Source: Asticcacaulis sp. SL142
GTDB lineage: Bacteria > Pseudomonadota > Alphaproteobacteria > Caulobacterales > Caulobacteraceae
Direction: 5' to 3'
Assembly (NCBI RefSeq): GCF_026625745.1
Contig: NZ_CP113061.1
Span: 868,001 to 932,000, forward strand
Length of the DNA stretch: 64,000 nt
In this document: positions 1 through 64,000 of the stretch, in pieces
Numbering within the stretch: position 1 is the stretch's first letter
Layout: the number at the start of each line of letters is the position of its first letter
Translations under genes and position numbers: made by a program
Notes under the pieces: model-generated
The model's database searches: none
What the model was told of the DNA's origin: nothing
What the model saw: the letters and a program-made list of their open reading frames with translations, nothing else

Positions 1-88
1 TATGGGCGAACTGTTCAAGGTGCTGGGTTTAAGCTTTTCCAAAGACCTTAACCTGCCCGCGCTTGAAACGCCCTTACTGAAAGCCTAG
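1..88 (+). CDS. C-terminal end of a probable MidA-like class I SAM-dependent methyltransferase (partial)
   Basis: Only the last 28 or so codons are inside the window; the reading frame closes with TAG ten bases before the next gene. The visible tail begins MGELFKVLGLS, which resembles the carboxyl end of the MidA/NDUFAF7 family of SAM-dependent methyltransferases. In many alphaproteobacteria such a gene sits just upstream of pgeF, as here. The assignment rests on this short tail and on the neighbour, so it is tentative. Confidence 0.5.
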   Translation, partial: MGELFKVLGLSFSKDLNLPALETPLLKA

Positions 89-97
89 ACTGATCCC

Positions 98-886
98 ATG
101 ATCTCCACGCTTCCGCCCCGCATCCTGCATCCGTTATTGGATTTGCCTAATATCCAGCATGGCTTTTTCACCCGTCTGGGCGGGGTGTCAAAAGCACCGT
201 ATGACAGCCTCAACATAGGGCTGGGCTCAAAAGATGATCAGGATGACGTGAGTGAAAACCGCCGTCGTGTCGCCGCCAGTTTCGACCGCGACGACAGCCA
301 CCTCCTGACCTGCTATCAGGTGCACTCGGCTATCGCTTTGACGGTAAACATGCCGCTTGCTCTTGATGCCCGCCCCGAAGCGGACGGACTAGTCACCGGT
401 AAGGCCGGACTGGTATTGGGAGCGTTGTCGGCGGATTGCGCGCCGCTATTATTTGCCGACCCGATCAACCGGGTGGTCGCTTCGGCCCATGCCGGCTGGA
501 AAGGCGCGCTCGGCGGCATTATCGAGGCCACGCTCACCGCTATGCTGGCAGAAGGCGCTGATCTGCGTCACATCCGCTGCGTGGTCGGCCCATGTATTCA
601 GCAGGCCTCCTATGAAGTCAGCGCCGATTATGAAGCCACCTTTGCTCAAACCGATCCCGACAGTCCGGCCTTTTTCATTCCGGGTCACAGCCCTGATAAA
701 CGCTTTTTCGATTTGCCCGGTTACTGCCTGATGCGGCTTAAGAGTGCTGGCGTCACCATGACGGCCTCAACCGGCCATGATACCTGCGCGCAAGGGGAAT
801 TGTTCTTTTCCAACCGTCGCGCCTTTAAAACTGGAAAAAGCGACTATGGGCGGTTGATTTCAGCCATTATGCTAAGGCCGGAATAG
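98..886 (+). CDS. pgeF: PgeF/YfiH multicopper-oxidase-like domain protein (peptidoglycan editing factor)
   Basis: This 262-residue protein is a full-length member of the YfiH/PgeF (DUF152, Cu-oxidase_4) family. The bacterial proteins remove misincorporated serine-containing muropeptide precursors, and related enzymes act as purine nucleoside phosphorylase/adenosine deaminase. Visible family motifs are HGFFTRLGGVS near residues 21-31, the Zn-ligand His76 in QVHS, Cys114 in SADCAP and His131 in AHAGWKG, plus VGPCIQ near 163-168. All three metal-binding residues are present. It starts only nine bases after the preceding stop codon, so it is probably co-transcribed with the upstream methyltransferase-like gene. 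The ATG lacks a strong Shine-Dalgarno sequence. Confidence 0.9.
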   Translation: MISTLPPRILHPLLDLPNIQHGFFTRLGGVSKAPYDSLNIGLGSKDDQDDVSENRRRVAASFDRDDSHLLTCYQVHSAIALTVNMPLALDARPEADGLVTGKAGLVLGALSADCAPLLFADPINRVVASAHAGWKGALGGIIEATLTAMLAEGADLRHIRCVVGPCIQQASYEVSADYEATFAQTDPDSPAFFIPGHSPDKRFFDLPGYCLMRLKSAGVTMTASTGHDTCAQGELFFSNRRAFKTGKSDYGRLISAIMLRPE

Positions 887-891
887 TCTGA

Positions 892-916
892 AACGGCGCA
901 ACCCTGCCACGCCGTT
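892..916 (+). terminator. Weak hairpin downstream of pgeF
   Basis: A 7-bp perfect stem (AACGGCG / CGCCGTT) with an 11-base loop lies just after the pgeF stop. There is no uridine run, so it is at best a weak or factor-assisted terminator. Confidence 0.3.
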
Positions 917-1037
917 CATAAATTTACATATTTACGACGAATCTCCTTGTCCCTGTGGTTTCTCCTGCTAAAAGCCGCATAAATTCCTGTGCCTTAAGCG
1001 CACATCCTTCGGTTTGCTCCAACCCAGGCCTAAAGAC

Positions 1038-1973
1038 ATGAAACTCCTCTCCGCCAATTCCAACCGCAGCCTTGCCCAGAATATCGGCACCTATCTCGAC
1101 ATGCCGCTGACCAAGGCGCGGGTCCAACGGTTTGCGGACAACGAAATCTTCGTCACCATCGACGAAAACGTGCGCGGCGAAGACGTCTTTGTCATTCAGT
1201 CGACCAGCTTTCCGGCCAATGACAACCTGATGGAGCTTCTGATCTGCATCGATGCGCTTACCCGCGCCTCGGCCAAGCGGATCACGGCGGTCATTCCTTA
1301 CTTTGGTTACGCCCGTCAGGATCGCAAAGTCGGCGGCCGCACCCCGATTTCAGCCAAGTTGGTCGCAAACCTGATCACCCGCGCCGGAGCCCACCGGGTT
1401 TTGACAATGGACCTACACGCCGGTCAGATTCAGGGCTTTTTCGACATCCCGACCGATAACCTTGTGGCCATCCCGTTCATGGCCCGCGACATCAAGGATC
1501 AATACAGCAACGCGGCTGACATTATGATTGTCTCGCCTGACGTTGGCGGCGTGGTGCGCGCCCGCGCTCTGGCTGACCGTCTGGGCGGTGATCTGGCCAT
1601 CGTTGATAAGCGCCGTCCGCGCGCCGGTGAATCCGAAGTCATGAACATCATCGGTGAAGTCGAAGGCCGCGACTGTATCCTGTTCGACGATATCGTTGAC
1701 TCCGGCGGCACGCTGGTAAACGCCGCCAAAGCTCTGGTCGAACAAGGCGCCAAATCGGTGTCAGCCTATATCAGCCACGGTGTCCTATCGGGCGAAGCGC
1801 TCAACCGCGTCGATAAATCGGTCCTCAAAGAACTGGTGATAACCGACTCTATCGAAGTCCCCGAAGTTATCCGCAATCACCCGAAAATCCGCATCGTCGG
1901 CGTGGCCCCGCTGATCGGCGAAGCCATCCGCCGCATAGCCAACGAAGAATCTGTCTCGAAACTGTTCGACTGA
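1038..1973 (+). CDS. prs: Ribose-phosphate pyrophosphokinase
   Basis: PRPP synthetase makes phosphoribosyl pyrophosphate from ribose 5-phosphate and ATP, feeding purine, pyrimidine, histidine and tryptophan synthesis. The 311-residue protein has the usual length. Motifs seen are the ATP-binding segment [11 protein letters not shown] (87-97), catalytic His127 in MDLHAGQ, the flexible loop DKRRPR beginning at 190 and the PRPP-binding loop DDIVDSGGT (217-225). I chose the ATG that gives [12 protein letters not shown] because this matches the family amino terminus; an in-frame start eight codons upstream would add unconserved residues. The product should link functionally to apt (10.2 kb) and rpiA (37.7 kb) in this window. 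Confidence 0.96.
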
Positions 1974-2191
1974 TTTTCAACGGTTCGGATAGTTCCGAAA
2001 TCACAATTCTCCCCCGCCTTGCAATGGGCCATAATTTCGGCGCTTTTTTTGCCTGATGTAATAAATCGGCAAGGAAATAGGCTATACAGTCGCGGAAAAT
2101 TGCGCACAGTGAACGCCCAGACAGGCGACCTGCAGTCATAGCGGCATGTGCGCATACCCACCGCGCCTGAGAGTATTTAAGGGGAGTTGTT

Positions 2192-3409
2192 ATGAAGACG
2201 GTTGTTTATAAAGGCGTATTGGTATCGATGTTCGCTCTGGCTCTGGCCAGTTGCGCCACGGAAGCCCCGCCACCACCTCCGCCCCCGCCGCCAGCTCCGG
2301 CCGGTCCGCCGGTTGCTTTGTCTCCGGTCGTGTCGGACGCCGCCTCCGTCTATTTAGAATATGTGAAAACCGCGCGCGAAATGACCCCTGATTTCGCCAC
2401 TGCCGACGTTATTCAGACCAAGCTTCAGCAAGGTGCCGCCTATGAGCCCAAGCAATTGGCTCGCGGGGCGGTTGCCTATGCCGCCATCGTGGCCATGCAG
2501 GAACCCAGTTTCCGCTCGGAGCTGCGCGCCTATGCCGCCAATCCTGAAAGCCGCGCGCAACTGATAAACAATATAATGTCAAACCCGGCGGCAGCGGCCA
2601 ATATTCCGGGCGCCAATATCGCGGCCCGCCGGGTGATCCTGGCTCTGTCCAGCCACGGCGAAAGCGTCTATAAGGCCGGTGCGCGCGTCAAGCAGGCGGC
2701 CTATGACATCCAGAAACAGCAATGGTCGCGCGAGTTCATCAAGACCCGTGACGTGCGCCTGTCACAAGCCAAGATCAATTCCACAACCGCCCATCCGGTC
2801 GCTGCCGATCAATCGAACCAACTTCTGGTCGCGGCACTGACCGGTCAAGGCATGGTAACCCAAGCCACGTCGGCGGCCTATTCCACCGATCAGGCCGCTA
2901 CTATTGCCGCGACCTCAACGGGACAGCAAGACCCGATCGTCGCGCAAAAACTGACGACATCCGATCTTCAACCGGGCGTCACCCTGCCCGCGAACATGTT
3001 TGACGCCCCCTATACGGCCACCGTCAACCGCGGACTGGCAATCGCCGCTCTGGCTATTCTGGGCGAAGGCGCCGGTGCCAATGAGGCCAATATCTCCATG
3101 CTGCTCGATGAACGTGATGGCCCGACCTGCCTGAACATGGCCAAGCTCAACCTTTATCAGTGCCTCGCCGTTGCCAAGCCACACTTTGAAGATGTCTTCT
3201 GCATTGGTCAGCACATCCTTATGGATACCGGCCAATGCATCGGTCAGGTGTCGTCCAATGCGCTTGATCTGGCGCCAAAGCGCACTGTTGAGTTCAATGC
3301 TGATGGCACTGAAAAGCTGAAATACGTCAACGCCAAGCCCTATATAAAGCCGGCTCCGGCCAAGAAGGCTCCGGCTAAAAAGACAGCCACGAAAAAGAAG
3401 ACGTCCTGA
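2192..3409 (+). CDS. Proline-rich lipoprotein of unknown function
   Basis: A 405-residue predicted lipoprotein. The signal peptide is short and hydrophobic and ends in a clear lipobox, LALASC, with Cys21 as the lipidation site. A run of prolines and alanines (about residues 26-41) follows as a tether, then a largely alpha-helical, alanine/glutamine-rich body with two cysteine pairs late in the protein (CLNMAKLNLYQC and CIGQHILMDTGQC), and finally a lysine/alanine/proline-rich basic tail (about 385-405). I recognise no enzymatic domain. The basic tail could contact anionic polymer or peptidoglycan, but that is inference. Translation starts after a good AAGGGGAG ribosome binding site, and a strong terminator follows the stop codon, so this is probably a single-gene transcript. 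Confidence 0.8.
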   Translation: MKTVVYKGVLVSMFALALASCATEAPPPPPPPPPAPAGPPVALSPVVSDAASVYLEYVKTAREMTPDFATADVIQTKLQQGAAYEPKQLARGAVAYAAIVAMQEPSFRSELRAYAANPESRAQLINNIMSNPAAAANIPGANIAARRVILALSSHGESVYKAGARVKQAAYDIQKQQWSREFIKTRDVRLSQAKINSTTAHPVAADQSNQLLVAALTGQGMVTQATSAAYSTDQAATIAATSTGQQDPIVAQKLTTSDLQPGVTLPANMFDAPYTATVNRGLAIAALAILGEGAGANEANISMLLDERDGPTCLNMAKLNLYQCLAVAKPHFEDVFCIGQHILMDTGQCIGQVSSNALDLAPKRTVEFNADGTEKLKYVNAKPYIKPAPAKKAPAKKTATKKKTS

Positions 3410-3436
3410 TCGATTCTTATCCGTCGAATTCAATTC

Positions 3437-3473
3437 GGGCCTGAAGTGCATTTGATGTTTTTCAGGCCCTTTT
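3437..3473 (+). terminator. Rho-independent terminator after the lipoprotein gene
   Basis: A perfect 9-bp stem GGGCCTGAA / TTCAGGCCC with a 15-base loop is followed by TTTT. It lies 28 bases after the lipoprotein stop and separates it from rplY. Confidence 0.85.
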
Positions 3474-3651
3474 GCTATATACGTGCCTTAAAAAGCCGTC
3501 ATATGACGCCGAAAATTGCATTTTTTGCCCGGCTTGACGGTTGCGTATTCAGGACAATGCGTGTATCAACCGGCCTCTTTGGAATTTCGGGTATTCACCC
3601 ACGCCGCAGGCTTACGCTGTGTACGGCGCATTTTGTTTGAGGAAGTGGCTT

Positions 3652-4245
3652 ATGGCCGAGATCGTTTTAGACGTTGAAGTTCGTGAGCGCACCGGCACCG
3701 GTGGCGCCCGTGCTGCCCGCAATGCCGGTAAGCTGCCTGGCGTTCTTTATGGTGGTGACAAGGCCCCTGTGCCGATCGCCGTCAGCCTGAATGAGTTCCG
3801 TAAGGCGCTTTATACCGGCAAGCTGGCGGGTCACCTTGTCACGCTTAAGCATGGCACTGAGACCCAAAAAGTTATCGCCAAGGCGATCGACTTCCATCCG
3901 GTCACCGACGTTCCGGTACACTTCGACCTTTACCGCGTCGATGAGCACCAAAAGATCAAGATCAACGTCGTGGCTCACTTTATCAACCACGAACTGTCGC
4001 CCGGCCTGAAAAAGGGCGGTACGCTCAACGTCGTGCGTCACGAAGTTGAACTGTGGGCCCCGGCTGACCACATCCCAGAAGATCTGGTTTTCGACCTGAC
4101 CGGCCTTGAAATCGGCGACACTGTCCGCGTTTCGGCTGTGAAGCTGCCCGAAGGTGTTTCCCCGACCGTTGACCGCGATTTCGTGATCGCGACGGTTGCT
4201 GCAACTGGCGGCATGGGTGCAGACGAAGCGACCACCGAAGCTTAA
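3652..4245 (+). CDS. rplY: 50S ribosomal protein L25/general stress protein Ctc
   Basis: This 197-residue protein is the long (Ctc-type) form of ribosomal protein L25, with an N-terminal 5S rRNA-binding L25 beta-barrel (roughly 1-95) and a C-terminal TL5 domain. The conserved segment RNAGKLPGVLYGG is visible near residues 22-34. I placed the start at the ATG giving MAEIVLDVEV because a GAGGAAG ribosome binding site sits six bases upstream; a longer in-frame extension of 37 codons is open but lacks family sequence. The gene is flanked by a terminator on each side, so it is probably transcribed alone. Confidence 0.95.
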   Translation: MAEIVLDVEVRERTGTGGARAARNAGKLPGVLYGGDKAPVPIAVSLNEFRKALYTGKLAGHLVTLKHGTETQKVIAKAIDFHPVTDVPVHFDLYRVDEHQKIKINVVAHFINHELSPGLKKGGTLNVVRHEVELWAPADHIPEDLVFDLTGLEIGDTVRVSAVKLPEGVSPTVDRDFVIATVAATGGMGADEATTEA

Positions 4246-4276
4246 AGTTTTCCGACTTTAGCATTGAAATTGATTG

Positions 4277-4312
4277 AGGCCTTGTTCTAGCTTAAGAACA
4301 AGGCCTTATTCT
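4277..4312 (+). terminator. Strong hairpin terminator between rplY and pth
   Basis: A perfect 12-bp stem (AGGCCTTGTTCT / AGAACAAGGCCT, loop AGCTTA) is followed by a T-rich stretch. It ends only a few bases before the pth ribosome binding site, so pth is reached by read-through or by a promoter that overlaps the terminator. Confidence 0.85.
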
Positions 4313-4325
4313 TTGGGAGATGTAC

Positions 4326-4964
4326 GTGTTCCTGCTGGTCGGCCTCGGCAATCCGGGCGATAAATACGAAAAAAACCGCCATAATATCGGCTTCATGTTT
4401 ATCGACGCCTTGGTCGATAACGGCGGGTTTGGCCTTGCGAAAAAGCGCTTTCAATCGCTGTCCAGCGAAGGGCAGGTTGAGACCGCAGCCGGTCTCAAAA
4501 AAGTCCTGTGCCTTAAGCCGCAGACCTATATGAACCTGTCCGGCAATGCCGTGCTGGAAGCCGCCTCGTTTTATAAGATCAAGCCTGAGCATATTATCGT
4601 GTTTCACGATGAATTGGATCTGGCACCCGGACGGTTCCGCATGAAACTGGGCGGCGGCCATGCCGGTCACAATGGCCTGCGCTCGATCATGGGACATCTG
4701 GGACCCAATTTTGTGCGCGCCCGCATGGGTATCGGCCATCCCGGCGACAAGTCTATGGTTCATAACTGGGTGCTGTCCGATTTCGGCAAATCGGATATGG
4801 CGTGGGTTGATGATCTCAACCGCGCCTGCGTCAAGTCCCTGCCGCTATTACTTGGCGACGCCCACGGCAAGCCCGATAATGACCGCTACCAGAATGAAGT
4901 CATGCGACTGGCGCCTGCGCCTAAGTTCAGCCCGCGTCAGGTCGGCGCGGCCGGGGTGGAATAA
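4326..4964 (+). CDS. pth: Peptidyl-tRNA hydrolase
   Basis: Pth cleaves the ester bond of peptidyl-tRNA released prematurely from ribosomes. The protein carries the family signature LLVGLGNPG at its very start, the catalytic His19 in NRHNIGF, and FHDELDLAPG with the conserved Asp. I prefer the GTG that yields MFLLVGLGNPG (212 residues) over an ATG two codons upstream: the GGGAG ribosome binding site touches that ATG directly but is spaced six bases from the GTG. Pairing with rplY is common in bacteria, since both serve translation. The C-terminal tail after about residue 190 is unconserved. Confidence 0.94.
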   Translation: MFLLVGLGNPGDKYEKNRHNIGFMFIDALVDNGGFGLAKKRFQSLSSEGQVETAAGLKKVLCLKPQTYMNLSGNAVLEAASFYKIKPEHIIVFHDELDLAPGRFRMKLGGGHAGHNGLRSIMGHLGPNFVRARMGIGHPGDKSMVHNWVLSDFGKSDMAWVDDLNRACVKSLPLLLGDAHGKPDNDRYQNEVMRLAPAPKFSPRQVGAAGVE

Positions 4965-4970
4965 ACGCCC

Positions 4971-6239
4971 ATGAAGATTGTCCTGGCCACTCACGGAAGC
5001 TTGGGCGATCTTCACCCGTTTATGGCGCTTGGGCTGGCGCTGAAAGCGCAGGGCGCGGAGGTCGTGCTGGCCTCACATCCCGACTACCAGCAAAAAGTCG
5101 AAGCGGCAGGCCTTACCTTTTTCGATTATGGTGCCAGTCGCGAAACCTATACCCGCGACCTGCGCATGGCCCCCGAAGCCATCATCCACCGCCTGACCCG
5201 CGACCACGGCTTTATGATCAAACGCCTGATTGCGCCCTACCTTGAAGCGTCAGTGGACGCCCTAAAACCGCTCGTGGCCGACGCCGATGCGGTGGTTGGT
5301 TCCTCCTTTGCTTATGGCGCACATATACCGGCGCAACTGGCGCGCAAACCGTTTACGGTCATCGCCTTGCAGCCTACGGTTATGATGTCAGTTTATGACC
5401 CGCCTAAGGTCAAAAAAGCTCCGTTCATCTTCAATCCCACCCAAGCCTGGCAACGCCATTACAACCGCCTGATCATTCGTGCGGGCGAAGCCTTTATGGC
5501 CTCCACGCAATCCAGCATCCAGCGCATCTATAAAAAATTCGGTCTGGAACCCCACATAAGTCTGGGCGGCATATTATCGGATCACCAGACTCTGGCGCTT
5601 TATGATCCTCTGTTTGGACAGATCGAGCCTGATTTTCCGCCCAATACCCAAATCTGCGGGTTTCCATTTTACGACAGCGAAGATGGCCATGAGCCGCAAT
5701 TGTCGCCTGAATTAACACGTTTTTTAAGCAGCGGCCCTGCCCCGCTCGTCTTTGGCTTGGGCAGCGCGGTCGTCACGGGCGGCGGAGCGTTTTACCGAAC
5801 CGCCATAGAGGTCACGCGCCACCTTAATGCCCGCGCCGTGCTGCTGGTCGGTGCGGACAGCCCGCTCCTTGCCGAAGATCACGGCCCGGACATACTGGCC
5901 ATATCTTACGCACCGCACTCCCTGCTGTTCCCGCGCTGCCGCGCCATTATCCACCACGGTGGCATAGGCTCCACCGCTCAGGCCCTGCGTTCTGGCCGGG
6001 CGCAACTGGTGGTGCCCGTGTTTGCCGATCAGTTCGACAATGCCCGCCGCGTCACGCGTCTGGGCGCAGGCAAACACCTCGATTACGATCAGTGGACGAT
6101 GCATAAGGCTCTCACAGCCCTCACGCCCGTACTGGATGACCCCGACATCACCATCCATGCCCAGGAAGTAAGGCTATCCTTATCCCGCCACGATGGTGCT
6201 GCCACGGCAGCCGCCCTCATCCTAACGCCTACCCATTGA
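4971..6239 (+). CDS. UGT/MGT-type glycosyltransferase (GT1/GT28-like)
   Basis: A 422-residue GT-B fold glycosyltransferase similar to rhamnosyltransferase, sterol glucosyltransferase and macrolide (CIII-like) glycosyltransferases. The N-terminal half shows the acceptor-domain glycine loop THGSLGDLHPF (residues 7-17). The C-terminal donor domain carries the typical HHGGIGSTAQAL sugar-nucleotide motif followed by PVFADQFDNA. It has no signal peptide or membrane segment, so it probably works at the cytoplasmic side on a nucleotide sugar and a lipid or natural-product acceptor; the substrate cannot be read from sequence. It starts six bases after pth and probably shares its transcript. Its 3' end overlaps the converging protease-like gene by 11 bases. 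Confidence 0.85.
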   Translation: MKIVLATHGSLGDLHPFMALGLALKAQGAEVVLASHPDYQQKVEAAGLTFFDYGASRETYTRDLRMAPEAIIHRLTRDHGFMIKRLIAPYLEASVDALKPLVADADAVVGSSFAYGAHIPAQLARKPFTVIALQPTVMMSVYDPPKVKKAPFIFNPTQAWQRHYNRLIIRAGEAFMASTQSSIQRIYKKFGLEPHISLGGILSDHQTLALYDPLFGQIEPDFPPNTQICGFPFYDSEDGHEPQLSPELTRFLSSGPAPLVFGLGSAVVTGGGAFYRTAIEVTRHLNARAVLLVGADSPLLAEDHGPDILAISYAPHSLLFPRCRAIIHHGGIGSTAQALRSGRAQLVVPVFADQFDNARRVTRLGAGKHLDYDQWTMHKALTALTPVLDDPDITIHAQEVRLSLSRHDGAATAAALILTPTH

Positions 6240-7974
6240 AATACTTGTTCGCTTTAAACCAGACATTTCCGTCACGATCATAAAGGCTGTTGAACCGCCG
6301 CAGCAGCCCCATGCCCATGACCGCATCGGCCCCTGCCATATCCAGGTCATCGCTAAGTGACGGGTCCGAAAAGGTCACCGGACAGGGATCAATCCGGTAT
6401 GATCCCAGATCAAAACCACTTACGCCTGTAAAGCGGGTCTTCACAAAATGCTGCGGGTCGCTATAGGCCAGACGATCCTCGGCCTTGGGAAAGGCATCCC
6501 AAAGATTACGCGCCCGTACCGTTTGCGACGGCAACCATAGGCCATAGGCCGTGCCGGTCTGCATCAGGCATTGTGTATCCTTGCCCATCAGCTTTGCCGC
6601 CACAATCAACCGCCCGTCAGACGCCTTTGTCACGGCCAGACGCTCAAAACCGCCCGTATCGACATCACCGCTCTTAAAGAAGACCAGACTGTTAGTGGCG
6701 AAATCCAGCAAGGACGGGTAAAGCCTCAGAAAATCCAGCCCCAGCACAGCTCCATTCTTGGGGTTATGGGCCACCTTAAAGCGCAGCGCCTCCAGTGACA
6801 TGCCGTGAATGGAAAGCGGAGCCCCCTGATAATAGCCACCCGTCGCCGACAGACCAAGCCGCGCCGCCAATGCCTCACCGATTGAACTCTCAGCACCAGT
6901 ATCCAGTCTGGCGATTGCCGGCAGCCCGCCCTTACCCGTCAGCCGAAACAATATCTGGCGGCTGCTGGTGTAGTCAAAACCCAGCACGGGTTTATCTGCT
7001 GATGATTCAGGCCGAACCTCAGAAGCCCCGGCCAAACGCGTCGGCGGCGCCATAGCCATCAGATTCTGATTACGCTTGATATAAACCGCCTTCTGCGGCG
7101 TGAACGCCACCGTGAAGGCTCTAAGGAATGGCGCACCCACAAGGCCGTGAAAGTGGTCTTTGGATTGAATAGTGTCCTTTTCAGCGGGATCGACCAAGGC
7201 GGCGGCCACGTCCGGCACCCAGATCCCACCAATCTGCACATCCTTGATACTGACCAGCCGCCCCTTGAGTTTGCGGCCATTGGCGCCGGTCATCTCAGCC
7301 TCACGATAAACCGGATACTTATCCCACAGCTTATGCCGCCTGACGACATCGCCAAACACCATTATAGGGCCCGTCGCCCCCGTATCCAGCGCAAGATTCA
7401 GCGCCGCGTCCGGCAGTTTGATCTGCACATAGACCTTTTCTACGCCCCCCTGATATTCGGACCTGTAGATGCCGTTCAGTTTTCCGAACCCCGTCAGGTC
7501 CATAGGCGCGCCGACATAGTAGCGAATTTCTCTGGCTTCATAGTCAAGCTGGCAAGGTAACTGGGTCAGTATATTGGCCGACAGCAGGCCGTCATATTCG
7601 CGCTCTGTGAAGGCATCCGATCCGGCAAACCGCCAGTTTTCCACACGCAACGTCCCCCCAAGGACAATTTCCCCCGCCGCATAGGCCTTGTGGATATCCG
7701 TTCCCTTGATGCTGCCCGTTGCCGCCTTGCCATCCACACGCAGGCCCAACTGCCGCGCCAGATCCTCACGGATCATGCTGACCGATGCCCCCGTATCGAG
7801 CATGAACGTAAAGGGCCCCTGACTATTGATCTTGAGTTGCACCAAAGGCAGCCCGCCTTTGGATAGGGTAATGGGTACCCGAACTACCTGCCCGTCTGCG
7901 GCATGGACACCGCCCGCAACACCCACACCCGCAGTCGCCGTGGCGCCCGCCATAAACTGACGTTTCGTGATCAT
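6229..7974 (-). CDS. Exported retropepsin-like aspartyl protease family protein with three DTGA motifs
   Basis: A 581-residue protein with an N-terminal export signal (TKRQFMAGA followed by a hydrophobic alanine-rich segment ending near AHA/AADG), which resembles a twin-arginine signal with KR in place of RR. The body contains retropepsin-like repeats: LDTGA centred on Asp60, LDTGA on Asp197 and LDTGA on Asp358. A fourth, degenerate copy reads MQTGT at 471-475, with Gln in place of the catalytic Asp. Two tandem pairs are therefore likely, one with both aspartates and one with only one. Family relatives are periplasmic aspartyl proteases or clan AA binding proteins; the substrate is unknown. 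The gene is convergent with the glycosyltransferase gene. Confidence 0.82.
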   Translation of the reverse strand: MITKRQFMAGATATAGVGVAGGVHAADGQVVRVPITLSKGGLPLVQLKINSQGPFTFMLDTGASVSMIREDLARQLGLRVDGKAATGSIKGTDIHKAYAAGEIVLGGTLRVENWRFAGSDAFTEREYDGLLSANILTQLPCQLDYEAREIRYYVGAPMDLTGFGKLNGIYRSEYQGGVEKVYVQIKLPDAALNLALDTGATGPIMVFGDVVRRHKLWDKYPVYREAEMTGANGRKLKGRLVSIKDVQIGGIWVPDVAAALVDPAEKDTIQSKDHFHGLVGAPFLRAFTVAFTPQKAVYIKRNQNLMAMAPPTRLAGASEVRPESSADKPVLGFDYTSSRQILFRLTGKGGLPAIARLDTGAESSIGEALAARLGLSATGGYYQGAPLSIHGMSLEALRFKVAHNPKNGAVLGLDFLRLYPSLLDFATNSLVFFKSGDVDTGGFERLAVTKASDGRLIVAAKLMGKDTQCLMQTGTAYGLWLPSQTVRARNLWDAFPKAEDRLAYSDPQHFVKTRFTGVSGFDLGSYRIDPCPVTFSDPSLSDDLDMAGADAVMGMGLLRRFNSLYDRDGNVWFKANKYFNG

Positions 7975-8153
7975 AATTCCCCCTGCCGATCATTTTCGAT
8001 CCTTTACCACTGGCTACCACACCCTTTTTGCGGCGTCACATGGATTTTGCAACTTCGCGCCCCATAAGATGCGGGCACTTTAAATCTGGCCTTAGCCGTG
8101 GTTCCATGATAGCGGAACGGCCAATTTACAGTTTCCCATAGTCACGGATTCCC

Positions 8154-9266
8154 ATGGCCCTCAAAGTCGCTATCGTCGGTTTGCCCAATGTCGGCAAATC
8201 CACCCTGTTCAACGCCCTGACCCAGACCGCCTCGGCGCAGGCCGCCAACTATCCGTTCTGCACCATTGAGCCCAATACCGGCGATGTCGCCGTGCCTGAA
8301 CCGCGTCTTGAGGTGCTGGCCAAGATCATGGGCTCCAAGGAAATCATTCCGGCGCGCATCAATTTTGTCGATATCGCTGGCCTCGTGCGCGGTGCCTCAA
8401 AAGGCGAAGGCCTCGGCAACCAGTTCCTGGCCAATATCCGCGACTGTGACGCGATTGCCTTCGTGGCGCGCTGCTTTGTTGATACCGACATCACCCATGT
8501 CGAAGGCCGCATTGATCCGATCAGCGATCTGGAAATTATCGAAACCGAACTGATGCTGGCTGATCTGGAAAGCCTGGAAAAGCGCCTGCCGAACCTTGAG
8601 AAACGCGCCAAAACCGGCGGTGATAAGGACGCGGCCATCACGGTGGGCCTGATTAATGCCGCGCTGGCTGAACTGCGTGATGGCCGTCCTGCCCGCATCG
8701 CCTACGAAAAAGGCAAGGTTTCCAAGGACGACCAAAAAGCTTGGGACATGCTGCAACTGCTGACCTCAAAGCCTGCGCTTTATGTCTGTAATGTCGATGA
8801 AGGCTCCGCCGATAAGGGCAACGACCTGTCCGAGCAAGTAGCCACCCGCGCCAAGGCCGACCATGCCAAATCAGTCGTGATTTCAGCCCAGATCGAGTCG
8901 GAAATCGCCCTGCTCGATGCCGAAGAACGCGCTGAGTTTCTTGAAACCCTGGGCCTCGAAGAACCGGGCCTGAACCGCCTGATTCGTGAAGCCTATACCC
9001 TTCTTGGGCTGCAATCCTATTTCACGGTCGGCCCCAAGGAAGCCCGCGCCTGGACCATCCATGTTGGGGATACTGCCCCGCAAGCCGCCGGTGTCATCCA
9101 CACCGACTTCGAGAAGGGCTTCATCCGCGCTGAAACCATGGCCTTTGACGACTATGTCAAGTTTAACGGCGAAGCCGGCTGCAAGGAAAACGGCAAGTTT
9201 CGCCAGGAAGGCAAGGAATACCTTGTCAAGGACGGCGATATCCTGAACTTCCGGTTCAACGTGTAA
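8154..9266 (+). CDS. ychF: Redox-regulated ATPase YchF (Obg-like)
   Basis: This 370-residue protein is a typical YchF/OLA1 family P-loop NTPase that binds ribosomes and hydrolyses ATP in preference to GTP. Visible features are the P-loop GLPNVGKST (residues 9-17), FVDIAGLVRGASKGEGLGN as the switch region, CNVDE in the position of the usual NKxD motif (which explains the relaxed nucleotide specificity), and a C-terminal TGS domain ending KDGDILNFRFNV. Length and ends are canonical. It is transcribed divergently from the aspartyl protease-like gene across about 180 bases. Confidence 0.96.
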   Translation: MALKVAIVGLPNVGKSTLFNALTQTASAQAANYPFCTIEPNTGDVAVPEPRLEVLAKIMGSKEIIPARINFVDIAGLVRGASKGEGLGNQFLANIRDCDAIAFVARCFVDTDITHVEGRIDPISDLEIIETELMLADLESLEKRLPNLEKRAKTGGDKDAAITVGLINAALAELRDGRPARIAYEKGKVSKDDQKAWDMLQLLTSKPALYVCNVDEGSADKGNDLSEQVATRAKADHAKSVVISAQIESEIALLDAEERAEFLETLGLEEPGLNRLIREAYTLLGLQSYFTVGPKEARAWTIHVGDTAPQAAGVIHTDFEKGFIRAETMAFDDYVKFNGEAGCKENGKFRQEGKEYLVKDGDILNFRFNV

Positions 9267-9278
9267 CCCCCTCTCCCG

Positions 9279-9307
9279 AAAGTCCTTCGCTGCGCTCAGT
9301 GTACTTT
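9279..9307. repeat. 29-bp intergenic repeat, copy 1
   Basis: A 29-base sequence, beginning AAAGTCCTTCGCTGCG and ending AGTGTACTTT, lies 12 bases after ychF. It is identical to a stretch after the tRNA-Val gene (40764-40792). The ends AAAGT/ACTTT are inverted. Confidence 0.75.
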
Positions 9308-9329
9308 CAGGTGATCAGTAAATAACCCG

Positions 9330-9432
9330 AAAATCGTGAGATTTGAGTCGAGTAGCAGGAGCCTAGCGACGGAGGTATATTAAATACCTCCTAGTGACGG
9401 CGACGCACTAATCGACCAAAGACCGCGATTTT
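9330..9432. repeat. 103-bp imperfect palindromic repeat, copy A
   Basis: The element begins AAAATCGTG and ends CGCGATTTT, with a perfect central arm pair GGAGGTAT / ATACCTCC. It fills the convergent gap between ychF and the HD-domain gene and its last base lies inside the stop codon of the HD gene. About 91 of 103 positions match copy B near 20.95 kb. No coding sequence is evident inside it. Confidence 0.85.
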
Positions 9433-10085
9433 CATATCTCTTCGTGAAAGTATTCGACAAAGGCCCTCATCCGGGCCTGACGGAGTTCGGCCATATCTTT
9501 ACCGGCCCGAGTCTGAAAACCGTCTGATAGCTTAAACAGCTTAGTCGTAAAGTGATCCAGCGCAAAAGAGGCGTCATCCAGGTCGCGGCCTTGGGCTTGC
9601 GGGTCAGTCGCATCGTACAGCGATGATCCCATACGTCCTGCCGTATAAAAGCACCGGGCAATACCCACGAAACCAATGGCATCCAGACGATCCGCGTCCT
9701 GAAGTATGCGCGCCTCAAGGGTCTGGGGCGGGATATTGGCGCTGTAGCTATGGGCATGAATGGCGTGATCGACGGCATCAAGATCGGCCTCTTCCCAGCC
9801 CAGTTGGCTCAGGATTTCGCGCGCCTTATCCGCCGCCATGCGCGAGGCGCGCGACCGCTCCGGAGAATTCTTTTCGACGGCGACACAATCATGCAGCAAC
9901 ACTGCCGCCGTCAGAATGCGCAAGCACCCGCCCTCAAGCGCCTGAAGCGTGCGGGCGACCTTATAGACCCGAACCAGATGGGCAACATCATGGGCGCCGT
10001 CGTTACTGACCACGACATGCGGCAAAAGATCCTGCGCCAATTCTTCATAGGGCGCGAACCCTTCACTAAGTTGTACGAATGACAT
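9432..10085 (-). CDS. HD domain-containing metal-dependent phosphohydrolase
   Basis: A 217-residue protein of the YedJ/YpgQ-like HD superfamily. The metal ligands are recognisable: a first His in HDVAHLVRV, the HD dyad in AVLLHDCV, further His residues in DHAIHAHSY and the late Asp in LQDADRLDAIG. Relatives hydrolyse nucleotides or act as general metal-dependent phosphohydrolases; the substrate here is unknown. I prefer the ATG giving MSFVQLSEGFAPYEE over a start 14 codons upstream, because conserved sequence begins there. The stop codon is contributed by the end of the palindromic repeat. Confidence 0.85.
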   Translation of the reverse strand: MSFVQLSEGFAPYEELAQDLLPHVVVSNDGAHDVAHLVRVYKVARTLQALEGGCLRILTAAVLLHDCVAVEKNSPERSRASRMAADKAREILSQLGWEEADLDAVDHAIHAHSYSANIPPQTLEARILQDADRLDAIGFVGIARCFYTAGRMGSSLYDATDPQAQGRDLDDASFALDHFTTKLFKLSDGFQTRAGKDMAELRQARMRAFVEYFHEEI

Positions 10086-10235
10086 CGACTCAGGTCTCTT
10101 CGTTTTGGTTACGCTATTACCCTGCACAGAATCGTATACACGGTTCAGCGCTTAAGGGTCTATAAGCCACAACTGATAAGTCCGCTACACACTTTTCGGA
10201 CGAAATTTGTTCGCTGGCGCAGCAGCTCTTGAGAC

Positions 10236-10763
10236 TCAATGCCCGTCAAAGCCCACCAGACTTACGACCTTAATGCCTGCGGCCTCCAGCCTGCGCGCAC
10301 CGCCAAGGTCGGGCAGATCGATCACAAAAGCCGCGCCCACAATTTCCGCCCCACCCCGCTTAAGCAAATCGATTCCCGCCATAGCCGTCCCCCCGGTGGC
10401 AATCAAATCGTCAATCAACAGAACCCGTTCCCCCGATTCAATCGCGTCAGAGTGCATTTCTATGATGTCCATGCCGTATTCTAACTGATAGGCGCTGGAA
10501 ATCCGGTCGTGCGGCAGTTTGCCCTTTTTACGCAAAGGCACCACGCCCGCTCCCAGAATATGCGCCACCGCCCCGCCCAGTATAAACCCGCGCGCTTCGA
10601 TACAGGCGACCTTATCAATATCCGTCCCGGCAAAGGCACCGACCAATTCATCCACGGCCAGGGTAAACGCCTGAGCATCCCCTAAAAGCGTGGTGATGTC
10701 CCGGAACATGATGCCGGGCTTGGGGAAATCAGGGATAGTGCGGATGGTCGAGGCCAGTTTCAT
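10236..10763 (-). CDS. apt: Adenine phosphoribosyltransferase
   Basis: Apt salvages adenine to AMP using PRPP. The 175-residue protein has the standard length and shows [15 protein letters not shown] near residues 13-27 and the PRPP-binding loop [16 protein letters not shown]. It lies downstream of the bc1 operon on the same strand but a strong terminator intervenes, so it probably has its own promoter in the roughly 60 bases upstream of its start. PRPP would come from prs. Confidence 0.95.
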
Positions 10764-10823
10764 ATATATTATCTCAAAGCTTAGAGCCGTGCTTATACGC
10801 CTGTTTTTCGGCGCTTTTACAAC

Positions 10824-10855
10824 AAAAAAACCCGCCGAATTATCGACGGGTTTTT
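10824..10855 (-). terminator. Terminator between petC and apt
   Basis: Read on the minus strand, CCCGTCG and CGGCGGG form a 7-bp stem with one mismatch, followed by a run of seven T. It would end the petABC transcript before apt. On the plus strand it also has a T5 tail, so it could work in both directions. Confidence 0.8.
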
Positions 10856-10867
10856 ACTAAGCTAATA

Positions 10868-10908
10868 TGTGAAAATTTTCACAGGATCATATCCGAGAAA
10901 ATTTTCTC
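10868..10908. promoter_or_regulatory. Two adjacent perfect AT-rich dyads
   Basis: TGTGAAAATTTTCACA (16 bp) and GAGAAAATTTTCTC (14 bp) are perfect palindromes with centres 26 bases apart, in the gap between petC and apt. They could bind a protein or form short RNA hairpins. No function is demonstrated. Confidence 0.45.
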
Positions 10909-10927
10909 AATGCTGGAAGGGGTGCCC

Positions 10928-10951
10928 ATGAGGGGAGCCTGCTCCCCTCAT
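10928..10951 (-). terminator. GC-rich hairpin just after petC
   Basis: A perfect 11-bp stem, ATGAGGGGAGC / GCTCCCCTCAT, with a two-base spacer lies six bases beyond the petC stop. It has no T tail, so it looks more like an mRNA 3'-stabilising hairpin, with true termination at the T-tailed hairpin beyond it. Confidence 0.55.
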
Positions 10952-10957
10952 GAAGTC

Positions 10958-11839
10958 TTAGTGCTTACCGCGCCAGACAAACCTATAAGACGCATAGGTC
11001 AAACCGAAGAACAGCAGCAGATAGGCCAGAACCGCAACACCGGTCTTCTTGCGAAGAACAGCCTTGGGTTCACCGGCCCACTCAAGGAAGGCCGCAACAT
11101 CAGCCGCCTGGTTGCTGAGGGTCGATTCACGGCCATCATCAAAGGTAACCTGACCGGCGGACAACGGCGGTGCCATAGCCAGAACCCCACCGGCAGGCAC
11201 ATGCTTGTGATCGCCCGACCATGCCGACGACAGATCGCCGGGGAAGTAAGGGTTGTAATGCTGACCTTCGGCAATCTTAAGACCCGCAGGCGGTGCTTTA
11301 TAGCCAGTCAGCAATGAATAGACATAGGACGCACCACCGTGACGGGCCTTGGTAATGACCGACAGATCCGGCGGAACCGCCCCGCCGTTCGATGCCGCCG
11401 CAGCTTCCGGATTGGCAAACGGTGACGGGAAAGCATCTGAAGTAGTGGCTTTGCGGGTGATCACATCGCCCGTCTCAGAGTCAATAGTAGGCACCTCAAA
11501 TTCGGAGGCAATCTGCTTTACGACCGGGTTTTCGTTCGGGTTCTTGTACTTCGGATCATAGAACGGACCGTCCTTTTCACCCAGATTACGAAACGAAATC
11601 AGCTTCATAGAATGGCAGGCCGCGCACACTTCGCGGTAGACCTTATAGCCCCGTTGAAGCTGCGCCTGATCATAGGTGCCCAGAACGCCGCTAGAGCTAA
11701 AGCCTTCTTTGGGTTCATGGGCATGCAAAGCACCGCCTGCCGCCAGAGCCGAACCTGCCCCAAGGGTAAGCGAAGCCGTCATCACGGTCGCCGCCGCCTT
11801 AATCCACGCTTTCCTGCCGAGAGTTTGTAGGGACTTCAT
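10958..11839 (-). CDS. petC: Cytochrome c1 of the bc1 complex
   Basis: Cytochrome c1 passes electrons from the Rieske protein to soluble or membrane cytochrome c. The 293-residue precursor has a cleavable signal peptide (about 1-34, ending SALAAG), the haem c motif CAACH (Cys72, Cys75, His76), the axial Met222 in LAMAPP and a C-terminal membrane anchor (AVLAYLLLFFGLTYASY). I chose the ATG giving MKSLQTLGRKAW, six bases after the petB stop codon; an in-frame extension of 50 codons runs back into petB and lacks family features. It is the last gene of the petA-petB-petC operon. Confidence 0.95.
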   Translation of the reverse strand: MKSLQTLGRKAWIKAAATVMTASLTLGAGSALAAGGALHAHEPKEGFSSSGVLGTYDQAQLQRGYKVYREVCAACHSMKLISFRNLGEKDGPFYDPKYKNPNENPVVKQIASEFEVPTIDSETGDVITRKATTSDAFPSPFANPEAAAASNGGAVPPDLSVITKARHGGASYVYSLLTGYKAPPAGLKIAEGQHYNPYFPGDLSSAWSGDHKHVPAGGVLAMAPPLSAGQVTFDDGRESTLSNQAADVAAFLEWAGEPKAVLRKKTGVAVLAYLLLFFGLTYASYRFVWRGKH

Positions 11840-11844
11840 CTGAG

Positions 11845-13137
11845 TTAGCCCTTTTTCTTGTTGTGTTCGGCCAAAACCGCCTCGGAGATCGACGCAGGCA
11901 CCGGCAACGGCTCTTCCTTCAGACCAATCCATGGCATGATGAGCAGGAAGAAAACGAAATAATAGATTGTGAACAGACGGGTCAGCCACAGATAGGAGTT
12001 CAACTGACCGTCAAACAGGGTGAAACTCGGCAGGCCCGGAATGACCTGAGCATCCGGCAACTGAGCGCCGCACCAGCCAAGGCCCAGACAGACGATAACG
12101 AAGATCACGAAGAACCAGCGCATCACCGGACGGTAACGCATAGACTTGACCTTTGAGGTATCCAGCCATGGCAGGGCAAAGATCACCGCGATCGAACCGA
12201 ACATCGCAATCACACCACCGAATTTATCCGGGATAGCGCGCAGGATGGCATAGAAGGGCAAGAGATACCATTCAGGCACAATATGGGCTGGCGTGACCAG
12301 TGGGTTAGCCGGAATATAGTTATCGGCATGGCCCAGAGCATTCGGCATAAAGAACACAAACACCGAGAACAGGAACAGGAAGACGATAATCGCCACGCCG
12401 TCCTTAACCGTCGCATAGGGTGTGAACGCAACGGTGTCTTCCTTGGACTTGATCTCAACACCCGCCGGATTATTCTGACCGGCGACGTGCAGTGCCCAGA
12501 TGTGCAGGATGACCACACCGGCAATCACGAACGGCAGCAGATAATGCAGTGAAAAGAAGCGGTTAAGCGTCGCCTGATCGACCGCGAAGCCACCTTGCAG
12601 CCAGGTCAGGATCGGCCCGCCGATCAGCGGAATCGAGCCGATCAGATTGGTGATCACGACCGCGCCATGGAACGACATCTGCCCCCAGGGCAAGACATAG
12701 CCCATGAACGCCGTAGCGATCATCAGGAAGAAGATGATACAGCCCAAAATCCACAGAACTTCGCGCGGGGCCTTATAGGAGCCGTAGTATAGGCCGCGCA
12801 GCATGTGGATATAGACGGCAAAAAAGAACATCGACGCGCCATTGGCGTGGACATAACGGATCAGCCAGCCATAGTTCACATCGCGCATGATGCGTTCGAC
12901 ACTGTTAAACGCGTAATCAACATGCGGCGTATAGTGCATGGCCAAAATAATGCCGGTGATGATCTGAATCGCCAAACAGACTGACAAAATCCCGCCGAAA
13001 GTCCACCAGTAGTTCAGGTTCTTAGGAGTCGGATAGTCGACAAAACTGTCATAGGCCAGTCGCACGATCGGCAAACGCGAATCGAGCCACTTTTCAAAGC
13101 CGGTTTTAGGTACATAGGTAGACGGATGATCGCTCAT
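11845..13137 (-). CDS. petB: Cytochrome b of the bc1 complex
   Basis: The 430-residue membrane subunit carries both b haems and both quinone sites. The haem-ligating histidines are seen at 97 and 111 in helix B and at 198 and 212 in helix D. The Qo-site motif PEWY is at 288-291. About eight transmembrane helices are apparent. It follows petA by 17 bases and precedes petC by a few bases, so the three are one transcription unit. Confidence 0.96.
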
Positions 13138-13154
13138 GGTGCCCTGCGCTCCCC

Positions 13155-13697
13155 TTAACCGATTTTGACGCGAGTATCGGTCAGGAAATCATATTCCGGA
13201 ACGACCAGATTGAGCGGGGCCGGGCCTTTGCGGATGCGGCCCGACGTATCGTAGTGAGAGCCATGGCACGGACAGAACCAGCCACCATAGTCACCGGCCC
13301 CAAAGGTCGGCACGCACCCCAGATGGGTGCAGGAACCAACAAGAATCAGCCATTGTTCTTTGCCCGCCTTAACACGGTCGGCATCGGTTTGCGGATCTTT
13401 CAGATCAGCCAGCGGTGTATCCTGAGCCGCCTTGATCTCCGAACCTGTACGGCTGCGAATAAAGACCGGCTTACCGCGCCATTTAATCACGATCTGCTGA
13501 CCTTCCTGAACCTTGGTCAGGTCGAACTCCGTCGACGCCATGGCCAGAGTATCGGCTGCCGGATTCATTTGCGCCACCAGCGGTACGGCAATAGCCCCCA
13601 CGGCACCCACGGCGGTCGCCCCCGCAGCAATGTAGATAAAGTCGCGGCGGGACGTATCGTCATTCACCGCAGCGGCCGTATTGTCAGGTTCGCTCAC
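13155..13697 (-). CDS. petA: Ubiquinol-cytochrome c reductase Rieske iron-sulfur subunit
   Basis: The 180-residue Rieske protein has a twin-arginine motif SRRDF (residues 16-20) just before its single membrane helix, as expected for Tat-dependent insertion. The 2Fe-2S ligands lie in CTHLGC (Cys123, His125, Cys128) and CPCHGSH (Cys142, Cys144, His145). It is the first gene of petABC. The promoter should lie in the roughly 220-base gap shared with the divergent trmL. Confidence 0.96.
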
Positions 13698-13919
13698 CTT
13701 GCCACCTCATAGTTTTCCTCTGCCACGTCCCCTTAGCGCTATGCGTTAAAGTGCCGCGGCCCGCTTCGTTCATAGCCGAAGCGCCCATAATTACAAACCT
13801 TCCATCCACCGATTCCGTTAAAAATTTAACTCAAATCAGCATTTATCGGTTCTTGTATCCGTCTATAACCACAATTGCAGGATGGATTCAAACCCGTAGT
13901 CCGGAAAACCTATAAAATC

Positions 13920-14390
13920 ATGCGTTTTGTATTGTACCAGCCCGACATCCCTCAAAACCTCGGCAGCGCCATACGTCTGGCGGCCTGCCTTGAGGTAAGC
14001 CTTGATATTATCGAGCCTTGCGGCTTTCCCCTTAATGACAAAGCCATCAAACGGGCAGCTATGGATTACGGGGGGTGCGCTGATGTGTCGCGGCATGATT
14101 CGTGGGACCGGTTCAAAAACTGGCGCGCCAGTTCAACCCCGGCATCCAGAGTGATCCTGTTTACAACCAAGTCTGCGGCCCCCTATTGTGACTATGGGTT
14201 TCAGGCAAACGACATACTGCTGTTTGGTCGCGAAAGTGCGGGCGCACCCGATGAGGTTCATGCCTATGCCGATGCGCGCCTGTTCATCCCGATCAGCGCT
14301 CAGGCCCGCTCAATCAATGTCATAAATTCAGCCTCCATGGCGCTGGGGGAAGCCCTGCGCCAAACAAGCACCTTTCCTGTCAGGCCCTGA
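13920..14390 (+). CDS. trmL: tRNA (cytidine34/uridine34-2'-O)-methyltransferase TrmL
   Basis: A 156-residue SPOUT methyltransferase that 2'-O-methylates the wobble base of certain tRNA-Leu species in the model bacteria. Visible are YQPDIPQNLGSAIRLAACL near the amino terminus, LLFGRESAGAP (motif 2) and SINVINSASMALGEALRQ (motif 3, trefoil knot). The ATG giving MRFVLYQPDIP matches the family start; an upstream TTG would add 15 unconserved residues. The gene is divergent from petA and runs toward hemF. Confidence 0.92.
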   Translation: MRFVLYQPDIPQNLGSAIRLAACLEVSLDIIEPCGFPLNDKAIKRAAMDYGGCADVSRHDSWDRFKNWRASSTPASRVILFTTKSAAPYCDYGFQANDILLFGRESAGAPDEVHAYADARLFIPISAQARSINVINSASMALGEALRQTSTFPVRP

Positions 14391-14439
14391 TCAGCCTATA
14401 AGCCCCTGAAACCTCCCGCCACTTGTCCGTGAGCCCCTT

Positions 14440-15330
14440 ATGCTGAACACCGCCATTGTCACCACCCCAGATGTACTGGCCGATCGCCAGAAGGCGGCGT
14501 CCGCCTGGTTTCGGTCTTTGCGCGACCGGATTTGCGCTGCATTTGAGGCGCTGGAGGATGAAGCGTCGCCGTCACTTTACAAAGGCGAAGCGGGCCGGTT
14601 TGTGCGCAGTCCCTGGCAGCGGGCTGAGGGCGGCGGCGGTGAGATGTCGATGATGACCGGCCGCCTGTTTGAAAAGGTCGGCGTTCATATCTCTACTGTG
14701 CATGGCACGTTTAGCCCGGAATTTGCCAAAACCATTCCCGGCGCCGACGAAGACCCGCGCTTTTTTGCCACCGGCATCAGCCTGATTTCGCACATGACCA
14801 ATCCGCGCGTGCCAGCGGTGCATATGAACACCCGCTATATCTGCACGACCAAGGGCTGGTTTGGTGGCGGTGCCGACCTGACACCGCTGCTGGCGGTGGA
14901 TCGGTCTCAGGCAGCGCCGGATGCAGCCAAATTCCATCAGGCGTTCAAAGACACCTGCGATCAGTATGGCGCAGACTATTATGAGCGCTTCAAAAAATGG
15001 TGCGACGAGTATTTTTTCCTGCCTCACCGCAATGAGTCGCGCGGCATCGGCGGCATATTCTATGACCACTTCAACAGCGGCGATCATGACGCCGATTTCG
15101 CTTTCACACGTTCGGTCGGTGATACGTTCCTCGATGTTTATCCCGTCATAGTGCGTGACCGCTTTAATGAACCGTGGAGCGAGGCCGAGCGCGAGGAACA
15201 GCTGATTCAGCGCGGGCGCTATGTCGAGTTCAACCTGCTCTATGATCGCGGGACGCTGTTTGGGCTGAAAACCGGCGGCAATGTCGAGTCTATCCTGTCC
15301 TCCATGCCGCCCTTGGTAAAGTGGCCTTAA
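14440..15330 (+). CDS. hemF: Oxygen-dependent coproporphyrinogen-III oxidase
   Basis: HemF converts coproporphyrinogen III to protoporphyrinogen IX using O2 in haem synthesis. The 296-residue sequence shows [39 protein letters not shown] and [21 protein letters not shown] as separate conserved blocks of the family and ends normally. It follows trmL by 49 bases. An oxygen-dependent enzyme beside the bc1 operon fits aerobic growth, since haem is needed for cytochromes b and c1. Confidence 0.96.
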
Positions 15331-15334
15331 CCTC

Positions 15335-16045
15335 TTAAGCGGCCAAGAATCTGGAGATCAGCTTTAAGATATCCTGACTATGGCCCTGTTCCTGAAGGCT
15401 AATCAGGGCGGTATCGACCAGTTCCTCATCTATGCGCACGCCCCGGCGGGACTTCAGCAGATCACCGGCAAAATCAGCGCAAAACTCAGGGTGGCACTGA
15501 AACGAGATCGCCTTACGGTCAGAGTAGTACAGCGCCCCATACGGCGTGAACTCAGAACCCGCCAGCACAATGGCATTGTCGGGTTTTTTGACCACCTGAT
15601 CCTGATGGGTCACCGCGACCTTGATGGCTCGATGCGCATCGTCGGTTAAGGTACTCCAGATATCGCCGTCATGGATAGTATATTCATGAAGCCCTACGCC
15701 CCAGCCTTTGTGAGATTTTTCGACATGGCCGCCCCAGGCCTGCGCCATGACCTGATGGCCGAAACAGATACCGACCACCGGCACATCAGCCCGCAGCGCT
15801 TTCAGCCAGTCAATCAGGGCCGCAATCCACGGATCACTCTCATAAACCCCGGCTGGCGAGCCGGTAATGACCACGCCGCGAAAGTCTTCATTAATATCCG
15901 GCAGTTCCCCGTCCAGCGTCTTAAATACCCGAAAAGCGCGCTCCGGCTCATGCAGCTTTTTGGCAAACATATCGGCATAGGTACCGTAGGTCACATCAAG
16001 ACCTGCGGGCGGAATACCGGTTTCTAAAATGGCGACATAACTCAT
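15335..16045 (-). CDS. Class I glutamine amidotransferase domain protein (GMP synthase-like)
   Basis: A stand-alone 236-residue class I (triad) amidotransferase. The nucleophile is Cys94 in VGICFGHQVMAQA, and the His/Glu of the triad are His185 and Glu187 in QCHPEF. There is no ATP-pyrophosphatase domain, so it is not a complete GMP synthase. Members of this COG0518 group include gamma-glutamyl hydrolase-like enzymes; the substrate is not evident. It sits 39 bases downstream of cca on the same strand and four bases from the converging hemF stop. Confidence 0.85.
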   Translation of the reverse strand: MSYVAILETGIPPAGLDVTYGTYADMFAKKLHEPERAFRVFKTLDGELPDINEDFRGVVITGSPAGVYESDPWIAALIDWLKALRADVPVVGICFGHQVMAQAWGGHVEKSHKGWGVGLHEYTIHDGDIWSTLTDDAHRAIKVAVTHQDQVVKKPDNAIVLAGSEFTPYGALYYSDRKAISFQCHPEFCADFAGDLLKSRRGVRIDEELVDTALISLQEQGHSQDILKLISRFLAA

Positions 16046-16084
16046 GGCACAGCAACTCAGTATGGTAAGTCAGGGGCGAAAATC

Positions 16085-17329
16085 TTACTCGCCGCTTATT
16101 TTTGGCTGTTTGTGAAGTTCGTCAAGGGCGCGATCTATCACGCTTTGCGAAAAATCATGTGTGCACCAGTCCGCCTCGATCCGTTTCAGGGTCTGGCCAA
16201 GGTAAGGGCCTGCCTCAATTCCTGCGGCCATGAGATGCCGCGCCGTCAGCGGAAACTCCGGTATGGTCATATGTTCAAGCTCAGCTATCGACCCGGCAAG
16301 ATCGGCCCCGGTCTGCGCGTGGGTTAGATAGACTTCATCCGTGACAGCCTCACGCCCATACTCATAGAGCGCGCGCCGCAACGGATAGCCTCCGTCCAGC
16401 GCCTGCCGCACCTTAACCACAGCCTCAAGTCTTTGCCGGGCGCGATTTGACACTCTTAACCTCGAAAGTACATCGGTCACGGCGGAAACATGTCCGTCGA
16501 AGTACAGTCGCCCTTCATCGCTTTGGGCCAAAAGCGCCATAAACCGCCGCTCAATATCGGTGGTCGCCTGAACCATGCGTGTAAGCACCGCAGATTGCAC
16601 CGGATCATACTCAAGGCCCGGCAGGATACGCGACATTATGCCCGTTTCCCACATTCGGTTATAAACGACCGGTGCACCGTCATAGACCAGCATCTTGGTC
16701 AGTTCCTGAAGCAGGCGCTCACCCGACAGGCCATCGATGCCGTATCTCAGGCGAATGCACGCCTCCAGAGACTCCGCATCAAGAGATTGCGCATAAGCCG
16801 CTGAAAATCTGAAAAATCTCAAAATTCGCAGATAATCCTCACGGATACGTTGTTCGGCCTCACCGATGAACCGCACCACCCGCGCATTGGCATCCTCAAG
16901 GCCTTTTCCGGTCGGATCGTAAACCTGCCCGCGAATATCGGCATAAAGCGCATTGAGGTAAAAATCACGTCTTTGAGCGTCTTCGGTCCAGTCTGTCGTG
17001 AAACTGACCACCGCCCGCCGTCCATCGGTTTCCACATCGCGCCGCAGAGAGGTAATCTCATAGGTCTCACCGCCCACCACCGCCGTGATAGTGCCAAACA
17101 CCTTGCCAGTCGGGATATGGTGAATACCGGCGACATCAAGGGCGGCTTCGATATCATCGGGCGTCAGTTGCGTCGACAGGTCAAAATCGCTGACCGGCAA
17201 ACCCATGATCAGATTGCGCACCGATCCGCCGACAAAGCGCACACACCCCGCCCCGCCCTTGGCCTCCAGCGCGGTAAAGACATCAAGGGTCGCTCCGGTA
17301 CGCATGGAGACGGGCAGATCAAGATTCAT
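16085..17329 (-). CDS. cca: CCA tRNA nucleotidyltransferase/poly(A) polymerase family protein
   Basis: A 414-residue class II nucleotidyltransferase expected to add or repair the 3' CCA of tRNA. The head domain has GGSVRN (34-39) and the metal-binding pair in SDFD (Asp48, Asp50), followed by a DLSTQL segment and RRD motifs in the neck. The start chosen (MNLDLPVSMR) has a GGAAG ribosome binding site eight bases upstream; a GTG six codons earlier is also open. It forms a cluster with the DUF1285 and GNAT genes upstream. The same order occurs in relatives, as far as I recall. Confidence 0.92.
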   Translation of the reverse strand: MNLDLPVSMRTGATLDVFTALEAKGGAGCVRFVGGSVRNLIMGLPVSDFDLSTQLTPDDIEAALDVAGIHHIPTGKVFGTITAVVGGETYEITSLRRDVETDGRRAVVSFTTDWTEDAQRRDFYLNALYADIRGQVYDPTGKGLEDANARVVRFIGEAEQRIREDYLRILRFFRFSAAYAQSLDAESLEACIRLRYGIDGLSGERLLQELTKMLVYDGAPVVYNRMWETGIMSRILPGLEYDPVQSAVLTRMVQATTDIERRFMALLAQSDEGRLYFDGHVSAVTDVLSRLRVSNRARQRLEAVVKVRQALDGGYPLRRALYEYGREAVTDEVYLTHAQTGADLAGSIAELEHMTIPEFPLTARHLMAAGIEAGPYLGQTLKRIEADWCTHDFSQSVIDRALDELHKQPKISGE

Positions 17330-17361
17330 CAATATTGCTTCCGGCACATATTCGGATGAGT

Positions 17362-17868
17362 CTAAATCACGCTGGGTTTAAGATCAAATGACTGCGATCC
17401 GAATATGATCCGATCCCTCTGCACATCCGCGATGTCAATCAGTCTGTACCAGGCCGCCCGCGTCACGCGCGCCCACAAATTATGGCGCACTCTGATCCGG
17501 GGCCACAAATCATCGCCATCAAAAGCCAGCGGATGCTCAGCCCCTAACGTCACGCGCTCACTCTGGTCTGTGCTGAAAACCAGCGTTTCCCCCTCACGAT
17601 CAAAATCAACCGCCAAAAACGGTAGATCCTCGACGGTGATCTTCAGTTTTTCAACCGGCGTGATCAGGTAATAGCCATCGTCATCATAACGCAACAGCTT
17701 GGCAAATAAGAATATCAACGATTGACGCTCAATGCGCGCGCCTTCATGCCACCATGAACCGTCTGCGCGAATGACAATGTCTATCTCGCCGCACAGCTTT
17801 GGGTTCCAGAGCTCTACCGGATAGCCCTCAACCGGAGTGAACCTGTTTTCCAGATCAGCGCCGGACAC
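17362..17868 (-). CDS. DUF1285 domain-containing protein
   Basis: A protein of about 168 residues with the DUF1285 pattern: VELWNPKLCGEIDIVI, DGSWWHEGARIERQSLI, and LITPVEKLKITVEDLPFLA in sequence. DUF1285 proteins are small soluble all-beta proteins of unknown function, typical of alpha- and gammaproteobacteria. The start is uncertain. The GTG used here overlaps the preceding GNAT gene by 14 bases; an ATG 12 codons upstream would overlap it by 50 bases and has no ribosome binding site. Translational coupling with the GNAT gene is likely. No function is assigned. Confidence 0.82.
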   Translation of the reverse strand: MSGADLENRFTPVEGYPVELWNPKLCGEIDIVIRADGSWWHEGARIERQSLIFLFAKLLRYDDDGYYLITPVEKLKITVEDLPFLAVDFDREGETLVFSTDQSERVTLGAEHPLAFDGDDLWPRIRVRHNLWARVTRAAWYRLIDIADVQRDRIIFGSQSFDLKPSVI

Positions 17869-18385
17869 TGACCTTACCCGTAAGCGGCGTCGCCCCCTCG
17901 GCATAGGCGATCAGGATACGCTTGGGATCGGCTGGCCCCGGTAGGGAAAGCTGCGCCCGCTCAAACCCGAACCGCTTGAAGTAGTCAAAATCCCCGACCA
18001 GAACCACCGCGCTCAGACCTTTCGCAAACGCCTTATTAAGCGCTGTTTCAACCAGTTGCGAGCCAATACCGCCACCCTGTACGACCGGATCGACCGTAAT
18101 CGGCCCCAGAAAGGCCACTTCGGTACTCGTGTCACCATCATCAGATTTTACGACGACCGGCCATAATCTGACGGAACCCATAAGGGTGTCGCCCTTCATG
18201 GCGACCAGACTAAGATCGGGGTACGGGCGATTACCCTCACGCAAACGCTCAGCCGTCTTGACATAGCGGCCAGGGCCAAAAACCTTATAAATAAGGTTAG
18301 TTATAGCTGAATCCTGATGCACCGCCTCCGGTGCTACCACCAGTGCGTTCGTCGTGTCGCTGTAAAGATATGCGTCCAAGGGCAA
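17855..18385 (-). CDS. GNAT family N-acetyltransferase (YhbS-like)
   Basis: A 176-residue GCN5-related acetyltransferase. The acetyl-CoA binding motif A is visible as VDPVVQGGGIGSQLVE, preceded by the beta-strand EVAFLGPIT and followed by VVLVGDFDYFKRFGFE, typical of the COG3153/YhbS group. Substrate is unknown. It is the first gene of a minus-strand cluster (GNAT, DUF1285, cca), with overlap into DUF1285. Confidence 0.87.
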   Translation of the reverse strand: MPLDAYLYSDTTNALVVAPEAVHQDSAITNLIYKVFGPGRYVKTAERLREGNRPYPDLSLVAMKGDTLMGSVRLWPVVVKSDDGDTSTEVAFLGPITVDPVVQGGGIGSQLVETALNKAFAKGLSAVVLVGDFDYFKRFGFERAQLSLPGPADPKRILIAYAEGATPLTGKVSVRR

Positions 18386-18516
18386 ATCCGTAACCTCAAC
18401 CTGATCCGGCCAAAAGAACTAAAGCCACCGGGAGCGCGCGCTTTATAACGCGGGGGTATCCGCGTCAAATCAATTAGACCGTCAAACTGTGACAACTCTA
18501 TGGTTGGCTATCGGGA

Positions 18517-19266
18517 TCAGGCGGATTTTTTCATAAAGGCGGCAAAGGCTTGCGCCGCTTCGGGAGATGCCAGTTGCTCCTGGAAAATGCGCCCTTCCTC
18601 CACAATAACCGCCCACAAATCGTCAGGGGCGCGCATCAGGGATTTCGTGTGACGAAGCGCCGACGGCGACAATTTGGTCAGTTTTCGCGCGGCGGTCATG
18701 GCCGCGCCTAAAACATCATCGTCAACAACCGCCGTCGCCAGATTAAGCCGCAGCGCTTCGGATGCCGTAACCGCCTCGCCCAAAGTCATCCAGGCAAAGG
18801 CCCGTGGATGACCGACGAGTTTCGGCAATAGACGGCTGGAACCGGCTTCCGGTACCAAACCAAGCTGCACAAACGGCAGGGACAATCTCGCATCTGCTGA
18901 TAGATAGACCAGATCGCAATGCAGCAGCATGGTGGTGCCGACGCCTACGGCCTGCCCCTGAACCGCTGCCAAAAGAGGTTTGGGGAAATAGTTGATAGAC
19001 TTAAGGAATTGAAAAACCGGCAAGTCCTCAACGCCGCCATTCAGGAACCCCGACTGCATAAAATCAAGTATATCATTGCCCGCGCAAAAATCGCTCCCCT
19101 CGGCGCTCAGAACCACAGCCTTCACCTCAATATCCGCCGCTGCAGCCTCGATATGCTCACTCAAAGCCCGGTACATATCCGACGTCAGGGCATTCTTTTT
19201 GGAGGCGCGATTGAGGCGCACATGGACGATGCCATCCGTATATTCACTCAGAACCCACTCACTCAT
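18517..19266 (-). CDS. Enoyl-CoA hydratase/isomerase family protein
   Basis: A 249-residue crotonase-fold protein. The oxyanion-hole segments are SDFCAGNDI (around 58-66) and QAVGVGTTM (around 105-113), and Glu140 in LVPEAGSS is the expected catalytic acid. The second glutamate of classical hydratases is not apparent at its usual place, which fits an isomerase or another crotonase activity; this is inference. No other fatty acid oxidation gene is adjacent. Confidence 0.87.
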   Translation of the reverse strand: MSEWVLSEYTDGIVHVRLNRASKKNALTSDMYRALSEHIEAAAADIEVKAVVLSAEGSDFCAGNDILDFMQSGFLNGGVEDLPVFQFLKSINYFPKPLLAAVQGQAVGVGTTMLLHCDLVYLSADARLSLPFVQLGLVPEAGSSRLLPKLVGHPRAFAWMTLGEAVTASEALRLNLATAVVDDDVLGAAMTAARKLTKLSPSALRHTKSLMRAPDDLWAVIVEEGRIFQEQLASPEAAQAFAAFMKKSA

Positions 19267-19473
19267 GACGTTTCCTCAAGCGTGCGGCATATGCCGATAT
19301 AGAATTTTTATTTTCAGCGGTCTTTAAACATTACGCAGCGCCTTTAAGGACTTGCCATGCTTAGGCCATATCCTGTAGGCAATCTGCGTATAAAACTGAC
19401 AACACCACCCCTTATAAGCCGGGTCAAGGCCGTTGCGCTGAGGTATTCCAAAACACTCTCTCGGGAAACTACG

Positions 19474-20856
19474 ATGAACATTTTCTCAATAGCCCGCAAA
19501 CTTCCGGCAATCGTTGCGGCAGCAGCGCTCGTCATGGGCGCGGGTCAGGCTCTGGCCGCTGACGTGAAGGTGACGGACAAAACCCGCGCCAAGGGCATGG
19601 CCGATGCGCCGGCGTTGCTGGCCACCTCCGGCGTTCCATGCCAGCTTAGCGACGCCCACTTTATCGGCGAAAGCACAGCCACGGCAACGGATGGTAAAAA
19701 ATCCAAGATCGTCGTGTATGAAGTCGCCTGTCAGGCGGGGCCTGGCTATATTCTGGCCAAAAATGCCGACGGCACCATCGCCACAACCTTCAACTGCACG
19801 CAAGCCTGGTCTCAAAACGCAATCGACCCCAAAGCGACCAAGTGTTTGTTGCCTGCCAATGTGAACCACTATGCCTGGCTTCAGGAACCGGTTCAAAAGC
19901 TGAGCACGGCCTGTACCGTCAACAATGCCCGCTGGTTGGGCAGCAGCGATGAAGCCAAGATTGACCGCTACGAAGTGGGCTGTTCGGCCGGTGCGGGCGG
20001 CGTTCTGGATCTGGCGCGCGCGGGGTCTGCAAACCCCAGCACCTTTGATAACTGTCTGGTCATGGATCTGAAAAAGGTCACCTGCCAGTTCACGACCCGC
20101 GAGCAGGCGATTGCCGCAATTAAGCCTCTGGCGCAAAAGGCGTCGGCTTCGTGTCAGGTCAATAACTCCCGCCTGATCGGTCGCGTCACCGCCGACAACG
20201 AAGACTATTACGAGTTCGGCTGCGCCAATGAGGCCGGTTTCCTCGTCCGCGCCAAAACCAATGGCGACTATCTGGCCAAGATAAGCTGCGCCAATGCCGG
20301 AACTCTGGGCCCCTGCCAATACACAGACTCAGCGTCTTTGGTTGCCGGTCAGAATGCCGCCTACACCGCGACCCTGAAACAAGTCGGGATCAATTGCACG
20401 GTCGAAGCCTATAATGTTGTCGGCACCCAAACCCAGACTAACCGCGATTTCGTCGAGTTCAAATGCCCTGAGCAAGCGTTTGGCGTAATGGGTTTCTTGC
20501 CTAACGAAGGCTCAACCGCAAAAGCTGATGTGTTCGATTGCTATACCGGCATTGCCCGCAAGCGTGAGTGCACCCTGACCCCGGCTACGGTTCTGCTGGC
20601 CAACCTTGATGCCCTCGCTAAGGCCGATAAGAAGGATTGTGACGTGCAGGAAGCCCGCTATGCCGGCCTAACTGACACTGATGGCGTTCTAGTCGAACTG
20701 GCGTGCTCCAACAAGCGCGGCTACATCGCCGCCCTTGCCAAGTCACGCAAGACCTTTGAGGATATCATCGCCTGTAATATCGCCAAGAATCGTGCCGGTT
20801 ATGAAACCTGCAAAATCCCAGGTAACGGCACCTATGTTTCGGATGTGAAGCCTTAA
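19474..20856 (+). CDS. Exported protein of five four-cysteine modules, function unknown
   Basis: A 460-residue protein with a clear Sec signal peptide (about 1-29, cleavage after QALAA). The mature part contains exactly 20 cysteines in five consecutive groups of four: 56/86/108/124, 147/170/184/194, 217/240/262/271, 298/321/346/356 and 379/401/424/436. Each module begins with a C-x-V/L-x-(N/D)-A/S-R/H-x-x-G pattern, has a central Y/V-E-(V/F/L)-x-C and ends in a closely spaced Cys pair. Even cysteine number and export suggest two disulfides per module in the periplasm or outside. I do not recognise a named domain. The ATG chosen gives the signal peptide directly, with GGGA upstream; a longer in-frame extension adds 39 residues in front of the signal. 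A strong terminator follows. Confidence 0.82.
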   Translation: MNIFSIARKLPAIVAAAALVMGAGQALAADVKVTDKTRAKGMADAPALLATSGVPCQLSDAHFIGESTATATDGKKSKIVVYEVACQAGPGYILAKNADGTIATTFNCTQAWSQNAIDPKATKCLLPANVNHYAWLQEPVQKLSTACTVNNARWLGSSDEAKIDRYEVGCSAGAGGVLDLARAGSANPSTFDNCLVMDLKKVTCQFTTREQAIAAIKPLAQKASASCQVNNSRLIGRVTADNEDYYEFGCANEAGFLVRAKTNGDYLAKISCANAGTLGPCQYTDSASLVAGQNAAYTATLKQVGINCTVEAYNVVGTQTQTNRDFVEFKCPEQAFGVMGFLPNEGSTAKADVFDCYTGIARKRECTLTPATVLLANLDALAKADKKDCDVQEARYAGLTDTDGVLVELACSNKRGYIAALAKSRKTFEDIIACNIAKNRAGYETCKIPGNGTYVSDVKP

Positions 20857-20860
20857 GCTG

Positions 20861-20888
20861 AACCTCTGAACCTCTGAACCTCTGAACC
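20861..20888. repeat. Short tandem repeat AACCTCTG x3.5
   Basis: Three and a half perfect copies of the 8-mer AACCTCTG stand directly after the stop of the four-cysteine module gene and before its terminator. Possible replication slippage; no function seen. Confidence 0.7.
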
Positions 20889-20890
20889 AA

Positions 20891-20930
20891 AATAAAAACC
20901 CCGCAGGCACTAACCTGCGGGGTTTTTATT
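20891..20930. terminator. Bidirectional rho-independent terminator
   Basis: A perfect 17-bp stem, with AATAAAAACCCCGCAGG on the left arm and a CACTAA loop, carries A and T tracts that serve both strands. It sits in the convergent gap between the four-cysteine module gene and the dihydroorotase gene. Confidence 0.92.
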
Positions 20931-20945
20931 TATAGCCAACCGTCC

Positions 20946-21050
20946 ATAAATCGTGAGATTTGAGGTGAGTAGCAGGAGCTAAGCGACGGAGGTATATTAG
21001 ATACCTCCTAGCGACAGCGACGCACTAATCACCCAAAGACCACGATTTAT
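20946..21050. repeat. Palindromic repeat, copy B (103-bp core)
   Basis: Perfect inverted ends ATAAATCGTG / CACGATTTAT flank the same 103-bp core as copy A near 9.33 kb, with the central pair GGAGGTAT / ATACCTCC. The right end supplies the TAA stop codon of the minus-strand dihydroorotase gene. At several positions the two copies differ in both arms so that pairing is kept. Confidence 0.87.
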
Positions 21051-22372
21051 AATGTTTCCATGAACCGGCAGGATTCCCCCTTCGACGGCAGAACGATCTC
21101 ATCATCGCGCATGACGACCTTACCGCGGATAATGGTCGCCTTGGGCCAGCCGTGCGCCTCAAAGCCATCAAACGGTGTCCAGCCGCAGCGTGAGCGCATG
21201 TTTTCGTGCTTCAACACACGCTTATGGTTCATATCGACCAGCGTAATATCGGCGTCATAGCCTTCCGCCATGCGGCCCTTACCTGCCACACCAAACACGC
21301 GCTGAGCCCCGGCTGAGGTCAGGTCCACCAACCGCTCCAGCGACAGCTTACCGTTATTGACGTGGGTTAGCATGACTGGCAGCAGGGTTTGCACCCCCGG
21401 CATACCCGATGGTGATGCCGGATAGGGCTTTGATTTTTCCTCCAGCGTATGGGGCGCGTGGTCGGACCCCAGCACATCAGCCACACCTTGCAATATCCCG
21501 CGCCACAGGCCATCGACATGGTATTGGTTGCGGACCGGCGGGTTCATCTGGGCCAGCCCCTTTAAGCGCTCATAGGCTTCGGGAGCGACCAGGGTCAGGT
21601 GCTGCGGCGTGATCTCGACGGTGGCGATATCCTTATTCTTCGACAGGAAGTCGATCTCTTCGGCAGTCGTCACATGCAGGACGTGGATGCGTTTTCCGGC
21701 TTCACGGGCCAGTCGCACCAGACGGTGGGTCGATTGAATGGCCGATTCGGCATCGCGGACATAATCATGGCTGGTCCAGTCGCCTTCGCGCGCCAACGGA
21801 CGACGCTCAGCCAAACGGTATTCATCCTCCGAATGGAAGGTGGCGCGGCGATTAACCGCCTTAAGCACCGCCGCCACACCGGCATCATCGGCGATCAGCA
21901 ATGAGCCGGTCGAGGCGCCCATGAATACCTTAACTCCACAGCAGCCCTTCAGGCGCTCCAATTCAGCCAGATGGTTGATATTCTCGTGCGTGCCGCCGAC
22001 ATAGAAGGCATGGTCGCAGTGCATACGGTGGTGGGCGCGTTTCAGCTTATCTTCAAAGGTCGCGACATCAATGGTATTGGGGTTGGTGTTGGGCATTTCA
22101 AACACCGCCACAACCCCGCCCATGACGGCGGCCTGAGAGCCGGTTTCAAGGTCTTCTTTCCACTCAAGGCCCGGCTCACGAAAATGCACTTGGGTGTCGA
22201 TCACGCCCGGCATAGCCAGAAGGCCAGAGGCATCAAACACCTCACCGGCCTCAGTGGCGTCAAAGTGCCCAAAGCCTGCAAACTTACCGTCCTTAATGGC
22301 GATATCGCCCATACCGCGTCCCGCATGATTGATGATATCGGCATTTTTGATAATCATATCGTATGTGGGCAT
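21047..22372 (-). CDS. Dihydroorotase family protein (PyrC/amidohydrolase superfamily)
   Basis: A 441-residue class I dihydroorotase-like amidohydrolase. Conserved sites include the carboxylated-lysine candidate Lys148 in VKVFMG, His180, His233 in VLHVTTAEE and Asp304 in SDHAPHT. The usual HxH metal motif after the first strand reads DTQVHFREPG, so the first His is Gln61 while His63 is kept. I recall other alphaproteobacterial sequences annotated as dihydroorotase with the same QVHFREPG. It may be the pyrimidine enzyme (carbamoyl-aspartate to dihydroorotate) or a related cyclic amidase. No pyrB lies next to it. The stop codon is inside repeat copy B. Confidence 0.85.
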   Translation of the reverse strand: MPTYDMIIKNADIINHAGRGMGDIAIKDGKFAGFGHFDATEAGEVFDASGLLAMPGVIDTQVHFREPGLEWKEDLETGSQAAVMGGVVAVFEMPNTNPNTIDVATFEDKLKRAHHRMHCDHAFYVGGTHENINHLAELERLKGCCGVKVFMGASTGSLLIADDAGVAAVLKAVNRRATFHSEDEYRLAERRPLAREGDWTSHDYVRDAESAIQSTHRLVRLAREAGKRIHVLHVTTAEEIDFLSKNKDIATVEITPQHLTLVAPEAYERLKGLAQMNPPVRNQYHVDGLWRGILQGVADVLGSDHAPHTLEEKSKPYPASPSGMPGVQTLLPVMLTHVNNGKLSLERLVDLTSAGAQRVFGVAGKGRMAEGYDADITLVDMNHKRVLKHENMRSRCGWTPFDGFEAHGWPKATIIRGKVVMRDDEIVLPSKGESCRFMETL

Positions 22373-22521
22373 GACCGGCTCCGTTCGGTTTGGATTTATG
22401 GCCGCGTCTTACACCTTTTCAGGGCGGGCAGGCCAGACATTTTAACGTGTTTGCGCAGAGGTTTACCTTGCAGCGACACCTTAACGCGCCCAAATAAGAC
22501 TGAGATTTTCAGGAACCCGCC

Positions 22522-23370
22522 ATGACCCAAATTGCCGCCCTGCCCCACCGCGCCTTGATCGGCTTTACCGGCCCGGACTGGGCCAAATTCCTTCAAGGGC
22601 AATCGACCATCAACCTTGATAAGATCATGGCTGATGTCGAAGCGGGGCGGTTGAATAAGCTCTATTATGCGGCCTTTTTGACGCCGCAGGGTAAGATGAT
22701 CACCGATGCTTTCATCTATACTGTGTCCGCCGAAGAAGCTTGGCTCGATATTCCGCGTGACCTGCGCGATGAAATGTTTACGCGGCTAAACCTCTACAAG
22801 CTGCGAGCCAAAATCACCTTATCCAAGCTGGATAACCCTGTGTTTGCAGCCTTTGGCGGGCCCCTGCTTGCCGGTTTCAGTGAAGACCCGCGCGCCGCTA
22901 TTATCGGTCAGGACGGCCAATTGGGCCTCAGCTACGCCCCGCAGATCGCCACGGCTGAACTCAGCGCGTGGATAGACTATCGCCTGACCCATGGCCTGAG
23001 TGATCCGGTGTTCGATTATCCGCGCGAGTATCTGTACCCCATTGATGCCAATCTCGATCTGCTCGAAGCCATTGATTTCAAAAAAGGCTGCTTTGTCGGT
23101 CAGGAAACGACCTCACGCATGAAACGGCGCGGCCATATCAAGAACCGTATCCTGCCGCTTAAGGTCACCATAGATGCGCCGTTTGAAACCGAGGTGCTGA
23201 ACGGTGAACGCCGCGCCGGTGAGATTTTGACCTCACAGCCGCCCCGTGCTTTGGGCCTGATGCGGCTTGATCGCACCTCCGGCGCTCTGACCGTCAGCGG
23301 ACAGGCCGCCACGCTTGACATCCCCGACTGGTTGCAGCCCCATATCGCGGTCGCCAACCCCGCCGGATAA
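22522..23370 (+). CDS. ygfZ: Folate-binding YgfZ/GcvT-like iron-sulfur maturation protein
   Basis: A 282-residue GcvT-like protein. The YgfZ signature KKGCFVGQE with Cys190 is intact, followed by TTSRMKRRGHIKNR. In E. coli this protein uses tetrahydrofolate to help assemble or repair Fe-S clusters, for example in MiaB. It starts after a short gap on the plus strand and is followed five bases later by tag, which suggests a two-gene operon. Confidence 0.92.
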   Translation: MTQIAALPHRALIGFTGPDWAKFLQGQSTINLDKIMADVEAGRLNKLYYAAFLTPQGKMITDAFIYTVSAEEAWLDIPRDLRDEMFTRLNLYKLRAKITLSKLDNPVFAAFGGPLLAGFSEDPRAAIIGQDGQLGLSYAPQIATAELSAWIDYRLTHGLSDPVFDYPREYLYPIDANLDLLEAIDFKKGCFVGQETTSRMKRRGHIKNRILPLKVTIDAPFETEVLNGERRAGEILTSQPPRALGLMRLDRTSGALTVSGQAATLDIPDWLQPHIAVANPAG

Positions 23371-23375
23371 ACCTA

Positions 23376-23954
23376 ATGAGATGCCCCTGGGCCGAAGCCC
23401 ATCCCGAATATGGCCCCTATCATGACTTTGAGTGGGGCACGCCCGTTTATGATTCGCGCGCACTCTATGAAAAGCTAGTGCTGGATGGTTTTCAAGCGGG
23501 ACTGTCGTGGATTACAGTCCTTCGCAAACGAGACGCCCTGCGTGAGGCGTTTCAGGGTTTTGATCCGGAGATTGTGGCCCGCTTTGATGAGGCCGATGTT
23601 GAGCGGTTGATGAATGACGCCCGCATCATTCGGTCACGTACCAAGATCAATTCCGCCATCCATAATGCGCGTGTCACCCTGAAACTGCGCGATCAGGGCA
23701 TTGAGCTATCCGACCTGATCTGGGGAGCCCAGGATTACAAACCACAGGTCAACCACTATGCCGAAAACACTCAGATACCAGCGCAAACCGAAGCCTCAAT
23801 TGCCTTATCAAAGCTCTTGAAATCCAAGGGCTATAAGTTTTGCGGCCCGACCATCGTCTATGCCTTCATGCAGGCGGTGGGTCTAGTCAATGATCACCTG
23901 ATATCCTGTGATCGTCACCAGACCCTGATCGCTATTAGTGAACGACGTCCTTAG
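23376..23954 (+). CDS. tag: DNA-3-methyladenine glycosylase I
   Basis: Tag excises 3-methyladenine from alkylated DNA. The 192-residue protein opens with MRCPWAE, whose Cys is a zinc ligand, and has the conserved FEWGTPVYDS, GFQAGLSWITVLRKR and NDHLISCDRH segments, the last carrying further zinc ligands. It closely follows ygfZ. Its 3' end overlaps the converging peptide-transporter gene by 20 bases. Confidence 0.93.
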   Translation: MRCPWAEAHPEYGPYHDFEWGTPVYDSRALYEKLVLDGFQAGLSWITVLRKRDALREAFQGFDPEIVARFDEADVERLMNDARIIRSRTKINSAIHNARVTLKLRDQGIELSDLIWGAQDYKPQVNHYAENTQIPAQTEASIALSKLLKSKGYKFCGPTIVYAFMQAVGLVNDHLISCDRHQTLIAISERRP

Positions 23955-25815
23955 TTGTGTCGTTGGCGCCGTAAGACCAGTGCTTGATGAAGAAGGACAG
24001 CACAAACAGGCCCACGCCCAAACCAACGCCCCACAGGCCGATGCTCCAGAACACATCCAGCGATGATTTCAGCGATGCGGCCTGATCCAGCACCTGCCCG
24101 CCCACGGTTGCGGTTGAGGTATGGCCGGCGATAATACCCGCCAGATACTGGGCGGCGGATGAGGCCAGGAACCAAATGGCCATCATGGTCGACACAATCA
24201 CCGGCGGCGAGAGCTTGGTGATCTGCGACAAGCCGACCGGCGACAGGGCCAGTTCACCCCAGGTATGCAGCAAATAGGTCATGGACAGGAAGATCAGCGG
24301 CACCCGGAACGCACCGTCGGCGAAATTCGCCCCCCACACCAGCAACATGAAGCCCAAGCCCACATTGACCAGACCGAATGAGAACTTCTTGACGGGATCG
24401 GGGTCAGCGCCGCGGCGGCCGAGGAAGGTGAAAATCGCCGCAAAGACCGGCGCAAAAATCAGGATAAAGCCGGAGTTGAACGACTGCACCTGTGAGGCGG
24501 TCAGGGTCATATCAACAAAGACGTAACCTGCGGGTACGGTAAGGGCGGCCAGTTGCGCAGGCGTGGCCAGAACGAAACTTTGGCCCAGAAGGTTAAAGAT
24601 GACCGGCGCATCAATGAGGTTCAGGTTCGTGTTACGGGCCGCAAACAGGTTGAGCGAAGACCCCGCCTGCTCAAACAGCGTAAAGAAAATCACCGACGCA
24701 AAGATCAGCACAAACGCCAGACCTAACCGGTAATTCTCTTCTCTGGAAAATTTGGTGACCATAGTCAGAACGACATAGCCGATGATGCCAAGCGATGATG
24801 CCAACAGGAACCAGCCCACAATATCATTGCGCTGAACCATGAAATAGATAACCGGCAAGGCCAGAATGGACGCGCCATAAATCAACCATTCCTGACTGAT
24901 AGGGCCCGCCACCGGCTTTTTAAGCTGCTGCGGTGCCGGCGGTTCGCCATTGCCCTGCAGCCACGGTTTGCCGAGCACGAACACAACCAGACCGGCCAGC
25001 ATCCCAAGGCCGGCCAAACCGAAGCCATAGCCCCAGCCATAGGTTTCGCCCAGCAGGCCACACAGAATGGCCGCCCAGAACCCGCCCAGGTTGATGCCGT
25101 AATAATAGAGCGTAAAGCCCGAATCGCGGCGGGGGTCCCGGTCGGGATAAAGTTGGCCGACGATCGAGGATATATTGGGTTTAAGGTAGCCCACCCCCAT
25201 GATGATCAGCGAAATCGACAGGAAGAACGCATGTTCCGCCCACGGCGTGATTTTCTTGACGCCGGTCTCAAACGATCCTGACTCAAGTACCGGAGGCAAG
25301 GCCGATCCGGCGGGCAGACCCACAATCTCGAGCCCGCCCGATTTGGTCGGCGCCACCGCATAGGCCTCATCACCAACCTTAAGCAGCGGGTTGGACAAAT
25401 GATTGCCCTCGCGCACGAACTCATAGGTCGCCCCCTGATGGGTCAGTGTCTGCACGTTCGGCGAACCTTCCAGCGCCATGCCGCCATGCCCAAGCACCAG
25501 GAGAATAGCCCCGAACACAATCGCCTTACGGGTTCCCAGGTATTTATCGGCCATCAACCCACCAATCAGCGGCAGGAGATATACCAGTGTCGTATAGGAC
25601 GCGTATTGCTGGCTGGCCTTTTCGTCGCTGAACAGGAAATGCTTGGTCAGGTAAAAGATCAAAAGCGCTCGCATACCGTAGTAGGAAAAACGCTCCCACA
25701 TTTCGGCAAAGAACAGCACAAACAATCCCTTCGGGTGGTTGCGCATCTGCATGACGACGGGAATCGCCGTCAGGATCGTGACAATAATGCCGGCGGCGAT
25801 AACGATATTTATCAT
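23935..25815 (-). CDS. POT family proton-dependent oligopeptide transporter
   Basis: A 626-residue MFS peptide symporter of the POT/PTR2 family. The diagnostic E-x-x-E-R-F-x-Y-Y-G motif is present as EMWERFSYYG at 38-47, along with GYLKPNISSIVGQLYP and FFTLFEQAGSSLN, also typical. It is longer than the roughly 500 residues usual for bacterial members because of a hydrophilic insertion of about 75 residues (approximately 116-190) in the predicted periplasmic loop after the third helix, and a second loop insertion near residues 400-440. Substrate is presumed to be di- or tripeptides. An inverted repeat that may be an operator lies about 45-60 bases upstream. Confidence 0.9.
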   Translation of the reverse strand: MINIVIAAGIIVTILTAIPVVMQMRNHPKGLFVLFFAEMWERFSYYGMRALLIFYLTKHFLFSDEKASQQYASYTTLVYLLPLIGGLMADKYLGTRKAIVFGAILLVLGHGGMALEGSPNVQTLTHQGATYEFVREGNHLSNPLLKVGDEAYAVAPTKSGGLEIVGLPAGSALPPVLESGSFETGVKKITPWAEHAFFLSISLIIMGVGYLKPNISSIVGQLYPDRDPRRDSGFTLYYYGINLGGFWAAILCGLLGETYGWGYGFGLAGLGMLAGLVVFVLGKPWLQGNGEPPAPQQLKKPVAGPISQEWLIYGASILALPVIYFMVQRNDIVGWFLLASSLGIIGYVVLTMVTKFSREENYRLGLAFVLIFASVIFFTLFEQAGSSLNLFAARNTNLNLIDAPVIFNLLGQSFVLATPAQLAALTVPAGYVFVDMTLTASQVQSFNSGFILIFAPVFAAIFTFLGRRGADPDPVKKFSFGLVNVGLGFMLLVWGANFADGAFRVPLIFLSMTYLLHTWGELALSPVGLSQITKLSPPVIVSTMMAIWFLASSAAQYLAGIIAGHTSTATVGGQVLDQAASLKSSLDVFWSIGLWGVGLGVGLFVLSFFIKHWSYGANDTTKDVVH

Positions 25816-25860
25816 TCTGCTTAGGTCTCTTTGTGAGGCTGACGCAACAATTTATACGGT

Positions 25861-25878
25861 ATACGATACATGTCGTAT
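25861..25878. promoter_or_regulatory. Dyad ATACGA-N6-TCGTAT upstream of the POT transporter
   Basis: A perfect 6-bp inverted repeat with a six-base spacer, set in an AT-rich stretch 46 bases before the transporter start. The layout resembles an operator for a dimeric repressor (GntR-, LacI- or TetR-type). No regulator gene is adjacent, so the regulator is unknown. Confidence 0.4.
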
Positions 25879-25951
25879 ATACGTCACGAAAAGAACAGCA
25901 AAATAAAATTTTGGCAAGTCAGATTGTTTCAAACGGGACAATCCGAGGAAT

Positions 25952-27322
25952 TTAATAAGCATATTCCCCGTAGAGGCGGCTTACATCCCCGCCCCAGCGA
26001 CCGTGGTACGCTTCCAGAAGACGCTCAGCCGGTGTGATTCCGCTTTCGGCGATCTCGAACAGTTCGCCAAGATATCCCGTTTCATCGACCATGCCGCCCG
26101 ATAGGCGATTCCGGCGTTTTAGGCCCTCGCGGGCGATGTTCAGGGTCTCCAGCGCGATTTCCTGAACCGGACGCCCTGCGATCGTGCCTTTCAGGCCGGT
26201 TTTGGCCGCCATGCCGCGCAGGGTGTCGTGGTCTTCGAGGCTCCAACCCTTGACCATATCCCACGCGGCTTCGAGGGAAGTCTGATCGTACAACAGTCCG
26301 GCCCAAAGCGCAGGGAGTGCGCAAATCCGGCTCCACGGCCCACCGTCAGCCCCGCGCATCTCAAGGTATTTTTTAAGGCGCACTTCCGGGAACAGCGTCG
26401 TCAAATGATCCGCCCAGTCGTCGATATTTGGCAATTCACCCGGCAAGGCTGGCAATTCACCCTTTAAGAATGATCGGAAACTCTGGCCCGATGCATCGAT
26501 GTAGCCGCCATTGGGCGCACCATAGCGTTTGACGAAATACATAGGCACATCAAGGGCATATTGCGCATACCTCTCAAACCCGAAGCCATCCTCAAACACA
26601 AACCCTAACATGCCCGTGCGATCGGCATCGGTGTCGGTCCAGACATTGGCGCGAGCCGACAGGAAGCCGTTGGGCTTGCCCTCGGTGAACGGCGAGCAGG
26701 CAAACAGGGCCGTCGCAATAGGTTGCAAGGCCAGCGACACACGGAACTTTAAAATCATGTCCGCTTCGGACGAATAATCAAGATTGGCCTGGATGGTCGA
26801 GGTGCGCAGCATCATATCAAGGCCTAAGTCGCCCACCTTGGGCATATAGCTGCGCATGATATTATAGCGCCCCTTGGGCATGACCGGGGTTTCTGCCCGC
26901 GTCCACAGGGGCGAAAAGCCTACGCCTAGAAACCCAAGCCCGATTTCGGAGGCCACGGCCTTAACCTCTTCAAGGTGCTGGCCCGTTTCACTACAAATAT
27001 CGTGAACGGTCTCAAGCGGCGCCCCTGACAGTTCAAACTGTCCGCCAGGTTCAAGAGATACCGAAGCGCCGTCCCGCAGCAGGGCAATGACATGGCCGTC
27101 TTCAAATACCGGTGTCCAGCCAAACCGTTGCAGGCCCTCCAGCATGGCCTTGATGCCGTTTGGCCCCTCATAGGTGGGACGACGCAGCGTTTTAAGATCA
27201 AAGACGAACTTTTCATGCTCAGCGCCAATGCGCCACGCCTCGCGCGGTTTACAGCCGCTTTCAAAATAGGCGATCAGTTCCTCATGGCGCTCTATAGGCT
27301 TTGAAAATTCCTTTAAGGCCAT
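25952..27322 (-). CDS. gshA: Glutamate-cysteine ligase (plant/alphaproteobacterial type)
   Basis: The 456-residue enzyme makes gamma-glutamylcysteine, the first step of glutathione synthesis. It matches the plant-like class: WRIGAEHEKFVFD near the start, LLRDGASVSLEPGGQFELSG in two conserved blocks, and YMPKVGDLGLDMMLRTSTIQ in the middle. Length is normal for that class. It lies downstream of rsmE on the same strand with a gap of about 165 bases holding a small hairpin, so it may have its own promoter. Glutathione reductase is encoded at 35.9 kb. Confidence 0.95.
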   Translation of the reverse strand: MALKEFSKPIERHEELIAYFESGCKPREAWRIGAEHEKFVFDLKTLRRPTYEGPNGIKAMLEGLQRFGWTPVFEDGHVIALLRDGASVSLEPGGQFELSGAPLETVHDICSETGQHLEEVKAVASEIGLGFLGVGFSPLWTRAETPVMPKGRYNIMRSYMPKVGDLGLDMMLRTSTIQANLDYSSEADMILKFRVSLALQPIATALFACSPFTEGKPNGFLSARANVWTDTDADRTGMLGFVFEDGFGFERYAQYALDVPMYFVKRYGAPNGGYIDASGQSFRSFLKGELPALPGELPNIDDWADHLTTLFPEVRLKKYLEMRGADGGPWSRICALPALWAGLLYDQTSLEAAWDMVKGWSLEDHDTLRGMAAKTGLKGTIAGRPVQEIALETLNIAREGLKRRNRLSGGMVDETGYLGELFEIAESGITPAERLLEAYHGRWGGDVSRLYGEYAY

Positions 27323-27488
27323 GAAACACCTGTATCTCTGTAAGTCTTTGAAACTGTAACCGGAAAGGTTCCGGCTCTATATGTGCGGGTCTTTGGATGA
27401 ATACAAGCGCGCACGCGCATATTCTTTTGAGGTTACGTGCATGAACTGCGGGCAAGGATCAATAAAGCGAAAAAATCTAAAGTGCCCC

Positions 27489-28226
27489 TTACCGCCAGTC
27501 CCCGCATATGGCCTGATAAAGGGTAAGCGCGCTGATGGCGGCCGTATCCGCCCGCAATATCCGTGGCCCCAGATTGACCGCGACGGCGCGGGGCAAGGCT
27601 TTTAACGTGTCGCGTTCAACCTCATCAAATCCGCCCTCCGGCCCGATGAGTATGGCGGCAGGGCCAGTTATGTCTTTCAAGGCGGTAAGCATGGGTGGGA
27701 CCGAATTGCCGGCATGGGTGGAGTCTTCATCGCCATAAACCAGCGGGATATCAGCCTCATCCATAAGCCATTTTTCAAGTTTGACCGGCGCTAGAACCTG
27801 CGGCACATCAAGGCGTTCAGTCTGTTCGGCCGCTTCCTGCGCAATCACTTGCAAGCGGTTGACATTGGTGTGATCAGCGTTAGTTCGGCGTGTAATCAAT
27901 AGTTGAATTTGCGCCACACCGAGTTCGGTCGCTTTTTCGATAATGGTTTCCAGCCGCGCCCGCTTGACCAGCGCGATCAGCAGCACCGGGCCAGACGCAT
28001 CGGGCTGGGGCCTGATCTGCTCAACTAGTTCCAGATGACAGGCCTTCTTCGTCAGGGTGTGAATGCGCGTCCGCCATTCGCCGTCGATACCGTTGAAAAT
28101 AGCGACCTCATCCCCGACGCTGAGACGCATAACCGCGCCCAGATAACGGCTTTGGTCAATATTGAGCGGAATGACAAGCCCGGCGCTATAGGCCCCGTGC
28201 TGTTCCTGAATAAATAGTCGGATCAT
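27489..28226 (-). CDS. rsmE: 16S rRNA (uracil1498-N3)-methyltransferase
   Basis: RsmE methylates U1498 of 16S rRNA. The 245-residue SPOUT protein shows the family's carboxyl-terminal knot, ILIGPEGGFDEVERD and LGPRILRADTAAISALT. The N-terminal PUA-like part contains HLVRV-like MRLSVGDEVAIFNG. It is followed on the same strand by gshA, a pairing seen in other alphaproteobacteria. Confidence 0.93.
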   Translation of the reverse strand: MIRLFIQEQHGAYSAGLVIPLNIDQSRYLGAVMRLSVGDEVAIFNGIDGEWRTRIHTLTKKACHLELVEQIRPQPDASGPVLLIALVKRARLETIIEKATELGVAQIQLLITRRTNADHTNVNRLQVIAQEAAEQTERLDVPQVLAPVKLEKWLMDEADIPLVYGDEDSTHAGNSVPPMLTALKDITGPAAILIGPEGGFDEVERDTLKALPRAVAVNLGPRILRADTAAISALTLYQAICGDWR

Positions 28227-28243
28227 AGCCGGTATTTAGCGAT

Positions 28244-29149
28244 TTAAGGCGCGGGCTTCAATCGCGAAGTGATAAAGGCGTCAACTGCGGACGTATAGGC
28301 CCCCGGCATCCCCAAAGTCCTATTGATCTCTTCGTGAGTAAGGTTCTGCGGCAGGACGATCATGTCACCTCCGCCCTTAGTCACCTTGGCTTTAAACGCA
28401 TCGGCCTCGCCGCACGGTTTATCCTTACGCTGAGAGGAACAGACCACCATCATCGGTACGGCCTGCGGCGTCCACTGATCCATGGGCGACGCCTTAACCC
28501 AGTACGCCTTATCCGCGCCGAAGGCTTCGTCATAGAACCCCAGATGGCGGCGGCCCATGATCGCAGGCACGCTCATGACTGCGGAATCCAGCACCACCGT
28601 CCCGCGCCAGTTCGTGCCCACCATAGCGGGATTGGACGATAGCAAAGCGACTATGTGTGCCCCTGCGGAATGTCCCATCAATATGACCTGATCCGGATTG
28701 CCGCCAAATGACGGAGCGTTTGATTGGACATAACGCATAGCGGCGGCGACATCCTGCGCCTGCTCATAGGCCATGGCATCCGGTAGCAAGCGATAATTAA
28801 CGCTTATGAAAATATAGCCCTTACCCAGCCAGTATTTTAGTTTGTTTTCGATCAAACCGGTATTGGCTTTATCCCCGATTTTCCAGGCCCCGCCATGCAC
28901 CATGACGATCACAGGTGCCGATGTCACCTTCGCCGGAATATAGACATCCATAGCCTGCTGAGGGTGGTCGCCATACGACTTGGTCAGCTTGCGCGCCCCC
29001 GGTGAAATAGCCCCGACATCAATCACCTGGCTTTCCGCAGCCTTCTTGGCTTCCAGTCGCGCCTTGAGACGTTCCCGAACCGGACCTGCGTCTGCAACGC
29101 CCGCCAAAAAGGCCGCCACTATGGATAATATCCAAAATCTTTTCATCAT
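28244..29149 (-). CDS. Exported alpha/beta hydrolase (carboxylesterase-like)
   Basis: A protein of about 301 residues with an N-terminal signal peptide (MKRFWILSIVAAFLAG, cleavage after VADA). The hydrolase core has the oxyanion motif VHGGAWKIGD, the segment SVNYRLLPDA, and the nucleophile elbow GHSAGAH with the catalytic Ser. A late His in NLTHEEINR is the likely triad base. It belongs to the esterase/lipase group related to BD-FAE enzymes; the substrate is unknown. I used the first of two adjacent ATG codons; an open extension of 42 codons upstream would disrupt the signal peptide. It is 17 bases downstream of rsmE's start side but transcribed before it on the same strand. Confidence 0.83.
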   Translation of the reverse strand: MMKRFWILSIVAAFLAGVADAGPVRERLKARLEAKKAAESQVIDVGAISPGARKLTKSYGDHPQQAMDVYIPAKVTSAPVIVMVHGGAWKIGDKANTGLIENKLKYWLGKGYIFISVNYRLLPDAMAYEQAQDVAAAMRYVQSNAPSFGGNPDQVILMGHSAGAHIVALLSSNPAMVGTNWRGTVVLDSAVMSVPAIMGRRHLGFYDEAFGADKAYWVKASPMDQWTPQAVPMMVVCSSQRKDKPCGEADAFKAKVTKGGGDMIVLPQNLTHEEINRTLGMPGAYTSAVDAFITSRLKPAP

Positions 29150-29312
29150 CAGGCCCGTATTGGTGATTTCTGAGATATTCCGGTAAAAATTCAGGGTTAA
29201 GGTTTTTAAGCTCACCTTCAAATTACCATTGATATTATCACGGAAATTTGAATAGATAGCGACAGCAAAAGGCAAGGTTCAGGCCCTTGCCGCTTTGGGG
29301 GTAGAGTTTGCA

Positions 29313-29483
29313 ATGAAACTGACGGCGACCACGCTACTGCTATGCCTGCTATCGGCGGCGCTGGTGATCGGCAGCCTGTTCGGCTACGCCCGCCCCCTGC
29401 CCTTTTTAAGTGAGCATAAATACTGGCTAATGAGCGGTGGCTGGGCCGTGCTGTTTCTGGGGTTTGTATTCAAAGGCGAGTGA
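29313..29483 (+). CDS. Small membrane protein, 56 residues, unknown function
   Basis: A short gene with a GGGGGTAG ribosome binding site about eight bases before its ATG. The product has two hydrophobic segments (about 4-24 and 39-53) separated by RPLPFLSEHKYW, which predicts a two-helix inner-membrane protein. The TTG six codons upstream is a less likely start. It points away from the hydrolase gene and converges with the oxidoreductase gene, with stops nine bases apart. No homology recognised. Confidence 0.6.
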   Translation: MKLTATTLLLCLLSAALVIGSLFGYARPLPFLSEHKYWLMSGGWAVLFLGFVFKGE

Positions 29484-29491
29484 GGATTGGG

Positions 29492-30430
29492 TTAAGGCTC
29501 AACCGCCTCATCGATCGCCAACGCCACCTGCAGCGCCTTAAGGGCTTCTTCGCCAGTCGCCAGAGGTTTGGCCCGCTCCCCGCGCACCGTATCCAGAAAC
29601 CGGAACACGCTGGTGCCGAGCGGATCTTTGGCAATTTCAGCTTCGGCAAAATCAGCATTCAGGGCAAATGGCGTAGTGTTCTCGAACTTACGGGTCAGAA
29701 AATCAATATTGACCTCCCCGCTGGGGTAGACCAGCCGCATGGTACGTTCGCGGGCCTCGGCCATGCGCGAAGCTTTGAATATCGCCACAAACCCATCGTC
29801 AAATTTAACCTCAGCCGTCATCTCATCAGCACCGGTCGCTTTATAACCTTCCGCCTTACGATAGCGGGCGGCGGCTTCAACACCACCGGCCTCCCCGTGC
29901 GCTAAACTCAAACCCAGATCTAGGTCGTGGATCATCAGATCCAGCACCACCGACACATCCAGATTACGGGTGCTGACCGTGCCATTGCGAACCGCCTCAA
30001 GGCTTAACGGGGCTTCGGGCACATCATAAAGGCCCATAGCCTCAAATACCGCCCGTTCCTGATGGCCGCAGGCCAGCACAAGGTTTTTGGAGGCGGCCAG
30101 CGACACCATCGCTTCACCATCATCAACATTGATAGCCAGTGGCTTTTCGACATAGACATGCACCCCGGCCTCAAGCGCCTTAAGCGCCACCTGCGCATGG
30201 GCAAAGGCGGGCGTGGCAATGGTGATCACATCAAGCTGCGCCAGAAACGCGTCCAGTTCATCACCGCCAAAAGCCTCACATCCCTGCACCTCCGCCAAAG
30301 CCTGCGCGCGCGACTTATCGAGGTCATATATGCCCACAAATTCAATATGGCCAGCTTGCTTATACTTACCGCTGTGATAACCGCCGAAAACACCGGCACC
30401 GGCCACACCGGCCTTTAAAATTCTGGACAT
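29492..30430 (-). CDS. Gfo/Idh/MocA family oxidoreductase
   Basis: A 312-residue NAD(P)-dependent sugar or cyclitol dehydrogenase-like protein. The N-terminal Rossmann fold shows AGVAGAGVFGGYHSGKY, the TPAFAH segment follows, and the catalytic lysine lies in the conserved EKP of VYVEKPLA. The C-terminal alpha/beta domain contains DLMIHDLDLGLSL, where the His matches the family active site. The exact substrate cannot be inferred. In some bacteria such proteins accompany lipid A or UDP-GlcNAc-derived sugar synthesis, but no such cluster is seen here. Confidence 0.88.
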   Translation of the reverse strand: MSRILKAGVAGAGVFGGYHSGKYKQAGHIEFVGIYDLDKSRAQALAEVQGCEAFGGDELDAFLAQLDVITIATPAFAHAQVALKALEAGVHVYVEKPLAINVDDGEAMVSLAASKNLVLACGHQERAVFEAMGLYDVPEAPLSLEAVRNGTVSTRNLDVSVVLDLMIHDLDLGLSLAHGEAGGVEAAARYRKAEGYKATGADEMTAEVKFDDGFVAIFKASRMAEARERTMRLVYPSGEVNIDFLTRKFENTTPFALNADFAEAEIAKDPLGTSVFRFLDTVRGERAKPLATGEEALKALQVALAIDEAVEP

Positions 30431-30626
30431 AAATTACCTCGCAGGCCTTAACCGTTCGGTTTTTTACACAGGTTCATCCACGGATTGGAAACACATTTTG
30501 CGTGAGGGCGGCACAAATTCACAATTATGGGCTTTTTCCCCCTCCTTCATCAGGCTACAAGCGTCGCCTTGAATTCAAGGCGCAGATCAAATGCGCCATT
30601 CCCAAGACTTCCGCAGGAGTAAACGC

Positions 30627-31544
30627 GTGTCCCGACTGTTTGGCGCCTATGTGATTTTGAGCTGGAGCGCAGCCGAAGGTAAAAAGACCGGCGAATCCTC
30701 GGTATGGATCGGCGTCATGAAACGCGACGTGCGCTTTCGTCTGTCCTATGAGGCCCACAATCCAGCCACGCGTCAGGCTGCCATTGAACTGCTCAAAACT
30801 ATTCTGGTCGACCTGCATAAGCGCGGCGACCGTATTTTCTTAGGGGTTGATTTTGGTCTGGGCCTGCCGCGCGGCACGTCTGAGCGCCTGAAACTGGAGG
30901 GCACGCCCTGGCAGGCCATCTGGAAGTTTCTGGCGCAAAATATTGTCGATAAGGCCGACAACACCAATAACCGCTTTGCCGTCGCGGCCAAGATCAACCG
31001 CCTGATGACGGATGAAGCTTACCCGTTCTGGGGCGCGCCGAAATCAGCCGCGCAACGGTGGCTGTCGACGCTTAAACCCGACTCGTTTGGTGATTTCCCG
31101 GAATATCGACTGACCGAAGCGGCAACCCACGCACTGAAACCCAAAACCCTGCACGCCAAGAGCCAGTGGCAGATGCACGGCGCAGGCACCGGCGGAGGTC
31201 AGACCTTCTTAGGGGTTCCAGCGCTTAAAGCGCTGGTCGAGTCTCTGGGTGACAGTGCGAAATTATGGCCGGTTGAGACCGGCTTTGGCAAGCTGAGCGA
31301 GAGCGATCTGGAAGGCGTGTCTACCGTCATCGCCGAAGTCTATCCGCCCCTGTTTAAGGGCGAGGCGGAACCGGCTGAGGTCAAGGACGCCACCGCCACC
31401 CGCCTGACCGCGCAGGCTATTGCTGAGGTTGATGACAAGAGCGAACTGGGCGCGTGGTTTGCCGCACCTGCGGGCTTAAGCGAAGCCGAGCAGGCCATCG
31501 CCGCCACCGAAGAAGGCTGGATGTTCGGGCTGACCAAAGCCTAG
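30627..31544 (+). CDS. Conserved protein of unknown function with N-terminal LSWSAA motif
   Basis: A 305-residue soluble protein. It opens with FGAYVILSWSAAEGKKTGE, then VWIGVMKRDVRFRLSYEAHNP and FLGVDFGLGLPRGTSERL, an arrangement that looks like an RNase H-like or actin-like strand pattern with Asp in VDFGLG. I recall similar alphaproteobacterial proteins carrying unsupported names such as CbiG or molybdopterin-guanine dinucleotide synthesis, and I do not adopt these. I chose the GTG start because AGGAG sits seven bases upstream; an ATG 12 codons earlier lacks a site. No conserved neighbours hint at function; the flanking genes are convergent (MATE) and divergent (oxidoreductase). Confidence 0.75.
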   Translation: MSRLFGAYVILSWSAAEGKKTGESSVWIGVMKRDVRFRLSYEAHNPATRQAAIELLKTILVDLHKRGDRIFLGVDFGLGLPRGTSERLKLEGTPWQAIWKFLAQNIVDKADNTNNRFAVAAKINRLMTDEAYPFWGAPKSAAQRWLSTLKPDSFGDFPEYRLTEAATHALKPKTLHAKSQWQMHGAGTGGGQTFLGVPALKALVESLGDSAKLWPVETGFGKLSESDLEGVSTVIAEVYPPLFKGEAEPAEVKDATATRLTAQAIAEVDDKSELGAWFAAPAGLSEAEQAIAATEEGWMFGLTKA

Positions 31545-31551
31545 TTCAGGT

Positions 31552-32928
31552 TCAGACCGCTGGCAGGGCGACCTGCCGGTGATCCAGCCAGATAAACCGC
31601 CCGACCAGAAAACTACCGGACATCAGGCTGGCGATAATGACGGCGTAGATCAGACCCGGCACACCTAAGCCCATTATTTGGGTGAACAAAAACCCAAGTG
31701 GTAACATGACCGCACCGTAGGATATGTAGTGCAACACGGTTGGCGTAACCACGTCACGCCGCGCCCGCAGGGCCTGAGCCGCCACGACCTGCACCCCATC
31801 AGGTATAAAGAACCCGCACGCCAGCAGAAGGCACGCCTGAACGCCCGCAATCAGGGCCGGATCAGACGTATACCCCGGCGCCATAGCCCCAGAGAACAGC
31901 AACACGCCGACGACGACCAGCACCATAAATGCGCCCGCCGCCGTGAAGCTGACGCGGCCCATGCGTCGGATAGCATCGCGGTCGCGCGCGCCGAAAGCTC
32001 TGCCCACCAGCACCGAGCAACCGACCGCCAGCCCCATTGGGACCATGAACACCAGTGAGGCAAAATTGAGCACTATGGCCCATTGGGCGACCGCGACTTC
32101 GGATATGCGTCCGGCGAAAAAGGTCATGCCCGCAAAGGCAGTGACTTCGATAAAATAGGATGCGCCCGCGGCGTAGCCGACATGGCGCTGCTCTCTGGCC
32201 GCCGCCGGATCAGGGGCGTGTTTGCGCAATATGCCGTAGTCACGCGCCTGCGGCAGGCGCAAGACATAGATCAGCATCAGAACCATGATGAATATGCGCG
32301 CAATAAAGGTTGAGACCGCCGCCCCCATCGCGCCGTCAAAGGCCTCAAGACCCTCAACCTGCCCCGGCACCAGCAGGATCAGAAGCGCCACATTGAGCAC
32401 GTTGCCTGCCATGTTCATGTACATGGTCTGGCGTGTCTTGCCCAAGGCCTCTAAGAACTCAGAACAACCGATGGACACCATATAAAAGGGCATCGAAATG
32501 GCAAACAAAATCAGCGGATTGCGCGCCCCTTCTGCCAGAGATTGCGTCACCGTATGATCGAGCAGATACGGCCCCGCCAGCAGTAGCAAGAACATAGACC
32601 CCAGCCCTAAAGCCAGTGCATAGCTCATCCCACGCTGAAAGACCGCACCAATCCGGCCCGTTTCGCCTGCGCCCAGATAGTGGGAGGTTTTGACCTGTAA
32701 ACCGACCAAAAGCCCGATAGACGTCACCAGAAATATGCTGGTCGGCGCCCAGGCCATCGAATGGTAACCCAGCTCCTTAGAGGAATAATGGCCAACAATC
32801 ACCGTATCGGCCAGCCCCATCAGCATGATCGACAGGCGCGAAATCACCACCGGCCACGCCAGAGTGTAAAGCTCAGTGAAGGCCGCTTTATAGGAATGGA
32901 AGGTTGGTGTCGGCAGAAACGGTTTCAT
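31552..32928 (-). CDS. MATE family efflux transporter
   Basis: A 458-residue membrane protein with about 12 hydrophobic helices in two homologous halves, typical of the multidrug and toxin extrusion (NorM-type) family. Characteristic pieces include PVVISRLSIMLMGLADTVIVG near the amino terminus, where the Asp is conserved, and the matching MVPMGLAVGCSVLVGRAFGA in the second half. It would couple export of cationic compounds to Na+ or H+ entry. It converges with the unknown-function gene and is separated from the DAHP synthase by a terminator. Confidence 0.92.
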   Translation of the reverse strand: MKPFLPTPTFHSYKAAFTELYTLAWPVVISRLSIMLMGLADTVIVGHYSSKELGYHSMAWAPTSIFLVTSIGLLVGLQVKTSHYLGAGETGRIGAVFQRGMSYALALGLGSMFLLLLAGPYLLDHTVTQSLAEGARNPLILFAISMPFYMVSIGCSEFLEALGKTRQTMYMNMAGNVLNVALLILLVPGQVEGLEAFDGAMGAAVSTFIARIFIMVLMLIYVLRLPQARDYGILRKHAPDPAAAREQRHVGYAAGASYFIEVTAFAGMTFFAGRISEVAVAQWAIVLNFASLVFMVPMGLAVGCSVLVGRAFGARDRDAIRRMGRVSFTAAGAFMVLVVVGVLLFSGAMAPGYTSDPALIAGVQACLLLACGFFIPDGVQVVAAQALRARRDVVTPTVLHYISYGAVMLPLGFLFTQIMGLGVPGLIYAVIIASLMSGSFLVGRFIWLDHRQVALPAV

Positions 32929-33008
32929 GCCGCGCTCATAGCCGAGTTTGCCACCCGCATCAATTGACGGCGAGACGGTTACTGTCAGGAACTGTCATCA
33001 GGCATGAA

Positions 33009-33036
33009 AAAAAGGACGGCGTGAGCCGTCCTTTTC
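33009..33036. terminator. Terminator after the DAHP synthase gene
   Basis: A perfect 11-bp stem AAAAGGACGGC / GCCGTCCTTTT with a four-base loop. On the minus strand it ends in a run of seven T, so it should stop DAHP synthase transcripts; it also has TTTT on the plus strand. Confidence 0.9.
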
Positions 33037-33055
33037 ACATTAATCACCAAGGCTA

Positions 33056-34444
33056 TCAGGCGGCCTTAGCGGCCTTTTGCTTGAGGCTGTGCATCCGCTC
33101 GGCCACCAGGAACGACAACTCCAACGCCTGATCGGCATTGAGACGCGGGTCGCAGTGCGTGTGGTAGCGGTCGCCCAGATCTTCTTCCGACAGGGCAAAA
33201 GCACCACCGGTACATTCGGTGACGTTCTGACCGGTCATTTCAAGATGCAGACCGCCGGGGTGAACGCCCTCAGCCGCCGCCACATCGATGAAGGAGCGGA
33301 CTTCCGACAGAATGCGATCAAATGGACGGGTCTTATAGCCATTATTGGCCTTCACGACATTGCCGTGCATCGGGTCAATCGACCAGACCACCGGCACGCC
33401 GTGGGCCTTGGTGGCCGCCATCAGGCGCGGCAGACGATCACCGACCTTATCCGAACCAAAGCGGCCAATAAGCGTCAGACGGCCCGGAATGGCTTCGGGG
33501 TTGAGGGTATCGATCAACCGCTTAAGGTCATCAGGCTCTAAGGTCGGGCCACATTTGACGCCGATCGGGTTCTTGATGCCCTTCATGTAGTGCACATGGG
33601 CGCCGTCCAGTTGACGGGTGCGCTCACCAATCCACAGCATATGGGCCGAGGTGTCGTACCAGTCACCGGAGGTCGAATCCACCCGCGTCATCGCCTGCTC
33701 ATAGTTGAGCAGCAAGGCTTCGTGCGAGGTGAAGAAATCGACCTGACGGATTTCCTGCGCCTTTTCAGACGTAATGCCGATGGCCGACATGAACGACAGG
33801 GTTTCACTGATTTTATCGGCCAGTTCGCGGTAACGCTCGCCCTGCGGAGACCCCGAAACAAAGCCCAATGTCCACTTATGGATATTATAGAGATCGGCAT
33901 AGCCGCCCGTTGCAAAGGCGCGCAGCAGGTTAAGGGTCGCCGACGACTGATGGTACGCCTTTAACAATCTTTGTGGATCAGGCAGACGCGCTTCTGGGGT
34001 GAACTCCATGCCATTGATGTTGTCACCACGGTAAGACTGCAAGGTCACATCGCCAATGGTTTCCACCGATGATGAGCGCGGCTTACCAAACTGACCGGCA
34101 ATACGCCCGAGTTTAACCACCGGCTTACCACCGGCAAAGGTCAGCACGACCGCCATTTGCAGGATAAGCCGGAAGGTATCGCGGATATTATCGGCGGAAA
34201 ACTCCTTAAAGCTTTCGGCGCAATCGCCGCCTTGCAGCAGGAAGGCTTCACCGGCGGCGACCTTACCCAGATGCGAGGTCAGACGACGAGCCTCACCGGC
34301 AAACACCAGCGGCGGCAGGGTGCTGAGTTCGGCCTCAACAGCCGAAAGTGCGGCCTGATCCGGGTAGTCGTCCGGAATGTGAAGGGCGGGATGCGACCGC
34401 CAGCTTTGGGGAGACCAGTTCTTTACCATATCCAACACTTTCAT
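33056..34444 (-). CDS. Class II 3-deoxy-7-phosphoheptulonate (DAHP) synthase
   Basis: The 462-residue enzyme condenses phosphoenolpyruvate with erythrose 4-phosphate, the first step of the shikimate pathway. It is the plant-type (AroAII) class, with [18 protein letters not shown]-like amino-terminal sequence, [11 protein letters not shown] holding the metal-binding Cys, [14 protein letters not shown], and WSIDPMHGN with the metal ligand His. The chosen start has a GAGGGG ribosome binding site. It stands alone between two terminators and a 155-base upstream gap. Confidence 0.95.
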
Positions 34445-34492
34445 GAAAATGCGCCCCTCGCGGCGAACCTTTTCATTTGTATTACGCTTAAA

Positions 34493-34520
34493 GAAAAAAT
34501 ATCCGGCGTCATGCCGGATG
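34493..34520 (-). terminator. Terminator downstream of the O-antigen ligase-like gene
   Basis: On the minus strand ATCCGGC / GCCGGAT form a 7-bp stem with a five-base loop, followed by ATTTTTTC. It lies about 80 bases past the stop of the O-antigen ligase-like gene and about 50 bases before the DAHP synthase start. Confidence 0.75.
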
Positions 34521-34599
34521 TTGTGTGAGAATTGCCGTATCCGTCTTTATGTATAACATCCGAACTTTAGCGAAGCAAATGTTCAGTAAAGTCAAATGT

Positions 34600-35928
34600 T
34601 TATAGTTTATTTTGATACATTATCACCTGTAACGACGCTTTTTGCGCCATCAGGGCAATAAATACCGACATAGCTGCCAGTGCCAGAAACCACTCCTGCC
34701 ACAAGCCAAAGCTTAGAAAAGCAAAGACAAAAAACGCCGTCATCGTGGCCAGCATATAGGGTTTAGGGTCGGTCCATAACAGGTGATCCGGGCTGATTAT
34801 TTGCGCATCAGGCGCCTTACCCACACGGCGGATGCTGACCAGCCACAGAACCGCGACCAGTACCAGCCCGACATAGCCCAGTTCAAGGGCCGCCTGAACC
34901 GGCATATTATGGGGATGAAGCGGAATGTGCGGGCTAAACATCCGGCTGGTATCAAAGCCCCAGCCCATCAGCGGCTTTTCAAACAGACGGTTGGCGGCAT
35001 ATTCCCAGATTTCAACTCGCGCCAGCCACGACGGCGGCAAATTACCTTTCAAGGCGATGAGCCAGCCCTGCTCATGGGCAAACTTGATCAACAGTGGGAA
35101 GCCTAAAATCACGCCATAGACCATAATGGCAATGTATTTTTCGATGCCAACACCGCGCAGGGTTGACCACCGGCGGGCGACAAAAAAGATAATAACAGAC
35201 GCCACCAGCGCCAGGGTCGGCGCATTAGCTCCGGTAAAAAACGGGGCAATGGCGACCGAAGCCGTCAGTAAAACGCGCGGCAGATTGGCACCCGTCTGGT
35301 TGAAATAGAGCATCATTGGCCAGTAGATCATCATCAGGCCATAGCTCATCAACGATATTTTGACGACCGCCAGATCAGGCCGGATCGGCATACCCAAGGC
35401 TTCGGCCAGCGCCATATAAACCCGCGCCTGCGTTAAGGCTTCAAATAGCGCCAGTCCCGCCAGAAACAAGGCCCCCCATGTGAACCCCTTCATCAGATTT
35501 TGAGCATCGGGAAGGGACAGCCTAAACCCGGCAATCACCACCGGCACATAACAGACGGCCTGCAAACACGCCTTAAGCCAGACCAGCTTTTCATAGGTTT
35601 CATAGTCCGAAAAGTCTGCCCCTTCGGGCACCGACGCGCGATATAATATCCACATCAGAGCCAGCCCAAGGGCGATCACAGGCCCAAGGATCACCCCGGC
35701 ATGTCGCCACATCCCGATGCATAGCAAACCCGCAAAGGTCGCCGGCAGGATATAACCCAAAGGCGACGCAAAGGTGCATAACAGAAATAGAAGCAGCATC
35801 CCTGTGAACACGATACGCATATAAAGGCTGGCTTTCAGGCCCGTTACAGCCCCTGATACAGACGCCGACTCAGCCGGAGCCATGCTGCGCAACTCCATAT
35901 CAATGGGGGTCAGGGCCTGTAACTTCAT
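34600..35928 (-). CDS. O-antigen ligase/Wzy family membrane protein
   Basis: A 442-residue integral membrane protein with about 10-12 hydrophobic helices. The Wzy_C/WaaL signature is visible in the long periplasmic loop, with WGFDTSRMFSP followed by PLHPHNMPVQAALELGYVG; the His and Glu-Gly pattern is diagnostic. Such proteins attach or polymerise undecaprenyl-linked glycans; this one could be an O-antigen ligase, a Wzy polymerase or a related oligosaccharyltransferase. No polysaccharide cluster lies around it, so the glycan is unknown. It begins four bases after glutathione reductase and may share its transcript. Confidence 0.83.
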   Translation of the reverse strand: MKLQALTPIDMELRSMAPAESASVSGAVTGLKASLYMRIVFTGMLLLFLLCTFASPLGYILPATFAGLLCIGMWRHAGVILGPVIALGLALMWILYRASVPEGADFSDYETYEKLVWLKACLQAVCYVPVVIAGFRLSLPDAQNLMKGFTWGALFLAGLALFEALTQARVYMALAEALGMPIRPDLAVVKISLMSYGLMMIYWPMMLYFNQTGANLPRVLLTASVAIAPFFTGANAPTLALVASVIIFFVARRWSTLRGVGIEKYIAIMVYGVILGFPLLIKFAHEQGWLIALKGNLPPSWLARVEIWEYAANRLFEKPLMGWGFDTSRMFSPHIPLHPHNMPVQAALELGYVGLVLVAVLWLVSIRRVGKAPDAQIISPDHLLWTDPKPYMLATMTAFFVFAFLSFGLWQEWFLALAAMSVFIALMAQKASLQVIMYQNKL

Positions 35929-35932
35929 CCGG

Positions 35933-37306
35933 TCAGACCCGTTTATCCTTTAAGGTCACAAATTCCTCCGCGGCCGTGGGATGGACCGCGCACGTCGCAT
36001 CCCACTGCGACTTGGTCAGGCGCGCCTTGACGGCAATACCGGCCATCTGAATGATTTCGGCAGAATCGACGCCGACCATGTGGCATCCTAACACCACATC
36101 CGAGCCTTGCTCAACGATCAGTTTCATCAGGACGCGGGTTTCACCGCCGATGAAGGTCGTTTTCATAGCCCTGAAACGGGTGGTGTAGACATCGAACTTT
36201 ATGCCCGCTTCGATCGCCTGCTGTTCGCTTAGGCCAACTGTGCCGATCTGCGGCTGAGAAAAGACCGCGGTCGGGATATTTTCGTAATCATAGGTCGTTG
36301 GGTTGTTCTTGAACGCGGTTTCAACAAAGGCCACGGCTTCGCGGATCGCCACCGGCGTCAAATTCATGCGGTTGGTAACGTCGCCTACCGCCCAGATATG
36401 ATCGACGCAGGTGCGCGAATAGTTATCGACCTTAATGGCCCCATGCACTTCGATCTCACAGCCCGCAGCCTCAAGATTAAGCCCCTCGGTCTTGGGCTTG
36501 CGACCGGAGGCATAGAGCACCTGATCGGCCATCAGCTCTATGTCCGTATTCAGATGCACGCGGATACCATCTGGCGTTTTCTCAAGCTTTACCGGATCGG
36601 CGCGGGTCAGGATTTTGATGCCGCGCGCCTGCATTTCCATCGCCAGATGGTCGCGCACCTCATCATCAAAGCCGCGCAGGATCTGCTCGCCGCGATAGAC
36701 CAGGGTGACATCGACCCCAAGACCGTTCAGCACGCCCGCAAATTCGACCGAAATATAGCCGCCGCCGACAATGATCACCGATTTGAGCATTTCAGGCAAA
36801 TTGAAGACTTCGTTGGAGGAAATCGCATACTCCTGAACGCCCTCAATATGGCGCGGCAGGAACGGCCAGCCACCGACGGCGATCAGGATGGTTTTCGCCG
36901 TCACCTCATAGGGGGCCGAGCCGTCGCTGGGGGTCAGGGTCAGGGTATGCGGGTCTTTGAAGGCGGCGTGGGCAGCGATGATTTCGACACCATTGCGGGT
37001 CAGGTTACCGGTATAGGCTTGCGACAGGCGGGTCAGTTCTTTTTCGTTTGAGGCTTTGAAGGCATCCCAATCAAAGGCCGCCTCACCAATGTCCCACCCA
37101 AAGCCACGGGCATATTTGAGTTGTTCCGGCACTTCTGAGGCGTAGACCATGAATTTCTTGGGCACACAGCCGCGCAGGACGCAGGTGCCGCCGGGCCGGT
37201 CTTCTTCGGCAATCGCGACCTTAAGGCCCAGATTGGCCGACAGGCGGGCCGCGCGCACCCCACCGGAGCCTGCGCCGATCACAAACAAATCATAGTCGTA
37301 AGTCAT
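35933..37306 (-). CDS. gor: Glutathione-disulfide reductase
   Basis: A 457-residue FAD/NADPH pyridine nucleotide-disulfide oxidoreductase that regenerates reduced glutathione. The FAD-binding GAGSGG is at 11-16, the redox-active disulfide is Cys42/Cys47 in GGTCVLRGCVPKK, and the NADPH fold GGGYISVEFAG follows in the middle. The C-terminal catalytic motif is HPTAAEEFVTL. It overlaps the upstream small gene by four bases (ATGA), so the two are translationally coupled, in an operon running from rpiA. Confidence 0.95.
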   Translation of the reverse strand: MTYDYDLFVIGAGSGGVRAARLSANLGLKVAIAEEDRPGGTCVLRGCVPKKFMVYASEVPEQLKYARGFGWDIGEAAFDWDAFKASNEKELTRLSQAYTGNLTRNGVEIIAAHAAFKDPHTLTLTPSDGSAPYEVTAKTILIAVGGWPFLPRHIEGVQEYAISSNEVFNLPEMLKSVIIVGGGYISVEFAGVLNGLGVDVTLVYRGEQILRGFDDEVRDHLAMEMQARGIKILTRADPVKLEKTPDGIRVHLNTDIELMADQVLYASGRKPKTEGLNLEAAGCEIEVHGAIKVDNYSRTCVDHIWAVGDVTNRMNLTPVAIREAVAFVETAFKNNPTTYDYENIPTAVFSQPQIGTVGLSEQQAIEAGIKFDVYTTRFRAMKTTFIGGETRVLMKLIVEQGSDVVLGCHMVGVDSAEIIQMAGIAVKARLTKSQWDATCAVHPTAAEEFVTLKDKRV

Positions 37307-37665
37307 TTTTTTCTCACAAAAGTGCGTACGCCCGGCGAACCTACCGACTGAGCCAGCGCCTCATCAATTTGCCAGCCATTGGCCCGCAGCCATTCGATCG
37401 CGTCACCAAAACCCCGCTCGGCGGCACTGAGGGCAATCTCGCCGTCGCCTGAAAACAGCATGATGCTGCGCAAATGCACCGCGTCTTTGGCGGTGAAAAA
37501 TGTTTTCAGAAACGTCTTTTCAAGAATCTTCGGGGCCTTGGCGGTGTCGTGCATCAGCACGCATTTCTCCAGCCCGCCTTTCGAGACACGAAAGCGCGCC
37601 TGTTTGCCCTCAAACACCGTCAGATCGCCGTCACAGACGATTTTATATTTGGAGAACAATGACAA
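37303..37665 (-). CDS. Small conserved protein of unknown function between rpiA and gor
   Basis: A 120-residue soluble protein with no recognised domain. It reads like a compact alpha/beta protein with a hydrophobic core and a FGDAIEWLRANGWQIDEAL helix late in the sequence. It is encoded 13 bases after rpiA and overlaps gor by four bases, so it is probably part of the rpiA-gor operon and may serve carbohydrate or redox metabolism. This is inference from context only. Confidence 0.72.
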   Translation of the reverse strand: MSLFSKYKIVCDGDLTVFEGKQARFRVSKGGLEKCVLMHDTAKAPKILEKTFLKTFFTAKDAVHLRSIMLFSGDGEIALSAAERGFGDAIEWLRANGWQIDEALAQSVGSPGVRTFVRKK

Positions 37666-37678
37666 ACACTTAGCTCCT

Positions 37679-38371
37679 TTAAGGTTCCAAAACCTTCACG
37701 CCATCATCCGTCCCCAGCAACGCAAATTCGGCCAGATCAAGGAAAAGGCCGTGATCGACTACGCCGGTCGTGGCTTTCAGGGCGGCGGCCAGTCCCGTAG
37801 GGTCATAAATCTGCCCACACGGTACGTCAAAAATAAGGTTCGCGCCGTCCGTTATAAAGGGCTGGCCGTTTTTTTTACGTAATGTCGGCACTTTCTGGAT
37901 CTCAAACTCAGCCAGCACATCACAAATCCGGTTGACCGTGCCCTTATAGGCAAAGGGTTCAACCTCAATAGGCAGGGCAAATGCCCCCAGGGTTTTCACA
38001 TGCTTGGCAGCATCGGCGATAACGATGCAGGTTTTGGCCTGCTCCCAGATCAGCTTTTCACGCAGCAATGCCCCGCCGCCGCCCTTGATCAGCGCCAGCC
38101 CCGGCCCGATTTCATCGGCCCCGTCGACACATAGATCGAGCGTGCCGACATCATTGATATCAAGGATAGCCAGGCCCAGAGACTGCGCCAGATTGGTCGT
38201 CTGCACTGACGTCGAAACTAAGGTCAGCTTCATGCCTGCCTTGACCTTATCGGCAAGGGCCTTGACGAAATGGGCGGCGGTAGACCCCGTCCCCAGCCCT
38301 ACTTTCATGCCATCCTTGACGTATTCTATGGCGGCGAGACCCGATTGTTCTTTTTGCGTTTCGGCTGACAT
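37679..38371 (-). CDS. rpiA: Ribose-5-phosphate isomerase A
   Basis: RpiA interconverts ribulose 5-phosphate and ribose 5-phosphate, supplying prs with substrate. The 230-residue protein shows GLGTGSTAAHFV, the catalytic-site DGADEIGPG and KGGGGALLREK, all characteristic of the RpiA family. It follows glmU by seven bases and precedes the small unknown gene and gor, giving a probable glmU-rpiA-unknown-gor operon. Confidence 0.95.
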   Translation of the reverse strand: MSAETQKEQSGLAAIEYVKDGMKVGLGTGSTAAHFVKALADKVKAGMKLTLVSTSVQTTNLAQSLGLAILDINDVGTLDLCVDGADEIGPGLALIKGGGGALLREKLIWEQAKTCIVIADAAKHVKTLGAFALPIEVEPFAYKGTVNRICDVLAEFEIQKVPTLRKKNGQPFITDGANLIFDVPCGQIYDPTGLAAALKATTGVVDHGLFLDLAEFALLGTDDGVKVLEP

Positions 38372-38378
38372 GAAATTC

Positions 38379-39755
38379 CTACTTTTTGCTGGCTTTTTCA
38401 GCGGATTTGACGGCTCGGAAATTAGCGGCCCAGCCCGGTTTTTCAGACTGACGCGAGCGGGCGAAGGCTAAAGCATCGGCGCTGACGTCTTCGGTAATCA
38501 CCGACCCCGACCCGACCAAGGCACCCGCGCCGATGGTCACGGGGGCGACCAGCGACGAATTGGAACCAATAAACGCACCGTCACCAATGATAGTCTTATG
38601 CTTGAAGTAGCCATCATAGTTACAGAAAATCGTGCCTGCGCCGATATTGACCTTGGCCCCGACCTCGCCGTCGCCCAGATAGGCCAGATGGTTGGCCTTG
38701 GCACCCTCGCCAATGGTGACGTTTTTCACTTCGACAAAGTTGCCGATATGGACTTGCCTGCCCAGCACGGCCCCCGGCCGCAAACGCGCATAGGGCCCGA
38801 CCAGAGCCCCCTCACCCACGACAGCGCCTTCAAGGTGGCTAAACGCGTGGATCACCGCACCGCTCTCGACCGTAACGCCCTCACCAAAGACAACATTGGG
38901 TTCAATCACCACACCGGGCGCAATCTTGGTATCCCAAGAGAACCAAACCGTATCGGGTGCCGTCATGGTCACGCCATCGCGCAGAAACGCCTGCCTAGTG
39001 CGGCCTTGCCAGACGGCCTCCATCATCGCCAGTTCGCCTTGAGCATTGACGCCGCCGACATCCTGTTCGGACGCAAACGTCACCTGCGGCATCAGATCAC
39101 GCTTGCGCGCCAGAGCCACCACATCAGTCAGGTAATACTCGCCCTTGGCGTTGTCATTGGTGACCTCAGCCAACAGCGAAAACAGCACCGCGCAGTCACA
39201 GGCCAGCACGCCCGAATTACAGGCGGTAATGGCCAACTGCTCCTTATTGGCCTCCTTGGCTTCGACGATGGCATAAAGATTATGGTTCTGAGAGATCACC
39301 AACCGCCCATAGGCACCGGGATCAGCCGCTTCAAAGCCCAGCACAACCATTTCCGTGGTTTGGGCCATCTCAAACACCGGCAGCAGCACCTCAGCCGACA
39401 TTAACGGGCAGTCAGCATAGGTGACAATCACCTGACCATCGAAATCAGCCAACGCATCCCGCGCCGCCAACACCGCATGACCGGTGCCGAGCGGCGGATC
39501 CTGAACGACCACATTCTGATCACCCACCCGCGCGCGGGCAGCAATACCCACCGACGGGCTGTGGTTACCGACCACCACAACCACGCGGTCACAGCCCAGA
39601 TCGAAGGCCGCATCAATGGCGCGGTCGAGCATGGTACGCCCGCCAACCTTATGCAAAACCTTGGGCAGAGGCGACTTCATGCGCGTCCCCTGACCCGCCG
39701 CTAAAATCACCGCAGCCCGTTTGATGGTGGAATCTAAGCTCATATCGCGACTCAT
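38379..39755 (-). CDS. glmU: Bifunctional N-acetylglucosamine-1-phosphate uridyltransferase/glucosamine-1-phosphate acetyltransferase
   Basis: GlmU makes UDP-GlcNAc for peptidoglycan and lipopolysaccharide. The 458-residue protein has the N-terminal uridyltransferase signature [11 protein letters not shown] (18-28) and a C-terminal left-handed parallel beta-helix of hexapeptide repeats, with the acetyl-CoA site segment [16 protein letters not shown]. The first Met precedes a second possible start four codons in. The operon continues into rpiA. Confidence 0.96.
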
Positions 39756-39820
39756 CTGTTGCAGCCTTACCGGATTTAGCCCAAAGCAGGGTCAAACACC
39801 ATTACCTCACGAGTCATTAT

Positions 39821-40507
39821 ATGCCTGCCCTGCCCGATTTGCGCGATTATTGTCTGGCCTTCGATCTGGACGGAACTCTGGTCGATACGGCCCCGGATAT
39901 CATCGGGACCTTGAACGACATTCTGAAAGAACATGGCGCAGAGCCCTTCCCGCACAGTGCCGCCCGCGCACTGGTCGGTAAGGGCGCGCGCTCATTGATA
40001 CAGCGGGGTTTTGCCGCGGCCGGACTGTCGCTGACGCCAGAACAGGAAGACGCGATGGTGCCGCACTTTCTGGCGCTGTACCGGGAGCGTATCGACCATG
40101 AAAGCCAGCCGTTTGAGGGCGTTTTTGAGGCACTGGACATGCTTCGCACGGCGGGCGCGCATCTGGCGGTCTGCACCAACAAGCCCTATGATTTGTCCGT
40201 TTTGCTGCTCACGCGTATGGGCATGATCGAGCATTTCAAAACGGTGGTCGGTGCCGACAGCGTAACCCATAAAAAACCCGATCCGGAACACCTTAAGGCC
40301 TGCACCGATTTTATGGGCTTAACCCTCAATCAGTCCATACTGATCGGGGATTCAGAGACCGACTTTCTAACCGCCCGCAATGCCGGTGTGCCGTCGATAC
40401 TGGTCAGCTTTGGCTATAACGACACGCCGGTGGCTGAACTTAAGCCCGACCGGCTTATCCACCATTTCCGCGAACTGCCCGATGCGGTCGCCGCCTGCCT
40501 CAAATAA
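39821..40507 (+). CDS. gph: HAD-family phosphoglycolate phosphatase-like hydrolase
   Basis: A 228-residue HAD hydrolase of the phosphoglycolate phosphatase type. Motif I is FDLDGTLVDTAPD, motif II lies in AVCTNKPYD, motif III includes the Lys of HKKPDPEHL, and motif IV is IGDSETDF. The cap domain is the small helical type typical of Gph. It detoxifies 2-phosphoglycolate, which arises during DNA repair of oxidised ends, or it could serve another phosphomonoester. It is divergent from glmU over 65 bases. Confidence 0.9.
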   Translation: MPALPDLRDYCLAFDLDGTLVDTAPDIIGTLNDILKEHGAEPFPHSAARALVGKGARSLIQRGFAAAGLSLTPEQEDAMVPHFLALYRERIDHESQPFEGVFEALDMLRTAGAHLAVCTNKPYDLSVLLLTRMGMIEHFKTVVGADSVTHKKPDPEHLKACTDFMGLTLNQSILIGDSETDFLTARNAGVPSILVSFGYNDTPVAELKPDRLIHHFRELPDAVAACLK

Positions 40508-40562
40508 AGGACTTGTCACCGGCGTTTTGAGCGGTTAAAGCACCGCTCCTCGCAATTGGTTC

Positions 40563-40637
40563 GGACTCGTAGCTCAGCGGGAGAGCATTCGCTTCACACG
40601 CGAAGGGTCACAGGTTCAATCCCTGTCGGGTCCACCA
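40563..40637 (+). tRNA. tRNA-Val, anticodon CAC
   Basis: A cloverleaf folds by eye: acceptor GGACTCG pairs with CGGGTCC (one G-U), D stem GCTC/GAGC, anticodon stem TTCGC/GCGAA with loop TTCACAC, T stem ACAGG/CCTGT with loop TTCAATC, and an encoded CCA tail. The anticodon CAC reads GUG. The gene is 55 bases after gph. Confidence 0.96.
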
Positions 40638-40682
40638 TTTCCTCATTTTCTCCGAAAATTCAGAAATGCTTTTTTTCTGGCG

Positions 40683-40763
40683 CTCAGGGCCATAGGCCCT
40701 TGGCGGCGCGCAGCCTGCGCTCCCGCTTGGTCGCTAGTCGCTTCGCTTCGGCCATCTCACTTC
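40683..40763. repeat. GC-rich intergenic segment with short palindromes
   Basis: The gap after the tRNA (about 230 bases without a gene) contains a hairpin AGGGCC-ATA-GGCCCT and further GC-rich palindromic pieces. It ends at the 29-bp repeat. I see no coding sequence in it. Confidence 0.5.
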
Positions 40764-40792
40764 AAAGTCCTTCGCTGCGCTCAGTGTACTTT
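40764..40792. repeat. 29-bp intergenic repeat, copy 2
   Basis: Identical to the sequence at 9279-9307, which lies after ychF. Ends AAAGT and ACTTT are inverted. It lies after the tRNA and before the small acetyltransferase gene. Confidence 0.75.
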
Positions 40793-40870
40793 GTCGTGTA
40801 ATTATAAGCTCTATTGAAAGTTTACACGGACGGCCTCATCTTCGGAGTCGATCTTCAAGGAGCGACACCC

Positions 40871-41128
40871 ATGGCCACTGCCGTTACCGACAATACCGCC
40901 GAAAGCCGCTTTGAACTGTCGGTTGAGGGCGAAACCGCCTATGCCGATTACCACGTCACCGGCGACACCCTCTATATCGATTACGTTTTTGCACCCGATG
41001 CCTTGCGCGGCACAGGCGCGGCGGGAAAGCTGATGCAAGGGCTGGTCGATATCGTCAGCACCCGCCCCCAGAAAATCGTACCCATCTGCGGTTATGCCGC
41101 CGCGTGGCTGAAGCGACATCGTCTTTGA
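40871..41128 (+). CDS. Small GCN5-related N-acetyltransferase (YjdJ/COG2388 type)
   Basis: An 85-residue minimal GNAT domain of the COG2388 type. The acetyl-CoA loop is represented by LRGTGAAGKLMQ, and the typical C-terminal ending is ICGYAAAWLKRHR. Such proteins are among the smallest acetyltransferases; their substrates are mostly unknown. The start is chosen at the ATG with AAGGAG nine bases upstream; an open extension of 19 codons to the left lacks family sequence. Confidence 0.85.
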   Translation: MATAVTDNTAESRFELSVEGETAYADYHVTGDTLYIDYVFAPDALRGTGAAGKLMQGLVDIVSTRPQKIVPICGYAAAWLKRHRL

Positions 41129-41270
41129 TTTTAGCGCATATTGCTTTTACGGCAAACACTTACCGCGCAAGGCTTTGAGCCCCTTTTAAGTCCTTTTGGT
41201 TAACCCTATAGTTACCACTGCGACCGATAGTCGCAGCATAGGTGAATCGTTTGATTATAAGGGACTCCGC

Positions 41271-42980
41271 GTGGCCAAAATTCTGTCGTCGCTCAAAGGT
41301 CGCATCCTGAGCGCAGTATTTGTCTGTATCGCCGCCGCCGTTGTGGTCACAGCCCTGCTCGATTTCGTGGCCATGAAAGGCCGGCTTGATGATCAGGTTC
41401 GCCAGCAACTGGAGTGGTCTTTAAGGGTCGCGGCCGATAAATATGCCGCCGTAGCGCCTGGAACACAAGTTGACACAAATGACGCCGGGATTGTTCAGGC
41501 GGTTCGCGCCGACAGCGTTCCTGACTTCGCCGACAACAGTCTGGTCGATGACATTGGCCAGATCAACAAAGGCTATGTAACGGTTTTCAAGGCCGATGAC
41601 GCCGCTGCCGATTTCGTGCGCCTGACCACCAATGTCATCAAACCTGATGGGGCCCGCGCGGTCGGCACCCCCTTGGGCAAGGACAGCGCTGCCTTCCCCG
41701 CCATATCCTCCGGTAAGCCGTTTTTCGGCGTCGCCGCCATTGTCGGTGAAAAATACCAGACCGCCTACACACCGGTCATCAATACTGACGGCAAGGTCAT
41801 CGGCATCATTTTTGTCGGGGCGGCCAAGGTTGCCGATCTCAATGCCGCTCTGATCGGGCAAGCCCTGAAACTCGCGGGCACGGCGGTGTTTATGTTGCTT
41901 GTGACCGCCGTCGTGGTCTACAGCCTGCTGTCGAAAGAGCTGAAAAAGATCGATAAAATATCAAACGCCGCCCGCGATATCGCTCAGGGTCAACTGGATC
42001 GCGATATCCCGCATCAAAATGATAGCGATGAAATCGGCCTGATCGGGCGCGCGATTGCTAATCTTCGCGATGCGGCCCGTGAGCGCGAAACCCTGCGTGA
42101 GCAACAGGCCATTGAGGCGGCTCAGGCGCTCGCTCGTCGTGACAGTACCCAAACCGGCGTGGCCACATTTCTGCAAACCACACGCAGTCTGTTTGATACC
42201 CTTAGCGAAGATGTCCGCGCCCTCACCCAACTGTCCGGCGATATGCAGTCGAGCGCCTCAGCCACGGCCCAGTCTACCGGAGCGGCCGCTCAGACCAGCG
42301 ACGAAGCGTCCCGCACGGTCGCACATGTCGCCGAAGCGGCCCATTCTTTGGCCAGTGCGGTAAGCGAGGTATCAGCCTCGGTCCAAAGCACGTCTCAGGC
42401 CCTGCACAAGGCCACCGTCGAAGGCGATGCGGCTACGGTGAAAGTGGCGCAACTGGCCAATGCCGCTGAGAAAATTGATGATGTGGTGCGCCTGATCCGC
42501 CAGATTGCCGCCCAGACAAACCTGCTGGCCCTCAATGCTACGATCGAAGCCGCCCGCGCCGGTGAAGCTGGCAAAGGCTTTGCGGTTGTGGCCACCGAGG
42601 TCAAATCCCTCGCCAACCAGACCGCCAAGGCGACTGAGGACATCGTGGCCCAGATTAGCGAAATCCAGACCGCCACCCGCGACACGGTGGATGCCATTAC
42701 GACGATCACCTCCGTGTTGGGTGAAGTTCAAAATCTGGCCTCGGCTATGTCGGGCGCCGTAGCCGACCAGAGCCAGTCATCGGCTGCTATTTCAGACGGC
42801 GCGTCTTCCGCGGCCCGCAGCGCCGACGATACCCGTCAGGCTGTGGTCAGCGCCTCCGAAAAAGTGGCCGCATCACGCCAGACGGCTCAGGATCTGGCCA
42901 CTGCCGCCGATCGGGTCACTGATGCCCTGTCACGCCTGTCGGACGCGGTCGAAACCTTCGCGTCTGACCGGGCCGCTTAA
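41271..42980 (+). CDS. Methyl-accepting chemotaxis protein with periplasmic Cache domain
   Basis: A 569-residue chemoreceptor. Transmembrane helix 1 (about 10-33) and helix 2 (about 200-225) enclose a periplasmic domain of Cache_3 type, with [17 protein letters not shown] near its end. A HAMP linker ([11 protein letters not shown]-like) follows, then the methyl-accepting domain, whose tip reads [20 protein letters not shown] and [15 protein letters not shown]. There is no C-terminal pentapeptide for CheR. I chose the GTG with AAGGGA upstream over the longer extension. The gene stands alone, with no che genes near it. Its stop overlaps the converging antiporter stop (TTAA). Confidence 0.92.
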
Positions 42981-44818
42981 GGGGTATTGACCTTTTCCGG
43001 GTCAGCGACATCTTCACGCAGGATGCGTTCCAGCTCTTCGGCGCTCAGCTTGGACATATTGACCAGTTCAGGCTCATTGTCGAAAAACTCAAACGATTTT
43101 TTGAGCGTCATGACATCATGGGCCATAAATTTCTTGGCTTTCCGCTCCATGTCGGCAGACTTGAAACCCAAAGCAATCATGACTTCGCGCGCCATATTCA
43201 GCGACGATTCAAACGTCTCCCGCCGGAAGTGGTCAGCGCCGGCCTTATCCAGTTCATAGGCATGGCGGCGGTTACGGGCGCGGGCGTAGATTTTCAGGTT
43301 TGGAAACGATTGTTTAGCCATGCGCACAATCGCCAGCGCATCATCCGGGCCATCAACCGCTACCACCAGAATTTTAGCGTCTGCGGCACCGGCACTGCGC
43401 AACAGGTCTAACCGTGTCGCGTCCCCGAAATAGGCATTATTGCCGAACTTTCGCACCAGCTCGATCTGATCCGGGTTGTTCTCCAAAACCGTGATCCCTA
43501 TCCCCTGATGGCGCAGAAACCGGCCAATGACCTGACCGTAACGGCCAAATCCGGCAATGATGACGCGGTTGCGTTCATTGATCGCATCAAATTGCCGCTC
43601 CGGCAGCATGGTCACAAAGCGGGGCACGACATAGCGGGCATAAAGCTCCATAATCAGCGGTGTCAGCGCAATCGATATGGTCACAATCAACATCAGCGAC
43701 CGATACATCTCACCGTCGATAACCCGCAAACCGTAGATCATCTGAAACAGCACAAAGGCAAATTCGCCGCCCTGAGCCAGCCCCAGCGCCAGTCCCAGAT
43801 TCTCCTCGCCGCTAAAGCCAAAGATTTTTGCCAGCACAACTAGAATCAAAGCCTTGAGCACCATCAGCCCCAGTACGGCCCCCATCAATCCCAGTGGGTT
43901 TTCCAGCAGAACATCGAAATTCATCCCCATGCCGACGGTGATGAAAAACAGCCCCAGCAGCAGCCCTTTGAATGGCTCTATATCGGTCTCAATCGTGCGC
44001 TTATATTCTGAGTTGGCGAGGATCACCCCACCGATAAAGGCCCCCAAGGCGGGTGACACACCGACCATTTCCATCAGCACCGTCGTGCCCACCACCAGCG
44101 CCAGAGACGTCGCTGTAAATAACTCACGCAGGTTGGTCTTGGCGACCGCATGGAACAACTTTGGCAGAATAAAACGCGCCGCCAGAACCATTGTCCCCAG
44201 CACCAGCACAACCGCCCCGGCCTGCATCCATGCCGGAGCGTCCGCCAACAGTCCGTGGCCATGCCCCGACTCATTGGCAATCCGGCTTTCGGGTACGCCC
44301 AGAGATGCGGCCAGAAACGGCAACAAAATCAGAATGAAAATGACGGCTATGTCCTGAAACAACAGGACCGAAAATGACGATTGCCCGACATTGGTGTGCA
44401 GCAGCTTTTTCTCTTGCAACATCTGCATGACCAGAGCGGTCGATGACAATGACAAGGCCATACCGACCGCCAGCGTCGTTTGCCAGTCGTGGCCCATCGC
44501 CATCCCGACCAACATAATGGCCACGCTGGTCACCACCACTTGTAAGCCGCCTAAGCCGACGATCGAACGCCGCAACCGCCACAAGGTGTCAGGTTCAAGC
44601 TCAAGCCCAATCAGGAACAACATCATGATTACGCCAAATTCGGCGAAGCCCATGATCCGCTCCGGCTGGTCGATCAAGCCAAGAGCAAATGGCCCGATCA
44701 GAACGCCGACAATCAGGTAGCCCAGAACCGAGCCGAGCTTAAAACGCGACGCCAGCGGCACCACCACGCAGGCGGCCGCCAGAAAGATAAATATGTTGAT
44801 CAGTAATTTCGATTCCAT
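42977..44818 (-). CDS. Kef-type monovalent cation:proton antiporter-2 with TrkA-N domain
   Basis: A 613-residue CPA2 antiporter. The N-terminal half has about 12-13 helices with [19 protein letters not shown] and [10 protein letters not shown], the second matching the conserved acidic segment of KefB/KefC. The C-terminal RCK/TrkA-N domain begins [18 protein letters not shown], a Rossmann fold expected to bind NAD(H) or glutathione adducts. In E. coli such proteins release K+ under electrophile stress and are gated by glutathione, which fits the glutathione genes in this window, but direct linkage is inference. I chose the ATG giving [18 protein letters not shown]. Confidence 0.93.
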
Positions 44819-44886
44819 GACGGCCTTACTGATACCCCGAGTCCGTTGCGCTTGACAGATACCAACGAACACGGCTCACATAAATT

Positions 44887-45711
44887 ATGGATATAATCCC
44901 TGCCCTGCCGCTGTTTGAGGTTCACGAAGGCGATGGACCTTTGGTGATTGCTGCCCCGCATGTCGGCACCTATCTACCCGATGATATTGCCGCCTGCATG
45001 ACGTCTACGGGTTGCAGCGTCAATGAAACCGATTTTCATGTTCACCGGCTTTACGATTTTGCCCGCAGTCTGGGCGCCAGCACATTATGGGCGACCCACA
45101 GCCGCTATGTCATCGATCTTAATCGTCCGCCCGATGGCGGCGCGCTGTATCCTGGCAAGTTCGAGACGGCCCTGTGCCCGCTGACCGATTTTGACCTCCA
45201 GCCGCTGTATATCGCAGGGCTGGAACCCGATGCCGCTGAGGTTGAACACCGACGGGTGCACTATCACGCACCCTACCATCAACGATTGACTGAAATTCTG
45301 ACCGCCACCCGTGCGCGGCATGGTTATGCGCTTTTGATCGACGCCCACTCGATCCGCAGCGCGATCCCCAGCCTGTTCAGCGGGTCGTTGCCGGATATCA
45401 ATCTGGGCAGCAATGACGGACAAACCCTGTCACCGGAGGTTTTGGAGGTCGTGCGCAAGTGGCAAGACACACGGTCGCCGTTTTCCAGCGTGCTCGATGG
45501 TCGCTTTAAGGGCGGCTATACCACCCGACATTACGGCAGGCCTGAGATCAACCAGTTCAGCCTTCAGACCGAGATCGTGCAGGATCGGTATCTCGATACA
45601 GCCGATCCGCGCACATTCCATGCCGAGCGGGCCAAAGCCATGTCAATGCGCCTGAAATCGCTGGTTGAGGCCTTGCTTTCTCACCTTGAGCGGTCTTATA
45701 GACCGGGTTAA
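44887..45711 (+). CDS. N-formylglutamate amidohydrolase family protein
   Basis: A 274-residue FGase family (PF05013) hydrolase. Family landmarks include APHVGTYLP, the conserved RPPDGGALYPG segment, VHYHAPYHQRL with His residues, LLIDAHSIRS and the late EINQFSLQTEI. Members hydrolyse N-formylglutamate in histidine degradation. No hut gene is adjacent, so the role may differ. It is divergent from the antiporter gene, and folD follows after 25 bases. Confidence 0.87.
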   Translation: MDIIPALPLFEVHEGDGPLVIAAPHVGTYLPDDIAACMTSTGCSVNETDFHVHRLYDFARSLGASTLWATHSRYVIDLNRPPDGGALYPGKFETALCPLTDFDLQPLYIAGLEPDAAEVEHRRVHYHAPYHQRLTEILTATRARHGYALLIDAHSIRSAIPSLFSGSLPDINLGSNDGQTLSPEVLEVVRKWQDTRSPFSSVLDGRFKGGYTTRHYGRPEINQFSLQTEIVQDRYLDTADPRTFHAERAKAMSMRLKSLVEALLSHLERSYRPG

Positions 45712-45736
45712 TTGCAACAACGCGTGAGCCTTTTTT

Positions 45737-46660
45737 ATGACCGACACCAATCTGGGCAATATTATCGACGGGTTTGGCTACGCCAAGGGTCTGCGGGAAC
45801 GGCTAGCGGTCAAGGTGGCAGAGCTTAAGGCTACCAACGGCATCACGCCCTGCCTGGTGGTCGTTATTGTCGGTGATGATCCAGCCAGCCAGATCTACGT
45901 CAAAAACAAAGGCGAAAGTACGCGGGCCATCGGCATGGAATCGCGCACTATCACCTTGCCGGACACCACGACCGAAGATGACCTGCTGAAATTGATCGCC
46001 GAACTAAATGCCGACACTGCGGTTAACGGCATATTGGTTCAGTTGCCACTGCCAAAACACATGTCCTCGCTCAAGGTCATTGACGCCATCGATCCGCTCA
46101 AGGATGTGGACGGGTTCCATATTGAAAATGCCGGTAAGCTGGCGGTCGGGTTAGACGGCATAGTCCCCTGTACGCCGCTGGGCAGTCTGATGCTGCTCAA
46201 AGATGCCGTCAAAACCCAGGGCAACGGGTCATTGGCGGGCATGAATGCGGTTATCGTGGGACGCTCGAATATTGTTGGCAAACCGATGGCGCAACTGCTG
46301 CTTAATCAGGATTGCACCGTCACCATTGCGCACTCAAAAACCAAAAATCTCAAAGAATTATGCCTCACGGCTGATATTTTGGTGGCGGCGGTTGGCCGTC
46401 CGAAATTTATCGCCGGCGATTGGGTCAGGGACGGCGCCTATGTCATTGACGTCGGCATCAACCGCATCGAGGTTGACGGACCGGAGGGTAAAAAGTCGAA
46501 GGTCGTCGGTGATGTTGATTTCGACGCCGCCAAGCTGCGCGCCAAGGCGATTACGCCCGTGCCGCGCGGCGTCGGGCCAATGACCATCGCCTGCCTTTTG
46601 AACAACACCCTGCACGCCACCTGCCTGCAATACGGCCTGCCCTCCCCTGAAGGCCTGTAA
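45737..46660 (+). CDS. folD: Bifunctional methylenetetrahydrofolate dehydrogenase/methenyltetrahydrofolate cyclohydrolase
   Basis: FolD interconverts 5,10-methylene-, methenyl- and 10-formyl-tetrahydrofolate. The 307-residue protein carries the catalytic [10 protein letters not shown] segment (Tyr54, Lys58), VQLPLPKH, and the NADP-binding [18 protein letters not shown]. The C-terminal segment [17 protein letters not shown] is canonical. The ferredoxin reductase-like gene starts three bases after its stop, so the two are probably co-transcribed. Confidence 0.95.
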
Positions 46661-46663
46661 GAT

Positions 46664-47887
46664 ATGGGCGTGGTGATCATCGGTGCGGGCCATGCCGGCG
46701 GCAGCGCCGCGGCCTTTCTGCGGCAATATGGTTATGACGGTGACATCACCCTGATCGGGGCGGAAGCCTACCTGCCCTATCAACGCCCGCCCCTGTCCAA
46801 GGCGTGGCTGAAAGGCGAAGCCGAAGAGGAAGACCTCTATCTGCGTCCGGCCAGTTTTTATGCCGAAAAAAACATCACGCTTAGGCTGGACACCCACGTG
46901 TCAATGATTGACCGTGAAGCGCAACAGGTTGAACTGAACGGCGGTGAGCGTGTCGGTTATGATCATCTGATCCTTGCCACCGGCTCGACCGCGCGACCGT
47001 TCACTATCGAAGGTGCCGATCTGACACCCTATCACCAGCTACACACGCTGGCCCATGCCGAGGCGCTGAAATCCGCATTCCAAGATGGCTTGCGGGTCGG
47101 CCTGATCGGTGCGGGCTATGTCGGCCTTGAGGTCGCGGCCTCTGCGCGCAAACTGGGGTGTCAGGTTACGGTCTTTGAGCGCGAAGCCCGCGTTCTGGCT
47201 CGCGTCGCCTCGAAAACTTTGTCGGCCTTTTTTGAGAAAACGCATGAGGTAAATGGCGTATCCTTTTGCCTGAGTGCAGATATTTCTAAACTCAGCCCCT
47301 CTGACCACGGCGCCATCGTTCATCATGCCGATGGTACGCAATCTGAATTTGACCTACTGCTGGTCGGTATTGGCGCCCTGCCCTGTGATGATCTGGCGCG
47401 CGCATGCGGCCTGCTGTGTGAAAACGGAGTGCAGGTCGATAATGAGGCCCGCACGTCTGATCCCCATATCTTTGCCATTGGCGATGTGACCTCCCGCATG
47501 GTGCAGCCCTATTACGAAGGCCGCTATCGTCTGGAGAGCGTGCCCAATGCACTGGAGCAGGCCAAGCAGGCCGCCGCCGCCATTGCCGGTTCAAAACCGC
47601 CCGCCCCCGAAGTGCCGTGGTTCTGGTCAGATCAATATGACTATAAGCTTCAGATCGCGGGGCTGATCCCGCCTGTGTCAAATACCGTCGTGCGCGGCAA
47701 TCCTGATGACGGCGCATTCAGCGTTTTTCACCTTGATGATGATCACCGCCTGCGCGCCGCCGAATGTGTCAATCGCCCGGCTGATTTCATGGCCGCCAAA
47801 CAACTGATCGCCAAGGGTGTCGCCCTTGATCCAGTCGTTGTGGCCGATGCAGCGGCTTCGCTCAAACCGTTTCTGACGGCAGGGTAA
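46664..47887 (+). CDS. FAD-dependent ferredoxin/rhodocoxin reductase-like oxidoreductase
   Basis: A 407-residue pyridine nucleotide-disulfide oxidoreductase without the redox cysteine pair. It resembles ferredoxin-NAD(+) reductase components of cytochrome P450 and dioxygenase systems (ThcD, PdR, BphA4). FAD binding GAGHAGGSAAAFLRQ is at residues 6-20, YQRPPLSKAWL follows, the NAD(H) fold is GAGYVGLEVAASARK, and IFAIGDVTSR closes the second dinucleotide site, followed by a reductase_C domain. The partner ferredoxin is not encoded nearby. Confidence 0.88.
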   Translation: MGVVIIGAGHAGGSAAAFLRQYGYDGDITLIGAEAYLPYQRPPLSKAWLKGEAEEEDLYLRPASFYAEKNITLRLDTHVSMIDREAQQVELNGGERVGYDHLILATGSTARPFTIEGADLTPYHQLHTLAHAEALKSAFQDGLRVGLIGAGYVGLEVAASARKLGCQVTVFEREARVLARVASKTLSAFFEKTHEVNGVSFCLSADISKLSPSDHGAIVHHADGTQSEFDLLLVGIGALPCDDLARACGLLCENGVQVDNEARTSDPHIFAIGDVTSRMVQPYYEGRYRLESVPNALEQAKQAAAAIAGSKPPAPEVPWFWSDQYDYKLQIAGLIPPVSNTVVRGNPDDGAFSVFHLDDDHRLRAAECVNRPADFMAAKQLIAKGVALDPVVVADAAASLKPFLTAG

Positions 47888-47949
47888 ATCACATAATTTT
47901 GCCGCAGCGCAGCGTATTTGCGCGTGACAAATCAAGCCGATATGGCATA

Positions 47950-47983
47950 GCCTCGCCCCAACATAAACGCATCAGGGCGAGGC
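47950..47983 (+). promoter_or_regulatory. Hairpin covering the scoA ribosome binding site
   Basis: GCCTCGCCC pairs perfectly with GGGCGAGGC across a 16-base loop. The right arm is the GGGCGAGG ribosome binding site seven bases before the scoA ATG. Base pairing would occlude it, so translation may be controlled. Whether the hairpin forms in the cell is untested. Confidence 0.5.
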
Positions 47984-47989
47984 ACGCAC

Positions 47990-48700
47990 ATGACATCGGC
48001 CAGCAAGGTTTACACAGGTGCTAAAAACGCGCTCGACGGGTTGTTGTTCGACGGCATGACCATCATGTCGGGCGGATTTGGTTTGTGCGGCATACCTGAA
48101 AATTTGATCGCCGCCGTACGTGATGCGGGCACCAAATACCTTACCGTCATTTCCAATAATGCCGGGGTCGATGGCTTTGGCTTAGGCATGTTGCTCAATA
48201 CCCGTCAGATTAAAAAAATGATCTCGTCCTACGTGGGTGAAAACAAGGAATTTGAGCGCCAGTATCTGGCCGGTGAGCTTGAACTGGAGTTTAACCCGCA
48301 AGGTACGCTGGCCGAACGCATCCGGGCGGGTGGCGCAGGCATTCCGGGGTTTTATACCGCCACCGGCTATGGCACCCTGGTGGCTGAGGGCAAGGAAACC
48401 AAAGCGTTTAACGGCAAAAACTATGTGCTGGAAACCGGGCTTGTCGCTGATCTGTCGATCATCAAGGCCTGGAAAGGCGATGCCCGAGGCAATCTGATTT
48501 TCAGGAAAACCGCCCGCAATTTCAACCCGATGATGGCGACCGCCGGTAAAATCTGCGTAGCAGAGGTTGAAGAAATAGTCCCCGTGGGCGCGCTTGATCC
48601 CGACCACATCCACACGCCGGGCATCTATGTTGACCGCATCGTGCAGGGCACTTTTGAAAAGCGCATCGAGCAGCGCACTATCCGTACTGTGGAGGCCTGA
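47990..48700 (+). CDS. scoA: 3-oxoacid CoA-transferase subunit A
   Basis: The alpha subunit (236 residues) of a class I CoA-transferase that moves CoA from succinyl-CoA to acetoacetate or another 3-oxoacid. It shows the [13 protein letters not shown] glycine loop and [20 protein letters not shown] near its end. The beta subunit follows two bases after its stop, as is normal. A GC-rich hairpin overlaps its ribosome binding site. Confidence 0.93.
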
Positions 48701-48702
48701 GT

Positions 48703-49344
48703 ATGCCCTGGACACGAGACCAACTGGCTGAACGCGCGGCGAAAGAACTGAAGGACGGTTACTACGTCAATCTGGGCATCGGCATCCCCACGCTTGTGGC
48801 CAACCACATCCCGGCGGGCATGACGGTCACCTTGCAATCGGAAAACGGGATGCTCGGCATGGGCCCCTTCCCGACCGAGACTGAAGTTGACGCCGACCTG
48901 ATCAATGCCGGCAAACAAACCATTACAGAACTGGATGAAACCGCTTATTTCTCATCGGCAGACTCGTTTGCCATGATCCGCGGCGGCCATATAGACCTGA
49001 CTATTCTGGGCGCGATGGAAGTGGCCCAAAACGGCGACATCGCTAACTGGATGATACCGGGTAAGCTGATCAAGGGCATGGGCGGGGCCATGGACCTGGT
49101 GGCCGGCGTCAAGCGCGTCGTCGTGGTCATGGAACACGCCAATAAGCACGGCGAATCCAAGGTGCTCAAGGCCTGCACCCTGCCGCTGACGGGTACGCAT
49201 GTGGTCGATCTAATCATCTCAACTTTGGGCGTATTTGAGGTCAAGCCGGATGGTTCCGGCCTGATTCTCAAAGAGTTAGCGCCCGATGTGACCCTGGACG
49301 AGGTGGCGCGCCTGACCGAGGCCGATTACGACGTCGGGCTCTGA
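48703..49344 (+). CDS. scoB: 3-oxoacid CoA-transferase subunit B
   Basis: The 213-residue beta subunit carries the active-site glutamate in the segment [21 protein letters not shown] precedes it and the [15 protein letters not shown] block follows. It pairs with the alpha subunit immediately upstream. The last 19 bases overlap the converging lipoprotein gene of the MCE operon. The pair could function in ketone-body or polyhydroxybutyrate metabolism, but no other gene here says which. Confidence 0.94.
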
Positions 49345-50003
49345 ACCACTAGAGCCTGCCCCTTCACCGTCTCCTCGGCAAAGGCCACTATATCGGCAAT
49401 CATCAGCGTCGTGGCTTCTTCGTAAGCCGGGACAATTTCGCCGACCCGGTTGCTGTCCGCCTTGACCTCCCGCGACAGATATTTATGGGCCACCGCCGTG
49501 CGATTCGACAAGCGCACCATCGTCACATCCAGCGCGATTACGACGGTGGGCTGACGCTTGGCATAGGCGGTCTCAAAACGCCGCACCTGAACATCCAGGC
49601 GGTATTTAGCCGCCCCACGTCCGCGATCGGACAGTCTAACCGTGGACGCCACCCGGTCAAAGCCTTCGGAAACCGCATTTTCAAACAGGGTATCCGCCGG
49701 TGATGCCCAGCGGGCCCCTTCGATGTAGGACACCAGTGAATTTTCGGTCGTAAGGATGCCATCGCCCGCGGCCGCCTTGGGCAAGCTGATGCCGGAGATA
49801 TAGACCTCAGCCGCTTCGCCGCCCGTGACGGGTTCTGCGGATACACCGCCCACTTTAAGCAGATCAGCGTTAAACCCAAAGCGATAAAGCTGAACCGGAT
49901 CGCTGCTGGGCAGCAGGGTGATACAACCGCCCAAGGCCGTAGAGGCGGACAAGACTGCCCCAAGGGTCAGTAACTGACGGCGCGAAACCATATAACGGTT
50001 CAT
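49326..50003 (-). CDS. ABC-type transport auxiliary lipoprotein (LinN/PqiC-like)
   Basis: A 225-residue outer-envelope lipoprotein of the ABC_trans_aux family. The lipobox LGGC places the lipidated cysteine at residue 27. The signal also contains a twin-arginine motif SRRQLLTLG, so export may use Tat. The body has the DPVQLYRFG and [15 protein letters not shown] segments expected of the family. It is the last gene of an mlaE-mlaF-mlaD-lipoprotein unit, overlapping mlaD by four bases (ATGA), and would be the periplasmic partner of the MCE protein. Confidence 0.85.
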
Positions 50004-50938
50004 TCTTTGACCTTTCTGTCCTTGGCAACGGGTTTACTGATCAGGCCCTGCGGGCTTGAGCGGGCCTCTTCGACCAATTGTTCCAGCGACCGGGTCGCTT
50101 CGTTGAGATTTTGCAGGGTTTCCTGAATATCTGGCAAAGTCGTTTCCGAAACCTCAGTTGCCGGGGCCTCTAAGGCGACCGCTAACTTTGCCAGTTCGTC
50201 CGACGCCTTGCCGAACCGTCCGGCGGCGTCTTCCAGCTTGGCCAGGGTTTGCGGCGCCCGCTCGCCGACGAGAGCATCTGTGGATTTGGCCAGCCTTGCG
50301 ACCTCATCAGCGGCCTGCCCCGCACTGACAATAGCCTCATGGGTATCGTTGAGCATCTGCTCACGATCTTTGAGATCAGAGGTAAAATTCTCAATATTCT
50401 CAAGGCTCTTGGTCAATGTCATCAGGTTTTTGTCCGACAGCAGCCGGTTGACGCGGTCAAGGGTCTTATAGGCGTTCTGGATCACCGACCCGCCCCCTTG
50501 CAGCAGCAAATCAAGCGCGCCAGGGGCCCCCTTGATCACCGGATTGGGGCCAGACAGGCTCTTGCGCACCAGATAGGGGGATTTATTGCCACCAGGCGTA
50601 ATCTGAATATAGTTGAGACCCGTGACCCCCATCGGCTCAAGCGTTGCGGTCGAATCCACCCGCACCGGCGTTTCCCCGTCAAGGCGAACCGTCGCAATCA
50701 CCTGCTTGTTGTCAACCTTGCCCAGACGCAGATCCGTGACTTCACCGACCTTGATACCGTTGAAGTGCACCTCTCCGCCTTCGACCAGACCACTGACCGA
50801 AGAGGTAAAGACGACATCATAAGTGTCATAGCTCTGGTTAAAATCAAAGCGAACCAACCAGAACGTAAAGGCTAGTCCCGCCGCCAGCAGCAGCAAGGTC
50901 ACAAAGCCTACGAAGGCATAATGGGCTTGTCTTTCCAT
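50000..50938 (-). CDS. MCE/MlaD family phospholipid transport protein
   Basis: A 312-residue protein with one N-terminal membrane helix (about 10-31) and an MCE domain directly after it, including SSVSGLVEGGEVHFNGIKVGEVTDLRL as two blocks. The C-terminal half is helical and coiled-coil-like (residues about 180-290), ending in a charged tail, which resembles LinM-type MCE proteins rather than short E. coli MlaD. Together with the permease and ATPase it would form a lipid transporter across the periplasm. Confidence 0.88.
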   Translation of the reverse strand: MERQAHYAFVGFVTLLLLAAGLAFTFWLVRFDFNQSYDTYDVVFTSSVSGLVEGGEVHFNGIKVGEVTDLRLGKVDNKQVIATVRLDGETPVRVDSTATLEPMGVTGLNYIQITPGGNKSPYLVRKSLSGPNPVIKGAPGALDLLLQGGGSVIQNAYKTLDRVNRLLSDKNLMTLTKSLENIENFTSDLKDREQMLNDTHEAIVSAGQAADEVARLAKSTDALVGERAPQTLAKLEDAAGRFGKASDELAKLAVALEAPATEVSETTLPDIQETLQNLNEATRSLEQLVEEARSSPQGLISKPVAKDRKVKE

Positions 50939-50942
50939 CGTC

Positions 50943-51766
50943 TCAGCTTTCCTGATCGCCAGAAGGTGTGTGATCGCGCATCTTGCCGCCTAAGCGACCG
51001 CGCGGACCATGAAAATATTCGTGTATCCACGGATGGTCTGATTTTTCCAGCTCCAGCGGCGGGGCCTTGGCCACCACATGCTTGTCGGCCAGAACCGCCA
51101 CCTCATCCGTAATGGTATAGAGGCTGTCGAGGTCATGGGTGATCATAAAGACCGTAAGCCCCAGACTGGACGCCAGTTCCTTAATCAACGCATCGAATGC
51201 CGCCGCCGAAATCGGGTCAAGTCCGGCGGTCGGTTCATCCAGAAACAATAGCTCCGGATCAAGCGCCAGAGAGCGCGCCAGTGCTGCCCGCTTGATCATC
51301 CCGCCTGACAGTTCCGACGGCATCAGGTCAGCCGCATTGAGCGGCAGCCCCGCCAGCGACATCTTAAGCAGTCCGATACGCTTGGATTCGCGCCGGTTCA
51401 GCTTTGTGAACTCAGCCATCGGCACCATGATGTTTTCCAGCACGGTCAGCGAGGAAAACAACGCCCCGCTTTGAAACAACACGCCGCTGCGCGACTGAAC
51501 ATCCAGTTTTTGTTTTTTCGAGGCCGTCGCAATATCCTGACCGAAAATATTGATCTGTGACCGGATTTAAAGCGCAACAAACCAAGGATAGATTTCAACA
51601 ACACAGTCTTGCCGGAGCCCGACCCACCGACCACGCCCAGAATTTTGCCGCGCTCAACCGTCAGGTCAAGATCCTGATGGATAACCCGGTCACCGAACTG
51701 ATTGACAAGCCCGCGGATTTCAATCGGCGGCCCATCATTGCGGGGGTTAAGTTCATACGCACTCAT
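50943..51766 (-). pseudogene. MlaF-like ABC transporter ATPase, apparently frameshifted
   Basis: Two overlapping frames together encode one ABC ATPase of about 273 residues. The 5' frame has the amino terminus and Walker A GGSGSGKT (47-54). The other frame carries the Q-loop region VLFQSGALF, signature LSGGM, Walker B LLFLDEP and the H-loop ITHD. They are out of frame around 51558-51564, between codons for KSG and QINIFGQDIA. Adding one base there rejoins them. Both halves look intact, so this is either a recent one-base deletion or a sequencing error. The permease and MCE protein genes beside it are intact. The start overlaps the permease stop by four bases. Confidence 0.85.
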
Positions 51767-52923
51767 TGGGCGGGAATTCCCTGTAACAGAATGGCGAATA
51801 CCGCATCAATGACAAAAATCGCAAAGATTGCCTGTACGACGGCGCGCGTCACCTGACGCCCCAGGGATATGACATCCTCCGTCACCGTCATGCCCATGTG
51901 ACAGCCGATGATGGCGATGGCGGCCGCATAGAACGGTGTTTTGACCATACCGACAAAGAAATGGCTGATATCAACATAGTCGAGCGTGCGCTGCATGATC
52001 ATCGGTGGGCCATAATCCAGCGTCGTCCATATGATGCTAAAACCACCGATCATACCGGCCATCGACCCCACAAAGGTAATCAGCGGGATCATAAGGACAA
52101 GCCCGATCAGGCGTGGCAGCACCAGGGCTTCGTAAGGATCGATGCCCATGACCCGCATGGCGTCAATTTCCTGATTCATCTTCATGGCACCGATTTCGGC
52201 GGCAAAGCTGGAGGCACTGCGCCCAGCCAGCAGCACCGCCGTGATCAGCGGCCCCAGTTCACGCAACTCGGCAATACCAACCAACTCGATACTAAACACC
52301 TGCGCCCCGAACTGGCTCAACTGCATCGCCCCCAGAAAGGCAATGACCGCACCGATAAACAGGTTTGAGGCGACCACGATCGGGATCGCTTCGAGTCCAG
52401 CCCGCTGCATCAGACTGACCAGCGGAGTAAGCCTCAGCTTCAAAGGATTAAAGATCGTCACGATCAGCGTAACGACCGTGCGCCCGATAAAGGACAGCAG
52501 GGCGGTAAAGATCGCCAGATTGGCGACAACACCTGCGCCCAGCTTGGCGACGCCCCGGATAATCGGATTTTGGCTGTCTTCGCGGCGACTATGGTCTTCA
52601 TGAAACTCATCAACCGTCAGATCGCGCCCACTGACCAGATCATAAAGTCCCCGAAAATTGTCCTGCCCGGCGAATATCTCCCCGCGCACCCGATCACCAA
52701 TGACCGCGCTCAATAGATAAGCCCCGGCGGTATCAAGTTGAACTAACGCATCGGAATCAACCTTGATCGAGCTAAAGGGCTTCAGATCGCTTTTAAGGCG
52801 CGGCGCGATGCCGCCAATCGTACCGACGCGCCAATCACCGCTGAGCGTGAGCCGACCATAGCCGTCTTGCTCCCCCACAGGTTCTATGCGGTATTGTGCT
52901 TTGTCGTTGCGCGCGCTGGCCAT
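51763..52923 (-). CDS. MlaE family ABC transporter permease with N-terminal STAS-like domain
   Basis: A 386-residue protein. The first 110 or so residues look like a STAS/MlaB-like domain fused to the permease. The MlaE core then has about five to six helices, with ISQFGAQVFSIELVGIAELRELG and LPRLIGLVLMIPLITFVGS as separate pieces. Fusion of an MlaB-like domain to MlaE is also found in LinK-type permeases. It is the first gene of the minus-strand operon. Confidence 0.9.
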   Translation of the reverse strand: MASARNDKAQYRIEPVGEQDGYGRLTLSGDWRVGTIGGIAPRLKSDLKPFSSIKVDSDALVQLDTAGAYLLSAVIGDRVRGEIFAGQDNFRGLYDLVSGRDLTVDEFHEDHSRREDSQNPIIRGVAKLGAGVVANLAIFTALLSFIGRTVVTLIVTIFNPLKLRLTPLVSLMQRAGLEAIPIVVASNLFIGAVIAFLGAMQLSQFGAQVFSIELVGIAELRELGPLITAVLLAGRSASSFAAEIGAMKMNQEIDAMRVMGIDPYEALVLPRLIGLVLMIPLITFVGSMAGMIGGFSIIWTTLDYGPPMIMQRTLDYVDISHFFVGMVKTPFYAAAIAIIGCHMGMTVTEDVISLGRQVTRAVVQAIFAIFVIDAVFAILLQGIPAQ

Positions 52924-53022
52924 AAAGACTGTTGAAATACCTAAGTAATTTAAAAACCATGAATAGAGCCCCCAAAGCGCAGGCTCATATTTTAGAACAG
53001 ACCGGATTTACCCGGGCATACG

Positions 53023-53068
53023 ACGGATACAGAATGAGAATGAACGATCATTCTCATTCTGTATCCGT
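53023..53068. promoter_or_regulatory. Perfect 46-bp dyad between the MCE and iron operons
   Basis: A 20-bp arm beginning ACGGATACAGAATGAG is repeated inverted after a six-base centre. It contains GAATGA-type units on each side, resembling an extended iron-regulator (Fur) site. No T run follows, so it does not look like a terminator. The 395-base gap it lies in holds no gene; the rest is AT-rich leader and promoter space for the two divergent operons. Confidence 0.6.
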
Positions 53069-53253
53069 ACCGCTCAACCTTATGCAGGTCAAGTGTTATG
53101 ATTACCCTTAAAATGACGTGATGACAAAATAAGTGATCCATTTATTTTTTTGCCGCGCTTTTTATACCACGCCAAAATTTGTAAAAATGGAATGCGAAGC
53201 CAGCAGGCCTGTTATCCAATCCATAAAATTCCGACAAATAGCGTCGTCGCGCT

Positions 53254-53268
53254 TGCGAATAATTCTCA
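53254..53268. promoter_or_regulatory. Fur-box-like site upstream of the ferric transporter operon
   Basis: TGCGAATAATTCTCA fits the 7-1-7 Fur consensus (TGAGAAT-N-ATTCTCA) with one mismatch. It lies 50 bases before the substrate-binding protein gene, a usual position for iron-dependent repression. Confidence 0.6.
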
Positions 53269-53318
53269 TACATGCCAAACAGACCGCATTTAGAGGGTAT
53301 GCGTGAAAGGTTTGTGTC

Positions 53319-54377
53319 ATGACTTTGATTTCCGCTCGTTTTCTAGCGTTTGCCGCCGTTCTCGGACTGTCGGCGTGTGGCAAGCCCGCCGAGGAAGCGA
53401 AACCAGCGGTACCTGCGCAAACCAAAGGCCATGTCAATGTCTACACTGCCCGCCATTACGATGCTGACAACCTGATCTATGAGGCTTTCACCAAAGAGAC
53501 CGGTATCAAGGTCAACCGGCTGGAGATCCAGCCCGACCAACTGGTTGAGCGGATGAAGGCCGAAGGCGAAGGCTCACCGGCCGATGTCATCCTGATGGCC
53601 GACGCCGGTGCCTTATGGAAGGCGTCAGACGCCGGTCTGTTCCAACCTCTGGAATCGCCGGTCATCAGCGCCGCCGTGCCGGAAAACCTGCGCGAACCTA
53701 ACCACCTGTGGTTTGGCTTCTCCAAGCGGGCGCGCGTCATTGTCTATGATAAGACCAAGGTCAAACCGGAAGAGGTCGCCACCTATGAAGCGTTGGCCGG
53801 CCCGCGCTTTAAGGGCAAGGTGTGCGTGCGTTCTTCTGACAACGTCTATAACCTGTCACTGATGGCGGCCTTCATTCAGCACTGGGGCCCGAAAAAGTCG
53901 CTCGACTGGGCCAAGGGCGTGGTCGCCAACATGGCCCGCGATCCGCAAGGCGGCGACATTGACCAAATCAAAGCCGTCAGCGTCGGGGCGTGCGAAGTCG
54001 CACTGTCGAACTCCTATTACTACATGCGCCTGCTGCACCATGAGGGCGAAATCGACCCGAAGGTGGCGCAAACCACGGCCTTAAGCTTCCCCGATATCGC
54101 GGGCCAGGGCACTCACGTCAATATTTCCGGCGGCGGCATGGCGAAATATGCCGCCAACAAAAAGGAAGCTCAGGCGTTCCTTGAGTACATGACCTCAAAG
54201 AAAGCCCAGACCATCTTCGCTCAGGCCAATGGCGAATATCCCGTCGTCCCGTCAGACGAGACCCCGGCCTATATTCAGGCGATTTCCGGCTTCAAGGCCG
54301 ATCCTTTGTCGGTCACGACCTATGGTGCCAACCAGTCCGAGGCCCAAAAAATCTACGATAAAGCGGGGTGGAAATAA
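53319..54377 (+). CDS. Ferric iron ABC transporter substrate-binding lipoprotein (FbpA/FutA-like)
   Basis: A 352-residue class II periplasmic binding protein. A signal peptide ends in the lipobox LSAC, with Cys20 as the lipid site. The iron-coordinating tyrosine cluster is visible as NSYYYMRLL (Tyr233-Tyr235). The VYTARHYDAD and ARHYDADN segments are typical of FutA/FbpA proteins. It starts after a good AAAGG site and heads the operon with permease and ATPase genes. Upstream Fur-like sequences suggest repression by iron. Confidence 0.92.
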   Translation: MTLISARFLAFAAVLGLSACGKPAEEAKPAVPAQTKGHVNVYTARHYDADNLIYEAFTKETGIKVNRLEIQPDQLVERMKAEGEGSPADVILMADAGALWKASDAGLFQPLESPVISAAVPENLREPNHLWFGFSKRARVIVYDKTKVKPEEVATYEALAGPRFKGKVCVRSSDNVYNLSLMAAFIQHWGPKKSLDWAKGVVANMARDPQGGDIDQIKAVSVGACEVALSNSYYYMRLLHHEGEIDPKVAQTTALSFPDIAGQGTHVNISGGGMAKYAANKKEAQAFLEYMTSKKAQTIFAQANGEYPVVPSDETPAYIQAISGFKADPLSVTTYGANQSEAQKIYDKAGWK

Positions 54378-54386
54378 CCCCCCTCC

Positions 54387-56009
54387 ATGCCTGATGCTGC
54401 CGCACCCTCTCCGGTTTCTACGTCCGGGCGCCCTGAGCGCACCGACTGGAGCGGTGCGGCCTTTAAGGCAGGCGCGATCCTGGCGGTCTGCGTGACCTTG
54501 CTGCCCATTTTGGCGGTGGTCTATAAGGCGTTTGAGTCCGGTCAGTCGCTTAACCTGCCCGATTTTCCTGTCATGCGCTATGCCCTGACAAGTGCCGCGC
54601 TGGTGACATGGGTGGCCGTCATTACGGTCGCTTTGGGGACGGTCGCAGCCTGGCTAGTGGCTATGCACGAATTTCCGGGCCGTCGCATTTTTTCGTGGGC
54701 GCTGGTGCTGCCGCTGGCCTGTCCCGCCTTTGTGCTGGCCTATGGCTGGAGCGATTTTTTGGATGTCGCCTCACCGTTTCGGGCATGGCTTTATGGTGCA
54801 TTGGGTTATGATGTCCCGCTCAATATGCGCAACTTTTACGGCGCGGTTTTCGTTTTAAGCTTTGCCTATTTTCCCTATATCTATCTGACGCTTAAAACCG
54901 CTTTCTTAAACCAGTCTGTCTGCGCGATTGAGACGGCGCGTATGCTGGGGGTAAGGTCGAACGATATCTTCCTGCGCCTGTCCCTGCCTATATGCCGGCC
55001 GGCCCTGATCGCCGGTGTTGCGCTGGTCATCATGGAATGTCTGGCTGATTATGGCGCGGTCAATTTCTTAGGCGTGCAGACCCTGACCACCGGCGTGGTG
55101 CGGGCATGGTCGATCTTTGGCTCGACCGAACTGGCGGCGCGACTGGCGCTGTGCCTGATCGGGGCGACCGCGTTTTTGCTGCTGATCGAGCGCACTCAGC
55201 GCCATAACCGTAGCTACTCCGCCGCCTCCGCCCGCTGGCGTGAATTGAACGCCCTGCCCTTAAGCCGCCCTAAGCAGTGGCTGGCCACGCTTTATTGTTT
55301 GTTGCTGCTGGCGTTTGGCGTGGTCATTCCCGTCGCGTGGCTGATCTACCGCGCTATCAAAACCTCCCCCGATGTTCAGCGTCTGCTGGACGCCGCCATC
55401 AGCACATTGGGCCTGAGCCTTGCGGGTGCGGCCATCACCCTTGTGCTTGCCACTCTAGTGGCCTTTGGGTTTAGAAAAAGCCGCGCCATTTCCAACCTGA
55501 TGAGCATCGGCTACGCCACCCCCGGCGCGGTCATGGCCATCGGATTGTTAGTCCCTGCCGCAATCCTGTGGCAAGGCTTTGCCATTCAAAACAATTTCTG
55601 GATCGGCATCGCCCTGCTGCTGATCGCCTATGCCGCCCGCCTGATGGCGTCCGCGTTTGAGCCGATCAAGGCTGGCCTGACCCGCATTCAACCCAATTTG
55701 GCACTGGCCAGCCGCACCCTTGGGGCCACAAAGACCGAGGCTATCCGGAGGGTAGAATTGCCGCTTGTGCGCGGCACCTTCATGGCGGCAGCATTGCTGG
55801 TGTTTGTCGATATCGCCAAGGAACTGCCCGCCACCCTGATCCTGCGGCCATTCCAGTTGGAAAGCCTTGCCGTACTGGCCGACCGCTATGCCAGTGATGA
55901 AAGATTGTCACAGGCGGCGTGGCCCAGCCTGTTGATCCTTGCGGTATCGCTCATTCCATCCCTATACCTGTCTTTACGCATTGATGCTTCGCGTACCGGA
56001 AAAGAATAA
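54387..56009 (+). CDS. Ferric iron ABC transporter permease (FbpB/FutB-like)
   Basis: A 540-residue permease with about 12 helices and two binding-protein-dependent transport domains, as in the fused iron-transport permeases. Each half has an EAA loop: AIETARMLGVRSNDIFLRLSLP near the middle and ASRTLGATKTEAIRRVELP in the second half. It begins nine bases after the binding protein gene and is followed three bases later by the ATPase gene. Confidence 0.93.
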   Translation: MPDAAAPSPVSTSGRPERTDWSGAAFKAGAILAVCVTLLPILAVVYKAFESGQSLNLPDFPVMRYALTSAALVTWVAVITVALGTVAAWLVAMHEFPGRRIFSWALVLPLACPAFVLAYGWSDFLDVASPFRAWLYGALGYDVPLNMRNFYGAVFVLSFAYFPYIYLTLKTAFLNQSVCAIETARMLGVRSNDIFLRLSLPICRPALIAGVALVIMECLADYGAVNFLGVQTLTTGVVRAWSIFGSTELAARLALCLIGATAFLLLIERTQRHNRSYSAASARWRELNALPLSRPKQWLATLYCLLLLAFGVVIPVAWLIYRAIKTSPDVQRLLDAAISTLGLSLAGAAITLVLATLVAFGFRKSRAISNLMSIGYATPGAVMAIGLLVPAAILWQGFAIQNNFWIGIALLLIAYAARLMASAFEPIKAGLTRIQPNLALASRTLGATKTEAIRRVELPLVRGTFMAAALLVFVDIAKELPATLILRPFQLESLAVLADRYASDERLSQAAWPSLLILAVSLIPSLYLSLRIDASRTGKE

Positions 56010-56012
56010 CTC

Positions 56013-57044
56013 ATGGCCGCCCTGCTGGAAATTACCGATGTCAAACGTGCCTTTGGCGGCCATAAGGCCGTCGATGGGGTGTCCCTGTCGCTGAACGAGG
56101 GCGAAATCACCTGCCTTCTGGGGCCATCGGGCTGCGGGAAATCAACCCTGTTACGGCTAATTTCGGGGCTGGAGACCATCGAAGGCGGCACGATCGCCGC
56201 AAACGGTGTCGTTCTGTCGGGCAAGGGCATCCATGTGCCGCCTGAAAAGCGCGACATGGGCTTTGTGTTTCAGGACTACGCCCTGTTTCCCCATCTGAGC
56301 GTGCGTGACAATATCGGCTTTGGCCTGAAGCACTTAAACGCGGCTGAACGTGATGAGCGCATCAATAGCCTGCTGGCCACCGTCCGCTTAAGCGATAAGG
56401 CCAAACTCTATCCGTCGTCCCTGTCCGGCGGTGAGCAGCAACGCATTGCTCTGGCTCGCGCCCTTGCCCGCCATCCGCGTCTGATCCTGCTCGATGAACC
56501 GTTTTCCGGTCTTGATGCCCATCTGAAATCCGAAGTGCGCGAAGCCACGCTCAATATTCTGGAAACCACCGGCACCACCGCCATCATGGTCACCCACGAT
56601 GCCGAAGAAGCCCTCAGCATGGGGCATGCTCTGGCCTTGATGAACGAAGGCAAGATCATCCAGACCGGCACGCCCGAAGACTGTTATTTCAATCCGGCGT
56701 CGCTAGTAGCCGCGCGGTTGTTAGGTGAAACCAATCTGGTGCCGGGTAAGCACATGGGCGATCATATCACCTCCGGGTTCGGCAGCCTCCAGGCCAAGGG
56801 TCCGGCGGCGATCAAACTGACCCTGTGCATCCGCCCCGAAGCCTTTGTAGTCGAAGACGCAGCGATCGACCTGACGTCAGAGGTTTTGGTCACCGCCTAT
56901 CGCTATCACGGCGCCTATTGCGATCTGGTGCTTAAAGCGCCGAGCGGCGACGAAGCCCACGCCCATGTGTCATCGCTTCGTCCCTATACGGTCGGGCAAA
57001 CCGTCCATGTCCGACTTGAGCCGAAACTGGTCGCGGTGTTTTAG
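56013..57044 (+). CDS. Ferric iron ABC transporter ATP-binding protein (FbpC-like)
   Basis: A 343-residue ATPase with Walker A GPSGCGKST (37-45), signature LSGGEQQR (137-144), Walker B LILLDEP (157-163) and VTHDAEEAL as the H-loop. A C-terminal TOBE-type domain (about 240-343) completes the FbpC/PotA-like architecture. The last gene of the three-gene iron operon. Confidence 0.94.
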   Translation: MAALLEITDVKRAFGGHKAVDGVSLSLNEGEITCLLGPSGCGKSTLLRLISGLETIEGGTIAANGVVLSGKGIHVPPEKRDMGFVFQDYALFPHLSVRDNIGFGLKHLNAAERDERINSLLATVRLSDKAKLYPSSLSGGEQQRIALARALARHPRLILLDEPFSGLDAHLKSEVREATLNILETTGTTAIMVTHDAEEALSMGHALALMNEGKIIQTGTPEDCYFNPASLVAARLLGETNLVPGKHMGDHITSGFGSLQAKGPAAIKLTLCIRPEAFVVEDAAIDLTSEVLVTAYRYHGAYCDLVLKAPSGDEAHAHVSSLRPYTVGQTVHVRLEPKLVAVF

Positions 57045-57052
57045 CTTTTTAA

Positions 57053-57112
57053 GAACTCCCCCTGTTGCAGGGGGAGCTGATTTAAACGCTCGCGTTTAGA
57101 TCAGAGGGGGTA
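57053..57112. repeat. CTCCCCCTG-type intergenic palindromic repeat, copy 1
   Basis: A 9-bp hairpin CTCCCCCTG / CAGGGGGAG is followed directly by a second hairpin (CTGAT...ATCAG with an inner AAACGC/GCGTTT) and by a GAGGGGGT tail. It occupies the convergent gap between the iron ATPase gene and the DUF3253 gene and may also serve as their terminator. A related element lies at 63.1 kb. Confidence 0.75.
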
Positions 57113-57115
57113 AAC

Positions 57116-57367
57116 TTATTCCCCCTCAACCGGCAACCGCAGCCGGTAAATACCCTTGAACGTATTCGGATCGGCAGGCTTGCCCTTACGCAACACCTCA
57201 ATCTTGCCCTGTCGCGCAAGGCCAACCACCGTGGTGCGCACTTTCGGGAGTTGACGCCGCCACATTTCCGGGTCTACAGCCTGAGCCACCTGGTTGGGAT
57301 TGATACTTTCCCCCGGCGTCGCCTTCGATAGCAGGTCGAAAATAGCATCTTCTATGGATAGCGACAT
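57116..57367 (-). CDS. DUF3253 domain-containing protein
   Basis: An 83-residue protein that matches the small winged-helix-like DUF3253 family: an N-terminal helix DAIFDLLSKATPG, the segment SINPNQVAQAV.PEMWRRQLP, VVGLARQGKIEVLRKG, and a closing TFKGIYRLRLP. Function is unknown; it may bind nucleic acid, but that is inference from the fold type. It is divergent from the thioesterase gene, with 30 bases between starts. Confidence 0.85.
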   Translation of the reverse strand: MSLSIEDAIFDLLSKATPGESINPNQVAQAVDPEMWRRQLPKVRTTVVGLARQGKIEVLRKGKPADPNTFKGIYRLRLPVEGE

Positions 57368-57397
57368 ATCATAAGTCCGATGTGCAGGAGTAAGCCC

Positions 57398-57835
57398 GTG
57401 GCCGATAATTTAAGTCTTGAACCGTTAATGATTGAAGACGGCGAATTCAAGGGCTGGTTCCTGTCGCCTAAACAAGACCCCTATGTCAAGCTAATCGGGC
57501 CGTTTTATTATCAGTTCGATGACGCGGGCCACATGCGCGTTGCCATGAGGGTCGATGAGCGTCATATGAATGGCGGCGGCATTATGCACGGCGGGTCTAT
57601 GCTGTCGCTGGCGGATACGGCACTGTTTGCGTTCGCGGTCGGTGACCTCGAAGGCTCGCGCGGGGTGACCATGCAACTGGATTCGCAGTTTCTAAATCCC
57701 GGCAATGTCGGCGATATCGTGATCGCGACCGGCGAAGTGGTTCGCTCAGGCCGCACCACGATATTCGCGCGCGGGATGCTGCATGTCGGCGATAAACCGA
57801 TCATGGCCTTTTCAGGCGTGATCCGGAAATTCTAG
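57398..57835 (+). CDS. PaaI-family hotdog-fold thioesterase
   Basis: A 145-residue hotdog protein. Conserved pieces are HMNGGGIMHGGSMLSLADTA and FLNPGNVGDIVIATGEVV, and a C-terminal MLHVGDKPIMAFSGV typical of PaaI/YdiI-type acyl-CoA thioesterases. The GTG start is preferred since AGGAG sits seven bases upstream; an ATG six codons earlier is open. Substrate is unknown. Confidence 0.87.
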   Translation: MADNLSLEPLMIEDGEFKGWFLSPKQDPYVKLIGPFYYQFDDAGHMRVAMRVDERHMNGGGIMHGGSMLSLADTALFAFAVGDLEGSRGVTMQLDSQFLNPGNVGDIVIATGEVVRSGRTTIFARGMLHVGDKPIMAFSGVIRKF

Positions 57836-57850
57836 GCGCGACTTAAAAAA

Positions 57851-59131
57851 CTACCTAACGAACAGGTTTGACGGCAGAGCGCCCACCACAGCCGCCGTCA
57901 GACAGGTGGCGACAAAACCCGCGAACAGGGCTTTCCAGACAAGGCTTAACACCTCTTCGCGCCGTTCGGGCATCAGCACGCTCAGGCCCGTGACCGTGAT
58001 ACCGACTGAGCCGATATTGGCAAAGCCACAGATGGCATAGGTCAGCAGCATGCGCGTACGCTCGCTCATCTCGGTCGCCGGAATGGCGCCCAGCTTAAGG
58101 AACGCCACGAACTCGGTCAGGGTCAGCTTTACCCCTAAGATCCAGCCGGCCTTTTGCGCTTCTTCCCATGGCACGCCCATCAGCCAGGCCAGAGGCGAGA
58201 ACGCAACCCCTAGAATACGCTCTAATGTCACCGCTTCTCCGCCCACAAGCGGCAGGCCCGACAGCATGACATTGACCAGCGAGACAAACGCCACAAACAC
58301 GATCAGGATGGCGGAGATGTTCATGACCACCATCAGGCCATCGCTGGTGCCCTTGACGATGGCATCAATGGCGGAATCGTATTTCAACGCGCTATCGTAC
58401 TCAGCGTAGTAGCCGCCCTCGCCCTCTTTTTCAGGCACTATCACACGCGACAGAAGCACGCCCGCCGGTGCTGACAGGATCGACGCCACCAGCACATGCC
58501 CGGCCGCATTGGGCAGCACGTCGCGCAGGATCAAGGCATAGGCGACCATGGTTGACCCGGCAACGGTCGCAAGGCCCACCACCATCATCATGAACACTTC
58601 GGAGCGCGATAACTTGGAAAGGTATGCCTTGATGACGATCGGGCTTTCGATCATGCCTAAGAATATGTTGGTCGCCACGGCCAGCGCCGACGCCCCACCC
58701 AGCCCCATGGCCTTTTGGAACAAAAACCCGAACGCCTGCGTGATCCATTTCAGAATATGCCAGTGCCACAGCAGCGCCGACAGGGCCGAAATCACCAGAA
58801 TGAGCGGTAAAACTTCAAAGGCAAACACGAACAGGCCGTTCTGATTGACGACCTGATAGGGCTGATTGCCGCCGCCCAGATAGCCAAACACGAACTGGGT
58901 GCCCTGACGGGTGGCGAGAGCCAGACCATCCACGGCTGAATTGACGGCATCCAGAACGACCTGCGCCTGCGGCACCCCGAAAAACAGCAGGATCAGGCCC
59001 ACCTGAACGCCGATCGCGCCGATGGTCAGCACAAAGGGGAACTTGCGTTTATTCTCGGACAGTACCCAGCAGACAAACAACATGACCGCAATACCGATCA
59101 GGCTCTGGATATTGTGAAAACCGTAGGTCAT
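57851..59131 (-). CDS. NupC/concentrative nucleoside transporter family protein
   Basis: A 426-residue CNT-family permease with about 10 hydrophobic helices. Family pieces include FVFGYLGGGNQPY (usual FVFG motif), IFLGMIESPIVIKAYL, and ICGFANIGSVGI near the carboxyl end. It would import nucleosides with H+ or Na+. It is encoded downstream of OsmC on the same strand. A terminator-like hairpin stands about ten bases before its ATG and no strong ribosome binding site is apparent. Confidence 0.93.
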   Translation of the reverse strand: MTYGFHNIQSLIGIAVMLFVCWVLSENKRKFPFVLTIGAIGVQVGLILLFFGVPQAQVVLDAVNSAVDGLALATRQGTQFVFGYLGGGNQPYQVVNQNGLFVFAFEVLPLILVISALSALLWHWHILKWITQAFGFLFQKAMGLGGASALAVATNIFLGMIESPIVIKAYLSKLSRSEVFMMMVVGLATVAGSTMVAYALILRDVLPNAAGHVLVASILSAPAGVLLSRVIVPEKEGEGGYYAEYDSALKYDSAIDAIVKGTSDGLMVVMNISAILIVFVAFVSLVNVMLSGLPLVGGEAVTLERILGVAFSPLAWLMGVPWEEAQKAGWILGVKLTLTEFVAFLKLGAIPATEMSERTRMLLTYAICGFANIGSVGITVTGLSVLMPERREEVLSLVWKALFAGFVATCLTAAVVGALPSNLFVR

Positions 59132-59140
59132 GAACGGAAA

Positions 59141-59168
59141 AGGCCTTTGAAAAAACTATCAAAGGCCT
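59141..59168 (-). terminator. Hairpin with T run directly before nupC
   Basis: On the minus strand a perfect 10-bp stem AGGCCTTTGA / TCAAAGGCCT with an eight-base loop is followed by TTTT. It ends about nine bases before the nupC start and 117 bases after the osmC stop. It may end osmC transcripts or attenuate nupC. Confidence 0.65.
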
Positions 59169-59284
59169 CTATCCGATAACATGTGAAACCAAGGCAAGCG
59201 CTTTTTTGAAACGTACCCGTAAATGGCCGTAAATTGCGCCTGTACTGGTAAAAAGGCGACAAATCTATCGCCTGACACACGATT

Positions 59285-59719
59285 TTAGGCGAGCGTGGCC
59301 TCTAAGGTAATCGGCACTGCCGACAAGGCTTTTGAGACCGGGCAGTTGGCCTTGGCACCGGCGGCGACTTCCTGAAACTGCTCATCGGAAATGCCGGGGA
59401 TGGTGGCTTTCAGTTTCAGCTTGATGCCCGCAATGGCAAACCCGCCATCAGCTTGTTGGAGGTCAACCTCGGCATCCGTCGCCATATGGTCAGCCGTAAA
59501 GCCCGCCTTACCCAAGGCAAACGCCAGCGCCATGGTAAAGCAGCCGGAATGGGCCGCGGCGATCAGTTCTTCGGGGTTAGTGCCTGCCTTGCCGTCGGCG
59601 TTTTCAAAGCGCAGTTTAAAGGAATAGCGCTGATCAGTGAACACCCCGCTCTGGGTCGTCAGACCGCCCTGACCTGTAGCGCCGTCGCCGCTCCATTTTG
59701 CCGTAGCCGTGCGTAACAT
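59285..59719 (-). CDS. OsmC family peroxiredoxin
   Basis: A 144-residue OsmC/Ohr-type peroxidase. The two redox cysteines are Cys60 in HSGCFTMALA and Cys126 in ANCPVSKAL, and Glu in PEELIAAAHSGC is conserved. OsmC-type proteins reduce organic hydroperoxides; the pattern (TNPEELI) is closer to OsmC than to Ohr. It has its own promoter space upstream and lies ahead of nupC on the minus strand. Confidence 0.93.
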   Translation of the reverse strand: MLRTATAKWSGDGATGQGGLTTQSGVFTDQRYSFKLRFENADGKAGTNPEELIAAAHSGCFTMALAFALGKAGFTADHMATDAEVDLQQADGGFAIAGIKLKLKATIPGISDEQFQEVAAGAKANCPVSKALSAVPITLEATLA

Positions 59720-59917
59720 GGGATGACCTTTCCTGTTTCAGTGAATGTGAGACTAAAACGCTAAACCATAGTCTGCCCGCGTGACAGTAAATTTATCATC
59801 AGACGGCGCGTCAAAGTCGAAAGGTAATTCTATTCCGCAATGGATGCCTTTTTGAATAGTTTCCGTTGACACCATGTGCTAAGTACCCAGCGAAAAGTTT
59901 CAACGGATACCTGTTCA

Positions 59918-61108
59918 ATGACCGATGCCGCCACCGCCCAGCGCGACCCGTTTGCCGCCCTCAAGGATCAGCCCGCCGATGGCCTGCTGGCCCTTATCGG
60001 TATGTATCGCAACGATCCGCGCACCTCTAAGATCGATTTGGGAGTCGGTGTTTATCGCAACGCTGACGGGCAAACGCCTGTCATGGCGGCCGTTAAAGCC
60101 GCCGAACAACGCCTACTGACGGAACAAACTTCAAAGTCCTATCTGGGGCCAGAAGGCGATCCGGTCTATGTTGAGTTGTTAAAGCCTCTGGCTTTTGGTG
60201 AGCCCGTGGCCGCGTCTAAGCGCCTGATCGGGGTACAGACCCCCGGCGGCACCGGCGCGCTCAAACTGATCGCCGAGCTTCTGAAACTGACGGAGTCGCG
60301 CGTCTTTGTCGGCACCCCGACCTGGCCTAACCACGGTCCGATTTTTAAGTCTGCGGGCGTTGATGTCATTGAGCATCCGTTCTTTGACAAGGCCACCCAG
60401 ACCGTCCTGTTCGATGAGATGATGGCGGCCTTGACGGCGGCGCGTTCCGGTGATGCGATTTTGCTGCACGGCTGCTGCCACAATCCGGCGGGGGCAGAGT
60501 TCACATCGGCCCAATGGCAGATTTTAAGCGATTTCATCGTTGCGCGCGGCCTGCTGCCGATCATTGATCTGGCCTATCAGGGGCTGGGCAATGGCCTTGA
60601 AGATGATGCCAAGGCCATGCGCGCCCTGCTGGCCGCTGTACCTAATGCCCTGATCGCCTATTCGTGCGATAAGAATTTCGGCCTTTACCGCGAACGGGTC
60701 GGCGCGATCTATGCGCTGGCGGCGTCTGAGGCTTTGGCCCAGCGCGTGCTCGGCAATATTCTGGTCATTGCCCGCACCCATTGGTCTATGCCGCCCGATC
60801 ATGGTGGGGCGATTGTGCGCACTATCTTACTGGACGGCGAACTGACGCAAGTGTGGAAGGCCGAACTGGCCGAAACTCAAGGCCGTCTGGTGGAACTGCG
60901 TATGCTGCTGGCAGCCGCTCATCCGCGACTGGCGCCGATGGCCGCTCAAACTGGCATGTTCTCACTTCTGCCGCTGTCGCCGGATCAGGTCACATCTTTG
61001 CGCGAAGACAACGGCATCTATATGGCTGGTTCCGGTCGTATCAATATTGCAGGCCTAACGGTCGAAAACATCTCGGTACTGGCGACTGCCCTTCAGCCCT
61101 ATCTCTGA
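59918..61108 (+). CDS. Aromatic amino acid/aspartate aminotransferase (class I)
   Basis: A 396-residue PLP-dependent aminotransferase of the TyrB/AspC group. The PLP lysine is Lys252 in YSCDKNFGLYRERVG; other ligands are Asn179 in CCHNPAG and Asp207 in IIDLAYQG. The N-terminal segment LGVGVYRNADGQTPVM and SYLGPEGDPVY are typical. It could make phenylalanine and tyrosine or aspartate; the alpha enzyme cannot be told apart from sequence. The ATG chosen gives MTDAATAQRDPF; an open extension of 14 codons was not used. Confidence 0.92.
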   Translation: MTDAATAQRDPFAALKDQPADGLLALIGMYRNDPRTSKIDLGVGVYRNADGQTPVMAAVKAAEQRLLTEQTSKSYLGPEGDPVYVELLKPLAFGEPVAASKRLIGVQTPGGTGALKLIAELLKLTESRVFVGTPTWPNHGPIFKSAGVDVIEHPFFDKATQTVLFDEMMAALTAARSGDAILLHGCCHNPAGAEFTSAQWQILSDFIVARGLLPIIDLAYQGLGNGLEDDAKAMRALLAAVPNALIAYSCDKNFGLYRERVGAIYALAASEALAQRVLGNILVIARTHWSMPPDHGGAIVRTILLDGELTQVWKAELAETQGRLVELRMLLAAAHPRLAPMAAQTGMFSLLPLSPDQVTSLREDNGIYMAGSGRINIAGLTVENISVLATALQPYL

Positions 61109-61410
61109 TCGTTTCCCGTTCTCCCCCCTTCTTCATTGACCTTGCGGGATGGGTGTGAGATAGGGTGCGCCCAAAGATTCAGCATAATTCCGGTTCTGGA
61201 ATTGACTGGTGCTGAGGTCGTTACGGGTGTAATTTATGGCGACGGATCAAACGTCTAAGACATGTGAGAATATTGCCGGTGCCTGCGCACAGGCGGCGCT
61301 CATTAAGCGACTTATGGGCCGCTGTCGGGACTGACGGCGACCCGACGGCTTGAGCATATCGCCGTAGTCACATGTTTTGATCTATCCGTATTTTGTGGTG
61401 TACCACCCCT
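61109..61410. other. Leader region upstream of leuA (302 bases without an assigned gene)
   Basis: This gap holds a possible 32-codon reading frame (ATG at 61236, stop TGA at 61332) with only two leucine codons and no ribosome binding site. It also has the small hairpins GCCTG/CAGGC and GTCGGG/CCCGAC and no T-tailed terminator. A leader-peptide attenuator is therefore not supported; I see no strong promoter motif. Confidence 0.4.
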
Positions 61411-63084
61411 ATGATGTTAAAAAATCCTGCCGATAAATACCGCCCGTTTGACCTGGGCGTCGATATGTCCGACCGGACATGGCCGTCAAAATCCATCACG
61501 ACCGCTCCGCGCTGGCTGTCAACCGATCTGCGCGACGGCAATCAGGCGCTGGCCGATCCGATGGACGTCGAAAAAAAGATGCGCTTCTGGAACAAGCTGA
61601 TGGAAGTCGGCCTGAAAGAAGTCGAGGTCGGCTTTCCGTCGGCGTCGCAGATCGAGTTCGATTTTGTGCGTAAACTGATCGAAGGCGGCCATATCCCTGA
61701 TGATGTCGCCGTTCAGGTGCTGGTGCAATCGCGCGAAGACCTGATTGCGCGCACCTTTGAGTCGCTGAAAGGCGCCAGGCAGGCGATCGTTCACCTCTAT
61801 AACGCCACCTCGCCCTTGTTCCGCAGGGTCGTGTTCGGTCTGGAAAAGGCCGATGTGATCGCTTTGGCCATCAAGGGTGCCACCGCCATTATGGCCGAGG
61901 CCGCCAAGCAACCCGACACCAAGTGGATGTTCGAATATTCGCCGGAGACGTTTTCGGCAACGGAACTCGATTTCGCGGTTGAGGTCTGTGAGCGCGTCAT
62001 GGACGTGTTTGGGGCGACACCGGAAAATCCGGTTATCCTGAACTTGCCGGCGACGGTTGAGGTCTCCATGCCCAACCTCTATGCCGATCAGATCGAGTAT
62101 TTCTGCCGTAAGCTGTCGCGCCGGGATGCCGCGATCATTTCGATCCATCCGCACAATGACCGCGGCACCGGCATTGCGGCGGCTGAACTGTCGCTGCTGG
62201 CGGGGGCTGACCGGATCGAAGGCTGTCTGTTCGGTAATGGCGAGCGTACCGGCAATGTCGATCTGGTGACCTTGGCGCTCAATCTTTATACGCAGGGCAT
62301 CACCCCAAACCTTGATTTCTCTGACATGCGCTCAGTCGTACGCACGGTCGAATACTGCAACGCCCTGCCCGTCCATCCGCGCCACCCCTACGCCGGTGAA
62401 CTGGTGTTCACTGCCTTTTCGGGCTCTCATCAGGACGCCATCCGCAAAGGCTTTGCCGCCCATGAAGAGCGCAATGACGGCATTTGGGAAATGCCCTATC
62501 TGCCGATTGATCCGGCCGATCTAGGCGAAAGCTATGAAGCCGTCATCCGTGTCAACTCCCAGTCAGGCAAGGGCGGCATCGCCTGGATACTGGAGCAGGA
62601 TAAGGGCTTGAAACTGCCGCGCCGGTTTCAGGTCGATTTTTCGCGCAAGGTTCAGGAAATCGCCGACGCAACGGGTAAGGAAATGCACGCCGAAGACATC
62701 TGGCATGCATTTGAAGGTGCCTATCACCTGAACGGTGAGCAAAAATATGAACTGCTAGAATACGCTGATTCCGGTATTTTGCGCACCGGTGGCGAGCGTT
62801 TGTTTGCCGGTCGCATCCGCCATGACGGGGTCGAAGTGCCCGTCAATGGTCGCGGCAATGGTTTGATTTCGTCGGCGGTCAATGCGCTTAACGACAGCTA
62901 TGGCTTAGGGTTGGAAGTCGTCGATTTCCACGAACACGCGCTTTACAAAGGCACGGACGCTAAGGCCGTCGCCTATGTCGAATGCAAAACCCCCGATGAC
63001 CGGAAGGTGTTCGGCGTGGGCATTGATTCCGATACGGCTACCGCGTCGGTCAAGGCGATACTATCAGCTGCAAACGCATTGTAA
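61411..63084 (+). CDS. leuA: 2-isopropylmalate synthase
   Basis: LeuA condenses acetyl-CoA with 2-oxoisovalerate, the first step of leucine synthesis. The 557-residue sequence is the long (LeuA2-type) class. The DRE-TIM catalytic barrel shows [33 protein letters not shown], and [15 protein letters not shown] with metal-binding His residues. A C-terminal regulatory domain begins near residue 440 ([18 protein letters not shown] late in the protein), which would bind leucine for feedback control. Two adjacent ATG codons are possible starts; the first was used. Confidence 0.94.
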
Positions 63085-63090
63085 TCCTTA

Positions 63091-63214
63091 GAACTCCCCC
63101 TGCAACAGGGGGAGCTTTCATTTGACAAGTCAAATGAAAGAGAGGGTGAAACGGCCCACGGAATCCCCCCTCCGTCTTTTGCTAACGCACCCCCCCCGTA
63201 AACGGGGGAGGAGA
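63091..63214. repeat. CTCCCCCTG-type intergenic palindromic repeat, copy 2
   Basis: The hairpin CTCCCCCTG / CAGGGGGAG (loop CAA) is followed by a perfect 12-bp stem (CTTTCATTTGAC / GTCAAATGAAAG), then an ACGGA/TCCGT pair and a CCCCGT/ACGGGG stem. The element fills the convergent gap between leuA and ung and resembles the one at 57.05 kb in its first hairpin. Confidence 0.75.
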
Positions 63215-63217
63215 AGA

Positions 63218-63901
63218 TTAAGGCAATTGCCAGTCGATAGGTTTTTGGCTTTTTGACTTAAGAAATTCATTCGTTTTTGAAAACGGCTTAGATCCCAGAA
63301 ATCCGTTATGGGCCGATAGCGGCGAAGGGTGGGCCGATTTGATCACCAGATGCTTATCGGCGTTCACAAACGCCGCTTTTTTCTGCGCATATGCCCCCCA
63401 CAGAATGAACACCACCGGATGCGGCAGATCATTAACCGCGCGAATGACGGCATCTGTAAAGCGCTCCCAGCCCTTACCCTGATGGGAGGCCGCCTGCGCC
63501 ATCTCGACCGTCAGCACCGCATTCAGCAGCAGCACGCCCTGCTTGGCCCAGTGCTCCAGAAAGCCATGACGGGCGGGCGGGATGCCGAGATCGGCCTGTA
63601 ATTCCTTATAGATATTGGCCAGTGACGGCGGCGTTTTCACACCCGGACGCACCGAAAACGACAGACCATGCGCCTGACCTTCGCCGTGATAGGGGTCTTG
63701 TCCCAAAATCACCACTTTGACGCTGTCGAGCGGCGTCAGGTTAAGGGCTGCGAAATATTCCGAACCCTTGGGGAATATGCGTTTACCCGCCGACTTCTCC
63801 GCCGTCAGAAAGGTTTTCAGCGCCTGCATATAGGATGCTGAAAACTCCCCTTCGAGGGCAGATTTCCATTGCTCATCAAGGGCGATATCGGCCACGGCCA
63901 C
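63218..63901 (-). CDS. ung: Uracil-DNA glycosylase
   Basis: The 227-residue family 1 enzyme removes uracil from DNA. The catalytic motif GQDPYHG holds Asp69, [10 protein letters not shown] follows, and the C-terminal [17 protein letters not shown] carries the catalytic His and leucine loop. Length and ends are typical. It converges with leuA. Confidence 0.95.
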
Positions 63902-63959
63902 CTCCGCAAATAGAGCGTCAGCAAGCCGTGACTCTCATCATAAGGTCAAGACCAAAGCC

Positions 63960-64000
63960 TTAACCTTTCAACGTCGCCATATCGATGACAAAGCGATAGC
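63960..64000 (-). CDS. C-terminal end of a zinc-type NAD(P)-dependent alcohol dehydrogenase (partial)
   Basis: Only 12 residues and the TAA stop are inside the window, reading YRFVIDMATLKG on the minus strand. The YRFVIDM ending is typical of YahK/cinnamyl-type alcohol dehydrogenases. The bulk lies beyond the window edge, so this assignment is tentative. Confidence 0.6.
   Translation of the reverse strand, partial: YRFVIDMATLKG

Follow-up and report, generated by a model that had tools for sequence, protein, structure and literature searches.

The usual view of palindromic repeats between bacterial genes is that they are selfish DNA or terminators. Liang, Rudd and Deutscher (2015) reportedly dealt with Escherichia coli REP sequences lying within 15 nt of stop codons, the original description of the CIRs is said to be that of Chen and Shapiro (2003), and the RIMEs are reportedly structured palindromic intergenic repeats of rhizobia, about the size of the element described here. 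The names stand for Caulobacter CcrM-associated intergenic repeats (CIRs, in passages of PMC2229807) and Rhizobium-specific intergenic mosaic elements (RIMEs, in passages of PMC2573895 and PMC2245857). For E. coli REPs no more than 15 nt from a stop, an effect on translation and decay is proposed in the excerpts of PMC12306157 and PMC5082802. According to an excerpt of a survey, stable stem-loops between genes are found preferentially in convergent gaps and in the first 50 bp past a stop codon (PMC1590033). The open-licence literature that we searched held no description of the family presented below, or of a stop-codon anchor for an alphaproteobacterial repeat.

The window, the whole 64,000-nucleotide stretch of DNA analysed here, contains two copies of the element, A and B (Table 1). 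The sense strand is the minus strand in both, copy A being preceded by the HD-domain gene. As the initial annotation had proposed, both gaps are flanked by convergent open frames and each copy ends within the stop of the minus-strand gene; this stop is TGA for A and TAA for B. It had counted about 91 of 103 bases in common, which agrees with the 91 identical columns of 105 in our alignment, and the centre that it called perfect, GGAGGTAT/ATACCTCC, is exact in both copies. Its claim that the differences between A and B keep pairing was correct, but one listed pair has changed on one side only. From A to B, the two outermost pairs change from GC to AT and from AT to TA, and two inner pairs change from CG to TA. 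On both strands of both copies the folds beat dinucleotide shuffles (z −5.5 to −9.3), and for each of these four strands none of 200 shuffles folded as well. Past copy B lies a separate inverted repeat, and copy B is therefore not the sole candidate for ending these transcripts.

Table 1. Positions in the window of the two hairpin copies, their host genes and adjoining features.
Feature	Position	Strand	Basis and remarks
YchF-type GTPase, convergent neighbour of copy A	8154..9266	+	open frame, Pfam
Copy A of hairpin element	9329..9433	-	covariance-model matches, fold, alignment
Stop codon TGA of copy A host gene	9432..9434	-	sequence and open frame; overlaps hairpin A base
Host gene of copy A, 231 aa, HD domain PF01966	9432..10127	-	open frame, Pfam
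Convergent open frame adjoining copy B, 499 aa, without Pfam match	19357..20856	+	
Perfect terminator-like inverted repeat past copy B	20890..20931	no strand	18-nt arms, 100% complementary
Copy B of hairpin element	20946..21050	-	covariance-model matches, fold, alignment
Stop codon TAA of copy B host gene	21047..21049	-	sequence and open frame; inside hairpin B base
Host gene of copy B, 441 aa, amidohydrolase PF01979	21047..22372	-	open frame, Pfam

Covariance models, whose E-values are rough, located 22 distinct copies in the 3.7-Mb genome, probably that of an Asticcacaulis, one of the searches giving 21. BLASTN with the element, the check proposed at the outset, returned 15 copies in the same genome at E < 0.002, more than chance. 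Matches were found in all 25 genomes of the genus that were searched (1 to 26 per genome, both strands counted), in none of 35 from the rest of the family and in 2 of 40 from the rest of the order. In these genomes the element is not limited to two copies, it covaries and it is not mostly intragenic; the initial annotation had taken the opposite outcome as evidence against its proposal. Rfam gave only a tRNA in the window at the gathering cut-off and, when three element loci were searched up to E = 1, two weak matches, both far from the element, and blastn of copy B against plasmids gave no match. The counts below refer to a set of 126 copies, made up of 100 loci picked among the better matches listed, 21 of the 22 copies from the element's own genome and 5 copies of a different genus in the order. 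Duplicates on the second strand were excluded, as were two further tandem copies at one locus (L174), and the surrounding genes were called with a home-made codon-usage caller. The preceding gene reads toward the element in 120 of these copies. About fifteen different genes of the element's own genome have the hairpin starting at their stop, and the hosts include housekeeping genes (RodA/FtsW family, GcrA and RecR; PNPase, TypA and FtsH in distant genomes). A regulon, in the sense of one functional class of hosts, was rejected: no theme emerged among 31 host clusters, some of which merge different genes via shared domains, or among 17 own hosts with a Pfam name.

No property of the family is more consistent than its position at the stop codon. 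The sense start of the hairpin lies at −3 to +4 nt from the stop of the preceding gene in 97 of the 126 copies and outside this range in 29; the same relation between the other end and the stop of the opposite-strand gene was seen in 1 of 79. In the element's own genome 15 of 21 copies are at a stop versus a null of 3.5% (P about 7e-18), and in some copies the host frame enters the element by about 25 nt (+25 or +26 in 7/126). Stop usage at the anchored copies (58/26/13) is like that of the window (31/19/8) and the offset from stop to hairpin floats by a few nucleotides, indicating anchoring to the stop itself rather than to a fixed DNA word. Distant copies found blind to genes, by models or by pattern, also start at stops; some have the stop at the opposite end or none nearby, and two genomes from other classes have a stop near the sense start in only 2 of 10 and 3 of 10 copies. 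One check of distant copies took in 21 loci, of which seven were skipped at contig edges; for one of these seven (L241) the longest frame ending near the start was taken, a choice that favours finding a stop there. Using raw open frames of at least 90 codons, 19 of 30 distant loci have a frame ending at −5 to +4 nt, these 19 including groups of four and two near-identical loci. Deposited annotation for 8 of 31 matching plasmid records, with the element ends extrapolated from the match, places a stop within about 4 nt of one or other end of the element in four, at 9 nt in one and at 26–29 nt in two, one record being without annotation.

Each copy is a single long imperfect hairpin of about 105 bases, with 34–37 pairs and conserved internal loops. 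Two-sided changes were found in 31 of 37 pairs and the covariation score is 0.490 versus 0.153 in shuffles, which strongly supports the selection on a folded nucleic acid that the initial annotation had suggested, and many orthologous copies are nearly frozen. The likeness to REP/MITE-type elements that it also suggested stands only as an analogy, the genome having no Y1 (RAYT) transposase, and the stop codon, noted there as a detail, was underrated. On the sense strand, G-U mispairs are no commoner than A-C mispairs (17 versus 37 at convergent copies, 14 versus 20 at codirectional ones), which argues against selection on the host mRNA alone, where G-U should be favoured.

At orthologous sites the stop-anchored position is kept between species. 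Of 86 comparisons between close orthologues, 34 show a difference of 4% or less in the element against 9–33% at third codon positions, and on these comparisons single sites appear to be under purifying selection across species. In 45 of the 86 the element has been swapped for another type, 18–51% different, and among relatives it can be present or absent at the same gene; the one filled and empty set compared has diverged too far to reveal a target duplication. At the copy-B gene, the 25 genomes of the genus hold 12 clear elements and 1 degenerate one, and the end of the protein is conserved across 25 genomes. The copy-A host gene has the same stop in relatives without the element. Since the protein ends at both window loci are alike with and without the element in the relatives compared, truncation of the host protein was rejected for these two genes.

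Among 299 genomes of the phylum, 20 have a longer form, with the apex GCTCAYGTA..TACRCTCCGC; it, too, is often located at stop codons, and it is frequent in one probably rhizobial genus. A 22-nt small RNA of Thalassospira carries the long-form apex, according to a passage in PMC6413936, which hints that the element is transcribed. We raise as a doubtful but possible extension that 3'-UTR cassettes, exchangeable between genes and with a hairpin starting at the stop, form a class across Pseudomonadota that would act as a general module of translation termination or of mRNA ends; several intergenic palindromes with names of their own may be local branches of it.

Our tentative reading, to which we give a probability of roughly 45%, is that the element is a stop-anchored hairpin cassette at the start of the 3' UTR that would act in the host mRNA, like E. 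coli REPs near stops. The stem begins at the host stop with the stop codon in its base, leaving no single-stranded gap between the reading frame and the hairpin. Such a gapless hairpin would stop 3' exonucleases, would deny RNase E or Rho a place to land directly past the gene and, by analogy with what is reported for E. coli REPs no more than 15 nt from a stop, would meet the terminating ribosome. The conserved internal loops are probably read by a putative protein or nuclease, and the new sites and the replacement of types suggest copying between loci by recombination or by a putative mobilising enzyme.

Dispersal with variable copy number, presence or absence at the same gene and the exchange of types at a given stop would also fit a selfish non-autonomous palindrome (MITE- or REPIN-like) that a putative enzyme would move as a single-stranded hairpin, with stops as the least harmful or enzyme-preferred sites and a structure that serves mobility and not the host; pairing kept without a G-U bias is likewise expected for DNA. 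However, Y1 transposase (PF01797) is absent from the element's own genome and present in just 4 of the 25 genomes of the genus, purifying selection at single sites is unexpected after selfish insertion, and a strict anchor with a floating offset at any of three stops is unlike a target word, and we consider this account unlikely. Poorer odds still go to a DNA-level site at gene ends, a cruciform or protein-binding repeat (supercoiling, gyrase, nucleoid protein) as proposed for E. coli BIMEs. The mismatch spectrum, with its lack of a sense-strand RNA preference, and the location of 74/126 copies between convergent genes would agree with such a site, but 43/126 lie in codirectional gaps and it does not explain why the element lies within a few nucleotides of a stop at one end only.

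Gene ends, convergent gaps and stem ends that are A-rich and T-rich would be expected of a bidirectional transcription terminator, which we nevertheless regard as quite improbable. At least six T in any 8-nt window at the 3' end were found in only 9/126 copies, and an intrinsic terminator was rejected because the T run is missing in most. In addition, a separate terminator-like hairpin lies no more than 110 nt downstream in 24/126 copies versus 2/126 in shuffles and, judged by eye, beyond 11 of the 12 clear elements at the copy-B gene. Pairing might instead be kept by arm-to-arm copying in replication (quasipalindrome template switching) and not by selection, in line with the excess of two-sided over one-sided pair changes at 15% divergence or more (1077 to 356, in comparisons that are not independent) and with the rarity of intermediates. 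Pure arm copying is weakened by the changes below 3% divergence, 18 of them one-sided and none two-sided, and the mismatched loops are kept, not repaired; we hold it to be very improbable.

A single family tied to the stop within a few bases, nearly frozen or replaced whole, and found after housekeeping genes offers a testable case for host function and connects REP elements with mRNA ends and with the termination of translation. Genes that carry the cassette in some genomes, lack it in others or have a different one provide natural sets suited to experiments. Relatives at stops in other proteobacteria hint at a common but unstudied way to finish or protect gene messages.

Among the described systems, CIRs of Caulobacter and Brucella resemble the family in being about 110 bp long, intergenic and structured, but in the passages available from one review they have two arms, a linker and a conserved GANTC (PMC2229807), whereas each element here is one hairpin, without a match in the 35 other genomes of the family. 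GANTC is present in 53/126 copies and absent from 73/126, giving 54 sites versus 52 expected; 50 of the 54 fall at one place in the element. CIR membership, as defined in those passages, was rejected on the one-hairpin structure and on the GANTC count. Bru-RS1 and Bru-RS2 of Brucella, also in the Alphaproteobacteria, are palindromic repeats of 103 and about 106 bp; they were compared by description, and the passages in PMC10800456 and PMC2266754 state no stop-codon anchoring. RIMEs are likened to the family by description and through the probably rhizobial genus rich in the long form, a suggestive taxon; no Sinorhizobium meliloti plasmid was among the 30 listed of the 31 matching records. CGTC-tagged REPs are, in the excerpt of PMC3733652, predominantly alphaproteobacterial and without a dedicated transposase, and many copies here contain a CGTC string. 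However, the excerpt gives them an 8–9 bp stem, a 4–5 nt loop and a terminal tag, and membership was rejected on the 34–37 pairs and the absence of a terminal CGTC tag. Compared with the general stem-loops near stops in the excerpted survey (PMC1590033), the family is one of homologous elements with a stem starting within a few nucleotides of the stop. E. coli REPs are likewise dispersed palindromes after genes and close to the stop, but they are short units of 20–40 bp, tied to RAYT transposases in many species, and a RAYT-linked REP/REPIN was rejected on the Y1 distribution given above. In position, no more than 15 nt after the stop, 97/126 copies here agree with the stop-proximal REPs; in the survey of E. 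coli REPs, only 446 of 4,072 REPs lie within 15 nt of a stop, versus the 97/126 at −3 to +4 nt here.

The two copies of the hairpin element in the window, A and B, had been described in the initial annotation as a repeat with about 91 shared bases and a perfect centre, and we find 91 of 105 alignment columns identical and GGAGGTAT/ATACCTCC exact in both. The element is a single hairpin of ~105 nt that keeps unpaired or mismatched loops. Both copies fold alike on either strand, 0 of 200 shuffles reached their energies, and an Rfam search matched neither to any family.

Window positions of the two hairpin copies
Feature	Position
Copy A of hairpin element	9329-9433
Copy B of hairpin element	20946-21050

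That these are members of a dispersed family was borne out in their own genome, where blastn with copy A as query found 15 copies at E<0.002. Because the element is nearly palindromic, several of these aligned in the wrong direction and were turned before alignment. Once reoriented, 14 copies had a mean column identity of 76%; a covariance model built on them found 21 distinct copies, and a second, broader model 22. The paired substitutions that had been claimed are real: two-sided changes occur at 16 of 34 pairs in the 14-copy alignment and at 31 of 37 pairs among 49 diverse sequences, with 321 two-sided cells compared to 86 in shuffles, although the 49 were retrieved by the first model and are biased to its own structure, and kinship inflates the shuffle test. 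In the same set, the covariation score was 0.490 compared to 0.153 when shuffled, and fell to about 0.1 when the partner was shifted by 1 to 3 columns. Outer stems can differ wholly among copies, with pairing nonetheless kept.

To place the element relative to genes, we oriented 126 copies (100 selected loci, 21 from the own genome and 5 from another genus of the order) with the sense strand as the minus strand of the window. Counting flanking orientation, a check that had been proposed at the outset, showed that the preceding gene points at the element in 120 of 126 copies; 74 are followed by a convergent gene and 43 by a codirectional one. For 97 of 126 copies, the preceding gene's stop ends -3 to +4 nt from the base at which the hairpin starts, and by the same test at the opposite hairpin end 1 of 79 opposite-strand genes qualifies. 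Of the 21 own-genome copies, 15 lie at a stop, against a null of 3.5% (the share of possible window positions qualifying; P about 7e-18). In 27 of 31 host clusters, which together span 113 of the 126 copies, one copy or more lies at the stop. Stop usage at anchored copies (TAA 58, TGA 26, TAG 13) resembles that of the window genes (31, 19 and 8) and the stop-to-hairpin offset floats by a few nucleotides, thus the stop codon itself, rather than a fixed DNA word, seems to act as the anchor.

This position supports what we consider the best reading, a stop-anchored cassette in the 3'-UTR whose cellular action we infer: a stem beginning at the stop codon would seal the end of the message and might meet the terminating ribosome. 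E. coli REPs ≤15 nt from a stop are described (PMC12306157 and PMC5082802) as stalling ribosomes and lowering expression. If only the host mRNA were under selection, G-U pairs should be favoured; however, sense-strand G-U and A-C (G-U on the other strand) numbered 17 vs 37 at convergent and 14 vs 20 at codirectional copies, both rare alongside 2414 and 1379 Watson-Crick cells, respectively (three ambiguous loop pairs excluded). A simple mRNA-only model is therefore unsupported; the counts would fit pairing required in both strands or in DNA, or very strict stems. Of the pair changes at less than 3% divergence, 18 were one-sided and 0 two-sided, and instant arm-to-arm copying therefore need not be assumed.

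The element was also compared at orthologous sites. The copy-B host gene is present in 25/25 genus genomes and by eye carries 12 clear elements and 1 degenerate one, its protein ending the same with or without the element. The degenerate copy (L214, genome G011) has lost the single-hairpin fold and is apparently a decaying cassette at a conserved site. At L221 (G018) the element is absent after the stop and a different long inverted repeat is found, with arms containing CACGAATG/CATTCGTG. In the window itself, a short direct repeat with a period of 8 bp (GAACCTCT; 20860-20888) lies directly past the stop of the plus-strand frame facing copy B. The copy-A host gene occurs in 13 of 25 genomes; a script located its end in 10, with the element in the own genome, none in the other 9 and the protein end unchanged; the three genomes in which the script did not place the end, G002, G004 and G013, are the other carriers. 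Among 86 same-gene comparisons across five close species, 34 showed ≤4% element difference with third codon positions at 9-33%. A further 7 differed by 6-14% and the remaining 45 by 18-51%; in this last group the same stop usually carries another core type. The DUF3126 gene has three states in five species: one has a short form ~10 nt past the stop, two have a long form directly at it and two have none. In the two without (L275, G013; L276, G009), another C- and G-rich inverted repeat sits between the DUF3126 stop and the convergent gene. The element thus looks like a constrained yet replaceable cassette.

Among 100 relatives searched, the element was matched in all 25 genomes of the genus (own included), in none of 35 from the family's other genera and in 2 of 40 from the remainder of the order, these two belonging to a single genus. 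An exact core pattern matched 19 stretches in named genomes, every one Asticcacaulis. In the other genus of the order, copies lie after or near ArgJ, TypA and RodA homologues (L067, L068, L069), which also bear copies in Asticcacaulis (clusters 15, 22 and 4); the names, RodA excepted, come from reading the sequences. One locus (L174, G020:C1:2702451-2706674) holds three tandem copies at ~120-130 nt spacing (matches 2001-2110, 2129-2224 and 2250-2345). Across the class, the first model matched 6/385 genomes and the second 19/385, own genome counted in both, and two genomes matched outside it. In 17 distant genomes with readable loci, a same-orientation copy starts at a stop in 8 and not in 9 (-5 to +10 nt, raw frames; rows 4/15 and 5/14, plus L241). 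Distant hosts include PNPase, TypA, RecR, ribosomal protein L20, FtsH, a dicarboxylate symporter, an Alpha-E protein and MlaA; RecR is also an own-genome host, and TypA, judged by sequence, a host in another genus member.

The apex of the long form (GCTCAYGTA..TACRCTCCGC) was found in 20 of 299 phylum genomes, and its reversed control gave 0 in every genome among the matches listed. One genus, represented by five genomes, is probably rhizobial since Shinella, Rhizobium and Sphingobium plasmids match one of its elements; there the long-form sense start lies -5 to +8 nt from a stop in 17 of 40 cases and the other end in 3 of 40; in two genomes of other classes the values were 2/10 and 3/10, with 1/10 each for the other end. 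Among annotated plasmids, that of Shinella has a gene ending at each end of the hairpin. Those of Allorhizobium, Sphingobium and Phyllobacterium have one at a single end, the Aminobacter plasmid has one 9 nt away, and on two further plasmids the distance is 26-29 nt. Because some of these stops fall at the other hairpin end, orientation is not strict outside Asticcacaulis. Locus L099 (G365:C22) holds two near-identical long-form copies spaced by ~260 nt; by the test used, neither of them lies at a stop. Transcription of the element is hinted at in Thalassospira, where a 22-nt small RNA predicted from small-RNA reads includes part of the long-form apex (PMC6413936).

In the membership tests applied, the element did not qualify as a CIR, a RAYT-type REP, a CGTC-REP or an intrinsic terminator. 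A general preference of stable stem-loops for the region past stop codons was already reported (PMC1590033). By size and taxon the nearest known repeats are RIME and Bru-RS. If they belong with the element, the repeats were partly known already under other names, and the novelty would lie in the anchoring at stop codons, the covariation and the breadth of occurrence.
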